The translations under genes and the position numbers were made by a program. This document shows, one piece after another, positions 1 through 64,000 of a stretch of DNA of 64,000 bases (position 1 is its first letter; every line of letters begins with the position of its first letter). Below the pieces are notes generated by a model that made no database searches, was not told the DNA's origin, and was given only the letters and a program-made list of their open reading frames with translations. The DNA comes from Nitrosospira sp. Nsp11 (GTDB taxonomy: Bacteria > Pseudomonadota > Gammaproteobacteria > Burkholderiales > Nitrosomonadaceae), in the NCBI RefSeq assembly GCF_900142705.1, contig NZ_FRBV01000008.1, positions 1-64,000 of the forward strand, read 5' to 3'.

Positions 1-102
1 ACGCCGGAGAATCACTTCGGCTTTGAGGGCGTCGCCTGGTACTGGCACTTCGTGGACGTGGTCTGGCTGGGCCTGTTCATATTCGTCTACTGGCTCGTAT
101 AA
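1..102 (+). CDS. coxC: cytochrome c oxidase subunit III, C-terminal end (partial)
   Basis: The window opens inside a gene whose last 33 codons read through to a TAA at 100-102. The residues [17 protein letters not shown] followed by a hydrophobic tail ending in VYWLV are the conserved C-terminus of subunit III of aa3-type heme-copper oxidases, where the last transmembrane helix begins with the [10 protein letters not shown] motif. The protein is an inner-membrane core subunit of terminal oxidase. The downstream assembly genes (SURF1, a SCO-like protein, ctaB, SCO1) fit a cytochrome oxidase locus. Only the end is visible, so length and start are unknown. Confidence 0.9.
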
Positions 103-113
103 GCAGGTACATC

Positions 114-144
114 ATACCGCCGGGTATTAATGACCCAGCGGTAT
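114..144. terminator. hairpin between convergent coxC and the DUF2909 gene
   Basis: Arms 114-125 and 133-144 are 12 bp with one mismatch and a 7-nt loop. The structure lies where two convergent genes meet and covers the stop codon of the small minus-strand gene. There is no clear T-run on either side, so it is at best a weak or processed bidirectional terminator. Confidence 0.35.
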
Positions 145-354
145 GAATCCCAAATAGGTTCCCAGCATGAGCATGGCAAACAGAAAGACTGATAGTCCAA
201 TACGCAGGGTCAAGGACCTAACCGCACGTATGCCGTTTCCTTTATCCTTGATTACATAATATAGCGCGGACGCAAGGCTACCAAGGATAAAGAGGAGAAA
301 TAGAACGACGACAATTTTCAAGGTCAGTCCTGTAGTTATTGGGTCTGAGAACAA
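127..354 (-). CDS. DUF2909 twin-transmembrane small protein
   Basis: A 75-residue protein with two hydrophobic segments (about 11-33 and 50-71) joined by a short basic loop containing KDKGNG. This is the shape of the DUF2909 twin-transmembrane family, found beside cytochrome oxidase genes in many betaproteobacteria; its biochemical role is not known. It lies on the opposite strand, convergent with coxC and divergent from the SURF1 gene (27 bp between start codons). Its position suggests a link to oxidase assembly, but nothing in the sequence shows a catalytic or metal-binding site. Confidence 0.75.
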   Translation of the reverse strand: MFSDPITTGLTLKIVVVLFLLFILGSLASALYYVIKDKGNGIRAVRSLTLRIGLSVFLFAMLMLGTYLGFIPLGH

Positions 355-381
355 GTTTAGCCGAGTTCGGCATACTATCCA

Positions 382-1104
382 ATGACTATTTTAGGCTGGC
401 GATTCACGCCGAAATTATGGTCAACAATAGCAGCCACAGTCGGTATAGTAATCTTCATACAGCTTGGCAATTGGCAGCTTTCCCGTGCCGAGGAAAAGGA
501 ATCGCGGCAAGAACGGCTTGATCTACTTTCACGAGAACCTGCTGTCGCGGTGCCGGACATCCCGGTCAGGATCGAAGATTTTCAATATCGCCAGGTCGAG
601 GCACGAGGCGAGTATGTGCCGGTACACACGATTTACCTCGACAATAAGATATTTCAGGGTATGGCTGGTTACCAGGTAATCACCCCATTGAGGATAGGTA
701 AAAGCTCAATGCATATTCTGGTGAACCGAGGTTGGGCTCCAGCAAATCGGGACCGTAATAAATTGCCGGAAGCCCCCGCACCAAATGGCGAGGTGATTGT
801 CTCAGGATTAGCAACGACAGCGACACAAAAAACCTTGGAGCTGTCAGCGGAAGTTGTATCGGGTAAAGTTTGGGAAAATCTTGACCTTGAGCGTTACCGG
901 CGCGCTACGGGATTGATGCTGCAGCCGGTAATGATATTGCAAAAAGACGACGTGAAAGATGGCTTGGTGCGCCAGTGGGTGCGACCGGATTCGGGTGCTG
1001 CCAAGAATCTTGGATATGCGTTTCAGTGGTTTGCCATGGCGCTGGCTGTACTGATTATTTATTTGGTGTTAAGTGTCAAACGAAATCGCCCCAAGGAAAA
1101 ATAG
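382..1104 (+). CDS. SURF1 family cytochrome oxidase assembly protein
   Basis: A 240-residue inner-membrane protein with the SURF1 plan: an N-terminal membrane helix (about 12-28), a long periplasmic region, and a C-terminal helix (about 212-230). Family hallmarks are the LGNWQLSRAEEK stretch directly after helix 1, the central VNRGWAP motif, and the GYAFQWFAMA motif leading into helix 2. SURF1 proteins help insert heme a into subunit I of aa3 oxidases. The ATG at 382 places helix 1 in the usual position. The next gene overlaps its 3' end by 32 bp, suggesting translational coupling inside the oxidase maturation block. Confidence 0.93.
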   Translation: MTILGWRFTPKLWSTIAATVGIVIFIQLGNWQLSRAEEKESRQERLDLLSREPAVAVPDIPVRIEDFQYRQVEARGEYVPVHTIYLDNKIFQGMAGYQVITPLRIGKSSMHILVNRGWAPANRDRNKLPEAPAPNGEVIVSGLATTATQKTLELSAEVVSGKVWENLDLERYRRATGLMLQPVMILQKDDVKDGLVRQWVRPDSGAAKNLGYAFQWFAMALAVLIIYLVLSVKRNRPKEK

Positions 1105-1678
1105 ACGAACGCTGATTTTATTGCTACTGCTGTTTTGCGCGCCCATTATTGCTTCTTATGCACTGTTTTTCTCCAATGTGCGGCCTGACAGCGTTAATTA
1201 TGGTGAGCTACTTGAAGTTAAACCTTTGACAGGGACCGCTTTAAATCAAACAGACCAGACGATTTTTCGCATGCGTCAAGTTCGCGGGAAATGGGCATTA
1301 GTATCAGTTGACTCCGGAAAATGCGATGAGCGATGCCGCGAAAAACTATATTACATGCGCCAGGTGCGCATGGTACAGAATGCTGAACGGGAACGAATAG
1401 AGCGGTTATGGCTGATTGATGATAATGAAGCCCCATCACCCGAACTCGCCGGTGACTTTGAAGGCACTTTATTTATTAATGCAAAGGATAGCGACCTGCT
1501 CAAAGCAATTCCTGCGAAGGCTTCCCAGCATGACCATATTTACCTTGTCGATCCTATAGGAAATCTTATAATGCGTTTTCCGAAAGATGTGGATCCATCA
1601 AAGATGGCGAAAGACATCAAGCGATTGCTCAAGGTTTCTCAATTGGAACATGCCATGGGGACGGATAAGCGTCACTGA
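1073..1678 (+). CDS. membrane-anchored SCO-like protein of the oxidase assembly block
   Basis: A 201-residue protein starting with GTG and overlapping SURF1 by 32 bp. After a basic N-terminus there is one hydrophobic anchor (about 13-33), then a periplasmic domain with a thioredoxin/SCO-like pattern: a predicted strand KWALVSVDSG followed by C-D-E-R-C (residues about 84-88), the same C-x3-C spacing as the copper site of SCO proteins but without the proline after the second cysteine. Later segments HIYLVDPIGNLIMRF resemble the C-terminal strands of SCO1. Betaproteobacterial homologues sit between SURF1 and ctaX/ctaB and are usually left as hypothetical. A role in copper or thiol handling for oxidase is inferred. 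Confidence 0.7.
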   Translation: MSNEIAPRKNRRTLILLLLLFCAPIIASYALFFSNVRPDSVNYGELLEVKPLTGTALNQTDQTIFRMRQVRGKWALVSVDSGKCDERCREKLYYMRQVRMVQNAERERIERLWLIDDNEAPSPELAGDFEGTLFINAKDSDLLKAIPAKASQHDHIYLVDPIGNLIMRFPKDVDPSKMAKDIKRLLKVSQLEHAMGTDKRH

Positions 1679-1774
1679 TCTGATATCCCCAGCGCAACGG
1701 AACATTGAAACGAAAGTCCGGATCATTGCAATAGCTGACGGATTCCGAGTTGCGCTGATCCCTCGAAGTCGGTA

Positions 1775-1797
1775 AGCGCAGGTATAGTACCTGCGCT
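1775..1797. repeat. perfect 10-bp inverted repeat upstream of ctaB
   Basis: Arms 1775-1784 (AGCGCAGGTA) and 1788-1797 are perfect reverse complements separated by TAG. The repeat lies 19 bp upstream of the chosen ctaB start and just before its ribosome-binding site AGGAG (1803-1807). It could be a dyad operator or an mRNA hairpin affecting access to the binding site. There is no T-run, so a terminator is unlikely. Confidence 0.5.
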
Positions 1798-1816
1798 GAA
1801 TTAGGAGATGAACATT

Positions 1817-2713
1817 ATGTCTACTACGAGCATTGCCTGGCAACAGACCGCCTCACGTATGCAACACTTCTATCGGTTGACGAAGCCTAGAGTTGTATCT
1901 CTTATCGTCTTTACCGCGGTTATCGGCATGTTTCTCGCAGTACCCGGTGCCGTTCCTTTAAACGCGCTGATATTTGGTACGCTGGGTATTGCGCTCGTAG
2001 CCGGCGCAGCTGCGGCAGTCAATTGCCTGGTCGAGCAAAAGATCGATGCGATAATGAATCGTACACGTGGCCGACCATTGCCCCAGGGAACGGTTACGTC
2101 GCCTGAAACCTTGTTTTTTCTTGCGTTGATCGGCGGAGCCGGATTGCTCATGCTTCACCAGTTGGTAAATCCGCTAACCATGTGGCTTACCCTGGGGACA
2201 TTTGTCGGATACGCGATTATATATACCGTCATACTGAAGCCCAACACGCCGCAAAACATCGTCATCGGCGGTGCTTCCGGCGCTATGCCGCCTGTGCTTG
2301 GCTGGGCGGCGGTGACAGGCGAAGTGTCCTCGGACGCGCTGCTTCTTTTTCTTATAATCTTCGCCTGGACGCCGCCACATTTTTGGGCGCTGGCGCTGTA
2401 CCGCAAGCTTGAATACGCGAAGGTGGGGATGCCGATGCTCCCGGTTACTCATGGCGATCAGTTCACGCGCTTGCATGTCCTGCTATACACGCTGATACTC
2501 ATCGCCGTCACATTGATGCCTTATGCGACGCAGATGAGCGGGCTCATCTATATTACCGGTGCTTTGGTATTGGATGCGGTATTTCTGTACTACGCAGTAA
2601 AAATATACCTCGATTATAGCGATCAGCTCGCGCGCCAGGCGTTTCGTTATTCGATCTGGTATCTCGCTGCACTATTTACGGTATTGCTTGTGGATCATTA
2701 CATCAGGTTATAG
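1817..2713 (+). CDS. ctaB: protoheme IX farnesyltransferase (heme O synthase)
   Basis: About 298 residues and a UbiA-superfamily prenyltransferase with many membrane helices. It converts heme B to heme O using farnesyl diphosphate, the precursor of heme A for aa3 oxidase. The active-site segment reads [19 protein letters not shown]: the usual first Asp of N-x3-D is Glu here, which is common in betaproteobacterial CtaB, while the second acidic site (KID) and MNRTRGRP are intact. A second conserved run, [12 protein letters not shown], is present. The start at 1817 is preferred to an in-frame ATG at 1808 because AGGAG (1803-1807) lies 9 nt before it; the earlier ATG abuts that site. It sits between the SCO-like gene and SCO1. 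Confidence 0.95.
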
Positions 2714-2720
2714 CAAGCGT

Positions 2721-3359
2721 GTGAGACCCTTGCAATTCAATTCCCTGCAATTCAATTCGCGCACGATATGGCCAGCGGCGGTAACGCTTCTGGCCGCTCT
2801 CCTGCTCACAGCCTGTAGTAACGGCAACGCCCCAAAACCCACATTTCTCTCGACGGATATTACCAACGCCGGCTTCGGTGCCGATTTCGACCTGGTCGAC
2901 CATACCGGCAAAATGCGTACGCTTGCGGACTTCAAGGGTAAAGCGGTAGTAGTATTTTTTGGCTATACCCACTGCCCTGATGTATGCCCGGCCACAATGG
3001 GCAAACTTGCGACTGCGATGAAAGAGCTCGGCCCGGAGGCATCTCGTGTTCAGGTATTATTCATTACCGTGGATCCTGAACGTGATACTGCGCCGGTGCT
3101 CAAGGAATACCTGTCCGCGTTTGATCCAACCTTTCTTGGTTTATATGGCGATGACCGGGCGACGAAAAAGGTCGCAAAAGAATTCAAGGCCATTTATCAA
3201 AAACAGGAGGGAGAATCCCCCGGACATCACACCATGGATCACTCTACCGGCACCTATATCTATGACACAAAGGGAAAGCTTCGGCTATACGTGAGCAGTG
3301 AGAAGGACGCTGATGTTTTTGCCCATGATCTTTCCGAGCTATTGAGAACGACAAGTTAG
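2721..3359 (+). CDS. SCO1/SenC/PrrC family copper chaperone lipoprotein
   Basis: A secreted thioredoxin-fold protein that delivers copper to the CuA site of cytochrome oxidase. The N-terminus has a hydrophobic stretch ending in a lipobox (LLTAC, then SNG), so it is probably an inner-membrane lipoprotein. The copper ligands are visible: GYTHCPDVCPATM gives the C-x3-C-P motif, and HHTMDHSTGTYIYD supplies the conserved histidine. The start is uncertain: GTG at 2721 (7 bp after ctaB) is used here, but an in-frame TTG at 2688 would overlap ctaB by 26 bp. The N-terminal coding region holds a 15-bp tandem duplication (2731-2760) that repeats the residues LQFNS. Confidence 0.92.
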   Translation: MRPLQFNSLQFNSRTIWPAAVTLLAALLLTACSNGNAPKPTFLSTDITNAGFGADFDLVDHTGKMRTLADFKGKAVVVFFGYTHCPDVCPATMGKLATAMKELGPEASRVQVLFITVDPERDTAPVLKEYLSAFDPTFLGLYGDDRATKKVAKEFKAIYQKQEGESPGHHTMDHSTGTYIYDTKGKLRLYVSSEKDADVFAHDLSELLRTTS

Positions 3360-3444
3360 CACGCCTGCACCACAAGCTGATTCAGCTCCAGATTTCCACT
3401 AGTATGACAGTCGAAATAAGCTCAGGTTAAGGAAATATCGCAAC

Positions 3445-4872
3445 TTAGGGAAATAGCTTTCCCGGATTTAGTATATTGTTGGGATCAAACACCCGTTTGA
3501 TCGCTTTCATCAGCGTTATCGTTGGCGCATCGATCTCCTTCCCGACAAACGCGCGTTTTTCGCTGCCCACCCCATGCTCGCCTGAAAGCGTGCCATTGAG
3601 TTCGATCACCAGATCGAATATATCGTTCAGACATTTTTCCGCACGGCTCATCTCGTCGGCGCATTCCGGATTCACGAGCAAGTTGACATGAATATTGCCA
3701 TTGCCCGCGTGACCAAAATTGACATTGGCAATGTGATATCTACCGCTCAGTTGCATCAACCCGTCGAGAAATCGAGGTAGTGTTGAAACCGGTACAACCA
3801 CATCCTCATTAATCTTCTTGGGCGCAATATCGCGCAGTAACGGAGATAATGTTTTACGGGCTAGCCATAAACTCGCGGTATCCGCTGATTCCTCCGCATG
3901 GATGAGCCCTTCGTTGCGACATGCAGAAAGAATCGCCGCCCGCGATTCCGAAATATATTGCTCGGACCCATCCATTTCAATCATCAGCATCGCGCTGGCG
4001 TCAGGCGGCAGCATATCGGGGAATCGGCTACGTATCAGGTTGAGCGACCCGGCGTCCAGGAATTCAAGCGCGCTGGGCGTCTGCGGCAGCGCCATCACCC
4101 GGACTATCGCTGCGGCACAGCTCGCAAGGTCCCGGTAATGCGCAGTGAGCCCGCCATAAGATTGAGGGAGCGGGGTAAGCTTAAGTGTTGCTTCCGTAAT
4201 AACGGCCAGCGTACCTTCCGACCCTATTAAAAGTCGCGTGAGATCATAGCCCACTACGCCTTTGGTGGTATAACAACCCGTCCGGATTATGTCTCCCGCG
4301 CCGGTAACGGCCTTGAGCCCAAGCACGTGATCGCGTGTCGTCCCATATTTGACGGCATGTGGCCCTCCCGCGGAGGTCGCCAGATTTCCCCCTATGCTTG
4401 AGTAGCCCGCACTCGACGGATCGGGCGGCCAGAAGTAGCCGTGGGGCCTCGCCGCCTCCTGTACCGATTGATTGATAACGCCGGGTTCTGCCACAATCAC
4501 ACGATTGGCGGGGTCGATGTTGATAATGCGTAACATCCGCTCCAGGGATAACGCCACCCCGCCCTGTTCAGGAAGGCTTCCGCCCGAGGTGCCGGTGCCG
4601 CGTCCACGTGGCGTTAGCGGAATTTTAAAGTCATTACAAAGCGACACTATAGCCTGTACTTCCGCGGTGGTAACCGGAAATACCACCGCATCCGGCGGAA
4701 AGATCTTTCGCGTGTTGTCATACGCATAGGCATAACAATCCACCGGATCCGTATATATCCGATCCGCCGGAAGCAGACTGACAAGTTTGGCGACGAAATC
4801 AGGCGTAATTACAAGAGACCTCTTATCACCCATATCACCCAACGGCTCCGCCTTTCCATCTTGAAAAAGCAC
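3445..4872 (-). CDS. FAD-binding oxidase of the GlcD / D-lactate dehydrogenase type
   Basis: A 475-residue flavoprotein of the VAO/PCMH fold. The N-terminal FAD-binding domain shows PRGRGTGTSGGSLPEQGGVALSL and PSSAGYSSIGGNLATSAGG, and the C-terminal FAD-oxidase C domain shows the metal-site histidines in NFGHAGNGNIHVN and GTLSGEHGVGSEKR. This matches GlcD-type subunits and D-lactate dehydrogenases acting on 2-hydroxy acids. No GlcE or GlcF partner lies next to it, so it may be a stand-alone D-lactate or 2-hydroxyacid dehydrogenase passing electrons to quinone or cytochrome c. It is followed on the same strand by nothing related; the BON lipoprotein is upstream (33 bp). Confidence 0.9.
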   Translation of the reverse strand: MLFQDGKAEPLGDMGDKRSLVITPDFVAKLVSLLPADRIYTDPVDCYAYAYDNTRKIFPPDAVVFPVTTAEVQAIVSLCNDFKIPLTPRGRGTGTSGGSLPEQGGVALSLERMLRIINIDPANRVIVAEPGVINQSVQEAARPHGYFWPPDPSSAGYSSIGGNLATSAGGPHAVKYGTTRDHVLGLKAVTGAGDIIRTGCYTTKGVVGYDLTRLLIGSEGTLAVITEATLKLTPLPQSYGGLTAHYRDLASCAAAIVRVMALPQTPSALEFLDAGSLNLIRSRFPDMLPPDASAMLMIEMDGSEQYISESRAAILSACRNEGLIHAEESADTASLWLARKTLSPLLRDIAPKKINEDVVVPVSTLPRFLDGLMQLSGRYHIANVNFGHAGNGNIHVNLLVNPECADEMSRAEKCLNDIFDLVIELNGTLSGEHGVGSEKRAFVGKEIDAPTITLMKAIKRVFDPNNILNPGKLFP

Positions 4873-4905
4873 AAGTATCCTGCTTGGCCAAACTTTCCCA
4901 AAAGC

Positions 4906-5487
4906 TTAATCCAGGTACTCGAAAACTTTCACAACCTTCCGAACACCACTTGTAGATCGCGCAATGTTCACCGCACTGTCTCCCTCCCTTACCTTTACAA
5001 GGCCCAGCAGATAAACCACAGCATCCTCAGTAACGACTTTAACGTGGTTGACCTGAAACTCCCCGCTATCCAGAAAACGCGCCTTGACCTTGGACGTCAG
5101 CAATGCATCGTTGCTGCGGGAAGCAAACGAACTTACGTCACCTATCGCGATCTCATTGGTGACTTTCCGTACGTTCTGCACGCCCGTCACCAGTTTTCCA
5201 ATCTCCTTTTTCAATCCCTCGGTCGGAGCCTCGCCTGTAAGCAGCACGTTACGATTGAAGCTGGTGACGTTGACATTGACATCTCCACCCATCTTTTCGC
5301 TGATCCGTCGGCCGCTCTTAAACTCAATCCCCTCATCCTCCACGAACATACCACTGGTGCGCCGATCCTGCGACACCGCAGCCCCCGCGCCAACACCCGA
5401 CACCACGCCGGCCGCAACTAGCACAGCACAGCCCGAAATGAACGGAAACAGCAATATCAGCAACCACTTCAAATTACGATTAAGCAT
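4906..5487 (-). CDS. BON-domain outer-membrane lipoprotein (DolP/YraP-like)
   Basis: A 193-residue lipoprotein with a signal sequence ending in the lipobox ISGC (Cys20). Two BON domains follow: about 48-113 (containing VNVNVTSFNRNVLLTGEAP) and about 125-190 (DALLTSKVKARFLDSGEF through VKVREGDSAVNIARSTSGV). DolP/YraP proteins bind phospholipid at the outer membrane and protect envelope integrity; in many proteobacteria they are encoded near yraN and rsmI, as here. The ATG is preceded by AGGGG at 5-nt spacing. A terminator-like hairpin lies just upstream of that site, so expression may involve attenuation. Confidence 0.88.
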   Translation of the reverse strand: MLNRNLKWLLILLFPFISGCAVLVAAGVVSGVGAGAAVSQDRRTSGMFVEDEGIEFKSGRRISEKMGGDVNVNVTSFNRNVLLTGEAPTEGLKKEIGKLVTGVQNVRKVTNEIAIGDVSSFASRSNDALLTSKVKARFLDSGEFQVNHVKVVTEDAVVYLLGLVKVREGDSAVNIARSTSGVRKVVKVFEYLD

Positions 5488-5500
5488 TCATACCCCTAAT

Positions 5501-5532
5501 AAAAAAGAATAACCGCATCAGTATCATGCGGT
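5501..5532 (-). terminator. hairpin plus T6 in the leader of the BON lipoprotein gene
   Basis: On the minus strand, arms 5526-5532 and 5512-5518 form a perfect 7-bp stem (ACCGCAT/ATGCGGT) with a 7-nt loop, followed by TATTC and six T residues (5501-5506). It lies just upstream of the ribosome-binding site of the BON gene and about 220 bp after the end of yraN. It may terminate yraN transcripts or attenuate the downstream gene. Confidence 0.5.
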
Positions 5533-5752
5533 CCAGTTCCAGCAATTTCCAACCAATTTGTGGCTTAACCCAAAAAACACCACACAACTCCCACGTCGGC
5601 TCTTCGTATTACATACGAAATAGCTCAATAGGGTAAATAAAATCCGAAAAAAACCTCATTCAATTTGAAGTCGCTCGTCCGAACCGCGATCCATATCAGT
5701 CAAATTAATAAACCAAGCAAACACATGCCGTTCCATCACGCGCTATATGCTG

Positions 5753-6091
5753 CTATTCTCCAAATGCGTTCCTGATCCACTCAACCTCTTTTCCGCCCTG
5801 ACCCGATAATAATACCGCATCGAAACGGCAGGACGGCTCGAACTTCAGAGCAGCAAGATAGTGGCGCGCCGCACATAATAATTTTTTCCGCTTCACAAAA
5901 GTTATGCTACCCGCCGCGCCACCAAAGGCGCGATTTGTACGCATACGGACCTCAACGAATACCAGTGTCGTACCATCTTGCATAATGAGATCAATTTCGC
6001 CAAAGCGGCAACGATAATTCCTTTGGAGCAAAACAAGATCATGGCGCAGAAGATACGCTTCTGCATAGCGCTCCGCCTCGCTCCCATTCAA
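5753..6091 (-). CDS. yraN: YraN family (UPF0102) endonuclease-like protein
   Basis: A 112-residue UPF0102 protein with a restriction-endonuclease-like core: GEIDLIMQDGTTLVFVEVRMR supplies the typical E-D-x(n)-E-x-K/R pattern of that fold (GEIDLI then FVEVR). The family is near universal and is usually found by rsmI; the function is unproven. The reading frame starts with TTG, with GGA 9 nt upstream; the nearby ATG (6087) is in a different frame. It is divergent from rsmI. The residue following the core beta strand is Arg (VEVRMR), as in many YraN proteins, rather than the Lys of canonical nucleases. Confidence 0.88.
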   Translation of the reverse strand: MNGSEAERYAEAYLLRHDLVLLQRNYRCRFGEIDLIMQDGTTLVFVEVRMRTNRAFGGAAGSITFVKRKKLLCAARHYLAALKFEPSCRFDAVLLSGQGGKEVEWIRNAFGE

Positions 6092-6191
6092 TTTGAATGT
6101 TCCATATATGTACCGCGCAGTTAATCAAATGTCGATAAACGATATATTTTACAATACTCCGCATCCCAGCAATCAGCCCGACCACTGCAAA

Positions 6192-7067
6192 ATGCAATCA
6201 AAGGAATTACCCTCGCCGGGCACGTTATATATTGTAGCCACACCGATAGGAAACCTGCGCGACATCACCCTGCGTGCGCTGGACATACTTTCGGCAGTGG
6301 ATGTGATGGCCGCAGAGGATACTCGCACAACCGCCAATTTGCTGAGGCATTATTCGATAAATAAAAAGATGATGGCCTTGCATCGCCACAATGAAAACGC
6401 CACGGTGGACAAGGTTGCCAGTTTGTTGTCACGAGGGCAATCAGTGGCGCTCGTTACCGATGCCGGCACCCCGGGAATCTCCGACCCCGGGGGAATTCTC
6501 GTTAAGCTGATACGGGAACAGGGATATAAAGTGGTACCAGTCCCTGGCCCCAGCGCGGCAGTGTGTGCTCTCTCGGCAGCAGGAATCACCGCTCCCCATT
6601 TTCTATTTTATGGTTTTCTCCCAGCCAGCGGTGGGCCGCGACGGCGGGAGCTGGAAGCGTTGAAATCACAGCCATATACCATCATATTTTACGAGGCGCC
6701 TCACCGCATTCTTGAGTGCCTAACCGACCTGGTTGAGGTACTGGGTGATCAAAGACGAATCACGATTGCGAGAGAATTGACAAAATTATTCGAGACGATC
6801 CATAGTTGCGAACTGCGCGACGCATCGGCCTGGCTCCAGGCAGATCCCAATCGTCAAAAGGGCGAGTTCGTACTGCTAGTGTCAGGCGCAGTAGCGCCGA
6901 ACCCGGCGGAATTACCCGAACAGGCGCAACATATATTGAAGCTGTTGTTGCGCGACTTGCCGCTTAAACATGCAGTAACGTTATCTGCGGAGATCAGTGG
7001 CGAAAGCAAAAATACGCTGTATTCGCAAGCTCTTCTACTACAACGGGAGCAAAATCAACAAAAATAG
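6192..7067 (+). CDS. rsmI: 16S rRNA (cytidine-1402-2'-O)-methyltransferase RsmI
   Basis: A 291-residue tetrapyrrole-methylase-fold enzyme that methylates the 2'-OH of C1402 in the ribosomal P site using SAM. Motifs seen are GTLYIVATPIGNLRDITLRA at the N-terminus, AAEDTRTT, the SAM-binding run VTDAGTPGISDPG, VPVPGPSA, FYGFLP and the FYEAPHR segment. The start at 6192 puts the first strand about 12 residues in, as in the family; in-frame ATGs at 6093 and 6129 would add poorly conserved leaders and run into the promoter space of the divergent yraN. Adjacent yraN and rsmI is a common arrangement. Confidence 0.93.
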   Translation: MQSKELPSPGTLYIVATPIGNLRDITLRALDILSAVDVMAAEDTRTTANLLRHYSINKKMMALHRHNENATVDKVASLLSRGQSVALVTDAGTPGISDPGGILVKLIREQGYKVVPVPGPSAAVCALSAAGITAPHFLFYGFLPASGGPRRRELEALKSQPYTIIFYEAPHRILECLTDLVEVLGDQRRITIARELTKLFETIHSCELRDASAWLQADPNRQKGEFVLLVSGAVAPNPAELPEQAQHILKLLLRDLPLKHAVTLSAEISGESKNTLYSQALLLQREQNQQK

Positions 7068-7363
7068 TGATCGGTCCCGTCAACGTCAGCCAGCGCCCTC
7101 GGCCTGGCGGACGCTAATTGCGGAAAAAACATGGATGTGAACCAAGGCGTTCCAATCAGTAATCCCAGCACTTAAACCAGCAGGAGTTCCCAATACTTCA
7201 TCCGTCCCTGATAGGACGTCATAAACTCAGGTCAAGCATAATCCTGATGAGGCTGGCGCAAGGTTGGGGCAGCGACTATAATACCCGGTCGCATGGTAAC
7301 ATCAACTGGTTCTTGCGAACGTGGGCAGCCCCCACTGACATTTAATTTTTTGGAGAGTCGACT
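7068..7363. other. intergenic region with a possible promoter for the thioredoxin-fold gene
   Basis: Nearly 300 bp without a convincing gene. A TATAAT hexamer lies at 7277-7282, but no good -35 is found at 16-18 bp. A short GC-rich hairpin (GTGGG-CAGCC-CCCAC, about 7329-7343) precedes the ribosome-binding site of the next gene. No tRNA or recognised structured RNA was seen. Confidence 0.35.
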
Positions 7364-7603
7364 ATGAAAACACCTGCTACCTTTTATCACGCTGGCTGTC
7401 CTGTATGTGTCGAAGCCGAGCGGCAGATTGCTGACGCTCTGGACACCGACCGTTACGAGGTTGAACTCGTGAATCTCGGCGAGCAAAAGGATCGTATCGC
7501 GGCTGCTGAAGCGGCTGGCGTCAAGTCGGTGCCCGCAATTGTCATCAACGGCGCACCTTTCCACATCAACTTTGGCGCACCGATGTCGGCATTGAAGTCC
7601 TAA
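7364..7603 (+). CDS. small glutaredoxin/thioredoxin-fold protein with a CPVC active site
   Basis: A 79-residue single-domain protein. It begins TPATFYHAGCPVCVEAERQI, a beta strand leading to a C-P-V-C redox motif (Cys12 and Cys15), and contains the cis-proline segment VKSVPAIVING typical of the thioredoxin fold. There is no signal peptide, so it should act in the cytoplasm as a small dithiol oxidoreductase; the partner is unknown. GGAG lies 9-10 nt before the ATG. It stands alone, followed by a hairpin at 7612-7636. Confidence 0.85.
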   Translation: MKTPATFYHAGCPVCVEAERQIADALDTDRYEVELVNLGEQKDRIAAAEAAGVKSVPAIVINGAPFHINFGAPMSALKS

Positions 7604-7611
7604 TTGCCGGG

Positions 7612-7636
7612 AATGGCGGGCGAACTGCTCGCCATT
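7612..7636 (+). terminator. hairpin after the CPVC thioredoxin-fold gene
   Basis: Arms 7612-7621 and 7627-7636 pair over 10 bp with one G:U and a 5-nt loop (GAACT). It begins 8 nt after the stop codon. The following sequence is only moderately T-rich, so it may be a weak terminator or a 3' stabiliser. Confidence 0.5.
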
Positions 7637-7871
7637 TGCATAATATTTCCCATTATAAAACACGATATAACGCTACTCCCCGTCGCTCAAACCAAAGCTC
7701 CCATCCTCAGCATTTCCCTTTCCTTAAGCGCCCCTGTCTGGCGAACACCCGATTTTTTTTGAAATCCTTAGCATGGCCGAGCATATAGTATGCCGGTAGA
7801 AAGTCGAGTTTCTTCTATACTGAGAAAATATCAGGAGTATTATCATGTCGACCATACCCGAGGGAGGAACA

Positions 7872-8324
7872 ATGGAACTCATTCTATGGCGCCATGCCGA
7901 AGCTGAGGATGGTTCTCCGGATACTGCGCGAGAACTGACCGATAAAGGGGTGAAACAAGCGCGCGCGATGGCAGAATGGCTGAAGCCAAGGCTACCCAAA
8001 AACACGCGCGTGATAGTTAGCCCAACTGTGCGGACTCAACAGACTGCTGCCGCGCTTGACGAGGATTTTGAAACTGTCAAAGAGATTGGGCCTGCCGCGT
8101 CGGCGAAAGCAGTTCTTGCAGCCGCTGGCTGGCCAGAAGCCAAAGGCGCAGTCGTGGTGGTGGGCCATCAACCCACGCTAGGGGAAGTGGCAGCGGTGCT
8201 TATATCCGGCGAGCCCGCAGGATGGCCCATGCGCAAGGGTGCGATATGGTGGTTCAGCCACAAAACGAAGGGAGGCGTAGAGGAGACGATTTTACGCGCC
8301 AGTATTTCACCCGACATGCTGTGA
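7872..8324 (+). CDS. sixA: SixA-type phosphohistidine phosphatase (histidine phosphatase superfamily)
   Basis: About 150 residues. The catalytic RHG-like motif is LILWRHAEAED at the very N-terminus, and further landmarks are SPTVRTQQTAAAL and VVVGHQPTLGEVA, which supply the second active-site histidine. SixA enzymes remove phosphate from phosphohistidine in HPt domains or PTS proteins such as NPr/HPr. An EIIA-HPr-EI set is encoded at 24.1-26.5 kb, a possible but unproven target. The start at 7872 fits the family; it has GGGAGG close upstream (4-5 nt). An in-frame ATG at 7845 with its own AGGAG would add nine residues and cannot be excluded. Confidence 0.88.
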   Translation: MELILWRHAEAEDGSPDTARELTDKGVKQARAMAEWLKPRLPKNTRVIVSPTVRTQQTAAALDEDFETVKEIGPAASAKAVLAAAGWPEAKGAVVVVGHQPTLGEVAAVLISGEPAGWPMRKGAIWWFSHKTKGGVEETILRASISPDML

Positions 8325-8798
8325 CATGGTTAACGGCTGATCTTAAAAAAGAAGCTCGCGCCACTTACCGATCATGACCCGGAGACGGGCCGTTAGATAC
8401 CTAGCCTGCGATCAAATAGCCATGCTTGTCATGGAATCTCCAGGGTTTACGAGGCATCAGCCTGTTCTGCACCTCAGGTGGAATAAAGTGTAGGGGAGAG
8501 CGCCGACCTCGGTACGGTAGCATTACAAGATGCTGGCTATCAATTAGCTGGATAGGAAGGACAGCAAAGCAAAACATTCGCTTTCTTGCAGCATCGGTGA
8601 AATTTCCGCTTCCGAGCACCGCAACAGGCCGCTTGTGCTGGCTGCATGGGGGTCGTGTACAATGCATCCACGTGCCGGCGCGACCGGTAATCATTAAATC
8701 AATTACATCCGGTACCGAACAGCCGTCCTGGATATCGGGTGCAGGAAGTTAGCTCCTCCAGGCGTCCGAATTTAACAAACGTACACAGTGCCTTTATA
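8325..8798. other. intergenic stretch without a recognisable gene
   Basis: About 470 bp between sixA and the kup leader. Both strands have open frames near 8400-8750, but neither shows a family motif, plausible ribosome-binding site or believable composition. They may be chance frames or a fully decayed gene. Confidence 0.4.
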
Positions 8799-8833
8799 GT
8801 CGCAAAAATCCCCTTGAGTTTTCGCGACTTTTT
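8799..8833 (+). terminator. terminator-like hairpin in the kup leader
   Basis: Arms 8799-8807 (GTCGCAAAA) and 8819-8828 pair with a single bulge and are followed by five T residues (8829-8833). The only upstream plus-strand gene ends 475 bp earlier, while kup starts 86 bp later, so this may be an attenuator of kup or the end of a small RNA. Confidence 0.5.
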
Positions 8834-8918
8834 GCTTCATATACGACACCCCACCCACTGTTTTTTTCTCATCAGGTAACCGCGCATTCCGGTATACCCA
8901 ATCAAGACCCGCCAAAAT

Positions 8919-10802
8919 ATGGAACCAAAAAAAACCGCCAGCCGCCAATCCCTTGGTCTGCTGAGCCTGGCTGCGCTCGGCGTCGTCTATGGGGACATCG
9001 GTACAAGTCCCCTATACGTCATGAAGACTGTTTTTGACCCTGCCCATGGACTTGCCGTCAACGAAGGCAATGTAATCGGCGTCATCTCGCTCATTTTTTG
9101 GGCACTCATGATTGTGGTCTCGCTTAAGTACATCACTTTGATTTTGCGAGCGGACAATCATGGGGAGGGCGGCATCATGGCGTTGCTATCGTTAGCGAGC
9201 TCCTCGGTCGCAGGTCGTCCACGGCTGCGCAATTTCCTGTTTCCCATCGGCGCGTTCGGTGCCGCGCTATTCTTCGGCGACGGCGTCATTACCCCGGCGA
9301 TCTCCGTATTGAGCGCCGTGGAAGGACTGGAAGTCGCAACTCCCCTACTCAAACCCTACGTACTTCCCATAACGTTGATTGTGCTGATCGCGCTTTTTTT
9401 GCTGCAGCAGCGCGGCACAGGAGGCATTGGTACCCTATTCGGACCGGTGACCCTCATATGGTTCACTACCTTGGGACTCGCCGGCCTCGCCAACATTGCT
9501 GTTGCGCCACAGATATTGGCAGCGTTTAATCCTATTCATGCCCTCGCCTTTTGCCTCAACAATGGTTGGCTGGCGTTTATTGCTTTCGGCGCCGTGGTGC
9601 TGGCGGTGACGGGGGGAGAGGCACTCTATGCCGATATGGGGCACTTTGGGCCGAAGCCGATTCGGGTGGCATGGTATGGATGCGTCCTTCCCGCGCTTAC
9701 ACTAAACTATCTTGGGCAGGGAGCGCTTGTGCTCTCCAATCCGCTGGCAATCGCCAATCCTTTTTTCCTGCTTTTTCCCTCCTGGGCTCTCTACCCCGCA
9801 GTAGGGCTGGCTACCGCAGCGACAGTGATTGCGTCGCAAGCCGTTATTTCCGGGGTTTTTTCGGTGACCAGACAGGCGATACAGCTGGGATTCCTGCCGC
9901 GCATGCAGATCAAGCATACTTCGGATCGAACGATCGGCCAGATCTATATTCCCTTCGTCAATTGGATGCTGCTGGCAGCCGTGATCATGGCGGTACTCGG
10001 GTTTGGCTCGTCATCCAGTCTTGCGTCCGCCTACGGTGTCGCCGTGACCGCTACCATGGTAATTGAAACCATACTTACTTTTTTCGTACTTCGTTATGCC
10101 TGGAATTACCCGTGGCTGCTATGCGTTCTGGCGACCGGATTCTTCCTGACGATCGATACAGTATTTTTTGCCGCCACCATTCTAAAAATCGCTCAAGGGG
10201 GCTGGTTTCCGCTAGCAATTGGAGCAGTTATCTATTTTGTCATGGTTACGTGGAATCGCGGGCGCCGCATCCTGGTTGATCACTTGCGCTCGGCGGCAAT
10301 ACCACTCCTGCCGTTCCTCGAGTCACTGACTGCGCATCCGCCGGTGCGCGTGGCGGGTACGTCGGTTTTCTTGACGGCTGATCCAAATGGGGTGCCACAC
10401 GCGCTTTTACATAACCTTGCCCATAACCAGGTCTTGCACGAGCGCGTAGTGTTTTTGACTGTAACGTATATTGAAACTCCCTGGGTTCCAGCAGACGAGC
10501 GAATATCCGTAAAGCCATTAGTGGAAAACTGCTACCAGATTACCGTTCGATACGGCTTCAAGGATGAACCCAACCTGCCGTATGCGCTCGAACTATGTGA
10601 GCCTTATGGGCTTGTGTTCGAGCAGCTTAAAACGTCGTTTTTTCTTAGTCGCGAGATCGTAGTGCCGAGTCCCGGGGCTGGAATGGCGATGTGGCGGGAA
10701 CGCGTTTTTGCAACCATGGCGCGCAACGCCAGCAATGCTGCCGAATATTTCAAACTACCTGCAAATCGTGTTCTTGAGCTAGGCGCGCGGGTTGAGATAT
10801 GA
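8919..10802 (+). CDS. kup: Kup low-affinity potassium uptake protein
   Basis: A 627-residue inner-membrane K+/H+ symporter of the KUP/HAK/KT family. The N-terminus shows LAALGVVYGDIGTSPLYVMKT, the family signature in helix 1, followed by about twelve membrane segments to residue about 440 (including FGDGVITPAISVLSAVEGL and GGEALYADMGHFGP) and a soluble C-terminal domain ending near residue 627, the usual length. The gene stands alone, with a 120-bp leader from a terminator-like hairpin at 8799-8833. Expression control through that hairpin is possible but unproven. Confidence 0.96.
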   Translation: MEPKKTASRQSLGLLSLAALGVVYGDIGTSPLYVMKTVFDPAHGLAVNEGNVIGVISLIFWALMIVVSLKYITLILRADNHGEGGIMALLSLASSSVAGRPRLRNFLFPIGAFGAALFFGDGVITPAISVLSAVEGLEVATPLLKPYVLPITLIVLIALFLLQQRGTGGIGTLFGPVTLIWFTTLGLAGLANIAVAPQILAAFNPIHALAFCLNNGWLAFIAFGAVVLAVTGGEALYADMGHFGPKPIRVAWYGCVLPALTLNYLGQGALVLSNPLAIANPFFLLFPSWALYPAVGLATAATVIASQAVISGVFSVTRQAIQLGFLPRMQIKHTSDRTIGQIYIPFVNWMLLAAVIMAVLGFGSSSSLASAYGVAVTATMVIETILTFFVLRYAWNYPWLLCVLATGFFLTIDTVFFAATILKIAQGGWFPLAIGAVIYFVMVTWNRGRRILVDHLRSAAIPLLPFLESLTAHPPVRVAGTSVFLTADPNGVPHALLHNLAHNQVLHERVVFLTVTYIETPWVPADERISVKPLVENCYQITVRYGFKDEPNLPYALELCEPYGLVFEQLKTSFFLSREIVVPSPGAGMAMWRERVFATMARNASNAAEYFKLPANRVLELGARVEI

Positions 10803-10869
10803 CGGTATTCAGAATGGGTTATTCAGCAAATAGCTTGCACGGCGTGGGAAAAAGGAACGATTTCAGGAA

Positions 10870-10946
10870 TGGCGCGCCCAACACGATTCGAACGTGTGAC
10901 CCCCGCCTTCGGAGGGCGGTACTCTATCCAGCTGAGCTATGGGCGC
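10870..10946 (-). tRNA. tRNA-Arg (anticodon CCG)
   Basis: A 77-nt cloverleaf on the minus strand: acceptor GCGCCCA pairs with TGGGCGC, the D arm contains AGCTCAGCTGGATAGAGT, the anticodon stem CCGCC/GGCGG encloses CTCCGAA (anticodon CCG, reading CGG), and the T arm is ACACG-TTCGAAT-CGTGT. Discriminator G is followed by an encoded CCA. Confidence 0.97.
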
Positions 10947-11140
10947 TAATATAGATAAGCTTGTCGACTAAAGGAATCTCGGGTAGCCCTCCATCTTTGC
11001 TAGTGACGTGCTTCGACAAGAACTAATCCAGGACCCGGGCGATAGGATAGCTTTTTTTAAACCCCGCGTCCAACGTAACAAATCACTTTTTGCTTCGGTA
11101 GGCGTGAACCTATACAATAATCACTTTACCTGGAGTTATC

Positions 11141-11716
11141 GTGAGCGCCGCAGAAGACGAAGAGCATTCCTCGATTATTAAAACACCAAAACAATTGATG
11201 GTGGTCGTTCTAGCCGCTTTCGTGTTTCCTGTTCTGATTATTTGGCTATTGGGGAAGTATGTTACTGGAGATGTCCCGATAGACCAAAACAGTCGTGCTT
11301 TTTCCAATGAAACTGTGGCGCAACGCTTGAAGCCGGTGGGTGAACTGGTGCTTGCAAGTGATACTTCGCAGTCTGGAGCGCAATCTGGTGAAGGAACCGG
11401 CGAACCAGCGAGCGCGGTAGCTCCTCCTCCGGCAACGAGTGCGGCAGCTGCTCCAGTAGCAGATGCGGAAGGTCCGGAAAAAATAAAAGCAATCTACACC
11501 GCTAGCTGCGCTGCCTGTCACACCACTGGGGCCGCCGGCGCGCCCAAGCTGGGCGATAATGCTGCATGGAGCGCCCGAATCAAGGCTGGCAACGAGACAC
11601 TCTACAACAGCGCACTTAAGGGAAAAAATGCGATGCCCCCCAAAGGCGGAAATGCGAGCCTCTCCGATGCCGACGTGAAAGCGGTAGTCGATTACATGGT
11701 GAGCCAGTCAAAGTGA
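11141..11716 (+). CDS. membrane-anchored c-type cytochrome (cytochrome c5 family)
   Basis: A 191-residue protein with one N-terminal membrane helix (about 20-40), an Ala/Pro/Gly-rich linker (about 75-110), and a C-terminal monoheme domain. The heme-binding motif C-A-A-C-H begins at about residue 123, and AMPPKGGNASL supplies the distal methionine ligand, as in cytochrome c5 proteins. It is likely held on the periplasmic face of the inner membrane as an electron carrier to oxidases. It starts with GTG, with TGGAG 5 nt upstream. A strong terminator follows at 11745-11783. Confidence 0.92.
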   Translation: MSAAEDEEHSSIIKTPKQLMVVVLAAFVFPVLIIWLLGKYVTGDVPIDQNSRAFSNETVAQRLKPVGELVLASDTSQSGAQSGEGTGEPASAVAPPPATSAAAAPVADAEGPEKIKAIYTASCAACHTTGAAGAPKLGDNAAWSARIKAGNETLYNSALKGKNAMPPKGGNASLSDADVKAVVDYMVSQSK

Positions 11717-11744
11717 ATCTCTGAGCAATTTCGATAGTAAGATA

Positions 11745-11783
11745 AAGGGCGATAGGTAAATTACATATCGCCCTTATTTTTAT
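11745..11783 (+). terminator. rho-independent terminator of the cytochrome c5 gene
   Basis: Arms 11745-11754 (AAGGGCGATA) and 11766-11775 are perfect complements with an 11-nt loop, followed by ATTTTTAT. It lies 28 bp after the cytochrome stop codon. Confidence 0.85.
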
Positions 11784-11837
11784 GAAGAATGCCCGCGTTT
11801 GTGTATCTGATCTGCCGGAATTATTAATTCCGTAAAT

Positions 11838-12665
11838 ATGGCTACGTTCGCGATAGGTGATCTGCAAGGTTGTTATCAGGAGTTTCAGGAGCTCCTTGAG
11901 CTAATTCGTTTTGACCCTGCAGAGGACAAGCTGTGGCTGGTGGGGGATATTGTCAACCGGGGTCCAGATTCGCTGGCTGTGTTGCGCTTCGTCAGAGGGT
12001 TAAAAGATGCAGCAATAATGGTCTTGGGCAATCATGATCTGCATCTACTCATGGTGGCCGAAAGATGCGTCAACCTTCATCGGAATGATACATTAAATGA
12101 TATTCTCGATGCGCCTGACAGGGATGAGCTGCTCCATTGGCTGCGGCACCAGAAGTTGCTGCATGCGGATGGTAATTATGTCATGGTGCACGCGGGTTTA
12201 TTGCCTTCCTGGAGCGTCGCGCAAGCTTCGCTCCAGGCGAAAATAGTGGAGACTGCGCTTCGCAGTCCGGATTTCCACGAACTTTGCCGCCATATGTATG
12301 GGAACCAGCCTGACTATTGGGACAACGGCTTGGAAGGTTATGAGCGTCTGAGAGTGGTAATCAACGCCATGACACGCATGCGTGTATGCACTGCGGACGG
12401 AAAAATGGATTTTGACTACAAGGGTTTGATGCAGGACATTCCAGCCGGTTACCTGCCATGGTTCGATATGCCCAATCGCGCCAGCCGCGAAGCGATTATC
12501 GTCTGCGGGCATTGGTCTGCGCTGGGGCTGCAAATCAGGGATAACTTGATAGCGCTCGACACAGGTTGCCTGTGGGGCGGAAGCCTTACCGCTATTCGCC
12601 TTGAAGATCGGCGGATTTTTCAGGTGTCTTGTGCGGCAGGGGAAGGGATAAGGCATCTGCAATAG
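11838..12665 (+). CDS. apaH: symmetrical bis(5'-nucleosyl)-tetraphosphatase ApaH
   Basis: A 275-residue metallophosphatase that cleaves Ap4A to two ADP. Calcineurin-fold metal motifs are in order: FAIGDLQGCYQEF (GDxxG), LVGDIVNRGPDS (GDxxxRG), VLGNHDLHLL (GNHD), VMVHAGLLPSW, and ICGHWSALG near the C-terminus. Length and motif spacing match the family. No clear ribosome-binding site precedes the ATG. Its 3' end overlaps the 3' end of the convergent plsC by 74 bp. Confidence 0.95.
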   Translation: MATFAIGDLQGCYQEFQELLELIRFDPAEDKLWLVGDIVNRGPDSLAVLRFVRGLKDAAIMVLGNHDLHLLMVAERCVNLHRNDTLNDILDAPDRDELLHWLRHQKLLHADGNYVMVHAGLLPSWSVAQASLQAKIVETALRSPDFHELCRHMYGNQPDYWDNGLEGYERLRVVINAMTRMRVCTADGKMDFDYKGLMQDIPAGYLPWFDMPNRASREAIIVCGHWSALGLQIRDNLIALDTGCLWGGSLTAIRLEDRRIFQVSCAAGEGIRHLQ

Positions 12666-13395
12666 CATGCTCCGCACCTCGCGCAAGTTCTCGCCGGTTT
12701 TTCCCGCTGCTGTTGATCGGGTCGGCGAAAATCAGTTCCAAGTCAATCCACGGTTGACTTAATATCTGCCGTAACGATTCCAATAGCGAAATCTTGACGT
12801 ATGGCACTGCCTTGCTGATTTCTCCTGTCGTGTCCGTATAACGTATCGCCACCGGATAAACCAGCGCTGCAACCATTACCGCGGGTTGCAACAGCGATGC
12901 ATGAAAATGGCGAAGCAAAGTACCATCGCTGGTAGTGCCTTCGGGGAATACCGCAACGCGATCGCCAATTGTTAAAGCATCCCCGATATGTTCATTTATC
13001 CGGGCGGTATCGCGGCGTTTTGTGCGTTCAATGAACAAGGTGCCCACGTTACGGCTCAACCAGCCGAACAGAGGCCAGTCTCGAATTTCAGCCTTGGCTA
13101 CAAAACGTGCGGGACATACAGCTATGAGCGCATGCACGTCCACCCAGGAAACATGATTCGCCGCCAACATCACGCGCTGCGTTCCGGCGCCGGGCGGGGT
13201 GCCGCGGCAGTGCAATCGGATACATAGAATCGCGAGCAATCCGGCGCACCAGTTTTGCGCCATACGCCTTTGTGCTGCCTGACCAAGATGTGGGTAAATC
13301 GCGGATTGAACCAGACCCGAAACGATATGCAACAACAGGCGGACGGAGCGAAAAACCTGTATCAGCCGACTATTGGTATTGATTTCGTTTTTCAT
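12592..13395 (-). CDS. plsC: 1-acyl-sn-glycerol-3-phosphate acyltransferase (PlsC family)
   Basis: A 267-residue membrane-associated acyltransferase. The catalytic NHVSWVD (H-x4-D form) and the substrate-binding FPEGTTSDG motifs are present at about residues 78-84 and 150-158, and a hydrophobic N-terminal segment would hold it at the inner membrane. It should acylate lysophosphatidic acid in phospholipid synthesis; some relatives act on ornithine lipids instead. The 3' end is antisense to the last 74 bp of apaH. A 9-bp inverted repeat abuts the start codon and no Shine-Dalgarno is visible. Confidence 0.9.
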   Translation of the reverse strand: MKNEINTNSRLIQVFRSVRLLLHIVSGLVQSAIYPHLGQAAQRRMAQNWCAGLLAILCIRLHCRGTPPGAGTQRVMLAANHVSWVDVHALIAVCPARFVAKAEIRDWPLFGWLSRNVGTLFIERTKRRDTARINEHIGDALTIGDRVAVFPEGTTSDGTLLRHFHASLLQPAVMVAALVYPVAIRYTDTTGEISKAVPYVKISLLESLRQILSQPWIDLELIFADPINSSGKNRRELARGAEHAIADALSLPLPHKTPEKSADLQGE

Positions 13396-13421
13396 GTCAT
13401 TATTATTGCATCAATAATGAC
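13396..13421. repeat. 9-bp inverted repeat abutting the plsC start codon
   Basis: Arms 13396-13404 (GTCATTATT) and 13413-13421 are perfect complements around an 8-nt loop, ending at the base before the plsC ATG. It could be an operator or hide the translation start in an mRNA hairpin. Confidence 0.4.
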
Positions 13422-13479
13422 ACGCTGCCTCAGCAGCAGCGCCAGGTACTTTTTTCGGTCGGTGTCATTGCGCCTCCCG

Positions 13480-14415
13480 TTATAGTATGCGGCTACCGAA
13501 AATTTCAAAGTATCGCTGGTCTATTTCATCCCGGGTGAAGCTGTGATTCTGGCCACCGCGCTCGGCAATTTTCAACGCGCCCATCAGGGAGCCAAGCTGC
13601 CCGGTGCTCTGCCAATCCATTCCATTAGTAATTCCGTAAAGCAGGCCTGCGCGAAAAGCGTCACCACATCCGGTGGGGTCCACCAGTTTATCTGCCCTGA
13701 CGCTCGGGATCTCAATTTGTTGACCATCAGAATAAATTACTGACCCTTCACCGCCTTTTGTGACAATAAGTCCCTTCACATGTTTCGCCAGCGCTTCCAG
13801 CGAACATCCGGTACGCTCACGCAGCAATTGACCCTCGTAGTCGTTAACAGCTACGTAATCCGCCTTGTGAACAAAATCCAGAAGTTCTTCCCCGTTGAAC
13901 ATGGGTAATCCCTGACCCGGATCGAACATGAATGGAATGCCGGCTTCATGAAACTCGCGTGCATGCTGGACCATGCCGTCGCGCCCATCCGGGGCAACGA
14001 TGCCGAGGCTTGCGGTTTTTGCGTCCGCTACGTGATTTTCATGAGAAAAATTCATCGCACCCGGATGAAAGGCGGTTATCTGGTTGTCCGCCAGATCGGT
14101 TGTAATGAATGCTTGCGCGGTAAATATACCCGGAATGCGGCGTATATGAGTTTGCACAAGGTCCAGGCTCGTTAACCGATACGAATATGGTTGATAGTCA
14201 TCCCCAACGGTTGCCATGATGAGCGGCTTGCCGCCTATCATTTTCAGGTTGTAGGCGATATTGCCGGCGCAGCCACCGAATTCTCTTCGCATATCCGGTA
14301 CCAGAAAAGCCACATTCAGAATATGGATTTTTTCGGGCAGGATATGGTTCTTGAAATGGTCGTTAAACACCATAATGGTGTCGTAGGCAATAGAGCCGCA
14401 AATAAGTGTATTCAT
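13480..14415 (-). CDS. PfkB family carbohydrate/nucleoside kinase (adenosine kinase-like)
   Basis: A 311-residue ribokinase-fold kinase. The N-terminal glycine motif is GGCAGNIAYNL, and the C-terminal PfkB signature DPTGCGDAFRAGLLYG contains the catalytic Asp and anion hole. Spacing and sequence resemble the adenosine kinase-like members found in many proteobacteria; the substrate cannot be fixed from sequence. It is the last gene of the minus-strand glycine-cleavage operon, 48 bp after gcvPB, so it probably shares control by the glycine riboswitch unless an internal promoter or terminator exists. A link to one-carbon and purine metabolism would make sense (inference). Confidence 0.87.
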   Translation of the reverse strand: MNTLICGSIAYDTIMVFNDHFKNHILPEKIHILNVAFLVPDMRREFGGCAGNIAYNLKMIGGKPLIMATVGDDYQPYSYRLTSLDLVQTHIRRIPGIFTAQAFITTDLADNQITAFHPGAMNFSHENHVADAKTASLGIVAPDGRDGMVQHAREFHEAGIPFMFDPGQGLPMFNGEELLDFVHKADYVAVNDYEGQLLRERTGCSLEALAKHVKGLIVTKGGEGSVIYSDGQQIEIPSVRADKLVDPTGCGDAFRAGLLYGITNGMDWQSTGQLGSLMGALKIAERGGQNHSFTRDEIDQRYFEIFGSRIL

Positions 14416-14463
14416 GGGCCTGATGGATGGTAAAGGTTTACGTGCTTCAGATCGAAACGACCA

Positions 14464-15918
14464 TCAAGCGCTGTGTTGTTTCCATACTAGATCCAGTTCC
14501 CGCGCGGCCTTTACGTCGTCCAGCCTGCGCACGGGGGTCGTATGCGGCGCATTTTTTACCAAGTCTGGCTGAGAGTGTGCTTCTTCCAGGATTTCCTTCA
14601 TCGCAGCGACAAATGCATCAAGCGTTTCCTTGGATTCAGTCTCAGCCGGTTCGATCAGCATGCATTCCGGCACCAGAAGCGGAAAATAGATGGTAGGGGC
14701 ATGGTAACCCTTGTCCAGCAGGCGCTTGGCTACGTTCATCGCGGTTACGCCTGTACTTTCCTTCAAGTCTTTCAATGTGACAATAAACTCATGGCTGGCT
14801 CGGCGGTTCGGGTAGGCAATCTCGAAACCTGCCTTGCTCAGTTCCGCCATCAGGTAATTTGCATTAAGCGCAGCGAACTCGGCCACGCGATGCATTCCTT
14901 CCGCACCGAGCAGACGCACGTAGATATAGGCCCTGAGCAGCACCCCCGCGTTACCCATATGCGCTGAAAGTCTGCCGATGGATTGCGGTATCTCCTTTTC
15001 CGTAAGCCAGCGATAAAGTCCGTTTTCGAGTGCTACCACCGGTACAGGCATGAATGGCAATAGCCGGGGGGCAACCCCGACCGGCGCTGACCCGGGGCCG
15101 CCGCCGCCGTGAGGCGTTGAAAAAGTCTTGTGCAGATTGATGTGAATGACGTCGAACCCCATATCCCCGGGCTTCACCTTGCCGAGTATGGCGTTCAGGT
15201 TCGCGCCATCGTAATAAAGCAATCCACCTACCTCGTGGACGATTTTGCTCATCTCAGCCACGTTTTTTTCGAACACGCCAAGCGTCGAAGGATTGGTCAG
15301 CATCAACCCTGCCGTTTGCGGACCCACCGCTGCCTTCAGCGCTTCCATATCCACGTCGCCGTCTTTGTCAGTGGGTATTTCCACCACCTTATAGCCGCAC
15401 ATGACCGCTGTGGCGGGGTTGGTCCCGTGCGCTGCATCGGGAACGATGATTTCAGTGCGGGCGGAATCGCCGCGCGACTCATGATAAGCGCGAATCATCG
15501 ATATCCCGATCAATTCGCCCTGTGCCCCGGCCATAGGCGTAAGACATACTCCAGCCATGCCGGTTACATCTTTCAGGATTTCCTGAAGCTCGTACATGCA
15601 GGCAAGAAATCCCTGACCGGTACTTTCCGGCGCCCGCGGATGCCGCGCCAGAAATTGAGTCAGCATCGCAAGCGAGTTGCATGCTCGAGGGTTATATTTC
15701 ATGGTACAGGAGCCAAGCGGATAGAACTGCGTGTCTATCGAGAAATTCTTTTGCGACAAGCGGGTGTAATGACGCACAGCGTCCATTTCAGACACTTCCG
15801 GCAGCAGCGGCGGCGCTTTACGCATCAGGTTTTCCGGAATGCCGGCTATCTCCGCACTTGTTGCCGGGGATTGAGAGTAATTGCGCCGTCCGGGGCGCGA
15901 GTGTTCAAATATCAACAT
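14464..15918 (-). CDS. gcvPB: glycine dehydrogenase (decarboxylating) subunit 2
   Basis: A 484-residue PLP-dependent subunit of the split P-protein of the glycine cleavage system. The PLP lysine lies in [18 protein letters not shown], and the N-terminal run [12 protein letters not shown] is typical. Together with GcvPA it decarboxylates glycine and passes the aminomethyl group to lipoyl-GcvH. Here gcvPB is separated from gcvPA by tpx, an unusual order. It lies 87 bp after tpx and 48 bp before the PfkB kinase. Confidence 0.96.
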
Positions 15919-16005
15919 AGTGAAATCCGATTCTTTGCAGTAAATACTTATTGAAAGGGGGTCCCGCCAATACGGGTTGGCTCGTCGCGTCGTCGGTATC
16001 CGGGC

Positions 16006-16500
16006 CTATTGCAGAGCAGCCAGGGCGGCATCATAGTTGGGCTCATCCTTGATTTCCGGTACGAGTTCAGCATAAATTACCTTATCGTTCTCATCCAGCA
16101 CCACGACGGCCCGGGCAGTGACCCCAGCCAACGGACTATCGGTAATCGCCACGCCATAATTTTTCATGAATTCGGAACCGCGCATGGTCGAAAGCGTTAC
16201 CACTTTGTCCAACCCTTCGATATCGCAGAAGCGGCTCATTGCAAAAGGCAGGTCGGCAGCGATTATCAGCACCACTGTATTAGCCATATTGCTGGCTTTT
16301 TCATTGAACTTGCGGGTCGACATGGCACAGACCGGAGTATCCAGGCTAGGGACAATGTTGAGTACTTTTTTCTTGCCGGCAAAATCAGCCAGCGTCACAT
16401 CCTTCAGATCCTTGTTTACCAGCGAGAACGCCGGCGCCTTTTCACCGATTTTCGGAAAATTACCTTCAACTTTAATCGGATTGCCGGCTAAGGTGACCAT
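16006..16500 (-). CDS. tpx: thiol peroxidase (Tpx-type peroxiredoxin)
   Basis: A 164-residue atypical 2-Cys peroxiredoxin that reduces hydroperoxides with thioredoxin. The peroxidatic Cys58 is in [14 protein letters not shown] and the resolving Cys92 is in [15 protein letters not shown]; both match the family. The start at 16500 has AAGGAG 8 nt upstream; an upstream in-frame start (16551) would add an unconserved leader. It is embedded between gcvPA and gcvPB (gaps of 59 and 87 bp), so it is probably co-transcribed with the glycine cleavage genes. The base composition does not differ visibly from its neighbours. Confidence 0.96.
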
Positions 16501-16559
16501 ATTGTTGCTCCTTGTGTGAGGGCGATATCGGTTCGAGTGGTTGAGAGTCAACTGACGAG

Positions 16560-17918
16560 TTACAAATTATCGATGGCATTCGCCAACTTCTCGGTGTAAT
16601 TTTCCAGATCAGCAGATGTTTTGGTCTCCGTGGCGCATACGAGCATCGCACTGCCAAGCTCCGGGTAATATTCGTCCAGATTCAGCCCGCCCAATATCCG
16701 CTGGTTTTTTAGCGCCTGCAATACATCCTTGGCCGGCGCGGGTAGGGAAATCACTGTTTCGTGAAATAATGGCCCGCTGAAAATTCTTTTAACGCCCTTG
16801 CAGTTCTCCAGTTTTTCCAGCAAAGCCAGCGTATTCGCATGAGACTGCGCGGCGATGCGTCGCAACCCTTCCGGCCCCGTCAGGGATAGGTAAATGGTGG
16901 CCGCAGTGACCATCAATCCTTGATTGGTACATATGTTCGATGTAGCCTTGGATCGCCGGATGTGCTGTTCACGCGCCTGAAGCGTGAGCACAAAACCGCT
17001 CTTGCCGTCCAGGTCCGTCGTGCGCCCGATAATACGCCCCGGCATCTGGCGTACCAACGCCTGTTTGCAGGCCATGAAGCCGAAATAGGGTCCGCCGCTC
17101 GAAAGTGGAATTCCCAATGGCTGGCCTTCACCCACCGCCACATCAGCGCCCTTCTCGCCCCATTCGCCGGGGGGAGTGAGTATGGCGAGCGCCATGGGAT
17201 TGACTACGGCAATAGCCAGTGCGTTTTTGCTGTGAGCCCAATCGGTGAGGGCATCGACCTCTTCGAGCACGCCAAAAAAATTGGGCTGGGGAATGACCAG
17301 CGCAGCAAATTCTTCCTTGCCAAACTCGTCCAGCGCTTCAACCAGAGTCTGGCCAGATTGCTTGCAATAAGGTAGCTCAACGACGTCGATACCCTGGTTT
17401 TTGACGATGGCCCGAACCACGCTGCGATAAACGGGATGAACGGTCGTCGGCATCAGAATACGGCGTGAGGATTTGTGAGAGCGCACCGCCATCAATGCCG
17501 CTTCCGCCAGCGCGGAGGCGCCGTCGTACATGCTTGCATTGGACACATCCATGCCTGTCAGCGACGCCATTATCGTCTGGTATTCATAGAGCAATTGCAG
17601 CGTGCCCTGGCTGGCTTCGGCTTGATAAGGGGTATAAGAGGAGTAGAACTCGCCGCGAGTGGTTATTTGCCATACCGCCGCCGGGATGTGGTGCTCATAG
17701 GCGCCCGCGCCTATGAAATTGAGATACCGCCCATCCATCTCGGCGCGTTCCAGCATCAGCCGCGATACTTCCATTTCGCTCAAACCTGGGGGCACACGTT
17801 CCAGGCTACCAGTCTTGAGGGCGGCGGGAATTTCATCGAACAGCTCATCAATGGTGTTTGCGCCGATACTCGCAAGCATCGTATTTATATCTTCTTCAGT
17901 ATGGGGAATGAACGGCAT
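16560..17918 (-). CDS. gcvPA: glycine dehydrogenase (decarboxylating) subunit 1
   Basis: A 452-residue subunit of the split P-protein. Conserved blocks include [41 protein letters not shown], the DGASALAEA segment and [12 protein letters not shown]. It lacks the PLP lysine, which is in GcvPB, and forms the heterotetramer with it. It lies 72 bp after gcvH; a long hairpin at 17956-17992 separates the two. The next gene on this strand is tpx. Confidence 0.96.
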
Positions 17919-17955
17919 ATTTTTTCCGCGAAATCATTGAGTGAACGGTAAACCT

Positions 17956-17992
17956 GATAAATAACCTCGAAAATAACCTCGAGTTATTTATC
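17956..17992 (-). repeat. stem-loop overlapping the gcvH stop codon
   Basis: Outer arms 17956-17965 (GATAAATAAC) and 17983-17992 are perfect complements; an inner TCGA/TCGA adds four pairs after a one-base bulge. The 3' base-paired region reaches the gcvH stop. It also contains two copies of ATAACCTCGA. With no T-run it may be an RNA processing or stability element between gcvH and gcvPA. Confidence 0.5.
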
Positions 17993-18380
17993 AATCGCCG
18001 TCGGCTTCGAGTATTTTTTGATACCCTGCATAATCGAGCAGATTATTCAGCTCGCCGGCATTTTCCGGTTTTAGCTTGAAGAGCCAGGCCGAGTAAGCAT
18101 CCTGATTTATCTTCTCGGGAGTTGATTCAAGCTCGGGGTTGACAGCGATTACCTCTCCTGAAATGGGTGCGTATACGTCAGACGCAGCCTTTACCGACTC
18201 GACAACGGCACATTCTTCTCCCCGCTTGAGTTTGCGCCCCACGTTAGGCGTTTCCACGAAGACCATGTCGCCCAGTAACTCTTGAGCGTGCTGGGTAATG
18301 CCGATGGTTGCCGTGCCATCATCTTCGAGCCTCACCCATTCGTGGGATTTGGTGTATTTCAAATTGTTTTGGATACTCAT
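17991..18380 (-). CDS. gcvH: glycine cleavage system H protein
   Basis: A 129-residue lipoyl carrier protein. The lipoylated residue is Lys64 in [15 protein letters not shown], and the N-terminal [21 protein letters not shown] is the family's opening. It shuttles the aminomethyl group from the P-protein to the T-protein and returns reducing equivalents to lipoamide dehydrogenase. It lies 43 bp after gcvT in the riboswitch-controlled operon. Length is standard. Confidence 0.97.
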
Positions 18381-18423
18381 GTCTTCACTCCAGAATTAAA
18401 TGACAACCGCGTTGCCGTCAATA

Positions 18424-19506
18424 TCAAACCAGGATTTTGCCATTTCGCACGAACGGGTATTTCACCACCTTCGCTCTCAGCATCTTGTCCCGCACTACGA
18501 CTTGCACTTCATCTCCGGGGGAGACGCTTAGCGGCAGGCGTGCCAGCGCGATAGATTGTTCAAGCGTGGGGGAAAAGCCGCCACTGGTAATTTCACCTTC
18601 ATTCTGATCGGGGTGCGTCATCACTTTCTGATGACTGCGCAATACGCCCCGATCCAATAATATCAAACCGATGAGTTGTTGTTTTACCGGCTTTTCCAGA
18701 AGCGCCTGCTTACCGATAAAATTACGATCGCTTTTCAACTCGACCGTCCAGCCCAACCCCGATTCCAGCGGGTTGGTAGTATCATCCATATCCTGGCCGT
18801 AAAGGTTCATGCCCGCCTCAAGCCGTAAGGTGTCGCGCGCGCCTAATCCTGCCGGCGCTACGCCTGCAGCATGAAGCGCATTCCAGAATTCTACGGCATC
18901 AACCGCCGGCAGCATGATTTCAAAGCCATCCTCCCCGGTGTAGCCGGTACGGGCGATAAAATATTTATCAAAAAAAACTGCCTGGAACAGCTTGAGATTC
19001 TCCGTTTCCGCCTGAGACCCCGCAATGACTTGCCAAACCTTGGCACGAGCCTCAGGCCCCTGTACCGCGATCATGGCCAGATCACGACGTGGAATAATTT
19101 CAAGTCCGGGAGCAATCTCATCACGGCGCGCCAGGATCCATGCCAGATCCGTGTCGGCAGTGCCTGCATTGACGACCATGCGGAAATGCGATTCTGTGAG
19201 AAAATAAATGATGAGATCATCTATTACCCCACCCTCGGGATTCAGCATGCAGGAATAGAGTGCTTTGCCGGACTGTGTCAGTTTGTCCACATTGTTGGCG
19301 ACCAGCCGCCGCAGGAACTCACGTGCAGTCTCGCCCTTGATATCAAGGGCCAGCATATGGGACACGTCGAACATGCCCGCATCGCTGCGCACCCGGTGAT
19401 GTTCGTCAAGCTGGGAGCCATAGTGCAAAGGCATATCCCAGCCGCCGAAATCGACCATCTTGGCCTTCCTGTCGCGGTGGGTTTGATTAAGGGAAGTTGC
19501 TTTCAA
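18424..19506 (-). CDS. gcvT: aminomethyltransferase (glycine cleavage T protein)
   Basis: About 360 residues, a folate-binding T-protein that transfers the methylene to tetrahydrofolate. Family blocks are KMVDFGGWDMPLHYGSQLDEH near the N-terminus, MFDVSHM, YTGEDGFEI, GLGARDTLRLEAGMNLYG and the C-terminal EITSGGFSPTLEQSIALA. An upstream ATG at 19539 would lie inside the perfect terminator hairpin of the riboswitch, so it is rejected. The TTG at 19504-19506 has GAGG (19516-19519) nine nucleotides upstream and gives MKATSLNQTHRD, matching the normal start of GcvT. It is the first gene of gcvT-gcvH-gcvPA-tpx-gcvPB-pfkB. Confidence 0.95.
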   Translation of the reverse strand: MKATSLNQTHRDRKAKMVDFGGWDMPLHYGSQLDEHHRVRSDAGMFDVSHMLALDIKGETAREFLRRLVANNVDKLTQSGKALYSCMLNPEGGVIDDLIIYFLTESHFRMVVNAGTADTDLAWILARRDEIAPGLEIIPRRDLAMIAVQGPEARAKVWQVIAGSQAETENLKLFQAVFFDKYFIARTGYTGEDGFEIMLPAVDAVEFWNALHAAGVAPAGLGARDTLRLEAGMNLYGQDMDDTTNPLESGLGWTVELKSDRNFIGKQALLEKPVKQQLIGLILLDRGVLRSHQKVMTHPDQNEGEITSGGFSPTLEQSIALARLPLSVSPGDEVQVVVRDKMLRAKVVKYPFVRNGKILV

Positions 19507-19519
19507 AGATCGATACCTC

Positions 19520-19554
19520 AAAAAAAAGGGTGAAGTCACGTCATGACTTCACCC
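19520..19554 (-). terminator. expression-platform terminator of the glycine riboswitch
   Basis: On the minus strand, arms 19544-19554 and 19528-19538 form a perfect 11-bp stem (GGGTGAAGTCA type) with a 5-nt loop, followed by eight T residues (19520-19527). It lies directly between the second aptamer and the gcvT ribosome-binding site, as expected for a transcription-controlling riboswitch. Confidence 0.9.
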
Positions 19555-19760
19555 CTCTGTCCTTTTTACCTGAGAGATTACGGAATATCTGTTTCTCTAT
19601 TCCGTCTGCCCCTTCGGTGGCCAACTCAATGCCGGCGCTCTCCAGATTGCCTTTTCACAAGCGGTTCTCAGGGATCAGGATGACCTGCTCCACGCCTGAG
19701 CGATTCCGGGGGGTTGCGCCTTCGGCGGCGACGATGAAACCGACGCACTCTTCCGCTTGG
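19555..19760 (-). promoter_or_regulatory. tandem glycine riboswitch controlling the gcv operon
   Basis: Two glycine aptamers are visible on the minus strand. The first runs from about 19757 to 19665, with GGAAGAGTGC at its start, CGCCGAAGGCGCAA in the core and CGCTCAGGCG later. The second runs from about 19650 to 19558, with GGAGAGCGCC, CACCGAAGGGGCAGAC and the hallmark ATCTCTCAGGTAAAAAGGAC ending. Glycine-bound RNA normally lets transcription through, turning on glycine breakdown. A perfect terminator follows. Confidence 0.95.
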
Positions 19761-19998
19761 ATATAAATAAATAGCAGACTCGAACTATACTCCAGCAGCC
19801 GGGATCAAGACAAGGCATATCACATGGCCAAACTGTTCTTGCCTGCAATTCTAAGTAAGCGAATCAATGCGTTTTGACTTTAAAATGGTATCTTATTCAA
19901 GCCCGGCAGCGATTAAATTCGAACCTTTGTGCTGCTTTTATCCAGACGAGGCAGCGATTTATCCATGATAACGGGGCGTTATGAACGCGAGGTAAAAA

Positions 19999-21594
19999 AT
20001 GTATCCTGGCCACTTTGGGTTTTCTGAGCAGCCCTTTGCCGATTCATCAGTCACCGATTTTTTTTACGAGGGAGCCAACCGGGGCGCGACGCTGGACGCG
20101 CTCATTTATGTGCTTACACATGGTGAGGGGGTAGAGGGCATCATTCAGGTCATCAGCGCTGACGGCAGCGGTAAAACCACGCTATGCCGGTCACTGATAA
20201 AGCGATTGCCTGCACAAATGCAAGCTGTTTATCTCGCCAAGCCGGATTTTTCACGAGAAGAATTTCTCCATTCGATCATGAATGAGTTAAATCCCGGAGG
20301 CACTGAAAGCGCTACTACCGCTGTGCGGGCCACTGTTGCGATAGAAGACCTGCAACGTACGCTGACCGAGAAACATGCCAACGGCGGACAAGTCGTGTTA
20401 CTCGTAGATGAGGCTCATACCCTGTCTGCGGAAGTGCTTGAAGAGGTACTGGCCCTGTATGACCTGGAATCGCCCCGTCACAAGTTGCTTCAAATCGTCC
20501 TGTTTGGCCAGGTCGAACTTGAAAACAAGTTGGCTTCGCCACAGATGCGCAAGCTTAACGATCGCGTCACTCATCGCTTTGCCCTGCAGCCTTTTAATAC
20601 TAAAGCAGTTGAAGAATATCTCGTGCGCCGCATGGGTACGGCGGGCTATCCCCACGCCGATATTTTTTCTGCTAAGGCGGCAAAATTGATTTCAAGGGCT
20701 TCCGGCGGGCTTGTTCGACAAATAGACATTCTCGCGGATAAATCCCTCCTGGCGGCATCAATCGCCGAAACCCGCGGAGTAGATGCGCGTCATGTCAACG
20801 CAGCCGTTGAGAATTCAGGAATAAAGCGCAGCGCCAGCGGCGAAAGCTGGCGACAATGGCGAGTTTTTCTGGGCCACTGCACAGTGGATGCGGTGGCCGT
20901 GTTTTCTACGGTCGCGGTCGTAGCGCTGGGCGTGTTGGGCTGGCATGATATTCGCTCTCCTTCGCCGGAGATTACCTCGCTAGTTGCTTCGATGCCGCTT
21001 GAAGCAACAACGCCGGCGCCCGTTTCGATTCCCGCACCCGAGCCCGTATATTCCACGATGGTCACAGCGATTCCTCCCAGCACTCCCCCTTCAGTTTCAG
21101 CGCCTGCAGCAGCTTCTTCCGGCATTTCTCGCTCAGTTTCGGCAGTTGCTTCTACGCCTGCTCCTCCCGAAGCTGTGGCAGGGATAGCACCTTCCGCAGA
21201 GAATAAGCCCGCCGCCGAGATCGGGCAACGCAGCACTGCCAGAACGCATATTGCCGGCGTTGAGCTGGCGGGAAATGCATTGCTGGAGCAGCGACTTGAA
21301 GCGACAACCAACCTCATGCGCAAGACGGACAAGAATTTCTATACGATCCAGCTGTTCGCCACCGAAAACATACAGCCCGACCGTATGGAACGATTTCTGC
21401 TACGTGCACGGAGTCAGGTTGATTTATCCGATCTCTATGTCCACCCGGTAAGTAACGGGGATCAGGCGAAGTTTATCGTCACCTATGGCATTTATCCCAG
21501 CCGTGACGAAGCTGACGCGGCGGTGGCAGGGCTTCCAGAGAAATATCAAAGCTCGTTTCAACCGGCCTTGTTTGCCTTGAGCGACCTCCACTGA
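19999..21594 (+). CDS. ExeA-like AAA ATPase fused to a transmembrane helix and a SPOR domain
   Basis: A 531-residue protein. The N-terminus MYPGHFGFSEQPFADS is typical of ExeA/GspA-like ATPases; Walker A is SADGSGKTT (about 53-61) and Walker B is VVLLVDEAHTLS (about 131-142). After a winged-helix-like region there is one membrane helix (about 295-315), a Pro/Ala/Ser-rich periplasmic linker (about 320-415), and a C-terminal SPOR domain (about 445-531, from NFYTIQLFATEN to the end). SPOR domains bind denuded septal peptidoglycan. DamX has a related order, so a role in division or in fitting an envelope machine through the wall is inferred. It stands alone, divergent from the gcv riboswitch. Confidence 0.85.
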   Translation: MYPGHFGFSEQPFADSSVTDFFYEGANRGATLDALIYVLTHGEGVEGIIQVISADGSGKTTLCRSLIKRLPAQMQAVYLAKPDFSREEFLHSIMNELNPGGTESATTAVRATVAIEDLQRTLTEKHANGGQVVLLVDEAHTLSAEVLEEVLALYDLESPRHKLLQIVLFGQVELENKLASPQMRKLNDRVTHRFALQPFNTKAVEEYLVRRMGTAGYPHADIFSAKAAKLISRASGGLVRQIDILADKSLLAASIAETRGVDARHVNAAVENSGIKRSASGESWRQWRVFLGHCTVDAVAVFSTVAVVALGVLGWHDIRSPSPEITSLVASMPLEATTPAPVSIPAPEPVYSTMVTAIPPSTPPSVSAPAAASSGISRSVSAVASTPAPPEAVAGIAPSAENKPAAEIGQRSTARTHIAGVELAGNALLEQRLEATTNLMRKTDKNFYTIQLFATENIQPDRMERFLLRARSQVDLSDLYVHPVSNGDQAKFIVTYGIYPSRDEADAAVAGLPEKYQSSFQPALFALSDLH

Positions 21595-21724
21595 TGCCGT
21601 ATTCGTATGGAAATTTCCAAATGCTTGTGTTTTCGATATTCACGGCGCGGCCATTTCCAATAGCCGCGGGCGCGGCAATACGTGATGCTACAATGGTAAC
21701 TGTCCGTTAAACATCATTTTACTC

Positions 21725-23032
21725 ATGCCCGCTCCCTATCTTGCCACTGCCTTGACCGGCCCGATCCTTGATCTGGAGACATGCATCATCAATGCCATGC
21801 CCACCATTGAGCACTGGCTGAGCAATGAGTGGCAAAGGCAGGCAGTGCCGTTTTATTGCTCCGTGGATTTACGCAACAGCGGGTTCAAGCTGGCACCCGT
21901 GGACACCAACCTGTTCCCCGGCGGTTTCAACAATCTCAACCCTGAATTTTTGCCGTTGTGCGTACAGGCAATGATGGCGGCAGTTGAGAAAATATGTACC
22001 GGCGCGCGCAGTGTGCTGCTGGTACCGGAAAACCACACGCGCAATATTTTTTACCTGCAAAACCTGGGAGTGTTGCAAGCCATCATGCGCCATGCCGGCA
22101 TGGATATTCGCATTGGCACCTTGTTACCAGAGATTACCGCAGCCACTGTGATCAATTTGCCCGATGGCGGCAAGCTTACGCTGGAACCGATACAGCGCAG
22201 AGGGGATCGCGTGACGATAGCAGGCTTTGACCCGTGCGTCGTGCTCCTCAACAACGATCTCTCGACAGGCATACCGGCAATTCTGCAAAATCTCGAGCAG
22301 ACCGTCGTTCCACCCCTTCGCGCAGGATGGGCAACCCGACGCAAATCGCAGCATTTCGCAGCTTACGACAACGTGGCGCGAGAATTCGCCGACCTGATCG
22401 GCATCGACCCGTGGCTCATCAATCCTTATTTTGCCGCTTGCGGCAAGATCAATTTTCGCGAAAAGAAAGGCGAAGACTGCGTAGCAAATACCGTAGACGA
22501 GATCCTGAGCGACATTCGGGAAAAATATGTGCAATATGGCGTCAAGGAAGACCCCTTCGTCATTGTCAAGGCCGATGCCGGCACCTATGGCATGGGTATC
22601 ATGACCGTGAAAGATGGTGCCGAAGTCCGCGCGCTTAACCGTAAGCAGCGCAACAAGATGGCGGTCGTGAAAGAGGGCTTGCAGGTGACGGAAGTCATGG
22701 TGCAGGAAGGCGTATACACGTTCGAGAGCATTAATGAAGCGGTAGCCGAACCTGTAATATATATGATCGATCGTTACGTGGTGGGCGGATTCTACCGGGT
22801 CCACACCAGCCGTGGAATCGACGAGAACCTCAATGCTCCAGGTATGCAGTTCGTACCATTAGCCTTTGAAGATACCTGTCTTATGCCAGATCGTGAAGCC
22901 CGGCCAGGTTGTAGCCCCAACCGATTTTACGCTTATGGCGTGATAGCGCGCCTTGCGTTGCTCGCGGCAGCGCAAGAGCTGGAAAAAAGCGAAGGGCGAA
23001 TCGAGGCTTTGTCGCTTAGCGTGACGCCATAA
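21725..23032 (+). CDS. gshA: glutamate-cysteine ligase, betaproteobacterial/acidithiobacillar type
   Basis: A 435-residue enzyme of the family first noted in Acidithiobacillus ferrooxidans and widespread in betaproteobacteria, unrelated in sequence to the E. coli GshA. Conserved runs are PIEHWL-like TIEHWLSNEWQRQ, FYCSVDLRNSGFKLAPVDTNLFPGGFNNL, LVPENHTRNIFYL, FVIVKADAGTYGMGIMTV and YRVHTSRGIDENLNAPGM. It makes gamma-glutamylcysteine, the first step to glutathione. It lies 104 bp upstream of gshB on the same strand, forming the complete pathway. Confidence 0.95.
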   Translation: MPAPYLATALTGPILDLETCIINAMPTIEHWLSNEWQRQAVPFYCSVDLRNSGFKLAPVDTNLFPGGFNNLNPEFLPLCVQAMMAAVEKICTGARSVLLVPENHTRNIFYLQNLGVLQAIMRHAGMDIRIGTLLPEITAATVINLPDGGKLTLEPIQRRGDRVTIAGFDPCVVLLNNDLSTGIPAILQNLEQTVVPPLRAGWATRRKSQHFAAYDNVAREFADLIGIDPWLINPYFAACGKINFREKKGEDCVANTVDEILSDIREKYVQYGVKEDPFVIVKADAGTYGMGIMTVKDGAEVRALNRKQRNKMAVVKEGLQVTEVMVQEGVYTFESINEAVAEPVIYMIDRYVVGGFYRVHTSRGIDENLNAPGMQFVPLAFEDTCLMPDREARPGCSPNRFYAYGVIARLALLAAAQELEKSEGRIEALSLSVTP

Positions 23033-23136
23033 TTCCTTCTTCAACCATTTCATCAGAATACTGAGCTTGCAGACGCGTTCTGGAAAAACTGGTTTCGCCT
23101 TTGTATGCCGTTAGCGTAATCGAGGGTTCATAATTC

Positions 23137-24087
23137 ATGAAAATTGCCTTCGTTCTCGACCACCTCGATTCAATAAAAACATATAAAGACTCGAGCTTCG
23201 CCATGATGCGCGAAGCGGTTTTGCGCGGCCATGATCTATTTTCCATGCAGCAGGGCGATCTGGTGTGGAAAGGTGGCGAGACAATAGGACTCGCGCGAGC
23301 CCTGCAATTAACGAGTGAGACTGATAAAGGGCGTCCGTGGTATCGGACAGCTGAACCGGAGGAAACGCTCCTGCAGGAATTTGACGCAGTGCTGATGCGC
23401 AAGGACCCGCCTTTTGACATGGAGTATGTTTATAGTACTTATCTGCTTGAGTTGGCTGAAAGCCGCGGCGCTCATGTCATCAATAGTGCACGAGCAGTGC
23501 GGGACCATAATGAGAAGCTCGCGATAGCGAAGTTTCCGGAATACACCGTGCCTACGCTGGTGACAAGGCAGGAACACCTGATTCGCGATTTCCTTGCTGA
23601 ATACAGCGATATCATCCTCAAGCCACTGGATGGCATGGGTGGTGCGAGCGTGTTTCGCATTCACAGCGCTGATCATAATATAGGCGTGATAATAGAAACC
23701 TTGACGCATTACGGTACACGCACGATCATGGCTCAGCGTTACATTCCCGAAATCAGCCAGGGAGACAAGCGTATTCTGCTGATAGCGGGAGAGCCCGTGC
23801 CCTACACGCTGGCGCGTATTCCCAAGCCGGGTGAGACCCGCGGCAATCTTACCGCAGGCGCCAGGGGCGTAGCGCAGCCACTTACGAGGCGCGACCGGGA
23901 AATTGCCGAAGCATTAGGTCCCGCATTATATGATGAGGGCTTAATGCTTGTCGGGCTGGACGTAATCGGTGACTACCTTACCGAAATTAACGTCACCAGT
24001 CCGACAGGGATGACGGAAATTACTGATCAGACCGGCTTCAACGTAGCAGGGATGATGTTGGATGCGATTGAAAAAATACCTAACTGA
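23137..24087 (+). CDS. gshB: glutathione synthetase
   Basis: A 316-residue ATP-grasp ligase joining glycine to gamma-glutamylcysteine. The N-terminal domain opens MKIAFVLDHLDSIKTYKDSS, and the ATP-grasp region has DIILKPLDGMGGASVFRI and the later VGLDVIGDYLTEINVTSPTG with metal-binding Asn. The length matches bacterial GshB. It follows gshA and is 31 bp upstream of the PTS genes, with which it may be co-transcribed. Glycine is its substrate, and the glycine-responsive operon is close by, though no shared control was seen. Confidence 0.96.
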   Translation: MKIAFVLDHLDSIKTYKDSSFAMMREAVLRGHDLFSMQQGDLVWKGGETIGLARALQLTSETDKGRPWYRTAEPEETLLQEFDAVLMRKDPPFDMEYVYSTYLLELAESRGAHVINSARAVRDHNEKLAIAKFPEYTVPTLVTRQEHLIRDFLAEYSDIILKPLDGMGGASVFRIHSADHNIGVIIETLTHYGTRTIMAQRYIPEISQGDKRILLIAGEPVPYTLARIPKPGETRGNLTAGARGVAQPLTRRDREIAEALGPALYDEGLMLVGLDVIGDYLTEINVTSPTGMTEITDQTGFNVAGMMLDAIEKIPN

Positions 24088-24118
24088 TGTATTCATCTCC
24101 AGATATTTCTGACCGTAC

Positions 24119-24514
24119 ATGATCGGAATTTTAATTATCTCTCACGGTAATCTGGGTGACAGTCTTATCCATTGCGTTAACCACGTCATGGGTCAAAAAT
24201 CCGAGCAGTTGACATACCTGAGCATTACCGTTCAGGATGACCCCGACGTCGTCATGCCCAAAGCGCTGGAATTGGTGAAACAACTCGATCATGGTGATGG
24301 CGTGCTGGTGTTGAGCGATATCTGCGGTGCAACGCCATGCAATATCGCCAGCCGACTCGTTAAACCCGGCAGTGTGGAATGCCTTGCCGGGGTCAATCTG
24401 CCGATGCTGGTGCGAGCGCTTACTTATCGCAACGAGCCACTCTCAGCCGTAGCCGAGAAAGCGCTATCCGGCGGCAGAGAAGGCGTTATTCGTATTAATA
24501 CAGGATCAACATAA
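24119..24514 (+). CDS. PTS EIIA component, mannose/fructose family
   Basis: A 131-residue EIIA domain of the mannose superfamily: MIGILIISHGNLGDS carries the phosphorylated His9, and GVLVLSDICGATPCNIA is the next conserved block. It accepts phosphate from HPr. The stop codon overlaps the HPr start by one base (TAATG), so EIIA, HPr and EI are translationally linked. No EIIB or EIIC permease gene follows, as in regulatory PTS systems of many betaproteobacteria. Confidence 0.93.
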   Translation: MIGILIISHGNLGDSLIHCVNHVMGQKSEQLTYLSITVQDDPDVVMPKALELVKQLDHGDGVLVLSDICGATPCNIASRLVKPGSVECLAGVNLPMLVRALTYRNEPLSAVAEKALSGGREGVIRINTGST

Positions 24515-24783
24515 TGCAATACCAGGAGGTCAAAATCCTGAACAAATTGGGTCTTCATGCGCGTGCTTCCGCGAAGCTCACGCAGTTGGCCTCTCGATAC
24601 CGTAGCGAAGTATGGCTATCGCGGGACAGTCGTAAAGTTAATGCGAAAAGCATTATGGGCGTGATGATGCTCGCTGCGAATCAAGGTGTTACCCTGGGCA
24701 TTGAAACAACAGGTGCGGATGAGGCCGAGGCCATGCAGGCGCTGGTAAACCTGATCGAGGATGGTTTCGGGGAAAGCGAATGA
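24514..24783 (+). CDS. ptsH: phosphocarrier protein HPr
   Basis: An 89-residue HPr protein. The EI-phosphorylated His15 is in NKLGLHARASAKL and the regulatory Ser46 is in NAKSIMGVMML, which suits control by an HPr kinase encoded elsewhere. It overlaps the preceding EIIA gene by 1 bp and the following ptsI by 4 bp (ATGA). It transfers phosphate between EI and EIIA. Confidence 0.97.
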   Translation: MQYQEVKILNKLGLHARASAKLTQLASRYRSEVWLSRDSRKVNAKSIMGVMMLAANQGVTLGIETTGADEAEAMQALVNLIEDGFGESE

Positions 24784-26507
24784 GCTTTGTGCTGCACGGC
24801 GTGGGTGTTTCCAGCGGCATCGCCATAGGGCATGCGTATCTCGCCTCGCACGCCGCACTGGAGGTGGCGCATCACATCGTGCCGGAGGATCAAGTCAGCA
24901 ATGAAATATCCCGGCTCGACATCGCTTTCAATGGTGTCCGTGAAGAGCTTGAAGCGCTGAATGCTTCTGTGGTCAACGGCCCCGCCGCCCCGGAATACGG
25001 CGCATTTCTTGAATTGCACCGGATGATTCTGGACGATCCCACCCTCTCCACTGCTGCTAAAACTTATATTGCCCAGAACCAGTGCAATGCCGAGTGGGCT
25101 ATTACCCAGCAAATGGGTGTATTAATGGCGCAGTTTGAAGAGATTGAAGATCCTTATCTGCGCGAACGCAAGACCGATGTGATCCAGGTGGTCGAACGCG
25201 TGCTGAAAACCTTGCTGGGGCATCCAGGTTACGTTCCGGCGCCATTGAAGCATGATGGCGACAGCATTCTGGTTGCCCATGATCTAAGCCCCGCTGATGT
25301 GATTCAGTACAAGCAGCACCGTTTTACCGCATTCCTGACCGACCTCGGCGGCTTGACTTCGCACACGGCTATTGTGGCGCGCAGCCTCAACATTCCTTCT
25401 ATCGTTGCACTTCATCACGCACGCGGGTTGATCCGCGACAATGATGTTCTGATCGTGGATGGCGCTCAGGGTGTGGTGATAGTGGGTCCTGACGAGCATG
25501 TGCTGACGGAATACCGGCTTCGCCAGAACGAACTGGAACTGGAAAAACAGAAGCTGAAGCGCATCAAGACGACGCCTGCCACGACCCTTGATGGTACAGC
25601 GGTGGAATTGCAAGCCAATATAGAACTACCTCAAGATGTCGAACAGGTAAAGGAAAATGGAGCCACAGGTGTTGGCCTGTTTCGCAGTGAATTCCTGTTC
25701 CTCAATCGCGATAGTTTGCCCGGCGAGGACGAACAGTTCGAAGCTTATCGTACCGTGGCGCGAAAAATGCGGGGAATGCCGGTAACGATACGTACGTTTG
25801 ATTTGGGCGCCGACAAGAATCTTGACAATGCAAAGCGCGTAGCTGCCAATCCGGCGTTGGGGTTGCGCGCCATTCGCCTAAGTCTAGCTGAACCTCAAAT
25901 GTTCAATACGCAGTTGCGTGCGATTCTACGCGCTTCCCGTTATGGCCAGATTCGTATTCTGGTGCCGATGCTCTCCAGCGTTTCGGAAATTGCTCAGACC
26001 TTGCATTTGCTTGAAAACGCCAAGCAAAGCTTGCGCATGGAAAAAATTCCCTTCGACGAGAAAATACAAATAGGCGGTATGATAGAGATTCCCGCCGCAG
26101 CGCTATGCCTCGATGTTTTTATGCGCAAGCTGGATTTCTTGTCCATCGGGACCAACGATTTGATTCAGTACACGCTAGCCATAGACCGTGCCGATGATTC
26201 TGTCGCACACCTCTACGACTCGCTACACCCTGCAGTACTGCGGTTGGTGGCTCACATCATACGTACCGCCAACCGAACCGGAATACCCGTGGCAATCTGT
26301 GGCGAGATCGCGGGAGACATCGTATTTACCCGGCTTCTGCTCGGTTTTGGGCTACGGACGTTTTCCATGCACCCGGCGCAACTGCTGACCGTGAAACGAG
26401 AGGTATTGAGAAGTAATCTGCCTGATATCATACCGCTTGCGCAAAAAATACTTAAAGCCGATGATCCGGAGAGAATTCACGGGTTATTGACAAAGCTGAA
26501 CAGCTGA
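24780..26507 (+). CDS. ptsI: PTS enzyme I (phosphoenolpyruvate-protein phosphotransferase)
   Basis: A 575-residue EI. The phosphorylated histidine is in LGGLTSHTAIVARSLNIPSIV, and the PEP-binding C-terminal domain shows GVGLFRSEFLFLNR, DLGADKN, LSIGTNDLIQYTLAIDR and the catalytic Cys region VAICGEIAGD. It autophosphorylates on PEP and passes phosphate to HPr. It is the last gene of the EIIA-HPr-EI set. With no EIIBC partner in the window, the pathway probably reports PEP or nitrogen status rather than importing sugar (inference). Confidence 0.96.
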   Translation: MSFVLHGVGVSSGIAIGHAYLASHAALEVAHHIVPEDQVSNEISRLDIAFNGVREELEALNASVVNGPAAPEYGAFLELHRMILDDPTLSTAAKTYIAQNQCNAEWAITQQMGVLMAQFEEIEDPYLRERKTDVIQVVERVLKTLLGHPGYVPAPLKHDGDSILVAHDLSPADVIQYKQHRFTAFLTDLGGLTSHTAIVARSLNIPSIVALHHARGLIRDNDVLIVDGAQGVVIVGPDEHVLTEYRLRQNELELEKQKLKRIKTTPATTLDGTAVELQANIELPQDVEQVKENGATGVGLFRSEFLFLNRDSLPGEDEQFEAYRTVARKMRGMPVTIRTFDLGADKNLDNAKRVAANPALGLRAIRLSLAEPQMFNTQLRAILRASRYGQIRILVPMLSSVSEIAQTLHLLENAKQSLRMEKIPFDEKIQIGGMIEIPAAALCLDVFMRKLDFLSIGTNDLIQYTLAIDRADDSVAHLYDSLHPAVLRLVAHIIRTANRTGIPVAICGEIAGDIVFTRLLLGFGLRTFSMHPAQLLTVKREVLRSNLPDIIPLAQKILKADDPERIHGLLTKLNS

Positions 26508-26850
26508 TTTATACCTGCAAAAGATTTAGACCGGTCAACTTGAACCGGCCAGATAAACTGGCTTAGCAGCCACATGAAATAGGCTGGCGCAAAAGATGGG
26601 ACTATATGTATGGAAACGTTTTTGTGGAATGGAAGGCATGCTCCTGCGACGCGGAGCATGCTGACCGTCACTGTCAGCTACCGATAGTGTTAATACATGT
26701 CCTCTGTTAACCTTCCGGGTCATGCTGAGTTTTTAGCCGTGCGATGCAGAAAATCAATGTCGGTCTTATTTATTCTACCTGGCGTGCCCCGGAATATGCA
26801 CCTGCAGACTGTTAGCCCTAAAAAATTCTGCTGACGATCCTTTCACGTTA
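26508..26850. other. intergenic region upstream of metX with a 9-bp inverted repeat
   Basis: A 343-bp stretch with no gene. A perfect inverted repeat, arms 26636-26644 (GCATGCTCC) and 26653-26661, surrounds an 8-nt loop about 190 bp upstream of metX; no T-run follows. A shorter dyad (CCGGT...ACCGG) near 26532-26549 follows ptsI. No SAM-I or SAM-II riboswitch pattern was found. Confidence 0.45.
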
Positions 26851-27978
26851 ATGCAAGATTCCGATTCGATTGGCATCGTCGCCCCGCAAACCGCGCGTTT
26901 CGACACACCTCTGCATTTAAAAAGCGGACCCGTGCTCGAGAATTACGAGCTGGTTTATGAAACCTACGGCCAACTCAACGCAGCCAGATCCAACGCAGTC
27001 CTGGTTTGCCATGCGCTTTCCGGTAATCATCATCTCGCGGGTGTTTACGCGGACAATCCCAAGAGCGGTGGTTGGTGGAATAATATGATCGGTGCGGGTA
27101 AGTCCATCGATACGGACAAGTTTTTCGTAGTCGGGGTCAACAACCTTGGCGGCTGCCATGGTTCTACCGGACCCGCAAGCATCAATGCAAAGACCGGTAA
27201 ATGTTATGGCGCGAATTTTCCATTAGTGACAGTGGAAGATTGGGTAAGAACACAGGTGCGATTGGCAGACCACCTCGGCATTGATCAGTTCGCCGCAGTG
27301 GCAGGCGGCAGCCTCGGTGGGATGCAGGCGTTGCAATGGACGCTTGATTTTCCGGATAGGGTGCGGCACGCATTGATTATTGCCGCTGCAGCAAAACTGA
27401 CTGCGCAAAACATCGCTTTTAACGATGTGGCGCGCCAAGCCATCATCACCGATCAGGATTTTCACGGCGGGGATTACTATTCGCACGGCGTAGTCCCGCG
27501 ACGGGGTCTGCGGCTCGCGCGCATGCTGGGGCATATTACTTACTTATCGGATGACGCAATGGCCGCGAAATTCGGGCGTGAGTTGCGTAACGGAGCGCTT
27601 GCATTCGGTTTTGACGTGGAGTTCGAAATAGAATCCTATCTTCGCTATCAAGGGGATAAATTCGCCGATCAGTTCGATGCAAACACCTATTTGCTAATGA
27701 CCAAGGCGCTGGATTATTTTGACCCGGCGCACCAGCACAACAACGATTTGAGTGCGGCATTTCGCGCTGCCAAGGCAAACTTCCTGGTGCTGTCATTTAC
27801 CACTGACTGGCGTTTTTCGCCAGAGCGCTCCCGCGCTATTGTCAGGGCGTTGCTGGATAACGAGCTGAATGTCAGCTATGCGGAAATCACCTCCAGCCAT
27901 GGACATGATTCCTTCCTGATGGAAGATCGTCATTATCACAAGCTGGTGCGCGCTTATATGGACAATATTGCCACATAA
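26851..27978 (+). CDS. metX: homoserine O-acyltransferase MetX (probably succinyl-specific)
   Basis: A 375-residue alpha/beta hydrolase catalysing the first committed step of methionine synthesis. The nucleophile serine is in [13 protein letters not shown] (about residue 152), the catalytic Asp in [12 protein letters not shown] and the His in [24 protein letters not shown] is the conserved oxyanion and homoserine region. Betaproteobacterial MetX enzymes have largely been found to use succinyl-CoA, so MetXS activity is likely, but specificity is not visible here. No metW follows on the same strand, although metX-metW pairs are common in proteobacteria. Confidence 0.93.
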
Positions 27979-27992
27979 GCCGGTTGCAGCGC

Positions 27993-28601
27993 TCAGATCA
28001 TACGCATCAGTATCGAAGCAACGTCTTTGGGCGCAGGTGTCGAACCGTTGGCTGACAGACTGATCATGCCGCTCGGCATCCCGCCCAAACCTCCCGTATT
28101 CGGCGATGCTGTTTCGTCGCTCGATGCCAGGAAAGTCAGGGTAAGGTTTGCATTCACCTTCCACGCGCGCAGGCTCGTATTCTCCCCCCAGCAGAACACC
28201 ATCCATCCGTGTAGCGACCACTTGTAGACCACGGGCGTCGAGCGCGTCTCACCGTCGCCGCGCTGCCATCTGGCGAAGACCACGACACACCGCCCCAGGC
28301 ATCATCGCCTAGGTCGAGTATGCCGGTGCTCAGGAAGCTCCAGTTGTCATTGATCAGGTAGGCGTCGATCACTGTGCTGCCTTGTATCGCCACACCCAGG
28401 TTTTGGCGCCAGATGGCTGCCCTGCCATAGCGTCGTAAACCCAGTTAACGCGGCTGTTGTACCCGTATATGTCTGGAGAAATAATAACCTTTGGGATAAA
28501 CCGGGGCCGTCATGGAATGCAGTACGTTCACGCTGGATAGCTAATATTGCCGCGCCTTTATTGGCCTGCGGCAATTTGCCACATGCGGCAATATGCCACA
28601 T
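27993..28601 (-). pseudogene. decayed beta-propeller / quinoprotein-like gene
   Basis: Several minus-strand frames between 28601 and 27993 together resemble the C-terminal part of PQQ-type or related propeller proteins. One fragment reads WGENTSLRAWKVN followed by PSGMISLSANGST, and another, in a different frame, reads GSTVIDAYLINDNWSFLSTG. No single frame covers the stretch, so at least one frameshift and internal stops are needed. It lies convergent with metX. The family assignment is from remembered motif resemblance only. The strand and rough extent are more certain than the identity. Confidence 0.35.
28567..28600. repeat. two tandem 17-bp near-palindromes upstream of the PEP-CTERM gene
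   Basis: Units 28567-28583 (TGCGGCAATTTGCCACA) and 28584-28600 differ at one base, and each is close to its own reverse complement. They lie about 105-135 bp upstream of the PEP-CTERM start, a suitable place for paired operator sites. Confidence 0.55.
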
Positions 28602-28703
28602 TGATTTATTGATATGGATAATGAATACTCAGTCGCATCGGTTCCGCCAACGGGCATGCCGATCCTAATGACATTTAATATCATTCATAAACAGGGACTA
28701 CGT

Positions 28704-29498
28704 ATGAAAAAAAACCTCGGATATGCACTTTTCCTTGCTGGCATGACTTCCTTGCCGTCATTAGCTCATGTCGGCTATACCGGCCGCAACTTCGGTGCTT
28801 TCGATAATACTTACGCTATTTCCAGCATATCAAATCAGGCAGTTACCGGTAATTACGGCTGGATCGACGGCACGGATGCAGACTACGGCGATGCGCATAA
28901 AACACTGGCTTACCGGTTTACTTTACTGAGTCCGACAGATGTGACGCTCTCGTTTGCTAGCCAGGTTTACACCGCAGCAGGGGGTGCTGCTCCCGTGCTC
29001 GATGGATTGACCCCCGGTTTTTCGCTCTATCAGGGGCTTGCGCATGTTGCGCCGATCGGAGCGGATTACGATTCTTCGGATATCTCAAAGGCATACCGGC
29101 CCGCTGACACCGAAGGTTCATTCAGAGCATTGAATGACTGGAAAATCGGCAATGCGCCCGATCCAGTAAAAGATTTACCCGCTGCCCTGAGCTTTTTTAA
29201 ATATGTTAGCCATGCTTACGACGGAACAGGAACGGTCCCCGGATTCGACGGTGTAGCCGATGGCAAGGTTTCGCACACTTTCATGAATCTGGCTGCAGGT
29301 GATTATTCGGTGTTCGTGGGAGGATCGGATTATCTGGCGCAGGATATCGCCAATCCTCATCTCCTGGATAAGTATGGCGTTACTGGCACCTTGGTGGCAG
29401 GCGTGGTGCCCGAACCTGAAACCTACGCCATGCTACTAGCAGGCCTGGGGCTGATGGGTACTATCGTTCATCGGCGCAAATCGACGCAGGCCTGGTAG
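28704..29498 (+). CDS. PEP-CTERM sorting domain protein
   Basis: A 264-residue secreted protein. The signal peptide MKKNLGYALFLAGMTSLPSLA ends near residue 22-24. The C-terminus shows the full exosortase tripartite signal: VVPEPETYAMLLAGLGLMG, then a basic HRRK cluster. The body is a beta-rich domain of unknown function. The start at 28704 has CAGGGA about 7 nt upstream and gives the signal peptide; longer forms would not. Proteins of this class are cut and transferred by exosortase EpsH in bacteria making exopolysaccharide. Its neighbours are unrelated; tandem near-palindromes lie upstream. Confidence 0.92.
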   Translation: MKKNLGYALFLAGMTSLPSLAHVGYTGRNFGAFDNTYAISSISNQAVTGNYGWIDGTDADYGDAHKTLAYRFTLLSPTDVTLSFASQVYTAAGGAAPVLDGLTPGFSLYQGLAHVAPIGADYDSSDISKAYRPADTEGSFRALNDWKIGNAPDPVKDLPAALSFFKYVSHAYDGTGTVPGFDGVADGKVSHTFMNLAAGDYSVFVGGSDYLAQDIANPHLLDKYGVTGTLVAGVVPEPETYAMLLAGLGLMGTIVHRRKSTQAW

Positions 29499-29963
29499 AT
29501 GAGGCGAATGCCAGGCGTCTTGATTGATACAGTCAGGCTTTCCAGTCATTATTAATCCTGTCTGCGTTCTTCCGGTTCAGCGCGTACTTCGAGGAGTTCG
29601 CTTCAGAATGAAATGCATCCGGCGCTGATTCGGCCTTCGATTCGGCGTCGGACGTATGTTGTGACGCGAAGAAGATCGGCCAATAACGCGCAGCGGGTCA
29701 GACATCATCCTGTAGCAAGCTGTAGGACGCCTTATGTGGCAATATCAATATCCATCATCGACAAGACCGAGCTAACGGGATTGAGATCATTCGGCAGCCA
29801 ACCTGTTACAAGCCCAAGAAGCCAATTTAATATGGAGACTTGTAAACCGAAGCTGGCGTGGCTGCGAGCTTTCCCTGTTTTCTATGTATGCGTACAATGT
29901 TTGCCAATTTCAGTTGAAATATAGTCTTCAAAAGAAGAGCTTTCAAGAGAACCGGATCATGGG
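29499..29963. other. intergenic region after the PEP-CTERM gene
   Basis: About 465 bp between the PEP-CTERM gene and the convergent end of dnaE2. An open plus-strand frame (29613-29924) has arginine-rich, unfamiliar sequence and no ribosome-binding site, so it is not called. No terminator or RNA was recognised. Confidence 0.4.
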
Positions 29964-32900
29964 TTAATGAAAATCCCGGCTCTCCACCATGAGATTACCC
30001 AACAAATGGCTATGGTCTATCAGTCGCTTGGCAATCAGATGCTTAACTTCGCCTTCACGTTGCCATACCCCATATACCGTTAAAAGCCTTGAGTTTAATA
30101 TTTCACGGCGTTGTTTCCGGACAAGCTGGTTCCATACCACAACGTTCGTTATCCCGGTCTCATCTTCGAGCGTAACAAAGACTACCCCATTTGCCGTTCC
30201 GGGACGCTGGCGGCAGGTCACAATGCCGGTTGTTCGAACCAGCCGCCCCGTTGGACAACTGTCCAGCTCCATTGCGGAATGTAAATTCATTCGGGTCAAT
30301 TTTGGCCGCAACAAGGCAAGGGGATGCCTGCGCAGAGTGAGCTCCGTGCTGGCGTAATCAGCCGTAATTTCCTCTCCTTCATGCGCGGCGGCAATGGTGG
30401 GCAGCGTCTCCCTCACGGGGACGTCTCGCATCAGATCCAGTTGTTTTATGTGGGATGCGACCGCCCATAAAGCCTGACGTCGATGACCTGACAAAGCCCG
30501 TAACGCATCGGAGTGGGCGAGGGAGCGCATCTCAGCGGTATTCAAGGACGCGCGGCTTGCCAAATCGCTCGTATTTTCAAATGGTGATATTTTTCTTGCC
30601 TCAACGATATGCCGGGCAGCTTTAATGCCAATCCCTTTCGCCCTATTCAGGCCCAACCGGACAGCGAGCTGAAAAGATTTATCCATCTGTTCTTCAAGCG
30701 TGCAATCCCAGTCACTGATTGTTACGTCCACCGGCCTGACCTGAACGCCGTGCCGCTGCGCATCCTGGATCAGTTGCGACGCGCTATAAAAGCCCATGGG
30801 CAAGCTATTCAGCATGGCACACAGGAAGGCAGCGGGCTCGTGGCATTTAAGCCAGGCCGATACGTAAACCAGCAGCGCAAAGCTTGCAGCATGAGATTCC
30901 GGAAACCCATATTCGCCAAAACCCTGGATTTGGCGGAAGATCCGTTCAGCAAAATCGAGGGTATAGCCTCGGCTGGTCATTCCCTCGATTATTTTCTTAT
31001 GGAAAGAATCGAGCTCTCCTTTTCTTTTCCAGGCGGCCATGGAACGGCGCAACTGGTCTGCCTCGCCCGGAGTAAAGCCAGCAGCCAGCACTGCCAATTG
31101 CATTACCTGCTCCTGGAAAATCGGGACCCCGTAAGTTCGTTCCAAAGCGGTTTTGACTTCCTCGCTTGGATAGCTGACCGGCTCCAGGTTCTGGCGCCGG
31201 CGTAGATAAGGATGCACCATGCCTCCTTGAATCGGTCCTGGACGAACAATGCCGACTTCTATCACCAGATCATAGAAATTCCGGGGCCTCAAGCGCGGCA
31301 GCATGGACATTTGTGCCCGGGACTCGATCTGGAAAACGCCGATGGTGTCAGCTTTGCAAATCATGTCGAAGGTTTTTTCGTCTTCCCCCCGGATATCCTG
31401 CATCTGGAATGGCTTGCCGTGCCGTATAGAAACCAGATCGAGCGTGCGACGGATGGCCGATAGCATACCCAGCGCGAGCACATCGATTTTCATCAGCCCT
31501 ACCGCTGCAAGATCGTCCTTATCCCATTGGATAATGCGGCGATCCGGCATGGCGGCGTTCTCGATGGGGACAATGCGGCACAGCTTGTCGCGGGTAATGA
31601 CAAAACCACCTACATGCTGCGATAAATGACGTGGAAACCCATATAAGGCCGGGATCAGTTGAATCAGCTTCCGGATGATGGAGCTATCGGGATCGAAGCC
31701 GTTTTCAATGAGCCGCGTAGCAATATCCGAGGTCTTGTCCCACCAGGCAAAAGAACCGGATAACCGCTTGATACGTTCGACATCGAGCCCCAGCGCTTTG
31801 CCGATATCCTGGACCGCCGAGCGTGTACGGTATGTGATTACCGTTGCTGCTATCGCAGCACGATCCTGGCCATATTTCTGATAGATGTGTTGAATAACCT
31901 CTTCCCGGCGTTGATGCTCGAAATCGACATCGATATCAGGAGGCTCATTGCGTTCTTTTGAAATAAACCGTTCAAACAGCAGGCTACTGCGCTCCGGATC
32001 AATCTCGGTAATACCCAGGCAATAGCAGACCGCCGAATTGGCCGCCGATCCGCGTCCCTGGCAGAGAATGCCGCGCGACCGGGCGAACTTTACGATATTG
32101 AATACCGTCAGGAAATAGGGCTCATAGTTCAGATCGGCGATCAGCTTCAATTCATATTCGACCTGTTTCCTGACTTTGATCGAGGCGCCTTCGGGAAACC
32201 GTCTTGCCATGCCCTCCTCGACCATGCGTCGCAGATAGGCGGCATACGTCTCGCCAGTTCCTGCTAACTCATCCGGATATTCATAGCGCAACTCGTCCAG
32301 CGAGAAAGTACAACGTGCTGCAATCGAAATAGTTTCCTGCAAGAGCTGCGGCGAATAGATTTCCGCCAATTGCAATCTTGTACGCAGATGCTGTTCCGCA
32401 TTAGGCTGGAGAGAATAGCCGCATTCGGAAAGCGGCTTGCCGATACGAATGGCCGTCATCGTATCTTGCAAGGGCTTACGAGAACTGTCATGCATAGTGA
32501 CATCGCCTGCAGCCACGAGCGGCATTCTGGTGATAGCCGCACCCTGCCGTATTCGTTCGAGCAGGTGATCCTCGCCGGCATGAAGCAATAGCTCGACAGC
32601 AGCCCAGCAGCGGCCAGGAAATAGTGACAGTGCCCAGCGCATGTCATTTACCAGACAGGCTTCCGTTTGAGTAAAGCGAGGAATTAATAAAATCAGACAA
32701 TCTCGCAATAGGGCGAGATGGGGCGCATCAGGGCAGCTTTCAAAATCCGCGCGGCTTATACGATAAGCCCCTTTCTTGTCACGCTGTCTTGCCAGCGTTA
32801 TCAGTTCGCATAGATTGCCGTAGCCTTCCCGATTCATGGCCAGGCAGACCAGCCGTAGCCCATCCTCCAGGATAAATTGGCTTCCGATGAGAAGATGGAG

Positions 32901-33095
32901 GCCGGCTTTTTTTGCTTCTGAATGGGCCCGCACGACCCCGGCCATGGAACACTCATCCGTTATGGCCAGGGCGCTATAGCCCAGGCTTACCGCGCGTTCA
33001 ACCAGCTCTTCCGGAAAGGAAGCGCCGTTCAGAAAGCTGAAACTGGAGCAGCAGTGCAGTTCAGCGTAGGAAGGAGGGGAAGAATATATATCCAA
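29964..33095 (-). CDS. dnaE2: error-prone DNA polymerase DnaE2 (ImuC)
   Basis: A 1043-residue C-family polymerase alpha subunit of the DnaE2/ImuC type. It opens with a PHP domain (AELHCCSSFSFLNGAS, ALAITDECSMAGV), and the catalytic aspartates lie in PPDIDVDFEHQRREE; the C-terminus has an OB-fold (TGIVTCRQRPGTANGVVFVTLED). It performs damage-induced mutagenic synthesis with ImuA and ImuB. It is the last gene of the lexA-imuA-imuB-dnaE2 operon, 44 bp after imuB, so its expression should follow the LexA promoter at 36.0 kb. It is about 100 residues shorter than replicative DnaE, as expected. Confidence 0.96.
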   Translation of the reverse strand: MDIYSSPPSYAELHCCSSFSFLNGASFPEELVERAVSLGYSALAITDECSMAGVVRAHSEAKKAGLHLLIGSQFILEDGLRLVCLAMNREGYGNLCELITLARQRDKKGAYRISRADFESCPDAPHLALLRDCLILLIPRFTQTEACLVNDMRWALSLFPGRCWAAVELLLHAGEDHLLERIRQGAAITRMPLVAAGDVTMHDSSRKPLQDTMTAIRIGKPLSECGYSLQPNAEQHLRTRLQLAEIYSPQLLQETISIAARCTFSLDELRYEYPDELAGTGETYAAYLRRMVEEGMARRFPEGASIKVRKQVEYELKLIADLNYEPYFLTVFNIVKFARSRGILCQGRGSAANSAVCYCLGITEIDPERSSLLFERFISKERNEPPDIDVDFEHQRREEVIQHIYQKYGQDRAAIAATVITYRTRSAVQDIGKALGLDVERIKRLSGSFAWWDKTSDIATRLIENGFDPDSSIIRKLIQLIPALYGFPRHLSQHVGGFVITRDKLCRIVPIENAAMPDRRIIQWDKDDLAAVGLMKIDVLALGMLSAIRRTLDLVSIRHGKPFQMQDIRGEDEKTFDMICKADTIGVFQIESRAQMSMLPRLRPRNFYDLVIEVGIVRPGPIQGGMVHPYLRRRQNLEPVSYPSEEVKTALERTYGVPIFQEQVMQLAVLAAGFTPGEADQLRRSMAAWKRKGELDSFHKKIIEGMTSRGYTLDFAERIFRQIQGFGEYGFPESHAASFALLVYVSAWLKCHEPAAFLCAMLNSLPMGFYSASQLIQDAQRHGVQVRPVDVTISDWDCTLEEQMDKSFQLAVRLGLNRAKGIGIKAARHIVEARKISPFENTSDLASRASLNTAEMRSLAHSDALRALSGHRRQALWAVASHIKQLDLMRDVPVRETLPTIAAAHEGEEITADYASTELTLRRHPLALLRPKLTRMNLHSAMELDSCPTGRLVRTTGIVTCRQRPGTANGVVFVTLEDETGITNVVVWNQLVRKQRREILNSRLLTVYGVWQREGEVKHLIAKRLIDHSHLLGNLMVESRDFH

Positions 33096-33139
33096 GTGAA
33101 TACCGAATAGTAGAATGCCGGGATAGAGGCAAAGCCGAT

Positions 33140-34642
33140 TTATCCAAACAGCCCCTGCAAATACCAGTCTTTTTTCTTATTTCCCCCTGCTGGGTCGTGC
33201 TCGCAGTAAATCCATAACAATTGGCCAAGATTATTTTCCGCAATAAAATAGTCGCGCGTGATCGCGTCATCGTCCCACCAGCCTGCCTCGATTCGCTCCG
33301 GTCCTGAAATTAATTTCAACAGCGACCCATAAACTGGCCGCTGACGTTGCAACTTCAGTTCCAGCGGTCTTTCCATTAACCAGGCAGGACGGATTAATTC
33401 CGGTGGAATTCTGTCCCGATGCGTTCCCCGCCATGAAAATCCACCTATTCCTGAAGCGTTGAATCTTTGACTGCATTCCGGCCGATAGTCAGAGACAGCT
33501 TGCAGACTGGTGATGGCTGGCGGCCCCAGGCGGGACGAAAGTTTTTCAATAAACCGGCTTAATGAAGTCGCTTCCGATTGCGCGGTCGGGAACAGTTCCA
33601 GATTAGCCTCTATTCCCGCTGTTATTTCGTCCGCTATCAGTTCCAATCCGCAAACCGGAGCCATCAATTTTGTACGCTCTAGGCGTTCATGCAGCAAGAT
33701 CATTAAATGATCGGGGTCATCACTTTGCTCGGAAAGCCGTATGTTTATAGGCGTGGATCGGTACGGCTGCCGGGCAGAATGCTCATGATGCAGAATGAGT
33801 GAGAACGCTAAAACTGCCGCATAGCGTGAAACCAGCCAACCGCACATTTGCTCGATCATCCGCTGTACGGGAAGCAGCAACGTTCCGGCATTTTCAACTT
33901 GCGTCATTAATTCCATCTTTTGCTGGAAATATTCTGGTGCTTCAAACCATTTTTGGGGATCTGGTGAGTCGCCGTAAGCTTGATCCAGTTCCATTAGAAG
34001 GCCCGTACCAAATCGACGTGCTGTTCCTCCACGAGGCAATTGCCGTAAATCAGCCAGCGTTTTGCAGCCTATTCCGCGAATGACCTCAAGATGAGCCTGG
34101 GCCGACTCCAGCAAACTGACGGGCAAGAAGTCGAGCAATGAGTGGAATTTAGTCCCTGCGCCATTGATGACGGTTTGCGGTGGTGCGGACTGTGCGAGAA
34201 GCCATGCTCCCCTGGCAGTGGGAGCCGCACCCACGCAGAGTTGCAAGCCTTGTGCAGCCACTGCCCGGTTGAGTAATCGGCACAATTTTTTCATGCCGCC
34301 AAACAGCTTTAAGCTTCCGGAAACTTCGGCGATCAGGCCGCTGCATTGCATCACAATATTGGGGGTGAAACGCAAAGCGGCATACGCAGCTTCCTGCAAC
34401 GCTTTCATTTCTTCATTCGGGTCATGCTCCAATACCACCAAGTCGGGAAAAAGAGACAGGGCACTTGCCAAGGGTTGATGAGCCGTTACTCCCCATTGTT
34501 GCGCCGCCTTATTGGCCTGCTGGATATAAGCCTGATTACCCTTGCGAACAGTCACCGCCATTGCGGGGATCAGTGCGGCAGGAAACCGGCGTTCTATCCA
34601 GTCAAGTGATAATGTTGGGCAATATAGAGCGATCCACAGCAT
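33140..34642 (-). CDS. imuB: ImuB, Y-family polymerase-like mutagenesis protein
   Basis: A 500-residue protein with the Y-family fold but without the N-terminal acidic metal ligands of active polymerases (the start reads MLWIALYCPTLSLDWIERRF). Further ImuB segments are AAYAALRFTPNIVM, ISGLGIK-like VIRGIGCKTLADLRQLPRG, and the C-terminal LISGPERIEAGWWD with a short tail. ImuB is thought to bridge DnaE2 to the sliding clamp rather than to polymerise. It is 13 bp after imuA and 44 bp before dnaE2. Family members of this size are standard. Confidence 0.93.
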   Translation of the reverse strand: MLWIALYCPTLSLDWIERRFPAALIPAMAVTVRKGNQAYIQQANKAAQQWGVTAHQPLASALSLFPDLVVLEHDPNEEMKALQEAAYAALRFTPNIVMQCSGLIAEVSGSLKLFGGMKKLCRLLNRAVAAQGLQLCVGAAPTARGAWLLAQSAPPQTVINGAGTKFHSLLDFLPVSLLESAQAHLEVIRGIGCKTLADLRQLPRGGTARRFGTGLLMELDQAYGDSPDPQKWFEAPEYFQQKMELMTQVENAGTLLLPVQRMIEQMCGWLVSRYAAVLAFSLILHHEHSARQPYRSTPINIRLSEQSDDPDHLMILLHERLERTKLMAPVCGLELIADEITAGIEANLELFPTAQSEATSLSRFIEKLSSRLGPPAITSLQAVSDYRPECSQRFNASGIGGFSWRGTHRDRIPPELIRPAWLMERPLELKLQRQRPVYGSLLKLISGPERIEAGWWDDDAITRDYFIAENNLGQLLWIYCEHDPAGGNKKKDWYLQGLFG

Positions 34643-34655
34643 TGTGATCCAAGGC

Positions 34656-35363
34656 TCAACAGTGGGCTAAAGCAGGTCTGGATACAGTGGAGCCGAGGAA
34701 GGGCTTGATCTGGGGGAGGACAATATAAATGGGCAAGACAGCCGGGGCGCCCCGCCGTTTCAGCAAGCGCACAGAAAGAGTATGCTGTGTTACCGGGCCG
34801 AGCAATATTCTGAGTGGGGCCGCGGAGGATTCAAATTGCGCGCTCACCGGTCTGAACAAGAAAATCAGACTGGCAGCCGTCCGCGCGATGACCTGTAATC
34901 TGCGCGTCGTTTGCAGGCTGGATTCGGGCAGCCAGCCGATAACCGCTCCGAAAGCGGCGCTTTTGATCCCTTGTTCAAGTACCCATAATCGCTCGGCGGG
35001 CTTGTAAACTCTGGCAATTACAATGCGCCGACTATCAATATGCAGGTTCTCCCACGCATGCATATAAGGAATATAAGGTGGACCAACCAATAGAATATTC
35101 CTCCCGTCCCCGGTGAGCTGTCCAAGCGGTCGACCCAGTAATCTGATTTCTCCCAGTCCTTCTGCCGGTAGCAGCAATTCCGTCAGATTGTGAACAGGCC
35201 ATCCCCCTCCAGGCAAAGCTTTGTCCAGTTCATCAAAACCACTGGAAACAACCGGATCAGCCGAAGATCCTGATGCGTCACCCCGCCATATCCTGTTTTT
35301 AAATCGAGTTTCGATTTGTGAAAGCGATAGCGGCGCCGAGGGTGGGGAGGCAAGCGTCGACAT
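34656..35363 (-). CDS. imuA: ImuA, RecA/SulA-like mutagenesis cassette protein
   Basis: A 235-residue protein with a diverged RecA-like core: SSGFDELDKALPGGGWPVHNLTELL replaces the Walker A region and LLVGPPYIPYMHAW follows. Such proteins are annotated as ImuA or SulA-like, and in several species they are required for ImuB-DnaE2 mutagenesis. It sits 12 bp after lexA and 13 bp before imuB. The Walker A lysine and serine/threonine are absent from this run, so ATP hydrolysis is unlikely (inference). Confidence 0.9.
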   Translation of the reverse strand: MSTLASPPSAPLSLSQIETRFKNRIWRGDASGSSADPVVSSGFDELDKALPGGGWPVHNLTELLLPAEGLGEIRLLGRPLGQLTGDGRNILLVGPPYIPYMHAWENLHIDSRRIVIARVYKPAERLWVLEQGIKSAAFGAVIGWLPESSLQTTRRLQVIARTAASLIFLFRPVSAQFESSAAPLRILLGPVTQHTLSVRLLKRRGAPAVLPIYIVLPQIKPFLGSTVSRPALAHC

Positions 35364-35375
35364 GGCAAAGTTCCA

Positions 35376-36002
35376 TTAACCACGGCTGGAGCCGATGCGG
35401 TTTCTGGAAGCAGGAGCTTTTCGAAACAGGCCAACATAAAACCCGTAGATTTCCAGCTTCTGCTCAGGGCGGATAGGCAGGTAATCCCCGCTTCGCCTAT
35501 CATTACGTGCTTCCAGGTAATAGCCTTCTTTGTCCCTGGCCAGAACCTTGAGAGTGAATTCGTTATCTACAATAGCCAATACGACTTGACCAGGTGAAGC
35601 TGAATCGCTGCGCTCAATAACCACCATGTCGCCCTCGAGTATTCCCAGATCAATCATCGAATCGCCTTTGACGGGAAACAGAATGGTTTGAGAAGGCTTC
35701 TCGATAAGATAATCATCTATGCGCAATAATTCAGGCTGAACGTCAAAAGCCTCTTGAGGCAACCCTGCACGGATTCTATGCCCGACCGTTCGCTCGAAAA
35801 AGCGAGGTCCCGGACGTAATCTTCCGCCTGGACCATTTTCCAGAAAACCTTCTTCTTTTAAACGCTGGACGATCCGATGGGTCCACGAACGGGCCTTTCC
35901 GTTCCATAGCACAGATAATTGAGTTGTTGAGGGTATGATTCTTTCTTTGGCGTAGTAATCCTGAAGCTTGCCAAGATAAGAAGAAACGTCGAGTTGCTGC
36001 AT
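35376..36002 (-). CDS. lexA: LexA-type repressor of the imu operon
   Basis: A 208-residue LexA. Residues 1-60 form an atypical winged-helix DNA-binding region (LSVLWNGKARSWTHRIVQRLKEEGFL); the self-cleavage site is Ala79-Gly80 (RIRAGLPQE); the catalytic Ser115 (VKGDSMIDLGILEGD) and Lys152 (EFTLKVLARD) are present. The start at 36002 is chosen because longer versions to 36122 would pass through the promoter and operator. It heads the lexA-imuA-imuB-dnaE2 operon, and its promoter carries two GAAC-N4-GTTC sites, so it is likely self-repressing and induced by RecA-dependent cleavage after DNA damage. Confidence 0.94.
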   Translation of the reverse strand: MQQLDVSSYLGKLQDYYAKERIIPSTTQLSVLWNGKARSWTHRIVQRLKEEGFLENGPGGRLRPGPRFFERTVGHRIRAGLPQEAFDVQPELLRIDDYLIEKPSQTILFPVKGDSMIDLGILEGDMVVIERSDSASPGQVVLAIVDNEFTLKVLARDKEGYYLEARNDRRSGDYLPIRPEQKLEIYGFYVGLFRKAPASRNRIGSSRG

Positions 36003-36012
36003 GGCGAGAGCT

Positions 36013-36062
36013 GAATAGAGAACGATTGTTCTTATTATAGAGAACAATCGTTCTCTATTCAA
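36013..36062 (-). promoter_or_regulatory. lexA-imu promoter with two LexA-like operators in a perfect inverted repeat
   Basis: Minus-strand promoter: -35 TTGAAT (36057-36062), 17-nt spacer (36040-36056), and a perfect -10 TATAAT (36034-36039). Operator B, GAAC-N4-GTTC at 36042-36053, fills the spacer; operator A, at 36020-36031, covers the start-site region. Their centres are 22 bp apart, two helical turns. The two sites sit in exact 20-bp inverted arms, 36013-36032 and 36041-36060, around an 8-bp spacer. Confidence 0.8.
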
Positions 36063-36333
36063 GCCGCTCCATGTTGACTGTTTTTCTATCCCAAACCTCT
36101 GCAATAAGGCAGATGCTCGCAAGCATTCAAGAATAAAGCCGGCGATAGGGTTGATTGCGGCTTTAATGCATAAATCTGAATTGGCTTACGTCCGCCGAAA
36201 AGTGGGTTGGGACGATATGTCTGTTAGATTTTAGATATTACTCGCCGAGCGAGAATTGGTCTTAAGTACACCAACAATCCGTCAGTTCCGGAGTCGGAAA
36301 TCTACGCTATGTTGCTGGCTAGTTTTCCGATGG

Positions 36334-36370
36334 AGTAACTTTAATTACGATCATCGTGACTAAAGTTACT
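36334..36370. repeat. long imperfect hairpin upstream of the polysaccharide islet
   Basis: Arms 36334-36343 (AGTAACTTTA) and 36361-36370 are perfect complements; an inner ACG...CGT extends the stem through a 3-bp region with one mismatch. It lies in a 585-bp gap (36003-36587) with no gene. Nearby, 36495-36527 encodes only MNKKLTSILL before a stop, which looks like the first codons of a truncated exported protein. Confidence 0.45.
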
Positions 36371-36587
36371 TCTGCCCGCTAGTCCTCGAATCACTATCCA
36401 CCTTTCTTTATTGGGAACCACCTGATTCTGGTCAATTCAGGCTATTACTTCACCATAAGTAAATAATCACGGTATAAACCCAAGGGAAATAATAATGAAT
36501 AAAAAACTGACGAGTATCTTACTGTAAACCTATGTCGCTCGATACAATCGCAACAATGCACAGATTGATGGGAATGCCGGAAAACTT

Positions 36588-37697
36588 TCAAGCACCTGAT
36601 CGTCTTTGAATACTTTCTTCTGACCGCTGAATCAGCTTGCGTAATGCTCTATCAACAGGCGGATCAAGATGCCCCACCAACTCCCTTCGAAAATTAAGCG
36701 ACAAATCTTGATCTAACGGCGACAAAGCCTCAATAGCTTGAACTAGAGGTATACCTTCAGGCAAAGTGTCGAGCTTAAAATCAGGAGCATGCCAATTCAA
36801 GGTCATGCGCAGCAGGACACATTTATGGCAATAACCGCAATTCCCAAGTGATGTCGGGTGTTCCCAGCATACGCGTAGATGGCGCTTCAGAAGTGACTTG
36901 GCAATAGCATGGTTCACCAACCGCTTTATCTTTTCTGATCGAGAAACCTCATGGCCAATGCTTTTGACCGAAAGTCGGCTGGAGGACCAGTAAGGATCGA
37001 GATCAGGGTGCGAACCCCAGGGACCTAGATGATCTTGGTCATAGCTCGATGAAATAAGCAAGGAACCGATGCGTTCTTGCAGAAGGTGCCCTAAAAATGC
37101 AACCGCGCCCCCGTGCGAGAATTCCCAGGATAATCTCCGAAAAAGACGATGCCTTCTGAGATCAGTCTCAATCATTGTCCAATCTTTACCCGTTGCCTCG
37201 GCTACTGTGGCTAGAGAATTACACATTGATGCAAGGATATCTTTTCTTTCTAGCGGAATATCAAATCCGGAAGCCAGAATTAAAAGATCGGGTGCTGGAT
37301 CGGCAAAAAAGCAGGAGTAAAACGAATCAACCCCTAAGCTAAATGCCAGCCCAACGCCTTGGTTTGGCCGGCCAGGTCTACCTGGGGCAAAGTCAGGCTG
37401 ATTTGCCCCGTAATCCCACCACTCATTTACCTGGTCGAGTATGCGTTGCGTGTTCTCCAGCCATACCGGATCGCACGAATTCCCCACAAGACGCCTGCCC
37501 ATCGCGACAGTAGGTAGCAGAAAAGCAGTGCCCAACGCCTCCGGGGATAGAACAAGTTCCGTGCGTTCACTCCGGATATGAAGAAAATTACCGTCGATCC
37601 TGGTGCATAAATCATTACCGCGCTGTATAAGCCCTGGCATATGAACGGGGATGTCGAAAAAACGCGCTATCCGATCACGCAATTTTGGCTTAGGCAT
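36588..37697 (-). CDS. PP-loop ATPase-like protein with a QueC-like cysteine cluster
   Basis: About 369 residues from ATG at 37697; in-frame starts at 37793 and 37817 would add a poorly conserved leader. Residues 120-125 read SLGVDS, close to the SGGxDS PP-loop of N-type ATP pyrophosphatases (asparagine synthetase, QueC, ThiI) but with Leu for the first Gly. Near the C-terminus, Cys277, Cys287, Cys290 and Cys293 (C-x9-C-x2-C-x2-C) resemble the zinc site of QueC. No nucleoside-synthesis genes are nearby; instead a pyruvyl transferase and a glycosyltransferase follow. It may adenylate or activate a sugar-linked carboxylate in surface-glycan synthesis (inference). I do not recognise an exact family. 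Confidence 0.65.
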   Translation of the reverse strand: MPKPKLRDRIARFFDIPVHMPGLIQRGNDLCTRIDGNFLHIRSERTELVLSPEALGTAFLLPTVAMGRRLVGNSCDPVWLENTQRILDQVNEWWDYGANQPDFAPGRPGRPNQGVGLAFSLGVDSFYSCFFADPAPDLLILASGFDIPLERKDILASMCNSLATVAEATGKDWTMIETDLRRHRLFRRLSWEFSHGGAVAFLGHLLQERIGSLLISSSYDQDHLGPWGSHPDLDPYWSSSRLSVKSIGHEVSRSEKIKRLVNHAIAKSLLKRHLRVCWEHPTSLGNCGYCHKCVLLRMTLNWHAPDFKLDTLPEGIPLVQAIEALSPLDQDLSLNFRRELVGHLDPPVDRALRKLIQRSEESIQRRSGA

Positions 37698-37912
37698 AAT
37701 AATAGGGGACTGGTTAACTAGGGAATTGTTGGGCGCGGGCCAGCATTGTGAAGTCGGATACGACAAGCCCGCGCTCTTGACGCTTGCTGCCATTCCTCCT
37801 CTCGAAGCGAGTGCCACGTACGATACACAAATTGTCGAGCTGATCCTGCCTCGCGATTTGATGCGGCCACCCGCTCTGTCGTGCCCCAGGCTGCTTTATT
37901 TAATAGTGGCGG

Positions 37913-38908
37913 TTAAACAGTATTCCTCGGTTTCATTCGATGGTTTTCACTCGATAAATCCACGATATTGCTCGACCCCGTCCACGCCGTGATATAGGAA
38001 TAGTTCTTGCCATAGGAGTTGTTCAAGACCGTATTTGGAATTCCCATCAGACAAGACAAGATGTGGGCATGCAATCGGTCAGTCGTAATTACCTCGAATC
38101 TGCTAAAAAGATCGATTGCTTCGTCAACAAGTTTCGTTGCGTATTTGATCCATAAGTCCATCTCAAGGGACAGGATACCCGAGTCAACGTGCGCAAGGTG
38201 TAAGGCAGCCAGCACTCCTCGCATCATTCGAATCAAGGTGTTTTTACGCCTGACCAACTCCCGCCAGTCAGTACGCACATCAAAATCAATTACCTCATTC
38301 CCCGCGGACTCGACATCAGCCCTCAGTAGCGCGAGACGGCGTCCCTCGAAACAGCGGGCTTGCTGTATCGGCCATAGCTGATGCGCCATGTCCGGGAGAA
38401 GATAAACATGCCGCGACATGGGGACTGCCAGTTCAAATGATTTATGGTCCCTGACACAAATATGGAGATCAGGGTGCTTTGAAAAAATCCTGCAGCATTG
38501 CGCATACGCATCCGCCGAACGGAAGTGTATGGTCTGAGGGAAGATAATTATCCTGTTCCCGGGTAGCTTCTCGACCACATGTTGACGCATTTGCTGCGGC
38601 CCCGCGTAAAGATCGCCAAGATTACCGCCACCCTGGAATACGATCACATCACCGGCTTTTGCCCAGCTTGGGCGGTAGGTAAAATACGCCGCCTTAATAT
38701 TTATCTTCAATTCATGGAGCGCGAAGAAGCGGAGCGTGCCCAGCATGATCAGCAGGTCACCTATGTTCCTGTGAACAGGCAAATCGATGTAATGAACTGG
38801 AGCTGTTCCAATCAAGCCGGCGAGGACATGGTGTTTGCCAGCCAGAGAGTGCATCAATTCAGCATGGGGTACGTCGCTCGTTGTTTTTATCTGTTCGATT
38901 AGAGTCAT
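37913..38908 (-). CDS. polysaccharide pyruvyl transferase family protein
   Basis: A 331-residue enzyme of the PS_pyruv_trans family (ExoV/GumL/PssM-like), which adds a pyruvate ketal from PEP to sugars of exported glycans. Motifs include HRNIGDLLIMLG at the N-terminus, FQGGGNLGDLYAG in the middle and VITTDRLHAHILSCLMGIPN near the C-terminus. It has no membrane helix and should act on lipid-linked intermediates in the cytoplasm. It is upstream of the PP-loop gene on the same strand and divergent from the glycosyltransferase. The islet's A+T content looks higher than its surroundings, hinting at transfer. Confidence 0.88.
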   Translation of the reverse strand: MTLIEQIKTTSDVPHAELMHSLAGKHHVLAGLIGTAPVHYIDLPVHRNIGDLLIMLGTLRFFALHELKINIKAAYFTYRPSWAKAGDVIVFQGGGNLGDLYAGPQQMRQHVVEKLPGNRIIIFPQTIHFRSADAYAQCCRIFSKHPDLHICVRDHKSFELAVPMSRHVYLLPDMAHQLWPIQQARCFEGRRLALLRADVESAGNEVIDFDVRTDWRELVRRKNTLIRMMRGVLAALHLAHVDSGILSLEMDLWIKYATKLVDEAIDLFSRFEVITTDRLHAHILSCLMGIPNTVLNNSYGKNYSYITAWTGSSNIVDLSSENHRMKPRNTV

Positions 38909-39341
38909 TCCTTCTTAATCCGCTCCTCCGTTGAATGCTCTCGACATAACAGTTGTCCGTCGGCTTGCCGGAGGTGGCTGAAATCAATCTTGATACGTTT
39001 TGTCCGGAAGTCCTGAAGCAGAGCAAACCGTGAAAAGCCCGCGCGGGCCCCTAGTGCACACTCGACAAACCGTCGAGGCATCAACAGCTTCTATTTTGTC
39101 TGCTTTGATTCCCCTTCCAAGCAACGATCTGCACAGGAAAAATAGGCCTTCTCCGGCGATCTGGGCAGCAGTTCGTCTGGCACCTTTGAAATCCAGATGG
39201 TTGGTCAGAGGCAGGGGCACCCACAACTGCTCAGTATGGGGTAGAATCCGGCCCGCGGAATTATTGCCGGCTCATTCCTGCCTTTTTATTGCACCTGCTC
39301 ACAGGTCAAATGAAGAAAATAATAACCCACTACACGATTTC
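38909..39341. other. gap between divergent polysaccharide genes
   Basis: About 430 bp. A plus-strand frame runs from 39000 into the glycosyltransferase and a minus-strand frame spans 38984-39226; neither shows a family motif, and the plus-strand extension is rejected as a leader. It probably holds divergent promoters, but no clear -35/-10 pair was found. Confidence 0.4.
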
Positions 39342-40502
39342 ATGAACACTTTTCTCAAGTCGCAATTTATCGCTCGCTGGAAGCTGCTATGGTCTTCCCC
39401 TCTACTAGCAAACGTAGGTCGAGTTGCGGATCATCGCAGGAAGAAAACAACACTCATCACCATGATCAGAAATGAGAAAGGAATTCTTGAGACTTTTTCT
39501 GCGCATGCTTTATCTTTATTCGACCGGATTATTCTGGTTGACCATCTTTCATCGGACGGCTCGAGGGAATACATAACACTCCTGTCGGAAAAGCACCCGA
39601 ATATCGAATGTTATTTTTTTGATGAGCCCGGTTATTACCAGTCCGAACTAATGACTTGGATCACACAAAATCTCGTGGATCAGGAGATGCCGGGGTGGGT
39701 TTTCTTTCTTGACGTCGATGAGTTTCTGCCGTTTAGATCAAAGGAGGAGTTTGATCGCAAACTTTCTGAATTGGATTCCTTTCCCGTCATTTCGATGCCA
39801 TGGCTCAATCTGGTACCTTTGGATATGGAGAGCGGCGACGTGATCAGCCAATTTTTTCTCGAACCACCCCAACCGTCCAGCTATCACAAAATAGCATTTC
39901 AGCCCAGTCGTATTTTCTCGACCAGCTATTTTATTGTTCAGGGTAATCACGCCCTTTTTCTGGGAACCAGATCCTCAAAGGTCAAGTTTCCGGCAAGAGA
40001 CAGTTTCCCTATTTACCATCTGCCGATAAGAACAAAGCAGCAGCTCCGGGGCAAGGTTCTGCATGGAGTGGAGTCATACCGCCGTATGGGCAGCGACCGG
40101 CGCGGCAAAATGGGCTCGCACTGGGACGAGATACTTCAGATTATGGAGGCATCCAGCGTTACAAATGAACTTTTGGCCGGTATCGCAGCACAATATGGCG
40201 GTACCTTGCATCCGCCTTATGAAAGAAGCCTTGATGAGTTACGGGAAGTTGGTTACAGAGAACTTCAAATGGAGATAAGTTTTTTACAGCCTCCAGTTTC
40301 CTTTGCGGATATTTCTTATGGGCATGGCAATGCGCTAATTGCCGAAGAAGGTGATTCCAGTGAAATGCGGACTCAAACGATAAATCGGAGAATAGAGTTC
40401 AATCGATCCAAGCGCTCGATGCAAATTGTCGAGCCCACGACCTCTCATAATTCAAAGCAATTGTTAGACGCTCGCAGGCCCTCGCTACACCCTACTTTAT
40501 AA
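39342..40502 (+). CDS. family 2-type glycosyltransferase
   Basis: About 386 residues from ATG at 39342. The N-terminal half has the GT-A pattern: TLITMIRNEKGILETFSAHALSLFDRIILVDHLSSDGSREY (nucleotide binding) followed by WVFFLDVDEFLPF, the D-x-D metal site. A second block, HKIAFQPSRIFSTSYFIVQGNHA, is typical of the Glyco_tranf_2_4 group that acts on surface polysaccharides. There is no signal peptide. The longer frame from 39000 has no matching motif and is not used. It is divergent from the pyruvyl transferase, and its 3' end is 240 bp before trpG. Confidence 0.85.
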   Translation: MNTFLKSQFIARWKLLWSSPLLANVGRVADHRRKKTTLITMIRNEKGILETFSAHALSLFDRIILVDHLSSDGSREYITLLSEKHPNIECYFFDEPGYYQSELMTWITQNLVDQEMPGWVFFLDVDEFLPFRSKEEFDRKLSELDSFPVISMPWLNLVPLDMESGDVISQFFLEPPQPSSYHKIAFQPSRIFSTSYFIVQGNHALFLGTRSSKVKFPARDSFPIYHLPIRTKQQLRGKVLHGVESYRRMGSDRRGKMGSHWDEILQIMEASSVTNELLAGIAAQYGGTLHPPYERSLDELREVGYRELQMEISFLQPPVSFADISYGHGNALIAEEGDSSEMRTQTINRRIEFNRSKRSMQIVEPTTSHNSKQLLDARRPSLHPTL

Positions 40503-40742
40503 TGGCGGCCAGACGGTATTTTTGATTTGTATCTTATGTACAAGTAATTAGTCGTGCCTGAAATATATAGCCCACTTTTGGTATTTTTATTCCCGTCCTT
40601 CAGCCATCTTATCTTATCCTTGTCCGCCCGCTATGGAGAAGGGATAATATCAAGTTCCCTTCTATGCCACTCCCCCTATGCTCGACATGAAAAGGCGAGG
40701 CATAAAGGATTTTTATCTATTTCCCAAGGTAAATTTCCATAA

Positions 40743-41306
40743 ATGCTGTTGATGATCGACAATTACGATTCTTTCACTTACAACCTGGTGCAGTATTTTG
40801 GCGAATTGGGCGAAGAAGTGATGGTGTTTCGCAATGATGAAATTACAGCCGGTGAAGTTGCGCGGCTAAAGCCTGCGCGTATTGTAATTTCGCCGGGTCC
40901 CTGCACGCCAGATGAAGCGGGCATATCGGTATCGTTAATTGAGCGTTACAGCCGTCAGGTTCCCATATTGGGCGTCTGCCTGGGGCATCAGAGCATAGGG
41001 CAGGCTTTCGGCGGAAAAATCATCCACGCCCGGCAACTCATGCATGGCAAAACTTCGCCTATCTTTCATAATGGCGTCGGCGTATTTCGTGATTTGCCAA
41101 ACCCGTTCACCGCGACTCGCTATCATTCGCTGGTCATAGAACGCGAGAGCCTTCCGGAATGTCTTGAAATCACTGCATGGACTGAAGATGGGGAGATAAT
41201 GGGCGTGCGCCACAAAACTCTCCCGGTCGAAGGCCTGCAGTTTCATCCGGAATCCATCCTCACCCAATACGGACACCAGTTGCTGGAAAATTTTCTGAGC
41301 CAGTAA
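40743..41306 (+). CDS. trpG: anthranilate synthase glutaminase component / aminodeoxychorismate synthase amidotransferase
   Basis: A 187-residue class I glutamine amidotransferase. The catalytic Cys is in [17 protein letters not shown], with the oxyanion region [15 protein letters not shown] and the C-terminal His-Glu in [10 protein letters not shown]. It supplies ammonia to TrpE, and often also to PabB. It leads trpG-trpD-trpC; trpE is not in the window, where a polysaccharide islet takes the place upstream. The ATG at 40743 fits the family start [18 protein letters not shown]. Confidence 0.95.
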
Positions 41307-41371
41307 GAGCTGTCTGAGCGACCCTGAAGAGGGCCATGTGAAGCTGACGCATTCCGGAAAAGGAAAGATTT

Positions 41372-42424
41372 ATGAAGCCGCAAGAAGCGCTGGCCCGCAT
41401 CATAGAACATCGTGAAATCTTTCACGATGAAATGCTTTCACTCATGCGGCAGATCATGCGTGGCGAGTTGTCACCCGCACTGATCGCTGCTATCGTCACC
41501 GGACTGCGGGTAAAGAAAGAGACCATTGGCGAAATCGCCGCTGCGGCACAGGTGATGCGCGAATTTGCTACCCGCGTGGAAGTGGCGGATAACCGACATC
41601 TCGTGGATACATGCGGGACTGGAGGCGATGCGGCCCATACTTTCAATATTTCAACGGCCGCAGCCTTTGTCGCGGCTGCTGCGGGCGCGCGGGTCGCCAA
41701 GCACGGTGGGCGCTCCGTTTCCAGCAAATCAGGTAGCGCGGACGTGCTTGAGGCTCTTGGCGTCAACCTCAACCAGACCCCAGGTCAGGTAGCCGAGGAC
41801 ATAAAGGAGATCGGCCTCGGATTCATGTTTGCTCCCAATTTTCACAGCGCCATGAAACATGCCGCACCGGTGAGGCGCGATCTGGGCGTGCGCACCCTGT
41901 TTAATATCCTTGGGCCGCTGACCAATCCCGCCGGAGCGAGAAATCAGTTGCTGGGCGTATTTCATCCCGATCTCGTCGGCATATTGGCTCGAGTACTGCA
42001 GCGACTGGGCAGCCGTCACGTAATGGTGGTCCACGGCAGAAATGGGCAAGGGGGATTGGATGAGATCACCATAGCCGGCGAAACCTGGGTAGGCGAGCTC
42101 AGGCATGGCGAGGTGATTGAATACAGTATTAAACCTGAAGATTTCGGCATGAATACTGCTGCCATTGAGTCAATACAGGCACAAGATAGTATTCAATCCA
42201 GAGAAATGTTGTTGTCGGTGCTGGATGACCAGCCTGGCGCGGCACGCGATGTCGTGTTGCTTAACGCAGGCGCGGCGGTCTACGTTGCGGGTGTAGCGGA
42301 ATCATTGAAGCAAGGTGTGGAAAAAGCCCGCGCCGCGATAGAGAGCGGTGCAGCTAAAGCAAAACTGCTGGAACTGGTGGAATTCTCAAATCGTGAAAAT
42401 CGGAATGAGGTTTCCCGGATTTAG
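41372..42424 (+). CDS. trpD: anthranilate phosphoribosyltransferase
   Basis: A 350-residue enzyme adding PRPP to anthranilate. The PRPP-binding [14 protein letters not shown] motif, the [21 protein letters not shown] run and [31 protein letters not shown] are intact. The metal-binding acidic pair lies in [12 protein letters not shown]. It is 65 bp after trpG and 3 bp before trpC, as in a normal tryptophan operon. Confidence 0.97.
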
Positions 42425-42427
42425 CCT

Positions 42428-43267
42428 ATGGCCGACATTCTGCAAGAGATTTTAGCCGTCAAGCGGCAGGAGATCGCTGCTGCAAAGGCAGTGAGGCCGC
42501 TTGATGGATTGTATCGCGAAGCCGAGGCTGAGCCCCCTCCCCGAAATTTCGCTGCGGCACTCCGCGATAAAATGACCGCCGGGCTGCCCGCGGTCATTGC
42601 AGAGATCAAGAAAGCCAGCCCCAGCCGGGGTGTTTTGCGAGAGCGGTTCGATCCGGCCGCCATCGCGACCAGCTATGCGAGATATGGAGCCGCCTGCCTG
42701 TCCGTATTAACCGATAAGCAGTTTTTCAGCGGTTGCGCGGAGTATTTAAGGCAGGCCAAAGCCGCTTGTAATCTGCCGGTGCTACGCAAGGATTTCATGC
42801 TGGACGAATATCAGGTGGTTGAGGCCCGTGCGATGGGAGCGGATTGCATCCTTGTAATCGTCGCGGCCTTCCGCGAGGCTTCTTTCATGGCTGGAGAATG
42901 CCGGCAAGAGACAGAAATAGTGAACCGGATGCTCAAGCTCGAATCGCTCGCACACGCGCTCGGCATGGAGGTGCTGGTTGAAGTACATGACGGTGCGGAG
43001 CTGGATCTCGCGTTGCAATTAAGTTCCTCTTTGATTGGCGTCAACAATCGCAACCTGCATACGTTCGAAACTCGCCTGGACACAACGCTGCAATTGCTCG
43101 ACCGTATTCCGCCGGAGCGCATTGTGATTACCGAAAGCGGCATACTCGTATCCGCCGATGTCATGCTGATGCGCGATCATCGGGTGAATGCTTTCCTCGT
43201 GGGCGAAGCTTTCATGCGCGCCGATGATCCAGGGGCAGAGCTTGCACGACTGTTTGGAACGGATTGA
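42428..43267 (+). CDS. trpC: indole-3-glycerol phosphate synthase
   Basis: A 279-residue (beta/alpha)8-barrel enzyme. Markers are [23 protein letters not shown] (catalytic Lys and Glu), [56 protein letters not shown] and the C-terminal VITESGI. It cyclises the TrpF product to indole-3-glycerol phosphate. Only 3 bp separate it from trpD, so translation is likely coupled. It ends the operon; trpF, trpB and trpA are elsewhere. Confidence 0.97.
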
Positions 43268-43529
43268 CGCACAAGTGTTACAGTTTATGCCGCCCGAACC
43301 GGCGCTCACATTTGCCTGGATCACGAGCCGAACCTTTTTGTTGCAAAAAAGCAACACATACATCTTCCATATTTCGAAAGTCTCGTTATTTCCTTGCTAG
43401 CCGTTGCGACGTTAGGCACAATCTCTCAACCCTCTCATTCAGAGAGGTCCAAGCAGCGGGACACTACTTCACCGAAATAGGGTCGGTGAGAAGCACCCCA
43501 CCGTTTCAACTTTAAAGGAGATTTTCCAT

Positions 43530-44795
43530 ATGAAAAAGAAACTGATTGCACTGGCTGCTGCTGGTGCACTCGCGGCCCCGGTGGTTGCATCCGCTCAGGG
43601 GACAAACGTCACAATTTTTGGCCGGGTACAAGCTGAATACAGCCTTGTCGATTTCGCTAGCCAACCCAGCCAGGGATCACTGCAAGACAACTCCCGCTCA
43701 TCACGTTGGGGCCTGCACATTACCGAGGATCTCGGCAATGGGCTGAGAGCAAATGCCCGTCTGGAAATGGGCTTGAACGCTGGTTCCGGTTCAGCCACCA
43801 CTCCTCGGGAGCAATGGGTTGGTCTTTCCAGCAACCAGTGGGGTGATATCAAATTTGGCCGCGTTCAATCTCCCTTCAAGGACTTCGCCGGTGGTATGAC
43901 GATTGATCCGTTTGCATACACCACGCTGCAAGCCAACGGTGCCGGCGGTACCATGTCTGCTGGCGCCAACGGTCTGGGTTCGGGTGCAAATGGCTTTGTC
44001 AACAGCGCCATCCGTTACGACTCAGCAACGATAGAAGGTTTCTCTTTTTCCGGCTTGCTTATGCCGGGTGATGCAAATACGCTCGATCCCCTGCAATCCG
44101 GCAGCCTGATAGCTGGCTTCGCTCCGGGCGGACTGGGCAGCCAAGGCAATACCGGCGGTAGAAACGGTGAGTTCGACGGCCAGGCTGCTGCCAAATATCA
44201 CGTCGATTTCGCAGGTATGGGGCTTGATATATTTGGCGGATACTCCAGAGACAACGCCAATGGAACACAGAAGAGCATCGGTCTCAAGACAGAAGAAATA
44301 TGGCGAGTTGGTGGTGCATGGACCTGGGAGAACTTCAAGCTCAGCGGCCAATATGAAAATATCAACAACGCGCTTGGCTCCGCCACCTGTACCACAGCAG
44401 CCGCACTGGTAGCAAACCCGCTCGACGCCGCTGGTAGCGGCACAGGGCAGTGCAATTCCGCAATGAACTGGGGTGGCGATGGCAACATCTGGTTCGCAGG
44501 CGCGCAATACAAGTGGGGCAACACCACCCTGGTGGCTCAGGGCGGTATGACCAAGGCTCACGCAGGCGGCGTCAATGGCGCACAAGCACGCAAGGCCGAT
44601 AGCTTTACGGTAGGCGCGATTCATAATCTGAGCAAGCGCACGAGCGTGTTCGGTGGCTATCAGCATGTGTACGTGAGCAATCCGAATGCTGCGTCCGTGA
44701 ATGACCTCGGCACCGCTACTGTCAGCTATAATACTCCGAGCTATGCAACAGGTAGCCGTGCTACCTACACGATTGGTATCCGTCACAATTTTTAA
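43530..44795 (+). CDS. Gram-negative porin
   Basis: A 421-residue outer-membrane porin of the betaproteobacterial general-diffusion type. The signal peptide ends VVASAQG, the first strand reads NVTIFGRVQAEYSLVD, and the protein ends YTIGIRHNF with the terminal Phe used by BAM. Strong AAAGGAG precedes the ATG, and a strong terminator follows. The strand-loop pattern contains extended Gly/Asn/Ser loops. Substrates are small solutes; specificity cannot be read from sequence. It is probably highly expressed. Confidence 0.94.
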   Translation: MKKKLIALAAAGALAAPVVASAQGTNVTIFGRVQAEYSLVDFASQPSQGSLQDNSRSSRWGLHITEDLGNGLRANARLEMGLNAGSGSATTPREQWVGLSSNQWGDIKFGRVQSPFKDFAGGMTIDPFAYTTLQANGAGGTMSAGANGLGSGANGFVNSAIRYDSATIEGFSFSGLLMPGDANTLDPLQSGSLIAGFAPGGLGSQGNTGGRNGEFDGQAAAKYHVDFAGMGLDIFGGYSRDNANGTQKSIGLKTEEIWRVGGAWTWENFKLSGQYENINNALGSATCTTAAALVANPLDAAGSGTGQCNSAMNWGGDGNIWFAGAQYKWGNTTLVAQGGMTKAHAGGVNGAQARKADSFTVGAIHNLSKRTSVFGGYQHVYVSNPNAASVNDLGTATVSYNTPSYATGSRATYTIGIRHNF

Positions 44796-44816
44796 TTGAG
44801 ACGAACCAGTTGAGAA

Positions 44817-44843
44817 TGGGGCGCCTAGGCGCCCCATTTTTTT
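44817..44843 (+). terminator. rho-independent terminator of the porin gene
   Basis: Arms 44817-44825 (TGGGGCGCC) and 44828-44836 are perfect complements around a two-base centre, followed by seven T residues (44837-44843). It lies 21 bp after the porin stop codon. Confidence 0.92.
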
Positions 44844-45296
44844 CCTTCTTTTAGGGAACCAGCCCATCCCATAAAGAGAGAAGTGGAAGGGAATAGAACA
44901 TGCCCCAAACCACCATTAGGCGTGCGTTAAGGGTTGTTCGGAGGCTCATAAGACCCTGAAAAGGTTGTGTGTTTAGTTTGAAAAATATCCGTGCTAATAT
45001 GCTGTTGTAAAAAGAATGTAAGAGAAAAAATTACCGGAACTTGATCTGTCGCAGAGCGCTTCAAGATGGCGTAATGAGGCAGCATATTTAATGCGGAATG
45101 CATGGTGGGTCAGGAGTGGAGAGACCGGAGTACCAGAGCGGTAGCTTGCAAGCTGCAGGAGTGAGATACGCGATCTTCCGGGGATCAAAACGTATCGGGG
45201 CTATCAAGTTCGGCATGGGAAAATAACAGAAAAAACTGGGCACTTATTGCCTGTGGCTATCAATCGGTTTTATACAAGTTTTTGGAGGGTTTACTC
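44844..45296. other. leader region before hpnH
   Basis: About 450 bp between the porin terminator and hpnH. A TAATAT-like -10 appears near 44995, but there is no convincing -35. A small palindrome AGCTTGCAAGCT lies near 45146. No gene or known RNA was recognised; the region should contain the hopanoid operon promoter and a long 5' leader. Confidence 0.4.
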
Positions 45297-46403
45297 ATGG
45301 GAGTTCCTTTACGTCAACAAATAGCTGTAGGCACTTATCTGCTCAAGCAAAAGTTGAAAGGGGTAAAAAAATATCCTATGGTTCTGATGCTGGAGCCTCT
45401 GTTTCGTTGTAATTTGGCTTGTGCAGGCTGCGGTAAAATAGACTATCCGGACCACATCCTGGATCAGCGGCTTTCTGTTGAACAATGCATGGAGGCGGTT
45501 GATGAGTGTGGCGCGCCCATGGTATCCATTCCCGGGGGGGAACCGCTGATACATAAGGAAATGCCGCAAATTGTCGCGGGTATTATTGCGCGGAAAAAGT
45601 ATATTTACCTGTGCACGAATGCGCTCCTGTTGAAAAAAAAGATGGACGACTATACGCCGTCACCTTATTTGACTTTTTCCATCCATCTGGATGGCCTGAA
45701 AGAGAGGCATGATGCCTCAGTTTGCCAGGATGGTGTTTTTGACCGGGCAGTTGAAGCCATAAAATTGGCAGTGGCAAGAGGGTTCAGGGTCACCGTAAAC
45801 TGTACCCTGTTTCAGGGCGAGACGCCCGAGGATGTTGCCGAGTTTCTTGATTATGCCATGGAGTTAGGTATCGAAGGCGCAACCATCGCGCCGGGATTCA
45901 GCTATGAACGCGCTCCGAGGCAAGATATCTTTATTAAGGGGAAGGATACCAAGAATTTATTTCGAGGTATCTTCAAGTTGGGCAAGACACGGAACTGGAA
46001 GTTGAATCATTCCACGCTTTATCTTGATTTTCTTGCAGGTAACCAGAATTATCAATGTACTCCTTGGGGCAATCCAACGCGCAATGTGTTCGGGTGGCAA
46101 AAACCTTGCTACTTATTGTCGGATGAAGGATATGCGTCCAGTTTCCAGGAACTGCTGGAGGACACCCCGTGGGAAAAATACGGTAACAGTAGCAATCCCA
46201 AGTGTGCCCAGTGCATGGCCCATTGTGGCTATGAGGCCACCGCCGTTGAAGATATGTTACAGCATCCGGTGAAGGCATTACTCACCTCCCTCAGGGGTCC
46301 GAGAACCACCGGTCCAATGGTGGCTGAATCTACACCTAAATGGGCGTCGGAAAAACTGAAATCTCCAGCAACGCTCGCTGGAATTCCTGTTAAAGTAGAG
46401 TGA
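45297..46403 (+). CDS. hpnH: hopanoid biosynthesis radical SAM protein HpnH
   Basis: About 368 residues. The radical-SAM motif is RCNLACAGCGK (C38-x3-C42-x2-C45), with GGEPLIHKEMP and a C-terminal cysteine group CAQCMAHCG. HpnH adds the 5'-deoxyadenosyl group to diploptene, starting the C35 hopanoid side chain. The start at 45297 has GGAGG 7 nt upstream; a TTG at 45282 would put that site inside the gene. It is the first gene of the hopanoid block. A strong 12-bp hairpin lies 20 bp after the stop. Confidence 0.96.
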   Translation: MGVPLRQQIAVGTYLLKQKLKGVKKYPMVLMLEPLFRCNLACAGCGKIDYPDHILDQRLSVEQCMEAVDECGAPMVSIPGGEPLIHKEMPQIVAGIIARKKYIYLCTNALLLKKKMDDYTPSPYLTFSIHLDGLKERHDASVCQDGVFDRAVEAIKLAVARGFRVTVNCTLFQGETPEDVAEFLDYAMELGIEGATIAPGFSYERAPRQDIFIKGKDTKNLFRGIFKLGKTRNWKLNHSTLYLDFLAGNQNYQCTPWGNPTRNVFGWQKPCYLLSDEGYASSFQELLEDTPWEKYGNSSNPKCAQCMAHCGYEATAVEDMLQHPVKALLTSLRGPRTTGPMVAESTPKWASEKLKSPATLAGIPVKVE

Positions 46404-46423
46404 TAAACCATCGCTATTGTTGT

Positions 46424-46455
46424 GCCCTTAAAGCCCGCGCGCCGGCTTTAAGGGC
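46424..46455. repeat. 12-bp hairpin between hpnH and hpnM
   Basis: Arms 46424-46435 (GCCCTTAAAGCC) and 46444-46455 are perfect complements with an 8-nt GC-rich loop. There is no T-run, so it may be an RNA stabiliser or partial terminator that lowers hpnM-hpnN expression relative to hpnH. Confidence 0.5.
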
Positions 46456-46686
46456 AACAGAACCCCGGCTTCCTCTGATTACTCGCTGTTCACAGTGAGT
46501 TCATGGGGCATGGCTGTTATGGACGCTTGTGATCCCAGGCTTAAACAGATGGGATAGCCATGGCGGGTTTAATTCAGTCATGGTAGCGCCCAACCCATCG
46601 GGTATAATGCTTGGCCGGACTGATCAGGCCTCACTTTGGCGCTACGGCGTTATAGCGCGGTTAGCGTTGCTATAAAGGTTGTCAAT

Positions 46687-47316
46687 ATGAAAGTCCTGCG
46701 CGCTATTACGTCCGCTTTGAAATTTCAGATGATAGCAGTCATGTTTCTGACTGCGCCGGCATCCTGGGCCGAGCCTCAGGATTCTCCCGGTCCGGAACAG
46801 GTCGTGAATGACCTGCACGAGTCACTTCTCAAGTCGATGCGAGAAGGCCCAAAACTCGGATATGAAGGTCGCTATGAATTGCTGGCCCCTGTTATTGATC
46901 GTACCCACGATCTTGATTTTATTGCCCGCACTACGCTAGGGGCCAACTGGACTCAGCTGGATGCCGAGCAACAGCGTACGTTCAAGGACATTTTCAGAAA
47001 GCTCAGCATCGGCACCTACGCGGGTTGGTTCAAAAGTTACGAAGGTGAGCGGTTCGAATTTATAGAGCAACAATCCATGCCGCGGGATCAGATAATGGTA
47101 CGCAGCAAGCTGTTTTTACCTACCGGTGAGCCCGTACGTTTCGACTATATCCTCCGGAACGGGAAGGATGGATGGCGCATCGTCAACGTCCTGGCTGACG
47201 GCGTCAGCGATCTCGCGCTAAAACGGGTCGAGTACCGCGCTATCCTCCAGCGTGATGGTTTCGCGACACTCATCGACATGCTCAAGAAAAAGATCATCCT
47301 GACCGAGCAAGGTTAA
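46687..47316 (+). CDS. hpnM: hopanoid-associated MlaC-like protein HpnM
   Basis: A 209-residue periplasmic protein. The signal peptide ends near PASWA, followed by an MlaC/toluene-tolerance-family domain with VVNDLHESLLKSM, FIARTTLGANW and VDYL-like VRFDYILRNGKDGWRIVNVLADGVSDLAL. MlaC proteins carry phospholipid, and HpnM is its hopanoid-cluster relative. The start at 46687 gives a proper signal peptide; the earlier start at 46636 does not. It is followed by hpnN 51 bp later. Confidence 0.93.
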   Translation: MKVLRAITSALKFQMIAVMFLTAPASWAEPQDSPGPEQVVNDLHESLLKSMREGPKLGYEGRYELLAPVIDRTHDLDFIARTTLGANWTQLDAEQQRTFKDIFRKLSIGTYAGWFKSYEGERFEFIEQQSMPRDQIMVRSKLFLPTGEPVRFDYILRNGKDGWRIVNVLADGVSDLALKRVEYRAILQRDGFATLIDMLKKKIILTEQG

Positions 47317-47367
47317 AAAAACCTGGGCAGCACCGAGGATTGATCGTCCTAAATTGCTTCCTTAAGG

Positions 47368-50025
47368 ATGGCCATACCAACCAAAGCTTCTCACAGCCGC
47401 ATATACGACATCTTCGCGCGCTGGTCCACACTCTCTTACCGATACGCCGCTTGGGTTCTTCTTTCGGCTTTATTGGTCACTGTCGTATGCGGATTATATG
47501 TTTCGCGTAACCTCGGTATAAATACCGATACCACGGACATGCTCTCGGAGCATTTGCCGTTTCGCGTCAATATGAAGCACTACAACGAGACGTTCCCGCA
47601 GGATATGGAAACCCTGTTGCTGGTGCTGGACGCTCCCACACCCGAGCAGGTTTACACGGCGGCCGAACGTCTTGCGGCGCGGCTAAAAAAAGATACGGCG
47701 AGCTTTTATGATGTCTACACTCCTAACGTGGACGTTTTTTTTGAGCGTAACGGCTTGCTCTACGAAAGTCTTCCCGAGCTGGAACAAATCACCGATCGTT
47801 TGGCCGCTGCACAGCCGCTCATAGCACATATCTCCGAAAACCCCACTCTGTCATCTTTCACTTCCGTGCTTACCAGGGCGGTGGACGAATTGCGCGAGGG
47901 ACGCAGCATGGAGCTTCAGCCCGTGCTGCGCGGGATAAGTGCAACTTTTGACGCGCGGGTCGACGGATCGCCTCGGGCCTTATCGTGGCAAACGCTGTTT
48001 AACGGTGAGCCGCAGAAGAATAAGTACCAGCAGCTGATCGTAGTTAAGCCAAAGCTTGATTACACGCAGCTATCCCCGGCAGAGCAGCCCATCGCCGCCC
48101 TTTATGCAGCAGCAAAAGATATCGGGGTGTCGGCAAACGGCCCGGTTCGGATGCGAATTACCGGTGAGGTAGCGCTAGCTGAGGAGGAACTCAACAGCTC
48201 GCTGCGTGGAATGGAGTATGCCGGAATCATAACGTTTGTAATGGTCGCCATAGTGCTTTACTTTGCGATGCATAACGCGGGTCTGATAATTAATGTGCTC
48301 GTCTGCCTGACGATGGGTTTGCTTCTTACCGCGGCGTTCGCCACTGCGGCGGTTGGTCACCTGAATCTGATCTCTATCGCGTTTGCAGTGCTGTATATCG
48401 GTCTGGGGGCAGATTTTGCTATCCATTTTCTGCTCCGATATCGTGAGATCCTGGAAAGTGGTACTCCGCCAGCCGAAGCCATGCATCTGTCTGGCGGCGA
48501 CGCCGGGGCGGCACTGACTGCGTGTACGATCACCAACGCCATCGGTTTTTACGCATTCATGCCTACCGATTATAGCGGAGTCGCGGAATTGGGGATCATT
48601 TCCGGTACTGGCATGGTGATCAGTCTGCTTGTTACCCTTACCATAGGCCCCGCCCTGCTACGTTATTTTCCCAGGAAAGTGTCAACGAAGGCCGCCACAA
48701 AGAGTTCAGTGGGGAAAGTGCTTGAGCTATCCTTGAAGTGGCACAAGTTGACCTATGCCGTCACTTTCGTCGCTTTGGTCGCTGCTCTTGCAATACTGCC
48801 GCGGGTAACGTTTGACTATAATCTGCTGAATATGCAAGCTCAGAACGGGGAAGCGATACGGACATTCAAGGAACTTCTTGTGGATGCCGACAATTCCCCC
48901 TGGCATGCGACTGCGTTGGCCGGCAGCCGAAAAGAAGCAGAACGTCTGGCGCAGCAGCTGGCCAAGCTTCCCGAAGTGACCAAGGTGGTCACCATCTTCG
49001 ATCTGTTGCCGGCGGAGCAGGAAGAGAAACTTTCGCTTATCGAGGAAATGGCGCTTACGATGGGGCCGATGACGAATTCAATGCAGGCCCGGCCGATGGG
49101 CGGTGAAGCCCAGATAAGTCAGCGTAAATCTTTGGATGCATTGGCCGCCGCCTTGGATCGATTTATCGCCGAGCGTCCAGATCATCCCGCGTCGGCGAGT
49201 GTTCGCGCTCTCAAAGCGTCCCTTGCCGCTCTGCTTGCCCGACTCGATGCGGCGAGCGTCGACGAGAGAAGCCGCTTGCTGCAGTCAGTGGAGGCCGATC
49301 TTCTCACTACGCTGCCCTCCGCTTTGCAGAGCATGCGGATTGCTACCGAAGCCGTTCCATTTGGCATGCAGGATCTGCCGGAATCGCTAAGCAGCCGGTG
49401 GAAAAGCCGCTCGGGCGAGTACCGGGTCGCGATCTATCCGGCTGAAGATCTTAACGACAACGATGCATTGCGGCGTTTTGTGCGCGCTGTGCAACAGGTC
49501 GCACCGAACGCCACCGGGGCGCCTATGGTGAGCCTCGAGGCAGGTGAGGCGGTGGTGCAGGCATTTATCCAGGCATTCCTGCTGGCGCTGGCGGGGATTG
49601 TCGCCGCGCTGCTGATAATATTGCGCAGCGTGAAATATACGCTGTTGGTCCTGACCCCGCTTTTGCTGTCCAGTTTGTTTACTGCCGCGTTCACCGTCGT
49701 GTTGGATGTACCGTTCAACTTTGCCAATATCATTGCTTTGCCGCTATTGCTTGGTCTCGGTATCGACAGCAGCCTGCACATGGTGCACCGAAGCCTGAAT
49801 AACGAGATGGTGAGCGAGGTTTTGATCCACACCAGCACCGCGAGGGCCATTTTCTATAGTGCTCTGACTGCACTGGTCGATTTCGCAAGTCTCATGTTTT
49901 CATCGCACGAAGGTACCGCCAGCATGGGAATAATGCTTACCGTCGGACTGACTTTTACGCTCCTCTGCACGCTGGTAATACTGCCGATCTTATTGAAGGC
50001 ACCCGCCCAAAGCATTAAGGTATGA
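47368..50025 (+). CDS. hpnN: RND-family hopanoid transporter HpnN
   Basis: An 885-residue RND/MMPL-type transporter. One N-terminal helix (about 25-45) is followed by a periplasmic loop, a sterol-sensing-like cluster of helices (about 275-430), a second loop, and a second cluster (about 730-880). FAVLYIGLGADFAIHFLLRYREI and LGLGIDSSLHMVHRS are the paired helix-4-like motifs of the family. HpnN moves hopanoids toward the outer membrane. It follows hpnM and precedes mlaA, consistent with lipid traffic. Confidence 0.95.
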   Translation: MAIPTKASHSRIYDIFARWSTLSYRYAAWVLLSALLVTVVCGLYVSRNLGINTDTTDMLSEHLPFRVNMKHYNETFPQDMETLLLVLDAPTPEQVYTAAERLAARLKKDTASFYDVYTPNVDVFFERNGLLYESLPELEQITDRLAAAQPLIAHISENPTLSSFTSVLTRAVDELREGRSMELQPVLRGISATFDARVDGSPRALSWQTLFNGEPQKNKYQQLIVVKPKLDYTQLSPAEQPIAALYAAAKDIGVSANGPVRMRITGEVALAEEELNSSLRGMEYAGIITFVMVAIVLYFAMHNAGLIINVLVCLTMGLLLTAAFATAAVGHLNLISIAFAVLYIGLGADFAIHFLLRYREILESGTPPAEAMHLSGGDAGAALTACTITNAIGFYAFMPTDYSGVAELGIISGTGMVISLLVTLTIGPALLRYFPRKVSTKAATKSSVGKVLELSLKWHKLTYAVTFVALVAALAILPRVTFDYNLLNMQAQNGEAIRTFKELLVDADNSPWHATALAGSRKEAERLAQQLAKLPEVTKVVTIFDLLPAEQEEKLSLIEEMALTMGPMTNSMQARPMGGEAQISQRKSLDALAAALDRFIAERPDHPASASVRALKASLAALLARLDAASVDERSRLLQSVEADLLTTLPSALQSMRIATEAVPFGMQDLPESLSSRWKSRSGEYRVAIYPAEDLNDNDALRRFVRAVQQVAPNATGAPMVSLEAGEAVVQAFIQAFLLALAGIVAALLIILRSVKYTLLVLTPLLLSSLFTAAFTVVLDVPFNFANIIALPLLLGLGIDSSLHMVHRSLNNEMVSEVLIHTSTARAIFYSALTALVDFASLMFSSHEGTASMGIMLTVGLTFTLLCTLVILPILLKAPAQSIKV

Positions 50026-50248
50026 TCACGCCTTAAGCCGCTGGTGAATATAAGTCCTGGAACGGGGATGAGGGGTCGGGAAGCCAAGTCACCGCCGCTG
50101 TCCCGGCAGGCTTATTCTCCCTTTGTTTACGTAAGCGAACTTATACGCTAAATTGTCATTTATTGTTTATACTCCCCACTTGGAGCGCCGCCGCGTTATT
50201 AAAGTAGCAATGCCTGGAGATTAGCATTCATGCCTATCTTAACTGATC

Positions 50249-51037
50249 ATGATACATAACCACCGGACAACCGTTTTGCTGGCAATATGTGCCGTATTGT
50301 TCGCGGGATGCGCTACCGTACGAACGAGCGACTCCGGCATGGATCCGATTGATCCTAATGAAGAGACCAATCGAAAATTTTATAACTTTACGGATACGAT
50401 CGACCGAAACCTGCTGGCTCCGGTTGCTGATGTTTATATAAAATACGTACCTGACCCCATGGTGCGTTCGATTGGAAACTTCTATGACAATCTCGCGTAT
50501 CCGAACGTTATCCTGAACGATTTTTTGCAGGGCAAAGTCCGTCAGGGCTTCCAGGATAGTCTTCGTTTTGTCGTCAATTCAACGGTTGGCTTGGGCGGCT
50601 TCTTCGACATGGCGGCGCCCATGGGCTTGCCGCAACATGATGAAGACTTTGGGCAAACACTGGGTGTATGGGGTTTCAATACAGGATCATATCTTTTTGT
50701 TCCTCTGCTCGGCCCCAGCACCTATCGAGATGCGCCGGGAATACCCGTAAGCGTTTTCAGCAACCTTTTATTTTATGCCGGCACCTTCGCGAGTAGCGCT
50801 ATTGTAGGCCCCGTCACGGTTTTAAGCATTATTGACAGAAGAGCGAGGCTCTCTGGCCCTATGCGGGTCCGTGACCAGGCGGCGCTGGACCCCTATCTAT
50901 TTGTACGAGAGGGATTTTTGCAGCAGCGCAAGCATTTAATTTATGACGGAGATCCGCCACCCGAGAGCTACGAAGACCCGATGGACGAAGAAATCGGACA
51001 GAACGACTCCAATGCGGCGTCATCGCTACGGCACTGA
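50249..51037 (+). CDS. mlaA: MlaA/VacJ-family outer-membrane lipoprotein
   Basis: A 262-residue lipoprotein with a lipobox at residue about 21 (LFAGC). Conserved MlaA segments are DPNEETNRKFYNFTDTIDRNLLAPVA, NFYDNLAYPNVILNDFLQGK, FVVNSTVGLGGFFD and GPSTYRDAPG. MlaA sits in the outer membrane and removes phospholipid from its outer leaflet; in hopanoid clusters it is placed with HpnN and Shc. Here it lies between hpnN and shc with gaps of about 220 bp, so separate promoters are possible. It ends with an acidic tail. Confidence 0.94.
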   Translation: MIHNHRTTVLLAICAVLFAGCATVRTSDSGMDPIDPNEETNRKFYNFTDTIDRNLLAPVADVYIKYVPDPMVRSIGNFYDNLAYPNVILNDFLQGKVRQGFQDSLRFVVNSTVGLGGFFDMAAPMGLPQHDEDFGQTLGVWGFNTGSYLFVPLLGPSTYRDAPGIPVSVFSNLLFYAGTFASSAIVGPVTVLSIIDRRARLSGPMRVRDQAALDPYLFVREGFLQQRKHLIYDGDPPPESYEDPMDEEIGQNDSNAASSLRH

Positions 51038-51261
51038 AACCTAAGGTAGATACTCGCAATATGCTGGGTTGGCTTGAGGATCGGCCAATATCGATCTCAT
51101 CGTAAGGCATTCCTTTCTCGAAGCGCCAAAAAGCGCACAGTAGCATAGCGCATAGCAAGTCCATGCAAAAACACAATTTTGTGAATTCTTCAGTTATTTT
51201 TCTTATCATATGGATGGATTTCATCCTGAATTCCGCAAAAACGCAACTTGGGTAAAAATTA

Positions 51262-53208
51262 ATGAATAGATTCGGAGGTACCGCCACATTGTCTTCGTTA
51301 GATCAACAGGTTAACCCCACCAGTAAAACGACGCTGGAAGATGGATTAACCGCAGCGCGTGATGCTCTGCTGTCGCTACAGAAACAAGATGGTCATTGGT
51401 GTTTTCCGTTGGAGGCAGACTGCACAATTCCGGCAGAGTATGTATTAATGATGCACTTCATGGATGATATCGATGTAAGCCTGGAAGTCAGGCTCGCCCG
51501 ATTTATCCGTGAAAAACAGGATCTCGAGCATGGTGGCTGGCCATTGTACTATGGGGGCCATTTCGACCTTAGCTGTACAATTAAAGCATATTATGCTTTA
51601 AAGATCGTAGGTGATTCGCCCGACGCGCCGCACATGATGCGCGCCCGCGCCGCTATTTTAAAACATGGAGGAGCCGCACGAGCTAATGTGTTCACCCGCA
51701 TACTGCTTGCCATGTACGGTCAGCTTCCTTGGCGCGGCGTTCCATTCGTGCCGGTAGAGATCATTTTGTTGCCTCGCTGGTTCCCTTTCCACTTGAGCAA
51801 AATCGCCTATTGGTCTCGTACCGTTACAATACCGCTGTCCATTTTATGCAGTTTGAAGGCGCGTGCGGCGAATCCGCGCGAAATTCATATCCGTGAATTG
51901 TTTACGGTGCCTCCGGAGGAAGAGCGTGACTACTTTCCGGTTCGCACTCGCCTCAACCGCCTGTTTTTAATAATTGAGCGTACCGCTTCGCTATTCGAGC
52001 CATTCATTCCACAGGCTCTGCGCCGTATTGCAATACGGCGGGCTGAACATTGGATTGTGGAGCGGCTAAACGGGGAGTGTGGTCTGGGAGGAATTTTTCC
52101 CGCCATAGTGAATGCGGGCGAGGCCCTGGCATTGCTGGGCTATGCCTACGATCACCCTTATCGAAACCAATGCCGCCAGGCGCTACAAGGTTTGCTGGTG
52201 GAGGAAGGCCAACGCGCCTGGTGCCAACCGTGTACGTCGCCCGTGTGGGATACCGTCCTTACCTGCCTCGCCATGCAGGAAAGCGCTGATACGGATCAAA
52301 AGCCCGTCCGTGAAGCGCTCGACTGGCTCATTCCCCACCAGATACTCGATGCGCCCGCGGATTGGCAGGAAGACCACCCCGGCTTGCCAGGTGGTGGCTG
52401 GGCCTTCCAGTACGCCAACCCTCATTATCCGGATCTGGACGACACCGCAGCTGTGGCTTGGGCACTATATCAGGCGGATCCTCAAGCCTATCATGGGAGC
52501 ATAGTACGGGCGGCAGATTGGCTTGCAGGAATGCAGTCGCGCGACGGCGGCTTTGCGGCCTTCGACGCCGACAATACTTATTATTATCTTAACGAAATAC
52601 CATTTGCTGACCATGGGGCCTTGCTTGATCCGCCGACCAGCGATGTCACCGCCCGTTGCACCGGTTTTCTCTCATTGTATGGTGAACCCAGACATAAGAT
52701 TGTTGTGGAACGAGGCCTCGCCTATCTATTTCGCGAGCAGGAACCCAGCGGAGCCTGGTTTGGACGCTGGGGAAGCAATTATATCTACGGCACCTGGTCA
52801 GTAATGGAGGCCTTCCGCCTGGCCCGCGTTGATACCGGCCATCTCGCAATCCGCCGTGCGGTGCAATGGCTGAAGTCGGTGCAGCGCGATGATGGCGGCT
52901 GGGGCGAAAGTAACGATACCTACTTCGAACCGGAGAACGCCGGACAGTTCGAGAGAAGCACGTCTTTTCAGACGGCCTGGGCGCTGTTAGCCCTGATGGC
53001 GGCAGGTGACGGGCACAGCAATGAAGTGCGCCGGGGCATCGAATACCTGTTGCGTGAACAGGGCGCCAATGGATTATGGAATGACCCGTGGTTTACGGCA
53101 CCCGGTTTTCCGCGGGTTTTTTACCTGAGATATTATGGCTATACCAAGTATTTCCCACTGTGGGCACTGGCCAGGTTTCATGCTTTGACGCGGAAGATTT
53201 CTGCGTGA
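51262..53208 (+). CDS. shc: squalene-hopene cyclase
   Basis: A 648-residue triterpene cyclase. The catalytic D-x-D-D is in NPHYPDLDDTAAVAW (about residue 391), and several QW repeats are visible (for example QKQDGHWCFPLEAD, QSRDGGFAAFDADN, QRDDGGWGESND and the final segment WFTAPGFPRVFYLRYYGYTKYFPLWALARF). It folds squalene into hopene/diplopterol at the membrane. Its stop overlaps the hpnG GTG start by 4 bp, so the two are translationally coupled. Confidence 0.97.
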   Translation: MNRFGGTATLSSLDQQVNPTSKTTLEDGLTAARDALLSLQKQDGHWCFPLEADCTIPAEYVLMMHFMDDIDVSLEVRLARFIREKQDLEHGGWPLYYGGHFDLSCTIKAYYALKIVGDSPDAPHMMRARAAILKHGGAARANVFTRILLAMYGQLPWRGVPFVPVEIILLPRWFPFHLSKIAYWSRTVTIPLSILCSLKARAANPREIHIRELFTVPPEEERDYFPVRTRLNRLFLIIERTASLFEPFIPQALRRIAIRRAEHWIVERLNGECGLGGIFPAIVNAGEALALLGYAYDHPYRNQCRQALQGLLVEEGQRAWCQPCTSPVWDTVLTCLAMQESADTDQKPVREALDWLIPHQILDAPADWQEDHPGLPGGGWAFQYANPHYPDLDDTAAVAWALYQADPQAYHGSIVRAADWLAGMQSRDGGFAAFDADNTYYYLNEIPFADHGALLDPPTSDVTARCTGFLSLYGEPRHKIVVERGLAYLFREQEPSGAWFGRWGSNYIYGTWSVMEAFRLARVDTGHLAIRRAVQWLKSVQRDDGGWGESNDTYFEPENAGQFERSTSFQTAWALLALMAAGDGHSNEVRRGIEYLLREQGANGLWNDPWFTAPGFPRVFYLRYYGYTKYFPLWALARFHALTRKISA

Positions 53209-53948
53209 GGGAGATTGGCATCATCACGGCGATGCGGATAGAAGCTCGATGTATTACCTCGCTCCGTCTGCCCTTCAATCAAAAAATCAGCTTGGGGGAA
53301 AACGCTGCAATCTGGCTCTGCGGAATGGGTGAAGAGGCCGCTCGCGGCGCCGCAGAAGGGTTGAGAATGGGTGGCGCGAGTGCCTTGATGAGTTTTGGGT
53401 TTGCAGGCGCATTGGATTCAAATTTGCGTCCGGGGCATTTGATATTGCCTGAGTCAGTCCATGCCGATCGTTCATTGCAAGTCGACCTGAGCTGGCGTGA
53501 CAGTTTGCGGCAATGTCTGCCTGGCCACTTGAACGTTACCGGCGGCGTATTGGCTGCGAGCAGCAAGATGCTGACCTCGGCTATCGCCAAGCGTGAGCTG
53601 GCGCAGGCAACCGGGGCTTGCGCAGTGGACATGGAAAGCGGTGCGGTGGCAGAAGCTGCCGTCCGCGCGGGCTTGCCGTTTCTGGCCATACGGGCGATCT
53701 CAGACCCGGTTGACTTTTCGCCGCCTCCAGTTCTGCTCGATGCAGTGCGCCCGGACGGAAGCGCGGACCTCGCTCGCCTCCTGCCTCTGCTGGTACGGGG
53801 ATCTTTAGCAGTTAGTACGCTACTTCGTCTCGCGATGGGTTCGCGTGCCGCGTGTGCCGCTCTGTCTGCTGTGGTGCGTTATGCCGGCGCGGAAATTGGC
53901 ATGAAGACACGTAATGCCGCATCACCCCGCGGATATGTGTCAGACTAG
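53205..53948 (+). CDS. hpnG: hopanoid-associated phosphorylase HpnG
   Basis: About 247 residues from GTG at 53205, which overlaps the shc stop (GTGA). It belongs to the purine-nucleoside phosphorylase/MTA-SAH nucleosidase superfamily: REIGIITAMRIEA at the N-terminus, SFGFAGALDSNLRPGHLILPE, then VDMESGAVAEAAVRAGLPFLAIRAISD. HpnG releases adenine from adenosylhopane made by HpnH, giving ribosylhopane. The upstream in-frame ATG at 53088 lies in shc and is rejected. Confidence 0.93.
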   Translation: MREIGIITAMRIEARCITSLRLPFNQKISLGENAAIWLCGMGEEAARGAAEGLRMGGASALMSFGFAGALDSNLRPGHLILPESVHADRSLQVDLSWRDSLRQCLPGHLNVTGGVLAASSKMLTSAIAKRELAQATGACAVDMESGAVAEAAVRAGLPFLAIRAISDPVDFSPPPVLLDAVRPDGSADLARLLPLLVRGSLAVSTLLRLAMGSRAACAALSAVVRYAGAEIGMKTRNAASPRGYVSD

Positions 53949-54074
53949 CGAACTGGTTAAGTATGATTTCGAGATTGGTGCGCAAAGGCGGTTGTATTCC
54001 CCGTCTTATTTCCCGTAGACTCGACGGCGCTTACCAGCCCGGTATTCGAAAATGAAATAAAGTCATTACATTAC

Positions 54075-54104
54075 TTGAGAGTTAACCCTGTTAAAGAGTA
54101 AAAT
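54075..54104 (+). promoter_or_regulatory. predicted sigma-70 promoter of rpsO
   Basis: TTGAGA (54075-54080) and TAAAAT (54099-54104) are 18 bp apart and lie 36 bp upstream of the rpsO start. It is a plausible housekeeping promoter for rpsO, and by read-through for pnp. Confidence 0.55.
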
Positions 54105-54139
54105 GTCGCCCTTTCCTATTGGGCGTAATGGAGAGCAGT

Positions 54140-54409
54140 ATGGCAGTTAAAACCGAACAAAAAGCGCAGGTGGTGCGCGACTATCAACGAGCAGACGGAG
54201 ATACTGGTTCCCCCGAAGTGCAAGTGGCTTTATTGACCGCTCGCATCAACGATTTGGCCGGTCATTTCAAAGCGCACGTCAAGGACCATCACTCACGCCG
54301 CGGCTTGCTGCGTATGGTAAGCCGTCGCCGCAAGCTGCTGGATTACCTGAAGCGTAGCAGCGATGATAGTTATCGTGCGCTGATCGAGCGCCTTGGCTTG
54401 CGTAAATAG
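54140..54409 (+). CDS. rpsO: 30S ribosomal protein S15
   Basis: An 89-residue ribosomal protein starting [28 protein letters not shown] and containing [22 protein letters not shown], the helix-loop region that binds the 16S three-way junction. The start at 54140 has GGAGA 6-7 nt upstream; an upstream in-frame start would add seven residues. It is followed by pnp, the usual neighbour. Confidence 0.98.
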
Positions 54410-54529
54410 ATATCGAGCAGCGTGAGATAGCAGCGGCATGAATGAAATCGCTATTTCCAATAAGCCTGGCCGGAGCTATAGCTATTGATCTGACGTGACC
54501 GGCATGATTTTATCGAAAAGGGCAGTTAA

Positions 54530-56635
54530 TTGAAAATCAAGAAAAGCATTACCTACGGGTCTCATCAACTAACACTCGAAACCGGGGAAATAGCAAGGCA
54601 GGCGCACGGCGCAGTGATGGTCACTATGGACGACACCGTGGTCCTTGTTACCGTGGTGGGTGCAAAAAATGCTAAACAGGGACAAGACTTTTTCCCCTTG
54701 ACCGTGGATTATCAGGAAAGGACCTACGCCGCCGGTAGAATACCGGGTAGTTTTTTTAAGCGCGAAGGCCGTCCATCGGAGAAGGAAATTCTCACCTCCC
54801 GCCTTATTGACCGCCCTATCCGCCCGTTATTCCCGGAAAGTTTTTATAATGAAGTTCAGATTGTGGCCACGGTTCTGTCCTCCGATAACGAGGTGGATGC
54901 GGATATACCTGCCCTTCTGGGCGCCTCCGCTGCGCTGGTTCTTTCCGGCATACCGTTCGATGGCCCGATCGGCGCGGCTCGTGTCGGTTACATCAATGGC
55001 GAATATATATTAAACCCGAGTACTACCGAGCTGAAGCAGACTCAACTGAATCTGGTGGTGGCGGGTACTCAGCGAGCTGTGCTGATGGTTGAGTCCGAAG
55101 CACTGGAGCTATCCGAAGAAATCATGTTGGGCGCTGTCGTCTACGGCCACCAGCAAATGCAAGTGGTGATCGACGCGATCAGCGAATTGGCGGACGAAGC
55201 AGGGGTTACCGCATGGGACTGGGCCCCGGTGTCGAAGGATGCCGCGCTTGCTGAGAAAATCGCCCATTTGGCCGAAAATGACTTGCGAGCCGCATTCCGG
55301 CTAAAGCAGAAGCAGGCGCGATCGGAAACCATAGACGATATCTGGAAAAGAGTATTTACCGAAGTGGGTGTCAATTCTGAGGAAGGGCCGGACGCGCAAT
55401 CCGTAAAGGAGGCCTGCTTTGCCCTGGAATCAAAAATTGTGCGAACACAGATATTGGATGGCGAGCCTCGTATAGATGGGCGTGATACGCGAACCGTCCG
55501 GCCGATTACGATCCGTAACGGCTTGTTACCGCGTGCTCACGGCTCTGCGTTGTTTACCCGAGGGGAAACTCAGGCGCTGGTAGTGGCAACGTTGGGCACC
55601 GGACGGGATGAGCAGAAAATCGATGCACTGCAAGGCGATTACTCCGAACGCTTTATGCTCCACTACAATATGCCGCCTTATGCTACGGGCGAGACCGGCC
55701 GTGTAGGGACGCCCAAACGCCGTGAAATCGGCCATGGACGTCTTGCCAAGCGGGCTTTGATTGCTGTGTTGCCCACTCCCGAAGAGTTTGGTTATTCTCT
55801 CAGAGTGGTATCGGAGATTACCGAATCGAACGGATCCAGTTCCATGGCGTCGGTTTGCGGTGGTTGTCTTGCGTTAATGGACGCCGGTGTACCACTGAAA
55901 GCCCATGTGGCAGGTATTGCCATGGGATTAATCAAGGACGGCAACAGATTTGCAGTGTTGACCGATATCCTGGGGGATGAAGATCATCTGGGCGATATGG
56001 ATTTCAAAGTGGCCGGTACCGAAGCAGGCATCACTGCGCTACAAATGGATATCAAGATTCAGGGCATCACTAAAGAAATCCTGCATGCGGCACTGATACA
56101 GGCAAAGGAAGGCCGCCTGCATATTCTTGGAATTATGAAACAGGCTTTGCCCACCACGCGCGAGGATATTTCGGAACATGCGCCGCGTATTATCAAAATA
56201 AAAATCAATCCCGAGAAAATCCGTGACGTAATTGGTAAGGGCGGGGCGGTGATTCGTGCGTTGACGGAAGAAACCGGGACCACAATCGATATCGCTGACG
56301 ACGGCACAGTGATGATAGCGTGTATCAGTGCTGAAGGTGGCGAGTTGGCAAGGAAGCGTATCGAGGATATAACGGCCGAGGTTGAGGTTGGAAGAATTTA
56401 CGACGGAACCGTTTTAAAACTTCTGGACTTCGGCGCAATAGTTAGCGTCCTCCCGGGCAAGGATGGGTTGTTGCATATCTCGCAAATTGCCAACGAGCGC
56501 GTCAATAATGTAACTGACCATCTCAAGGAAGGTCAGGTGGTGCGTGTTAAAGTTCTGGAAGCCGATGACAAAGGCCGTTTACGCCTGAGCATGAAAGCTG
56601 TTTCTGCCGAGGTCACTGACAACACGGCAATCTAG
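54530..56635 (+). CDS. pnp: polyribonucleotide nucleotidyltransferase (PNPase)
   Basis: A 701-residue 3'-to-5' exoribonuclease using phosphate. Two RNase PH domains (the second with [33 protein letters not shown]), a KH domain ([25 protein letters not shown]) and an S1 domain ([33 protein letters not shown]) are in normal order. It starts with TTG, with AAGGG about 7 nt upstream. It follows rpsO and ends before a bidirectional terminator. Confidence 0.97.
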
Positions 56636-56742
56636 GTATAGCTGAACAATCTCTTGCGAGAATTGTAGCTCCTCAAAAAGGAGTACCTATTACATGCTGC
56701 TCTCCATCGCTGAAGACAGATCCAACCTGTTTCCGCGGAAAT

Positions 56743-56776
56743 AAAAAAAGCCCTAATCGCGAGATAGGGCTTTTTA
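56743..56776. terminator. bidirectional terminator between pnp and dksA
   Basis: Arms 56745-56755 (AAAAAGCCCTA) and 56765-56775 are perfect complements around a 9-nt loop. The A-run on one side and T-run on the other make it effective in both directions, serving plus-strand pnp and minus-strand dksA. Confidence 0.9.
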
Positions 56777-56845
56777 TCTTATAGCAATAATATTCGATTC
56801 AGCAACGTCTGCAGATGTATACCTGTAGAAGTCAGCCGAAAAATA

Positions 56846-57268
56846 CTATTTAGCGACCTGCTTTTCCCTTATTTCATCCAGGGTCTTGCAATCAATGCAG
56901 AGAGTGGCGGTGGGCCGGGCTTCAAGTCGCTTAAGACCGATTTCTACGCCACAGCTTTCACAATAACCGTAATCGCCAGTATCTATTTTTGCGATAGTCT
57001 CGTCAATTTTCTTGATCAATTTGCGCTCACGGTCTCGGTTCCGTAACTCCAGCGCCATGTCCGATTCCTGGCTGGCGCGATCGTTAGGATCAGCGAAAAT
57101 CGTGGCTTCGTCCTGCATGGTGTGAACCGTGCGATCAATATCTCGTCCCAACTCAAACTTGATGCCTTCCAGTATATTGCGGAAATGCATAAGCTGCTTG
57201 GAACTCATATAGGTTTCTCCCTTCTTCGGTTTATAGGGGCTAGCCTGTTTATGCAGTTCTTGCGGCAT
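56846..57268 (-). CDS. dksA: RNA polymerase-binding transcription factor DksA
   Basis: A 140-residue DksA. The coiled-coil carries [26 protein letters not shown], including the acidic D-x-x-D-R-A tip that enters the polymerase secondary channel, and the zinc finger is C-x2-C-x17-C-x2-C ([10 protein letters not shown]...[10 protein letters not shown]). It works with ppGpp to adjust rRNA and amino-acid promoters. The start at 57268 keeps the [12 protein letters not shown] stretch shared with other DksA proteins. It is divergent from the EF-hand peptide genes. Confidence 0.97.
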
Positions 57269-57569
57269 ATTAATATTCCTTTTCTATTTCTGGTGATCTG
57301 TGGTAACACTTACAGAAAAAAACATTATACAGCAAGTAGGTTGGCGGTTTGTCTGATGTGGTTCCCCGAGAAATTAACCCCGCTTTAGATGACCTCCGGT
57401 CAATCAGTTGCATGAAGACTCCCAACATCGACAGCGGGAATTCTTGCAGAATTCCCATTGCTTGAATACCCCCAAAAGAAAATAAATAACCCGTTAAATT
57501 AACGGTCGAGGAACGTTTGATTTAAGCGCGGCGGGTCCTTGTTCTATTTCTTTGTGAAGCATTGCCATG

Positions 57570-57604
57570 ATAGGGCAGGTGCGACAAATTGCCGCACCTG
57601 CCCT
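57570..57604 (+). repeat. 13-bp perfect hairpin in the leader of the EF-hand peptide operon
   Basis: Arms 57570-57582 (TAGGGCAGGTGCG) and 57592-57604 are perfect complements with a 9-nt loop. It lies about 200 bp upstream of the first precursor and 300 bp from dksA, in a 534-bp gap (57269-57802). The following ATATTTGTGC is only loosely T-rich. It may be a leader element or the terminator of a small RNA. Confidence 0.55.
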
Positions 57605-57802
57605 AATATTTGTGCTATGTTTCTTATGGTCGTTCTTGTCTCCAAACGATATCGCATTATTCAAGAATGGCGGAGGTTGTTTAATATCGGGTTTCTGCGC
57701 ACGTCGAAGTCAATCGCAAAAAAAACTGGTCGATAAAAGTCGACACAACAACCGGTTTTTCGCTGAGTTTCGTAACATCCCTAACATATACAGGAGAACA
57801 TG

Positions 57803-58183
57803 ATGTCCAACAAAAAATCCCTTATTTCTATCGCAATAGGCTCCGCTTTTGTCGCTACTCTCGGTACGGTACCGGGTGTTTCTGCGGCCGATAATCCATT
57901 TACCATGCAGTCCCTCGACAAAGGTTACATGGTGGCCGATTCCCATAACTATGGCGAAAAGAAAGGTGGAGAAGGTAAGTGCGGCGGTGAAGGCGCATGC
58001 GGCGAAGGCAGGTGCGGCGCGGCTATGGCAGATGCGAATCGTGACGGCAAGATCACCAAGGAAGAATGGACGAAGCATCACGACGCCATGTTTGAACATA
58101 TGGATACCGACAAGGATGGCGTTATCACTAAAGATGAAAAGAAGGGCAAAATGAAAGACGGCAAGTGCGGTAGCAGTAAATAA
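57803..58183 (+). CDS. EF-hand precursor peptide, cysteine-rich (HvfA/BufA-like), first copy
   Basis: A 126-residue secreted protein. A signal peptide ends at VSA-ADNPF; then come SLDKGYMVA, a Gly-rich stretch with EGKCG (Cys60), EGACG (Cys66) and EGRCG (Cys71), two complete EF-hand loops (D77-x-N-x-D-G...E88 and D101-x-D-x-D-G...E112) and a final DGKCG (Cys122). The EGxCG motif is the site where DUF692 oxidases convert cysteines in HvfA-type peptides. DUF692 and DUF2063 genes follow. The ATG at 57803 has AGGAG at 6 nt, better than 57800. The likely product is a metal-binding peptide exported to the periplasm. Confidence 0.85.
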   Translation: MSNKKSLISIAIGSAFVATLGTVPGVSAADNPFTMQSLDKGYMVADSHNYGEKKGGEGKCGGEGACGEGRCGAAMADANRDGKITKEEWTKHHDAMFEHMDTDKDGVITKDEKKGKMKDGKCGSSK

Positions 58184-58256
58184 CTTAAGAGACCATCTGA
58201 ACAATTTCTAGCTATTGTCAAATCCCTGGTCGTCTTTGTTTTGTACGGCTTGGCCT

Positions 58257-58361
58257 CCGCTTTCCTGTGCCTCATCCAACGCAGGAAAGCGGGGTTCTAC
58301 CAGCCGTCGGACTTGAAGAGAAGAATCGCAGCTTTTGCAGCTGATTTCCTTCAAGTCTGAC
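58257..58361 (+). repeat. two strong stem-loops between the EF-hand peptide genes
   Basis: Stem-loop 1: arms 58257-58267 (CCGCTTTCCTG) and 58282-58292, 11 perfect pairs. Stem-loop 2: arms 58306-58318 and 58349-58361, 13 pairs including one G:U, with a smaller CAGCT/AGCTG hairpin inside its loop. Neither ends in a T-run. They fill most of the 255-bp gap between the two precursors. Confidence 0.65.
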
Positions 58362-58438
58362 AGCTGCCTGGTTAAGGCAATCCCCAATTCATTCGAACTG
58401 TGACATAATATTCCATCCAAAAATTAGGAGAAAATACT

Positions 58439-58828
58439 GTGCGCAACAAGAAAACCATGATTTCGCTGACCGTTGGTTCTGCCCTTGCCGCTACACTTGG
58501 CGCTGTACCGTTCGCCTCCGCGGCAGACAGCCCTTTTACCGCTCAATCCCTGGATAAGGGCTATGTGCTGGCGTATGCCGATAAGGTAGACCCTAGCAAA
58601 TATGGCGCTGGAGCAAAATCCGGTGAAGGTCGATGCGGCATGTCGATGGTAGATGCCAATAAGGACGGCAAAGTCACCAAGCAAGAATTTCTCAAGCATC
58701 ATGAAAACATATTCGACAGGATCGATGCCAACAAGGATGGGGCAGTGGATCAGCCTGAGGCCGATAGCTATGGGGGAAGCAAGCCAAGTGCGCCGAACAC
58801 GGCCCCCCATGCTGGAATGAAGAAGTAA
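58439..58828 (+). CDS. EF-hand precursor peptide (HvfA/BufA-like), second copy, single cysteine
   Basis: A 129-residue paralogue of the preceding peptide, sharing the signal peptide and the SPFTAQSLDKGYV segment, but with only one cysteine, Cys66, in EGRCG. Both EF-hand loops are intact (D72-x-N-x-D-G...E83; D96-x-N-x-D-G...E107), and the tail is Pro/Ser-rich. It starts with GTG, with AGGAG 8 nt upstream. The DUF692 gene begins 11 bp after its stop. The signal peptide implies export after modification in the cytoplasm. Confidence 0.83.
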   Translation: MRNKKTMISLTVGSALAATLGAVPFASAADSPFTAQSLDKGYVLAYADKVDPSKYGAGAKSGEGRCGMSMVDANKDGKVTKQEFLKHHENIFDRIDANKDGAVDQPEADSYGGSKPSAPNTAPHAGMKK

Positions 58829-58839
58829 TTTTTCCCGTC

Positions 58840-59691
58840 GTGGAATTCCTGCCTCGTGCCAGTGCAGGTCTCGGTTTTCGGCGGGAATTGATCCCAGCGT
58901 TAAAAGCCGGTGTTCCCGATGCCATTGATTTCTTTGAGATCGCACCGGAAAACTGGATTGATCTTGGAGGCATTCTGGGGCGCGATCTGTGCGTTTTCAC
59001 TGAGCGCTACCCTTTTGTCTGCCATGGCCTTTCGCTCTCGATCGGCAGTCCGGCGCCGCTGGACGAGGTATTGTTGAAAAAAATCCGGCGGTTTCTGGAT
59101 CGACATCAAATCCGCTTTTACACCGAACATCTTTCCTATTGCTCCGACGATGGCCATCTATACGATTTGCTTCCGATACCATTTACTGAAGAAGCAGTGA
59201 AATATGTGGCGGCGCGCGTTCGCAGCGTCCAGAACATTCTGGAGCGACGCATCGCGTTGGAAAATGCTTCGTTTTACGTTCAGGCGCCGATCGCCGAGAT
59301 GAGCGAAGCGGACTTTATTCGCGCTGTATTGGTCGAGGCGGATTGCGATCTGCATCTCGACGTCAATAATGTATACGTCAATAGCATTAATCACGCCTAC
59401 GACCCGATCGAATTTATCCGTGCGATGCCTACCGAGCGCATCGTTTATATGCATATGGCCGGTCACTATAATGAAGCGGAGAATTTGATTATAGATACGC
59501 ATGGGGCGGACGTGATCGATCCAGTATGGTCATTGCTTGAGCAAACCTACCATATCCATGGCGTGGCGCCCACTCTGCTGGAGCGCGATTTCAATATCCC
59601 GCCCCTCCACGAACTGGTGCGTGAAGTCGAGCGCATCGGCTTGATCCAGACCCGGTATCGGGGACCGAGCCATGGGTATGCCGCTTCCTGA
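58840..59691 (+). CDS. DUF692 multinuclear non-heme iron oxidase (HvfB/BufB-like peptide maturase)
   Basis: A 283-residue TIM-barrel enzyme of the MNIO (DUF692) family. Probable iron ligands are visible in their usual order: EIAPENW (Glu33/Glu37/Asn38 region), CHGLSLSIG (His62), TEHLSY (Glu96, His97), LENAS (Glu141, Asn142), LHLDVNNVYVN (Asp174, Asn176), YMHMAGH (His205, His209) and IDTHG (Asp219, His221). Relatives oxidise cysteines in partner peptides to oxazolone/thioamide or thiooxazole groups that bind copper. The GTG start is 11 bp after the second peptide gene. It overlaps the DUF2063 gene by 20 bp, pointing to a complex. Confidence 0.9.
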   Translation: MEFLPRASAGLGFRRELIPALKAGVPDAIDFFEIAPENWIDLGGILGRDLCVFTERYPFVCHGLSLSIGSPAPLDEVLLKKIRRFLDRHQIRFYTEHLSYCSDDGHLYDLLPIPFTEEAVKYVAARVRSVQNILERRIALENASFYVQAPIAEMSEADFIRAVLVEADCDLHLDVNNVYVNSINHAYDPIEFIRAMPTERIVYMHMAGHYNEAENLIIDTHGADVIDPVWSLLEQTYHIHGVAPTLLERDFNIPPLHELVREVERIGLIQTRYRGPSHGYAAS

Positions 59692-60427
59692 ATTTCAGCG
59701 CCTCCAGTACGCTTTCACTGCGCATATACGCAACCCCAAGATAAACCCTTGCCCGCGCGGTATTGACACGCGACGCATGGAAATATACAGAAGGCTGGTT
59801 TACAACAATCTCGAGAGTTTTCTCCTGACCTGTTTTCCCGTGCTCCATAGAGTGCTGGGAAAACGGCGGTGGACGCGACTCATGCGCTGTTTCCTCGCCA
59901 CGCATCGCAGCCGCTCGCCTTTTTTTCGCCAAATACCCGATGAGTTCATCCACTTCCTGCAGAGCGAAGAAGCGATACCGGCAAATTATCCGGAATTCGT
60001 GCTGGAGCTCGCGCATTACGAGTGGGTAGAACTCGCTCTTTCCATTTCAACCCTGGCGCCGGCTTGGGGAGCGATCGACCGGGAAGGTGGCTTGCTGGAA
60101 CAGCGTCCGGTTTTAAATCCCGTGTTCGCTAACCTTTGTTATAACTGGCCAGTGCACCGTATTGGTCCCCACACACGAGTCGAGCAAACAGAAACCTACC
60201 TGCTCGTATTTCGCGATGCGGATGATCAGATTCAATTCACCGAAATAAATGCGTTTACGTCACGCCTGATAAATCTCCTCGCTTCTGCTGAGCATACGGG
60301 CAAAGCGGCGCTTCAAATCATTGCCATGGAAAGTCAGCATCCCTCGCCTGAGGTCGTAATTCAGGGCGGGTTTGAAATCATGCGCGATTTAATGGCGCGT
60401 GGCGCGATACTGGGCGTTTCCAAATAA
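59672..60427 (+). CDS. DUF2063 peptide-binding partner (HvfC/BufC-like)
   Basis: A 251-residue protein. The N-terminal DUF2063 domain includes the family run RRLVYNNLESFLLTCFPVLHRVLG and FLATHRSRSPFFRQIPDEFIHFL; the rest is the winged-helix-like C-terminal part ending FEIMRDLMARGAILGVSK. DUF2063 partners bind precursor peptides and present them to the DUF692 oxidase. Its 20-bp overlap with that gene fits a stoichiometric complex. It starts at 59672 (or an ATG two codons later). The DoxX-type membrane protein often found next in hvf/buf operons is missing. Confidence 0.88.
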   Translation: MGMPLPEFQRLQYAFTAHIRNPKINPCPRGIDTRRMEIYRRLVYNNLESFLLTCFPVLHRVLGKRRWTRLMRCFLATHRSRSPFFRQIPDEFIHFLQSEEAIPANYPEFVLELAHYEWVELALSISTLAPAWGAIDREGGLLEQRPVLNPVFANLCYNWPVHRIGPHTRVEQTETYLLVFRDADDQIQFTEINAFTSRLINLLASAEHTGKAALQIIAMESQHPSPEVVIQGGFEIMRDLMARGAILGVSK

Positions 60428-60543
60428 TATATCGTCATTGTTCTCTGTACACTACGCAATTAGCTGAGGCATAGCCGGTAGCCGGTAGCCGACAGAATAT
60501 ATCGCGATAATTTTTCTATCACATTCGATGAGAGTCGCCCCAT

Positions 60544-61176
60544 ATGAAGCCAAACTCACTGGATCTCGGGGAAATCACCGACCTTACGCTGGCCCGCTAC
60601 AACGAACGAGCCGAGGCTTTCTGGACGGGAACGAAAGACCATGACGTCGGGCAAAATATCGCAGCGTTGCTTCAACATATCAAAGCCGTTCCCCCCTTCA
60701 ACATATTGGATTTCGGCTGTGGACCAGGCCGTGATATGAAGGTTTTTGCAGAACTTGGCCATCTTGCAACAGGACTGGAGGGGGCGATGAATTTTGTCGA
60801 AATGGCCCGCAGCCATAGTGGTTGCGAGGTATGGCATCAGGATTTTCTCAGGCTCGATTTGCCGGATGGATATTTTGACGGCATATTTGCCAATGCTTCG
60901 CTGTTTCATGTTCCCACGTCCGAGTTATCGCGTGTATTGAAGGAACTTTGGTCAACGCTGAAGCTAAACGGAGTGTTATTCAGCTCGAACCCGCGGGGAA
61001 ATAACGAGGAGGGCTGGAACCAGGGGCGCTACGGCGTATACCACGATATCGAAAGCTGGAGGGACTATCTCGCCAATGCCGGGTTCGTCGAAATTATCCA
61101 TTACTATCGCCCTGCCGGCCTTCCTTTCGAACAACAATCATGGCTGGCCAGCGTGTGGCGTAAAGCGGCTGTATAA
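60544..61176 (+). CDS. class I SAM-dependent methyltransferase
   Basis: A 210-residue methyltransferase of the Methyltransf_11/25 type. The SAM motif I is ILDFGCGPGRDMKVFAELG, followed by TGLEGA and the catalytic region DGYFDGIFANASLFHV. The substrate is unknown; the size suits small-molecule targets. It is 116 bp after the DUF2063 gene, but there is no clear sign that it belongs to that operon. BaiN-like gene follows 33 bp later on the same strand. Confidence 0.85.
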   Translation: MKPNSLDLGEITDLTLARYNERAEAFWTGTKDHDVGQNIAALLQHIKAVPPFNILDFGCGPGRDMKVFAELGHLATGLEGAMNFVEMARSHSGCEVWHQDFLRLDLPDGYFDGIFANASLFHVPTSELSRVLKELWSTLKLNGVLFSSNPRGNNEEGWNQGRYGVYHDIESWRDYLANAGFVEIIHYYRPAGLPFEQQSWLASVWRKAAV

Positions 61177-61209
61177 CGTTAGCAGTGAAAATGGCTGCAA
61201 CATGCCAAC

Positions 61210-62403
61210 ATGAAATCAAAAAAAGATGTAGTGGTGATAGGCGCCGGGGCGGCCGGAATGATGTGCGCAATCGAAGCGGGAAAGCGCGGGCGATCCGTGC
61301 TGCTCTTGGAACATTCAAGCAAGCTGGCAGAGAAAATCCGGATCTCGGGCGGTGGACGTTGTAATTTCACCAATCTCCACACGAGGCCGGAGGATTTTCT
61401 CTCACAAAATCCACATTTCTGCCGATCAGCATTGTCCCGCTTTACCCCCCAAAACTTTATCGATCTGGTGGAAAAGCATCGAATTCACTATCACGAAAAA
61501 AAGCTGGGGCAATTATTCTGCGACGACAGTTCGCAGCAAGTCATCGGCCTGCTGCGACGTGAATGCGATAGTGCCGGCGTCGAGTGGGAAATGCCATGCC
61601 AAGTGAGTAATGTAAGTCTTCTCGGCATCGACGGCTCCAGGTTCTTGCTGGAAACCGACCGTGGCACATTGGCAACCGATGCAGTGGTGATTGCTACCGG
61701 TGGCCTCTCCATTCCACAAATTGGCGCGAGCCCCTTCGGATATCGCGTCGCGGAGCAATTCGACATCGCGGTTACCCCTCTGCGGCCTGGATTGGTTCCG
61801 TTGATTTTTGCACCCCAGCAACTGGCCTGTTTTTCAGAAATTCCTGGAGTTGCGCTTGATGCAGTGGTGAGTTGCAATGGCGTGCGATTCCGCGAGAACC
61901 TGTTAATCACACACCGCGGCTTGAGCGGGCCCGCGATATTGCAGATTTCTTCATACTGGCGGCCGGGATTACCGCTGCACATCGACCTGCTGCCGGATCT
62001 CGACGCGGCTGCATGGCTGCTCGATCATAAGTATAGCGCCACGCTATTACCCAATCTGCTAGCGCAGCACTTGCCCCGGCGTTTCGCACGGGTCTGGAGC
62101 GAAACGATCGTGCGTGGGCAGTCAACTGGGCCGGTAAACCAGTACAGTGACAAGAGCTTGAAGCAGATTGCCGCACAATTGCACGACTGGCAGGTTATTC
62201 CGGATGGTACCGCGGGCTACAAGAAGGCGGAAGTCACGCTCGGCGGCGTGGATACCCGGGAATTATCGTCCAAAAGCATGGAGGCGAAAAAAGTGCCCGG
62301 GCTTTATTTTATAGGTGAAGTGGTGGACGTGACGGGACATCTGGGTGGGTTCAATTTCCAGTGGGCCTGGGCGTCCGGTTATGCCGCCGGCCAGTTTGTA
62401 TAG
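61210..62403 (+). CDS. BaiN/HI0933-like NAD(P)/FAD-dependent oxidoreductase
   Basis: A 397-residue flavoprotein with a Rossmann FAD motif VVVIGAGAAGMMCAIEAGKRG at the start, the family-specific KIRISGGGRCNFTNL, the ATGGLSIPQIG run, and the C-terminal LYFIGEVVDVTGHLGGFNFQWAWASG. It belongs to the YhiN/HI0933 family, typically 390-420 residues, whose physiological role is unclear; the BaiN name comes from a bile-acid reductase and is only a family label here. The gene is near but probably independent of the methyltransferase. Confidence 0.92.
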   Translation: MKSKKDVVVIGAGAAGMMCAIEAGKRGRSVLLLEHSSKLAEKIRISGGGRCNFTNLHTRPEDFLSQNPHFCRSALSRFTPQNFIDLVEKHRIHYHEKKLGQLFCDDSSQQVIGLLRRECDSAGVEWEMPCQVSNVSLLGIDGSRFLLETDRGTLATDAVVIATGGLSIPQIGASPFGYRVAEQFDIAVTPLRPGLVPLIFAPQQLACFSEIPGVALDAVVSCNGVRFRENLLITHRGLSGPAILQISSYWRPGLPLHIDLLPDLDAAAWLLDHKYSATLLPNLLAQHLPRRFARVWSETIVRGQSTGPVNQYSDKSLKQIAAQLHDWQVIPDGTAGYKKAEVTLGGVDTRELSSKSMEAKKVPGLYFIGEVVDVTGHLGGFNFQWAWASGYAAGQFV

Positions 62404-62572
62404 TTCTGCTTCCATCCGGCAGTTCTCCAGAAACCATATTTTTCGGCGTATCTATACCGGTATTTTCTCGCTGAGCAAAATTCATTTCCAACGGTTGAAA
62501 ATGGTACTACGTCGCCAGTTTACCCAGATCATCGAGCAACGCTTGGCATACCCTGGAATGGAATGAGGCATA

Positions 62573-63907
62573 TCAACGGCCGCGCCCGCCCGAACGCTGC
62601 AATGCAGGCATGCGACCGGCAGCAGGTCCTGTAGATAATCTGGCGGATGGTGGCTTTGTACCTGGCTGTCCTCCCCTCCTTTGGCTACGTCCGGGAAGTC
62701 CGGGCGGCAAGCGGCGCTGTCCGCCGCTGCTCCCATTCACGATCGGCTCGGCCTTGATTCGCGGGTCTGGCTCGAAGCCAGCGATAATTTTGCTGGATAA
62801 ATCCCGTTTGATCAGCCTTTCGATATCCGTCAACAGCTTGAGCTCGTCCACGCATACCAGCGACACTGCATCTCCTTCTGCCCCTGCCCGCCCAGTGCGT
62901 CCGATGCGGTGAACGTAATCTTCCGCCACGTTGGGCAATTCGAAGTTGACTACATGTGGTAATTCGTTGATATCGATTCCGCGTGCGGCAATGTCGGTTG
63001 CTACCAGTACCTGCAGGCTGCCAGTCTTGAATTCCGCCAGTGCTCGCGTGCGTGCCGACTGGCTTTTATTGCCGTGTATGGCAAGCGATGGAATGCCACT
63101 CGCAACCAGATGCTCAGCCAATTTGTTGGCGCCGTGCTTGGTGCGGGTGAATACCAGTACCTGCGACCAGCGGTGCTGCTTGATAAGATGGGCAAGCAGA
63201 TCGCGCTTCCGCTCACGATCCACCGGATGCACAATATGTGTCACGTTGGCAGCGGTTGCGTTGCGCGCCGCGACATCGATCATGGCCGGCTGGTTGAGCA
63301 AGCCAGCAGCCAGCGCCCGGATACCATCGGAAAAAGTGGCGGAGAACAGCAGATTCTGCCGCTGTACGGGCAGCAGCATGAGTATCTTTTTTATGTCGCG
63401 AATGAAACCCATGTCGAGCATGCGGTCAGCTTCGTCCAGCACCAGGATTTCAACATGCGACAGGTCGAGCGTTTTTTGCTGTACATGATCCAGCAGGCGG
63501 CCCGGGGTGGCGACCAGAATATCCACGCGGCTCTTCAGGCGGGTGATCTGCGGATTGATATTGACCCCACCAATCATTATCATCGAGCTCAGCTTCAGGT
63601 ATTTGCCATATATGCGTATGCTTTCCTCCACCTGTGCTGCCAGCTCGCGCGTAGGGACGAGAACCAGCGCGCGTATGGGCGGCCTGCCGCTGGAGGGTCC
63701 CTTAATGCTCCTGTCCGACAAACGATGCAGGATGGGCAAGGTAAATGCAGCGGTCTTGCCAGTGCCGGTTTGAGCCCCGGCCATTAAATCGCCGCCCGCC
63801 AGCACCGCAGGGATGGCTTGTAGTTGAATGGGCGTTGGATCGGTATAGCCGCGTTCAATCACGGCACGAAGAATTTCATCGGACAGGCCGAAGATAGAGA
63901 AAGACAT
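62573..63907 (-). CDS. rhlE: DEAD-box RNA helicase RhlE
   Basis: A 444-residue helicase. The motifs appear in order: [14 protein letters not shown] (Q), [11 protein letters not shown] (I), [10 protein letters not shown] (Ia), [20 protein letters not shown] (II), LFSATF (III), [15 protein letters not shown] (IV), [10 protein letters not shown] (V) and [10 protein letters not shown] (VI). The C-terminal tail is Gly/Arg/Pro-rich ([14 protein letters not shown]), typical of RhlE-type RNA binding. The start at 63907 has TTGGAG upstream; a longer ATG at 63925 adds six residues. It aids ribosome assembly and RNA turnover, often in the cold. Confidence 0.95.
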
Positions 63908-63925
63908 AAAACTCCAAGGTAACAT

Positions 63926-64000
63926 CGGCCTGTCGCCCCATTAGGAGACGCCAGTCTTAGGCAGACGGGTAAGTTCGAAAAACAGAATGGACGGCGTGAA
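63926..64000. other. end of window upstream of rhlE
   Basis: The last 75 bp hold the rhlE leader and perhaps the start of another gene. No complete feature can be assigned. Confidence 0.3.

Follow-up and report, generated by a model that had tools for sequence, protein, structure and literature searches.

The products of the MNIO (DUF692) enzymes of the class considered here have been mostly studied as multi-site metal-binding peptides. The oxazolin HvfA, gonophorin and fontiphorin, together called captophorins, share with the locus described below the HvfB/HvfC-type enzymes, the EGxCG motifs and a Sec signal peptide that serves as leader (PMC13097082, PMC13419390). In both papers, the modification assigned to this enzyme class is a 5-thiooxazole (-4 Da), not an oxazolone or a thioamide. 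The EGKCG products that carry it bind copper, and such pathways are often induced by excess copper, by gold or by oxidative stress (PMC13097082). The captophorins differ from the present locus in that they carry several repeats and in that the FonBC enzyme pair, which modified a two-repeat peptide in vitro, was inactive on a one-repeat peptide; FonBC also tolerated an Arg at motif position 3, as in the EGRCG found here (PMC13097082). EF-hands occur 0 times in PMC13097082 and PMC13419390.

Calcium modules come into this picture through two other descriptions. Antoine et al. (2025, PMC12452194) reported chimaeras that join two EF-hand_5 domains to a short EGKCG domain, for which they suggested roles in relation to both copper and calcium. 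The EGKCG part is called unstructured there, the passages covered give no spacing between the Cys and the EF-hands, and the main text contains no word beginning with "nitros". Earlier, EfhP (PA4107) of Pseudomonas aeruginosa had been found to adjoin DUF692 and DUF2063 genes (Sarkisova et al. 2014, PMC4053335), and a 2024 mBio paper counted four EGKCG repeats in it (PMC11559002). By its published description, EfhP thus shares with the present precursors an EF-hand pair, EGKCG motifs and both neighbours; it differs by its four repeats and by having been studied as a calcium sensor, needed for the Ca-dependent regulation of iron uptake (PMC4053335, PMC11559002). The original prediction had set the precursors of the present locus apart from the described small Cys-rich peptides because of their EF-hands. 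This main claim of novelty falls, since the three papers precede it: an EF-hand in an MNIO precursor is ruled out as a new trait by PMC12452194 and PMC4053335. The combination of EF-hand, EGKCG and MNIO is already in print, and what we describe here is a calcium module beside a single target Cys, kept across a genus. The limited literature searched yielded PMC12452194 alone on an EF-hand RiPP metallophore, no paper on an EF-hand protein in Nitrosospira, and nothing on either the single-site form or the distance between Cys and EF loop.

The operon and its precursors

The window is a stretch of 64,000 nucleotides from Nitrosospira sp. Nsp11, and the operon lies on its forward strand. Two precursor genes taken from the ORF list, precursor 1 (57803..58183, +, with an alternative start at 57800 in ATGATG) and precursor 2 (58439..58828, +, GTG start), are followed by an HvfB-type MNIO/DUF692 gene (58840..59691, +, GTG start, identified by its ORF and by NCBIfam and Pfam) and by the gene of an HvfC-type partner with DUF2063 and NGO1945_C domains (59672..60427, +, ATG start). 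The last two genes overlap by 20 bp. ORFs, Pfam and NCBIfam agree with the four-gene layout first proposed, namely two exported precursors with EGxCG and EF-hands, the MNIO and the overlapping DUF2063 gene, and the architecture and likely class of chemistry (MNIO and DUF2063 acting on the EGxCG Cys of exported precursors) are supported as well. The locus has the features of the Buf_EGKCG|EF-hand_5 chimaera (signal, short EGKCG stretch, two EF-hand_5, MNIO and DUF2063 genes): both precursors hold two EF-hand_5 domains, with an EGKCG-type region before them and the MNIO and DUF2063 genes after them. It differs from the chimaeras of PMC12452194 in that one of its precursors is single-site.

The MNIO scores 432.5 bits on NF003818 "HvfB family" (cut-off 360) and its partner 275.9 bits on NF050145 "HvfC family" (cut-off 142), while the MNIO stays below the cut-off of the BufB model NF050167 (262 bits for 310) and no match to DUF2282, the domain of the bufferin Buf1 precursor, is listed at E<=1. 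Among solved structures, 3bww is closest in sequence to the MNIO (E 1.1e-78). The full set of DUF692 ligands that had been predicted is present: ten residues that bind iron or take part in catalysis, located through the motifs of VcMbnB (PMC8888699) and HvfB (PMC13419390), are all found (H62, H97, E141, D174, N177, H205, D219, H221, E248 and D250), and they are kept in 117/117 distinct MNIO rows with a length of 230 aa or more in the BLAST locus set and in the 23/23 MNIOs of the genus (Nitrosospira, taken in the wide sense). The window's own genome has one MNIO at E<=0.001, and 97 of 125 genomes of the family have an MNIO match. A plasmid search with the MNIO returned 352 records, every one below 60% identity, and the Rfam search gave 0 matches. 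The six neighbouring genes scanned are DksA-like, S15, PNPase, methyltransferase, HI0933-like and DEAD helicase; none of the six is a copper or DoxX gene.

Both precursors begin with a signal peptide, judged by eye, and a leader; in precursor 1 the signal is of Sec type and the leader reads NPFxxxxLxxGYM. Precursor 1 carries Cys 60, 66, 71 and 122 (numbered from 57803) in EGxCG-like motifs, and its EF loops are DANRDGKITKEE and DTDKDGVITKDE. The only Cys of precursor 2, Cys66, lies in EGRCG, 6 residues ahead of the first Asp of its EF loops DANKDGKVTKQE and DANKDGAVDQPE, which have an HH pair between them, and the tail ends in MKK. Counted by eye, the EGKCG-type region upstream of the EF pair holds three motifs in precursor 1 and one in precursor 2. 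Two stretches in each precursor match Pfam EF-hand_5 (44.8 and 36.5 bits, cut-off 25.9), and both precursors fall below the cut-off of 19.5 of the HvfA model NF050137, which has KCGExKCG twice (19.3 and 14.8 bits).

An AlphaFold2 model of precursor 2 (27 rows) is weak overall (mean pLDDT 58.2, pTM 0.31), with a mostly low N-terminal part and a pLDDT of about 80 over residues 71-110. A short helix starts at residue 68, directly after C66-G67; the model, which holds no metal site, fits a Cys positioned where the entering helix begins. Foldseek found no match to it in the PDB at E<=0.001. Lanmodulin has four EF loops, two more than the precursors, and the core profile matches an equal-length stretch of lanmodulin 6mi5 that spans two of them. 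Kinship with lanmodulin was rejected, as the precursors score 22.7 and 22.9 bits on NF053806 against a cut-off of 135; the 24-residue spacing of the loops is not diagnostic either, since 41 of the 49 EF cores without MNIO show it as well.

A single candidate target cysteine across the genus

The gene order, whose absence from related genomes the original prediction had named as counting against it, recurs in the genus. The ORF just upstream of the MNIO has one Cys in its mature part and two EF loops in 22 of the 23 genus genomes, and in G113 a six-Cys EF form stands in its place. In 22/23 the gene ends 6-48 bases ahead of the point where the MNIO alignment begins. The pattern EG[RKN]CGMS fits all 22 single-Cys ORFs, the same pattern having been used to excise the core. 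Over the 44 codons of this core in 22 genes, the median dN/dS is 0.068 and the maximum 0.33 (126/231 pairs passing the dS filter); by this measure the core is under purifying selection and its conservation is not due to chance. Between the loops, the operon precursors of the genus retain the HH pair; as a general trait it was rejected, since distant cores (L064 and L204, for example) lack it.

The conservation extends to the DNA in front of the gene. A 14-mer, TGTGACATAATATT (58399..58412, +), lies 26 bases upstream of the start codon of precursor 2 and is identical in the 22/22 single-Cys loci of the genus, where the surrounding DNA has diverged. The 3.2 Mb of the window's own genome contain one exact copy of it and two places with one mismatch. 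It resembles an extended -10 promoter, a function that we infer from the sequence, and if it is one, the single-Cys gene and the enzymes would have a promoter of their own. A general scan for promoters and terminators was uninformative (5 promoter-like places against a shuffle mean of 3.8, and 7 terminator-like against 4.0).

The genus has other precursors as well. A multi-Cys precursor is found farther upstream in 10 genus genomes, with EF-hands in seven (G000, G094, G096, G100, G103, G104, G109) and without them in three (G095, G111, G114); the 4-Cys EF form is present in 7/23, including the window's own genome. A further EF-hand EGRCG protein, encoded away from the MNIO and again with its Cys 6 residues ahead of the EF Asp, is present in 23/23. 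Its leader matches the pattern in 17/23, and for the remaining six the N-terminal part was recovered by similarity. Two frames picked up in the MNIO loci by the loose leader pattern were set aside, L011 (no Cys) and L026 (three Cys, no EGxCG-like site). Elsewhere in the family, a single-Cys EF precursor with a leader is encoded in G021, a genome that nevertheless has no MNIO match.

These counts bear on whether single-Cys proteins are modified at all. The enzymes might act on multi-site precursors only, the single-Cys EF proteins being unmodified periplasmic Ca proteins whose thiol dimerises by disulphide or stays idle. The main argument against the modification of precursor 2 is indeed that FonBC left the one-repeat FonA peptide unmodified (PMC13097082), and precursors with at least two sites exist in 12 of the 23 genus genomes (G101 being counted as single-site, as its extra "precursor" is a leaderless spurious frame). 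However, only one-site EGxCG precursors were found in the other 11 (G097, G098, G099, G101, G102, G105, G106, G108, G110, G112, G115), by a search of the 23 genomes with an EF-less precursor as query, combined with the locus scan; the two together could overlook a short precursor whose leader has diverged. In G108 that search gave a third, weaker match, in which the locus scan showed no EGxCG site. The mapped MNIO ligands are kept in all 11. The MNIO of G115 is interrupted by an in-frame TAG, and it is therefore uninterrupted in ten of the 11. Genomes of this kind put a strain on the finding that FonBC acts on a two-repeat peptide and leaves a one-repeat one untouched, and the conserved motif of the single-Cys ORFs and their closeness to the MNIO also speak against restricting the enzymes to multi-site substrates, which we hold to be quite unlikely. 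By our analysis, the single-Cys precursors are probably periplasmic EF-hand proteins that bear one thiooxazole and probably bind Cu(I). With about half of its genomes seemingly encoding single-site EF-hand substrates only, the genus offers a clean system of one site, one calcium module and one enzyme pair. It is useful precisely because of the failure of FonBC on a one-repeat peptide (PMC13097082): both the modification of lone motifs by MNIO pairs and Ca/Cu coupling in EfhP-like proteins become testable there.

The distance between cysteine and EF-hand

The original prediction had proposed a search for EF-hands next to DUF692 across genomes. A two-loop EF precursor is found at 23 of the best 80 named MNIO loci of a longer list, an EF-less EGxCG precursor at 47, and no precursor was found at 10. 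For the spacing we used 103 distinct EF-pair cores from 215 loci, 54 with an MNIO in the locus and 49 without. From the last motif Cys to the first EF Asp, the MNIO-linked cores count 6 residues in 47 cases, 7 in 1, 8 in 1 and 9 in 5, while the 49 others count 6 in 7 cases, 7-10 in 7 and 11 in 2, the Cys being farther away or missing in 33. The Cys is thus 6-10 residues ahead of the EF Asp in 54/54 MNIO-linked cores against 14/49 without MNIO, in a set whose rows are not independent, because 33 of the 54 come from the window's own family, and in which most cores without MNIO stem from a profile (A1) that includes the Cys columns, a source of ascertainment. Exactly two EF loops (54/54 against 22/49), an EGxCG-like motif (54/54 against 19/49) and the leader motif (51/54 against 10/49) follow the same division. 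An invariant distance of 6 was rejected: outside the window's family, the Cys is at -6 in 14 of 21 cores, at -9 in five, and at -8 and -7 in one each. All 7 MNIO-less cores with the Cys at -6 carry the leader, and thus look like substrates encoded in trans; for six of these seven, the genome has an MNIO elsewhere among the matches listed.

The EF-hand pair could also be merely a stable carrier fold that limits proteolysis, with Ca and Cu bound independently. The EF-less precursors that occupy the same place in sister loci, as in 47 of the best 80 just mentioned, and the EF-less first precursor of three genus genomes are what this idea would lead one to expect. Yet the distance between Cys and EF loop is confined to 6-9 residues, and in the trans precursor of G104 the EGxCG motif and the EF pair are present twice, repeated as one unit. 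We regard a simple carrier role as possible, though on the improbable side of even.

The history of the module was followed on an MNIO tree of 107 rows, made of the best 80 named loci and 28 chosen rows with one duplicate removed. The chosen rows comprise 10 MNIO matches from family genomes, 6 opened stretches and 12 rows taken by the EF profile, the last of which enrich EF. Labels were given to 96 rows (44 EF and 52 not EF, including L158 with its one degenerate loop), 11 having no precursor found. The tree was built by a quick method and leaves 44 of its 104 inner branches open; on it, a minimum of 10 changes of the EF label is required over the labelled rows, and setting the EF group against all other rows takes 11, of which 5 are forced by starred branches. 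The EF module would therefore have been gained or lost several times. Through all these changes of label, the distance from Cys to EF loop remains 6-9 residues.

The Nitrosomonas-type relatives offer a natural comparison. Six MNIO loci of this type (L103-L108, MNIO 61-66% identical) have EGKCG precursors with no EF hands. Away from the MNIO, four EF-hand matches were opened in such genomes (L099-L102), and the three that the filter retained (L099, L100, L102) are His-rich, with CEH before the loop, and have neither EGxCG nor leader. Many core-profile matches in this group, among those listed, start past the Cys columns.

A candidate mechanism for calcium and copper

The reading that we favour, and consider rather likely, is that the operon encodes EF-hand versions of the EGKCG (oxazolin/captophorin) class, periplasmic proteins with a predicted thiooxazole at the EGxCG Cys and with Cu(I) binding. 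The genes, motifs, iron ligands, conservation and spacing are observed here, the thiooxazole chemistry and the copper binding are taken from papers on relatives, and what we infer for the present proteins is their modification, their Ca binding, a Cu site and the sharing of the enzymes in trans. In favour of this reading count the HvfB and HvfC scores, the ten kept iron-site residues, the leader, motif and Cys spacing of the MNIO-linked cores, the chemistry of the published relatives, the tolerance of FonBC for Arg and the short helix of the model. Against it count, besides the FonBC result on a one-repeat peptide, the scores below the HvfA cut-off, the weak model with no PDB match, the lack of a copper or DoxX gene among the six scanned neighbours, and G021. 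In the cytoplasm, recognition of the unfolded precursor by HvfC and HvfB would rest on its signal peptide and on the NPF...LxxGYM next to it, and the two would oxidise the EGxCG Cys to a 5-thiooxazole, with a loss of 4 Da per site. The modified product would be exported by Sec. Once in the periplasm, the two EF-hand loops would bind Ca and then fold, so that the modified residue would lie where the entering helix of EF-hand 1 begins; there it may bind Cu(I) by itself, together with a second molecule or with a nearby His. The main substrate in the genus would be the single-site protein encoded beside the enzyme, and the pair would also serve the other EF-hand precursor, encoded in trans, and the variable multi-site precursor.

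The same parts could serve a calcium sensor resembling EfhP, in which the modification tunes Ca signalling or iron sensing and copper is secondary or irrelevant. EF loops are seen in both precursors in the sequence, and EfhP itself, with its four EGKCG repeats, two EF-hands and DUF692/DUF2063 neighbours, has a role in Ca-dependent iron uptake (PMC4053335, PMC11559002). Nevertheless, EGKCG products bind Cu, their pathways often respond to copper, gold or oxidative stress (PMC13097082), and the six scanned neighbours include no evident signalling partner, so that we find a sensor role rather unlikely. Within the favoured reading, Ca-Cu coupling in the EF-hand precursors is offered as a hypothesis only. 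A bolder version, which we think rather unlikely, would see the Nitrosospira MNIO pair as devoted to modifying one site in each protein of a small EF-hand family, rather than to making peptides, with one member beside the enzyme and one in trans with a His-rich tail. The thiooxazole would sit where the first EF-hand helix begins, and Ca occupancy would set the binding and release of periplasmic Cu(I) in an organism living on copper enzymes. In the window's own genome the trans precursor, which has such a His-rich tail, is located on contig G000:C15, near 84.2-84.8 kb, between frames that by eye are argJ-like and AAA-ATPase-like.

A conserved element upstream of the single-cysteine precursor gene

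Comparison of the loci of Nitrosospira in the wide sense revealed a conserved 14-base element, TGTGACATAATATT, on the forward strand of the window (58399-58412), before the gene of precursor 2 (58439..58828, +), the EF-hand protein whose EGRCG motif holds its one cysteine. This element is invariant in all the genus loci that have the single-cysteine gene (22/22), and an exact-match search of the window's own genome found it to be the sole exact copy there.

EF-hand proteins encoded away from MNIO

The window's genome (G000) encodes a third EF-hand precursor, with an EGRCG motif and a His-rich tail, on contig C15 at about 84.2-84.8 kb (813-1361 of locus L091; 6213-6761 of locus L240), far from the MNIO gene. 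Counterparts are found in all 23 genus genomes, and some of them have an additional cysteine (RHC) between the EF loops. In G104 (L094), the EGxCG and EF-pair unit of the trans precursor occurs twice, giving four EF loops.

In genomes of Nitrosomonas type, loci L099, L100 and L102 encode, away from MNIO, His-rich EF-hand proteins that carry CEH in place of EGxCG and from which the leader motif is absent.

Atypical MNIO genes and precursor placement

The MNIO gene of G115 (L017) has one in-frame TAG, yet all the mapped ligands are kept. The 99% complete genome G021 gave no MNIO match in the family-wide search, despite a single-cysteine EF precursor with a leader on contig C77 (L241).

The MNIOs of L022 (G077) and L030 (G022) share about 81-82% identity with that of the window, and no precursor is recognisable within 1.5 kb 5' of either; in G077, the EF precursor hit among the matches listed shares a contig with MNIO at a distance of about 6 kb, and that of G022 is on a separate contig. 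In G012 (L110), the EF precursor is located 3' of the DUF2063 gene, not 5' of MNIO.
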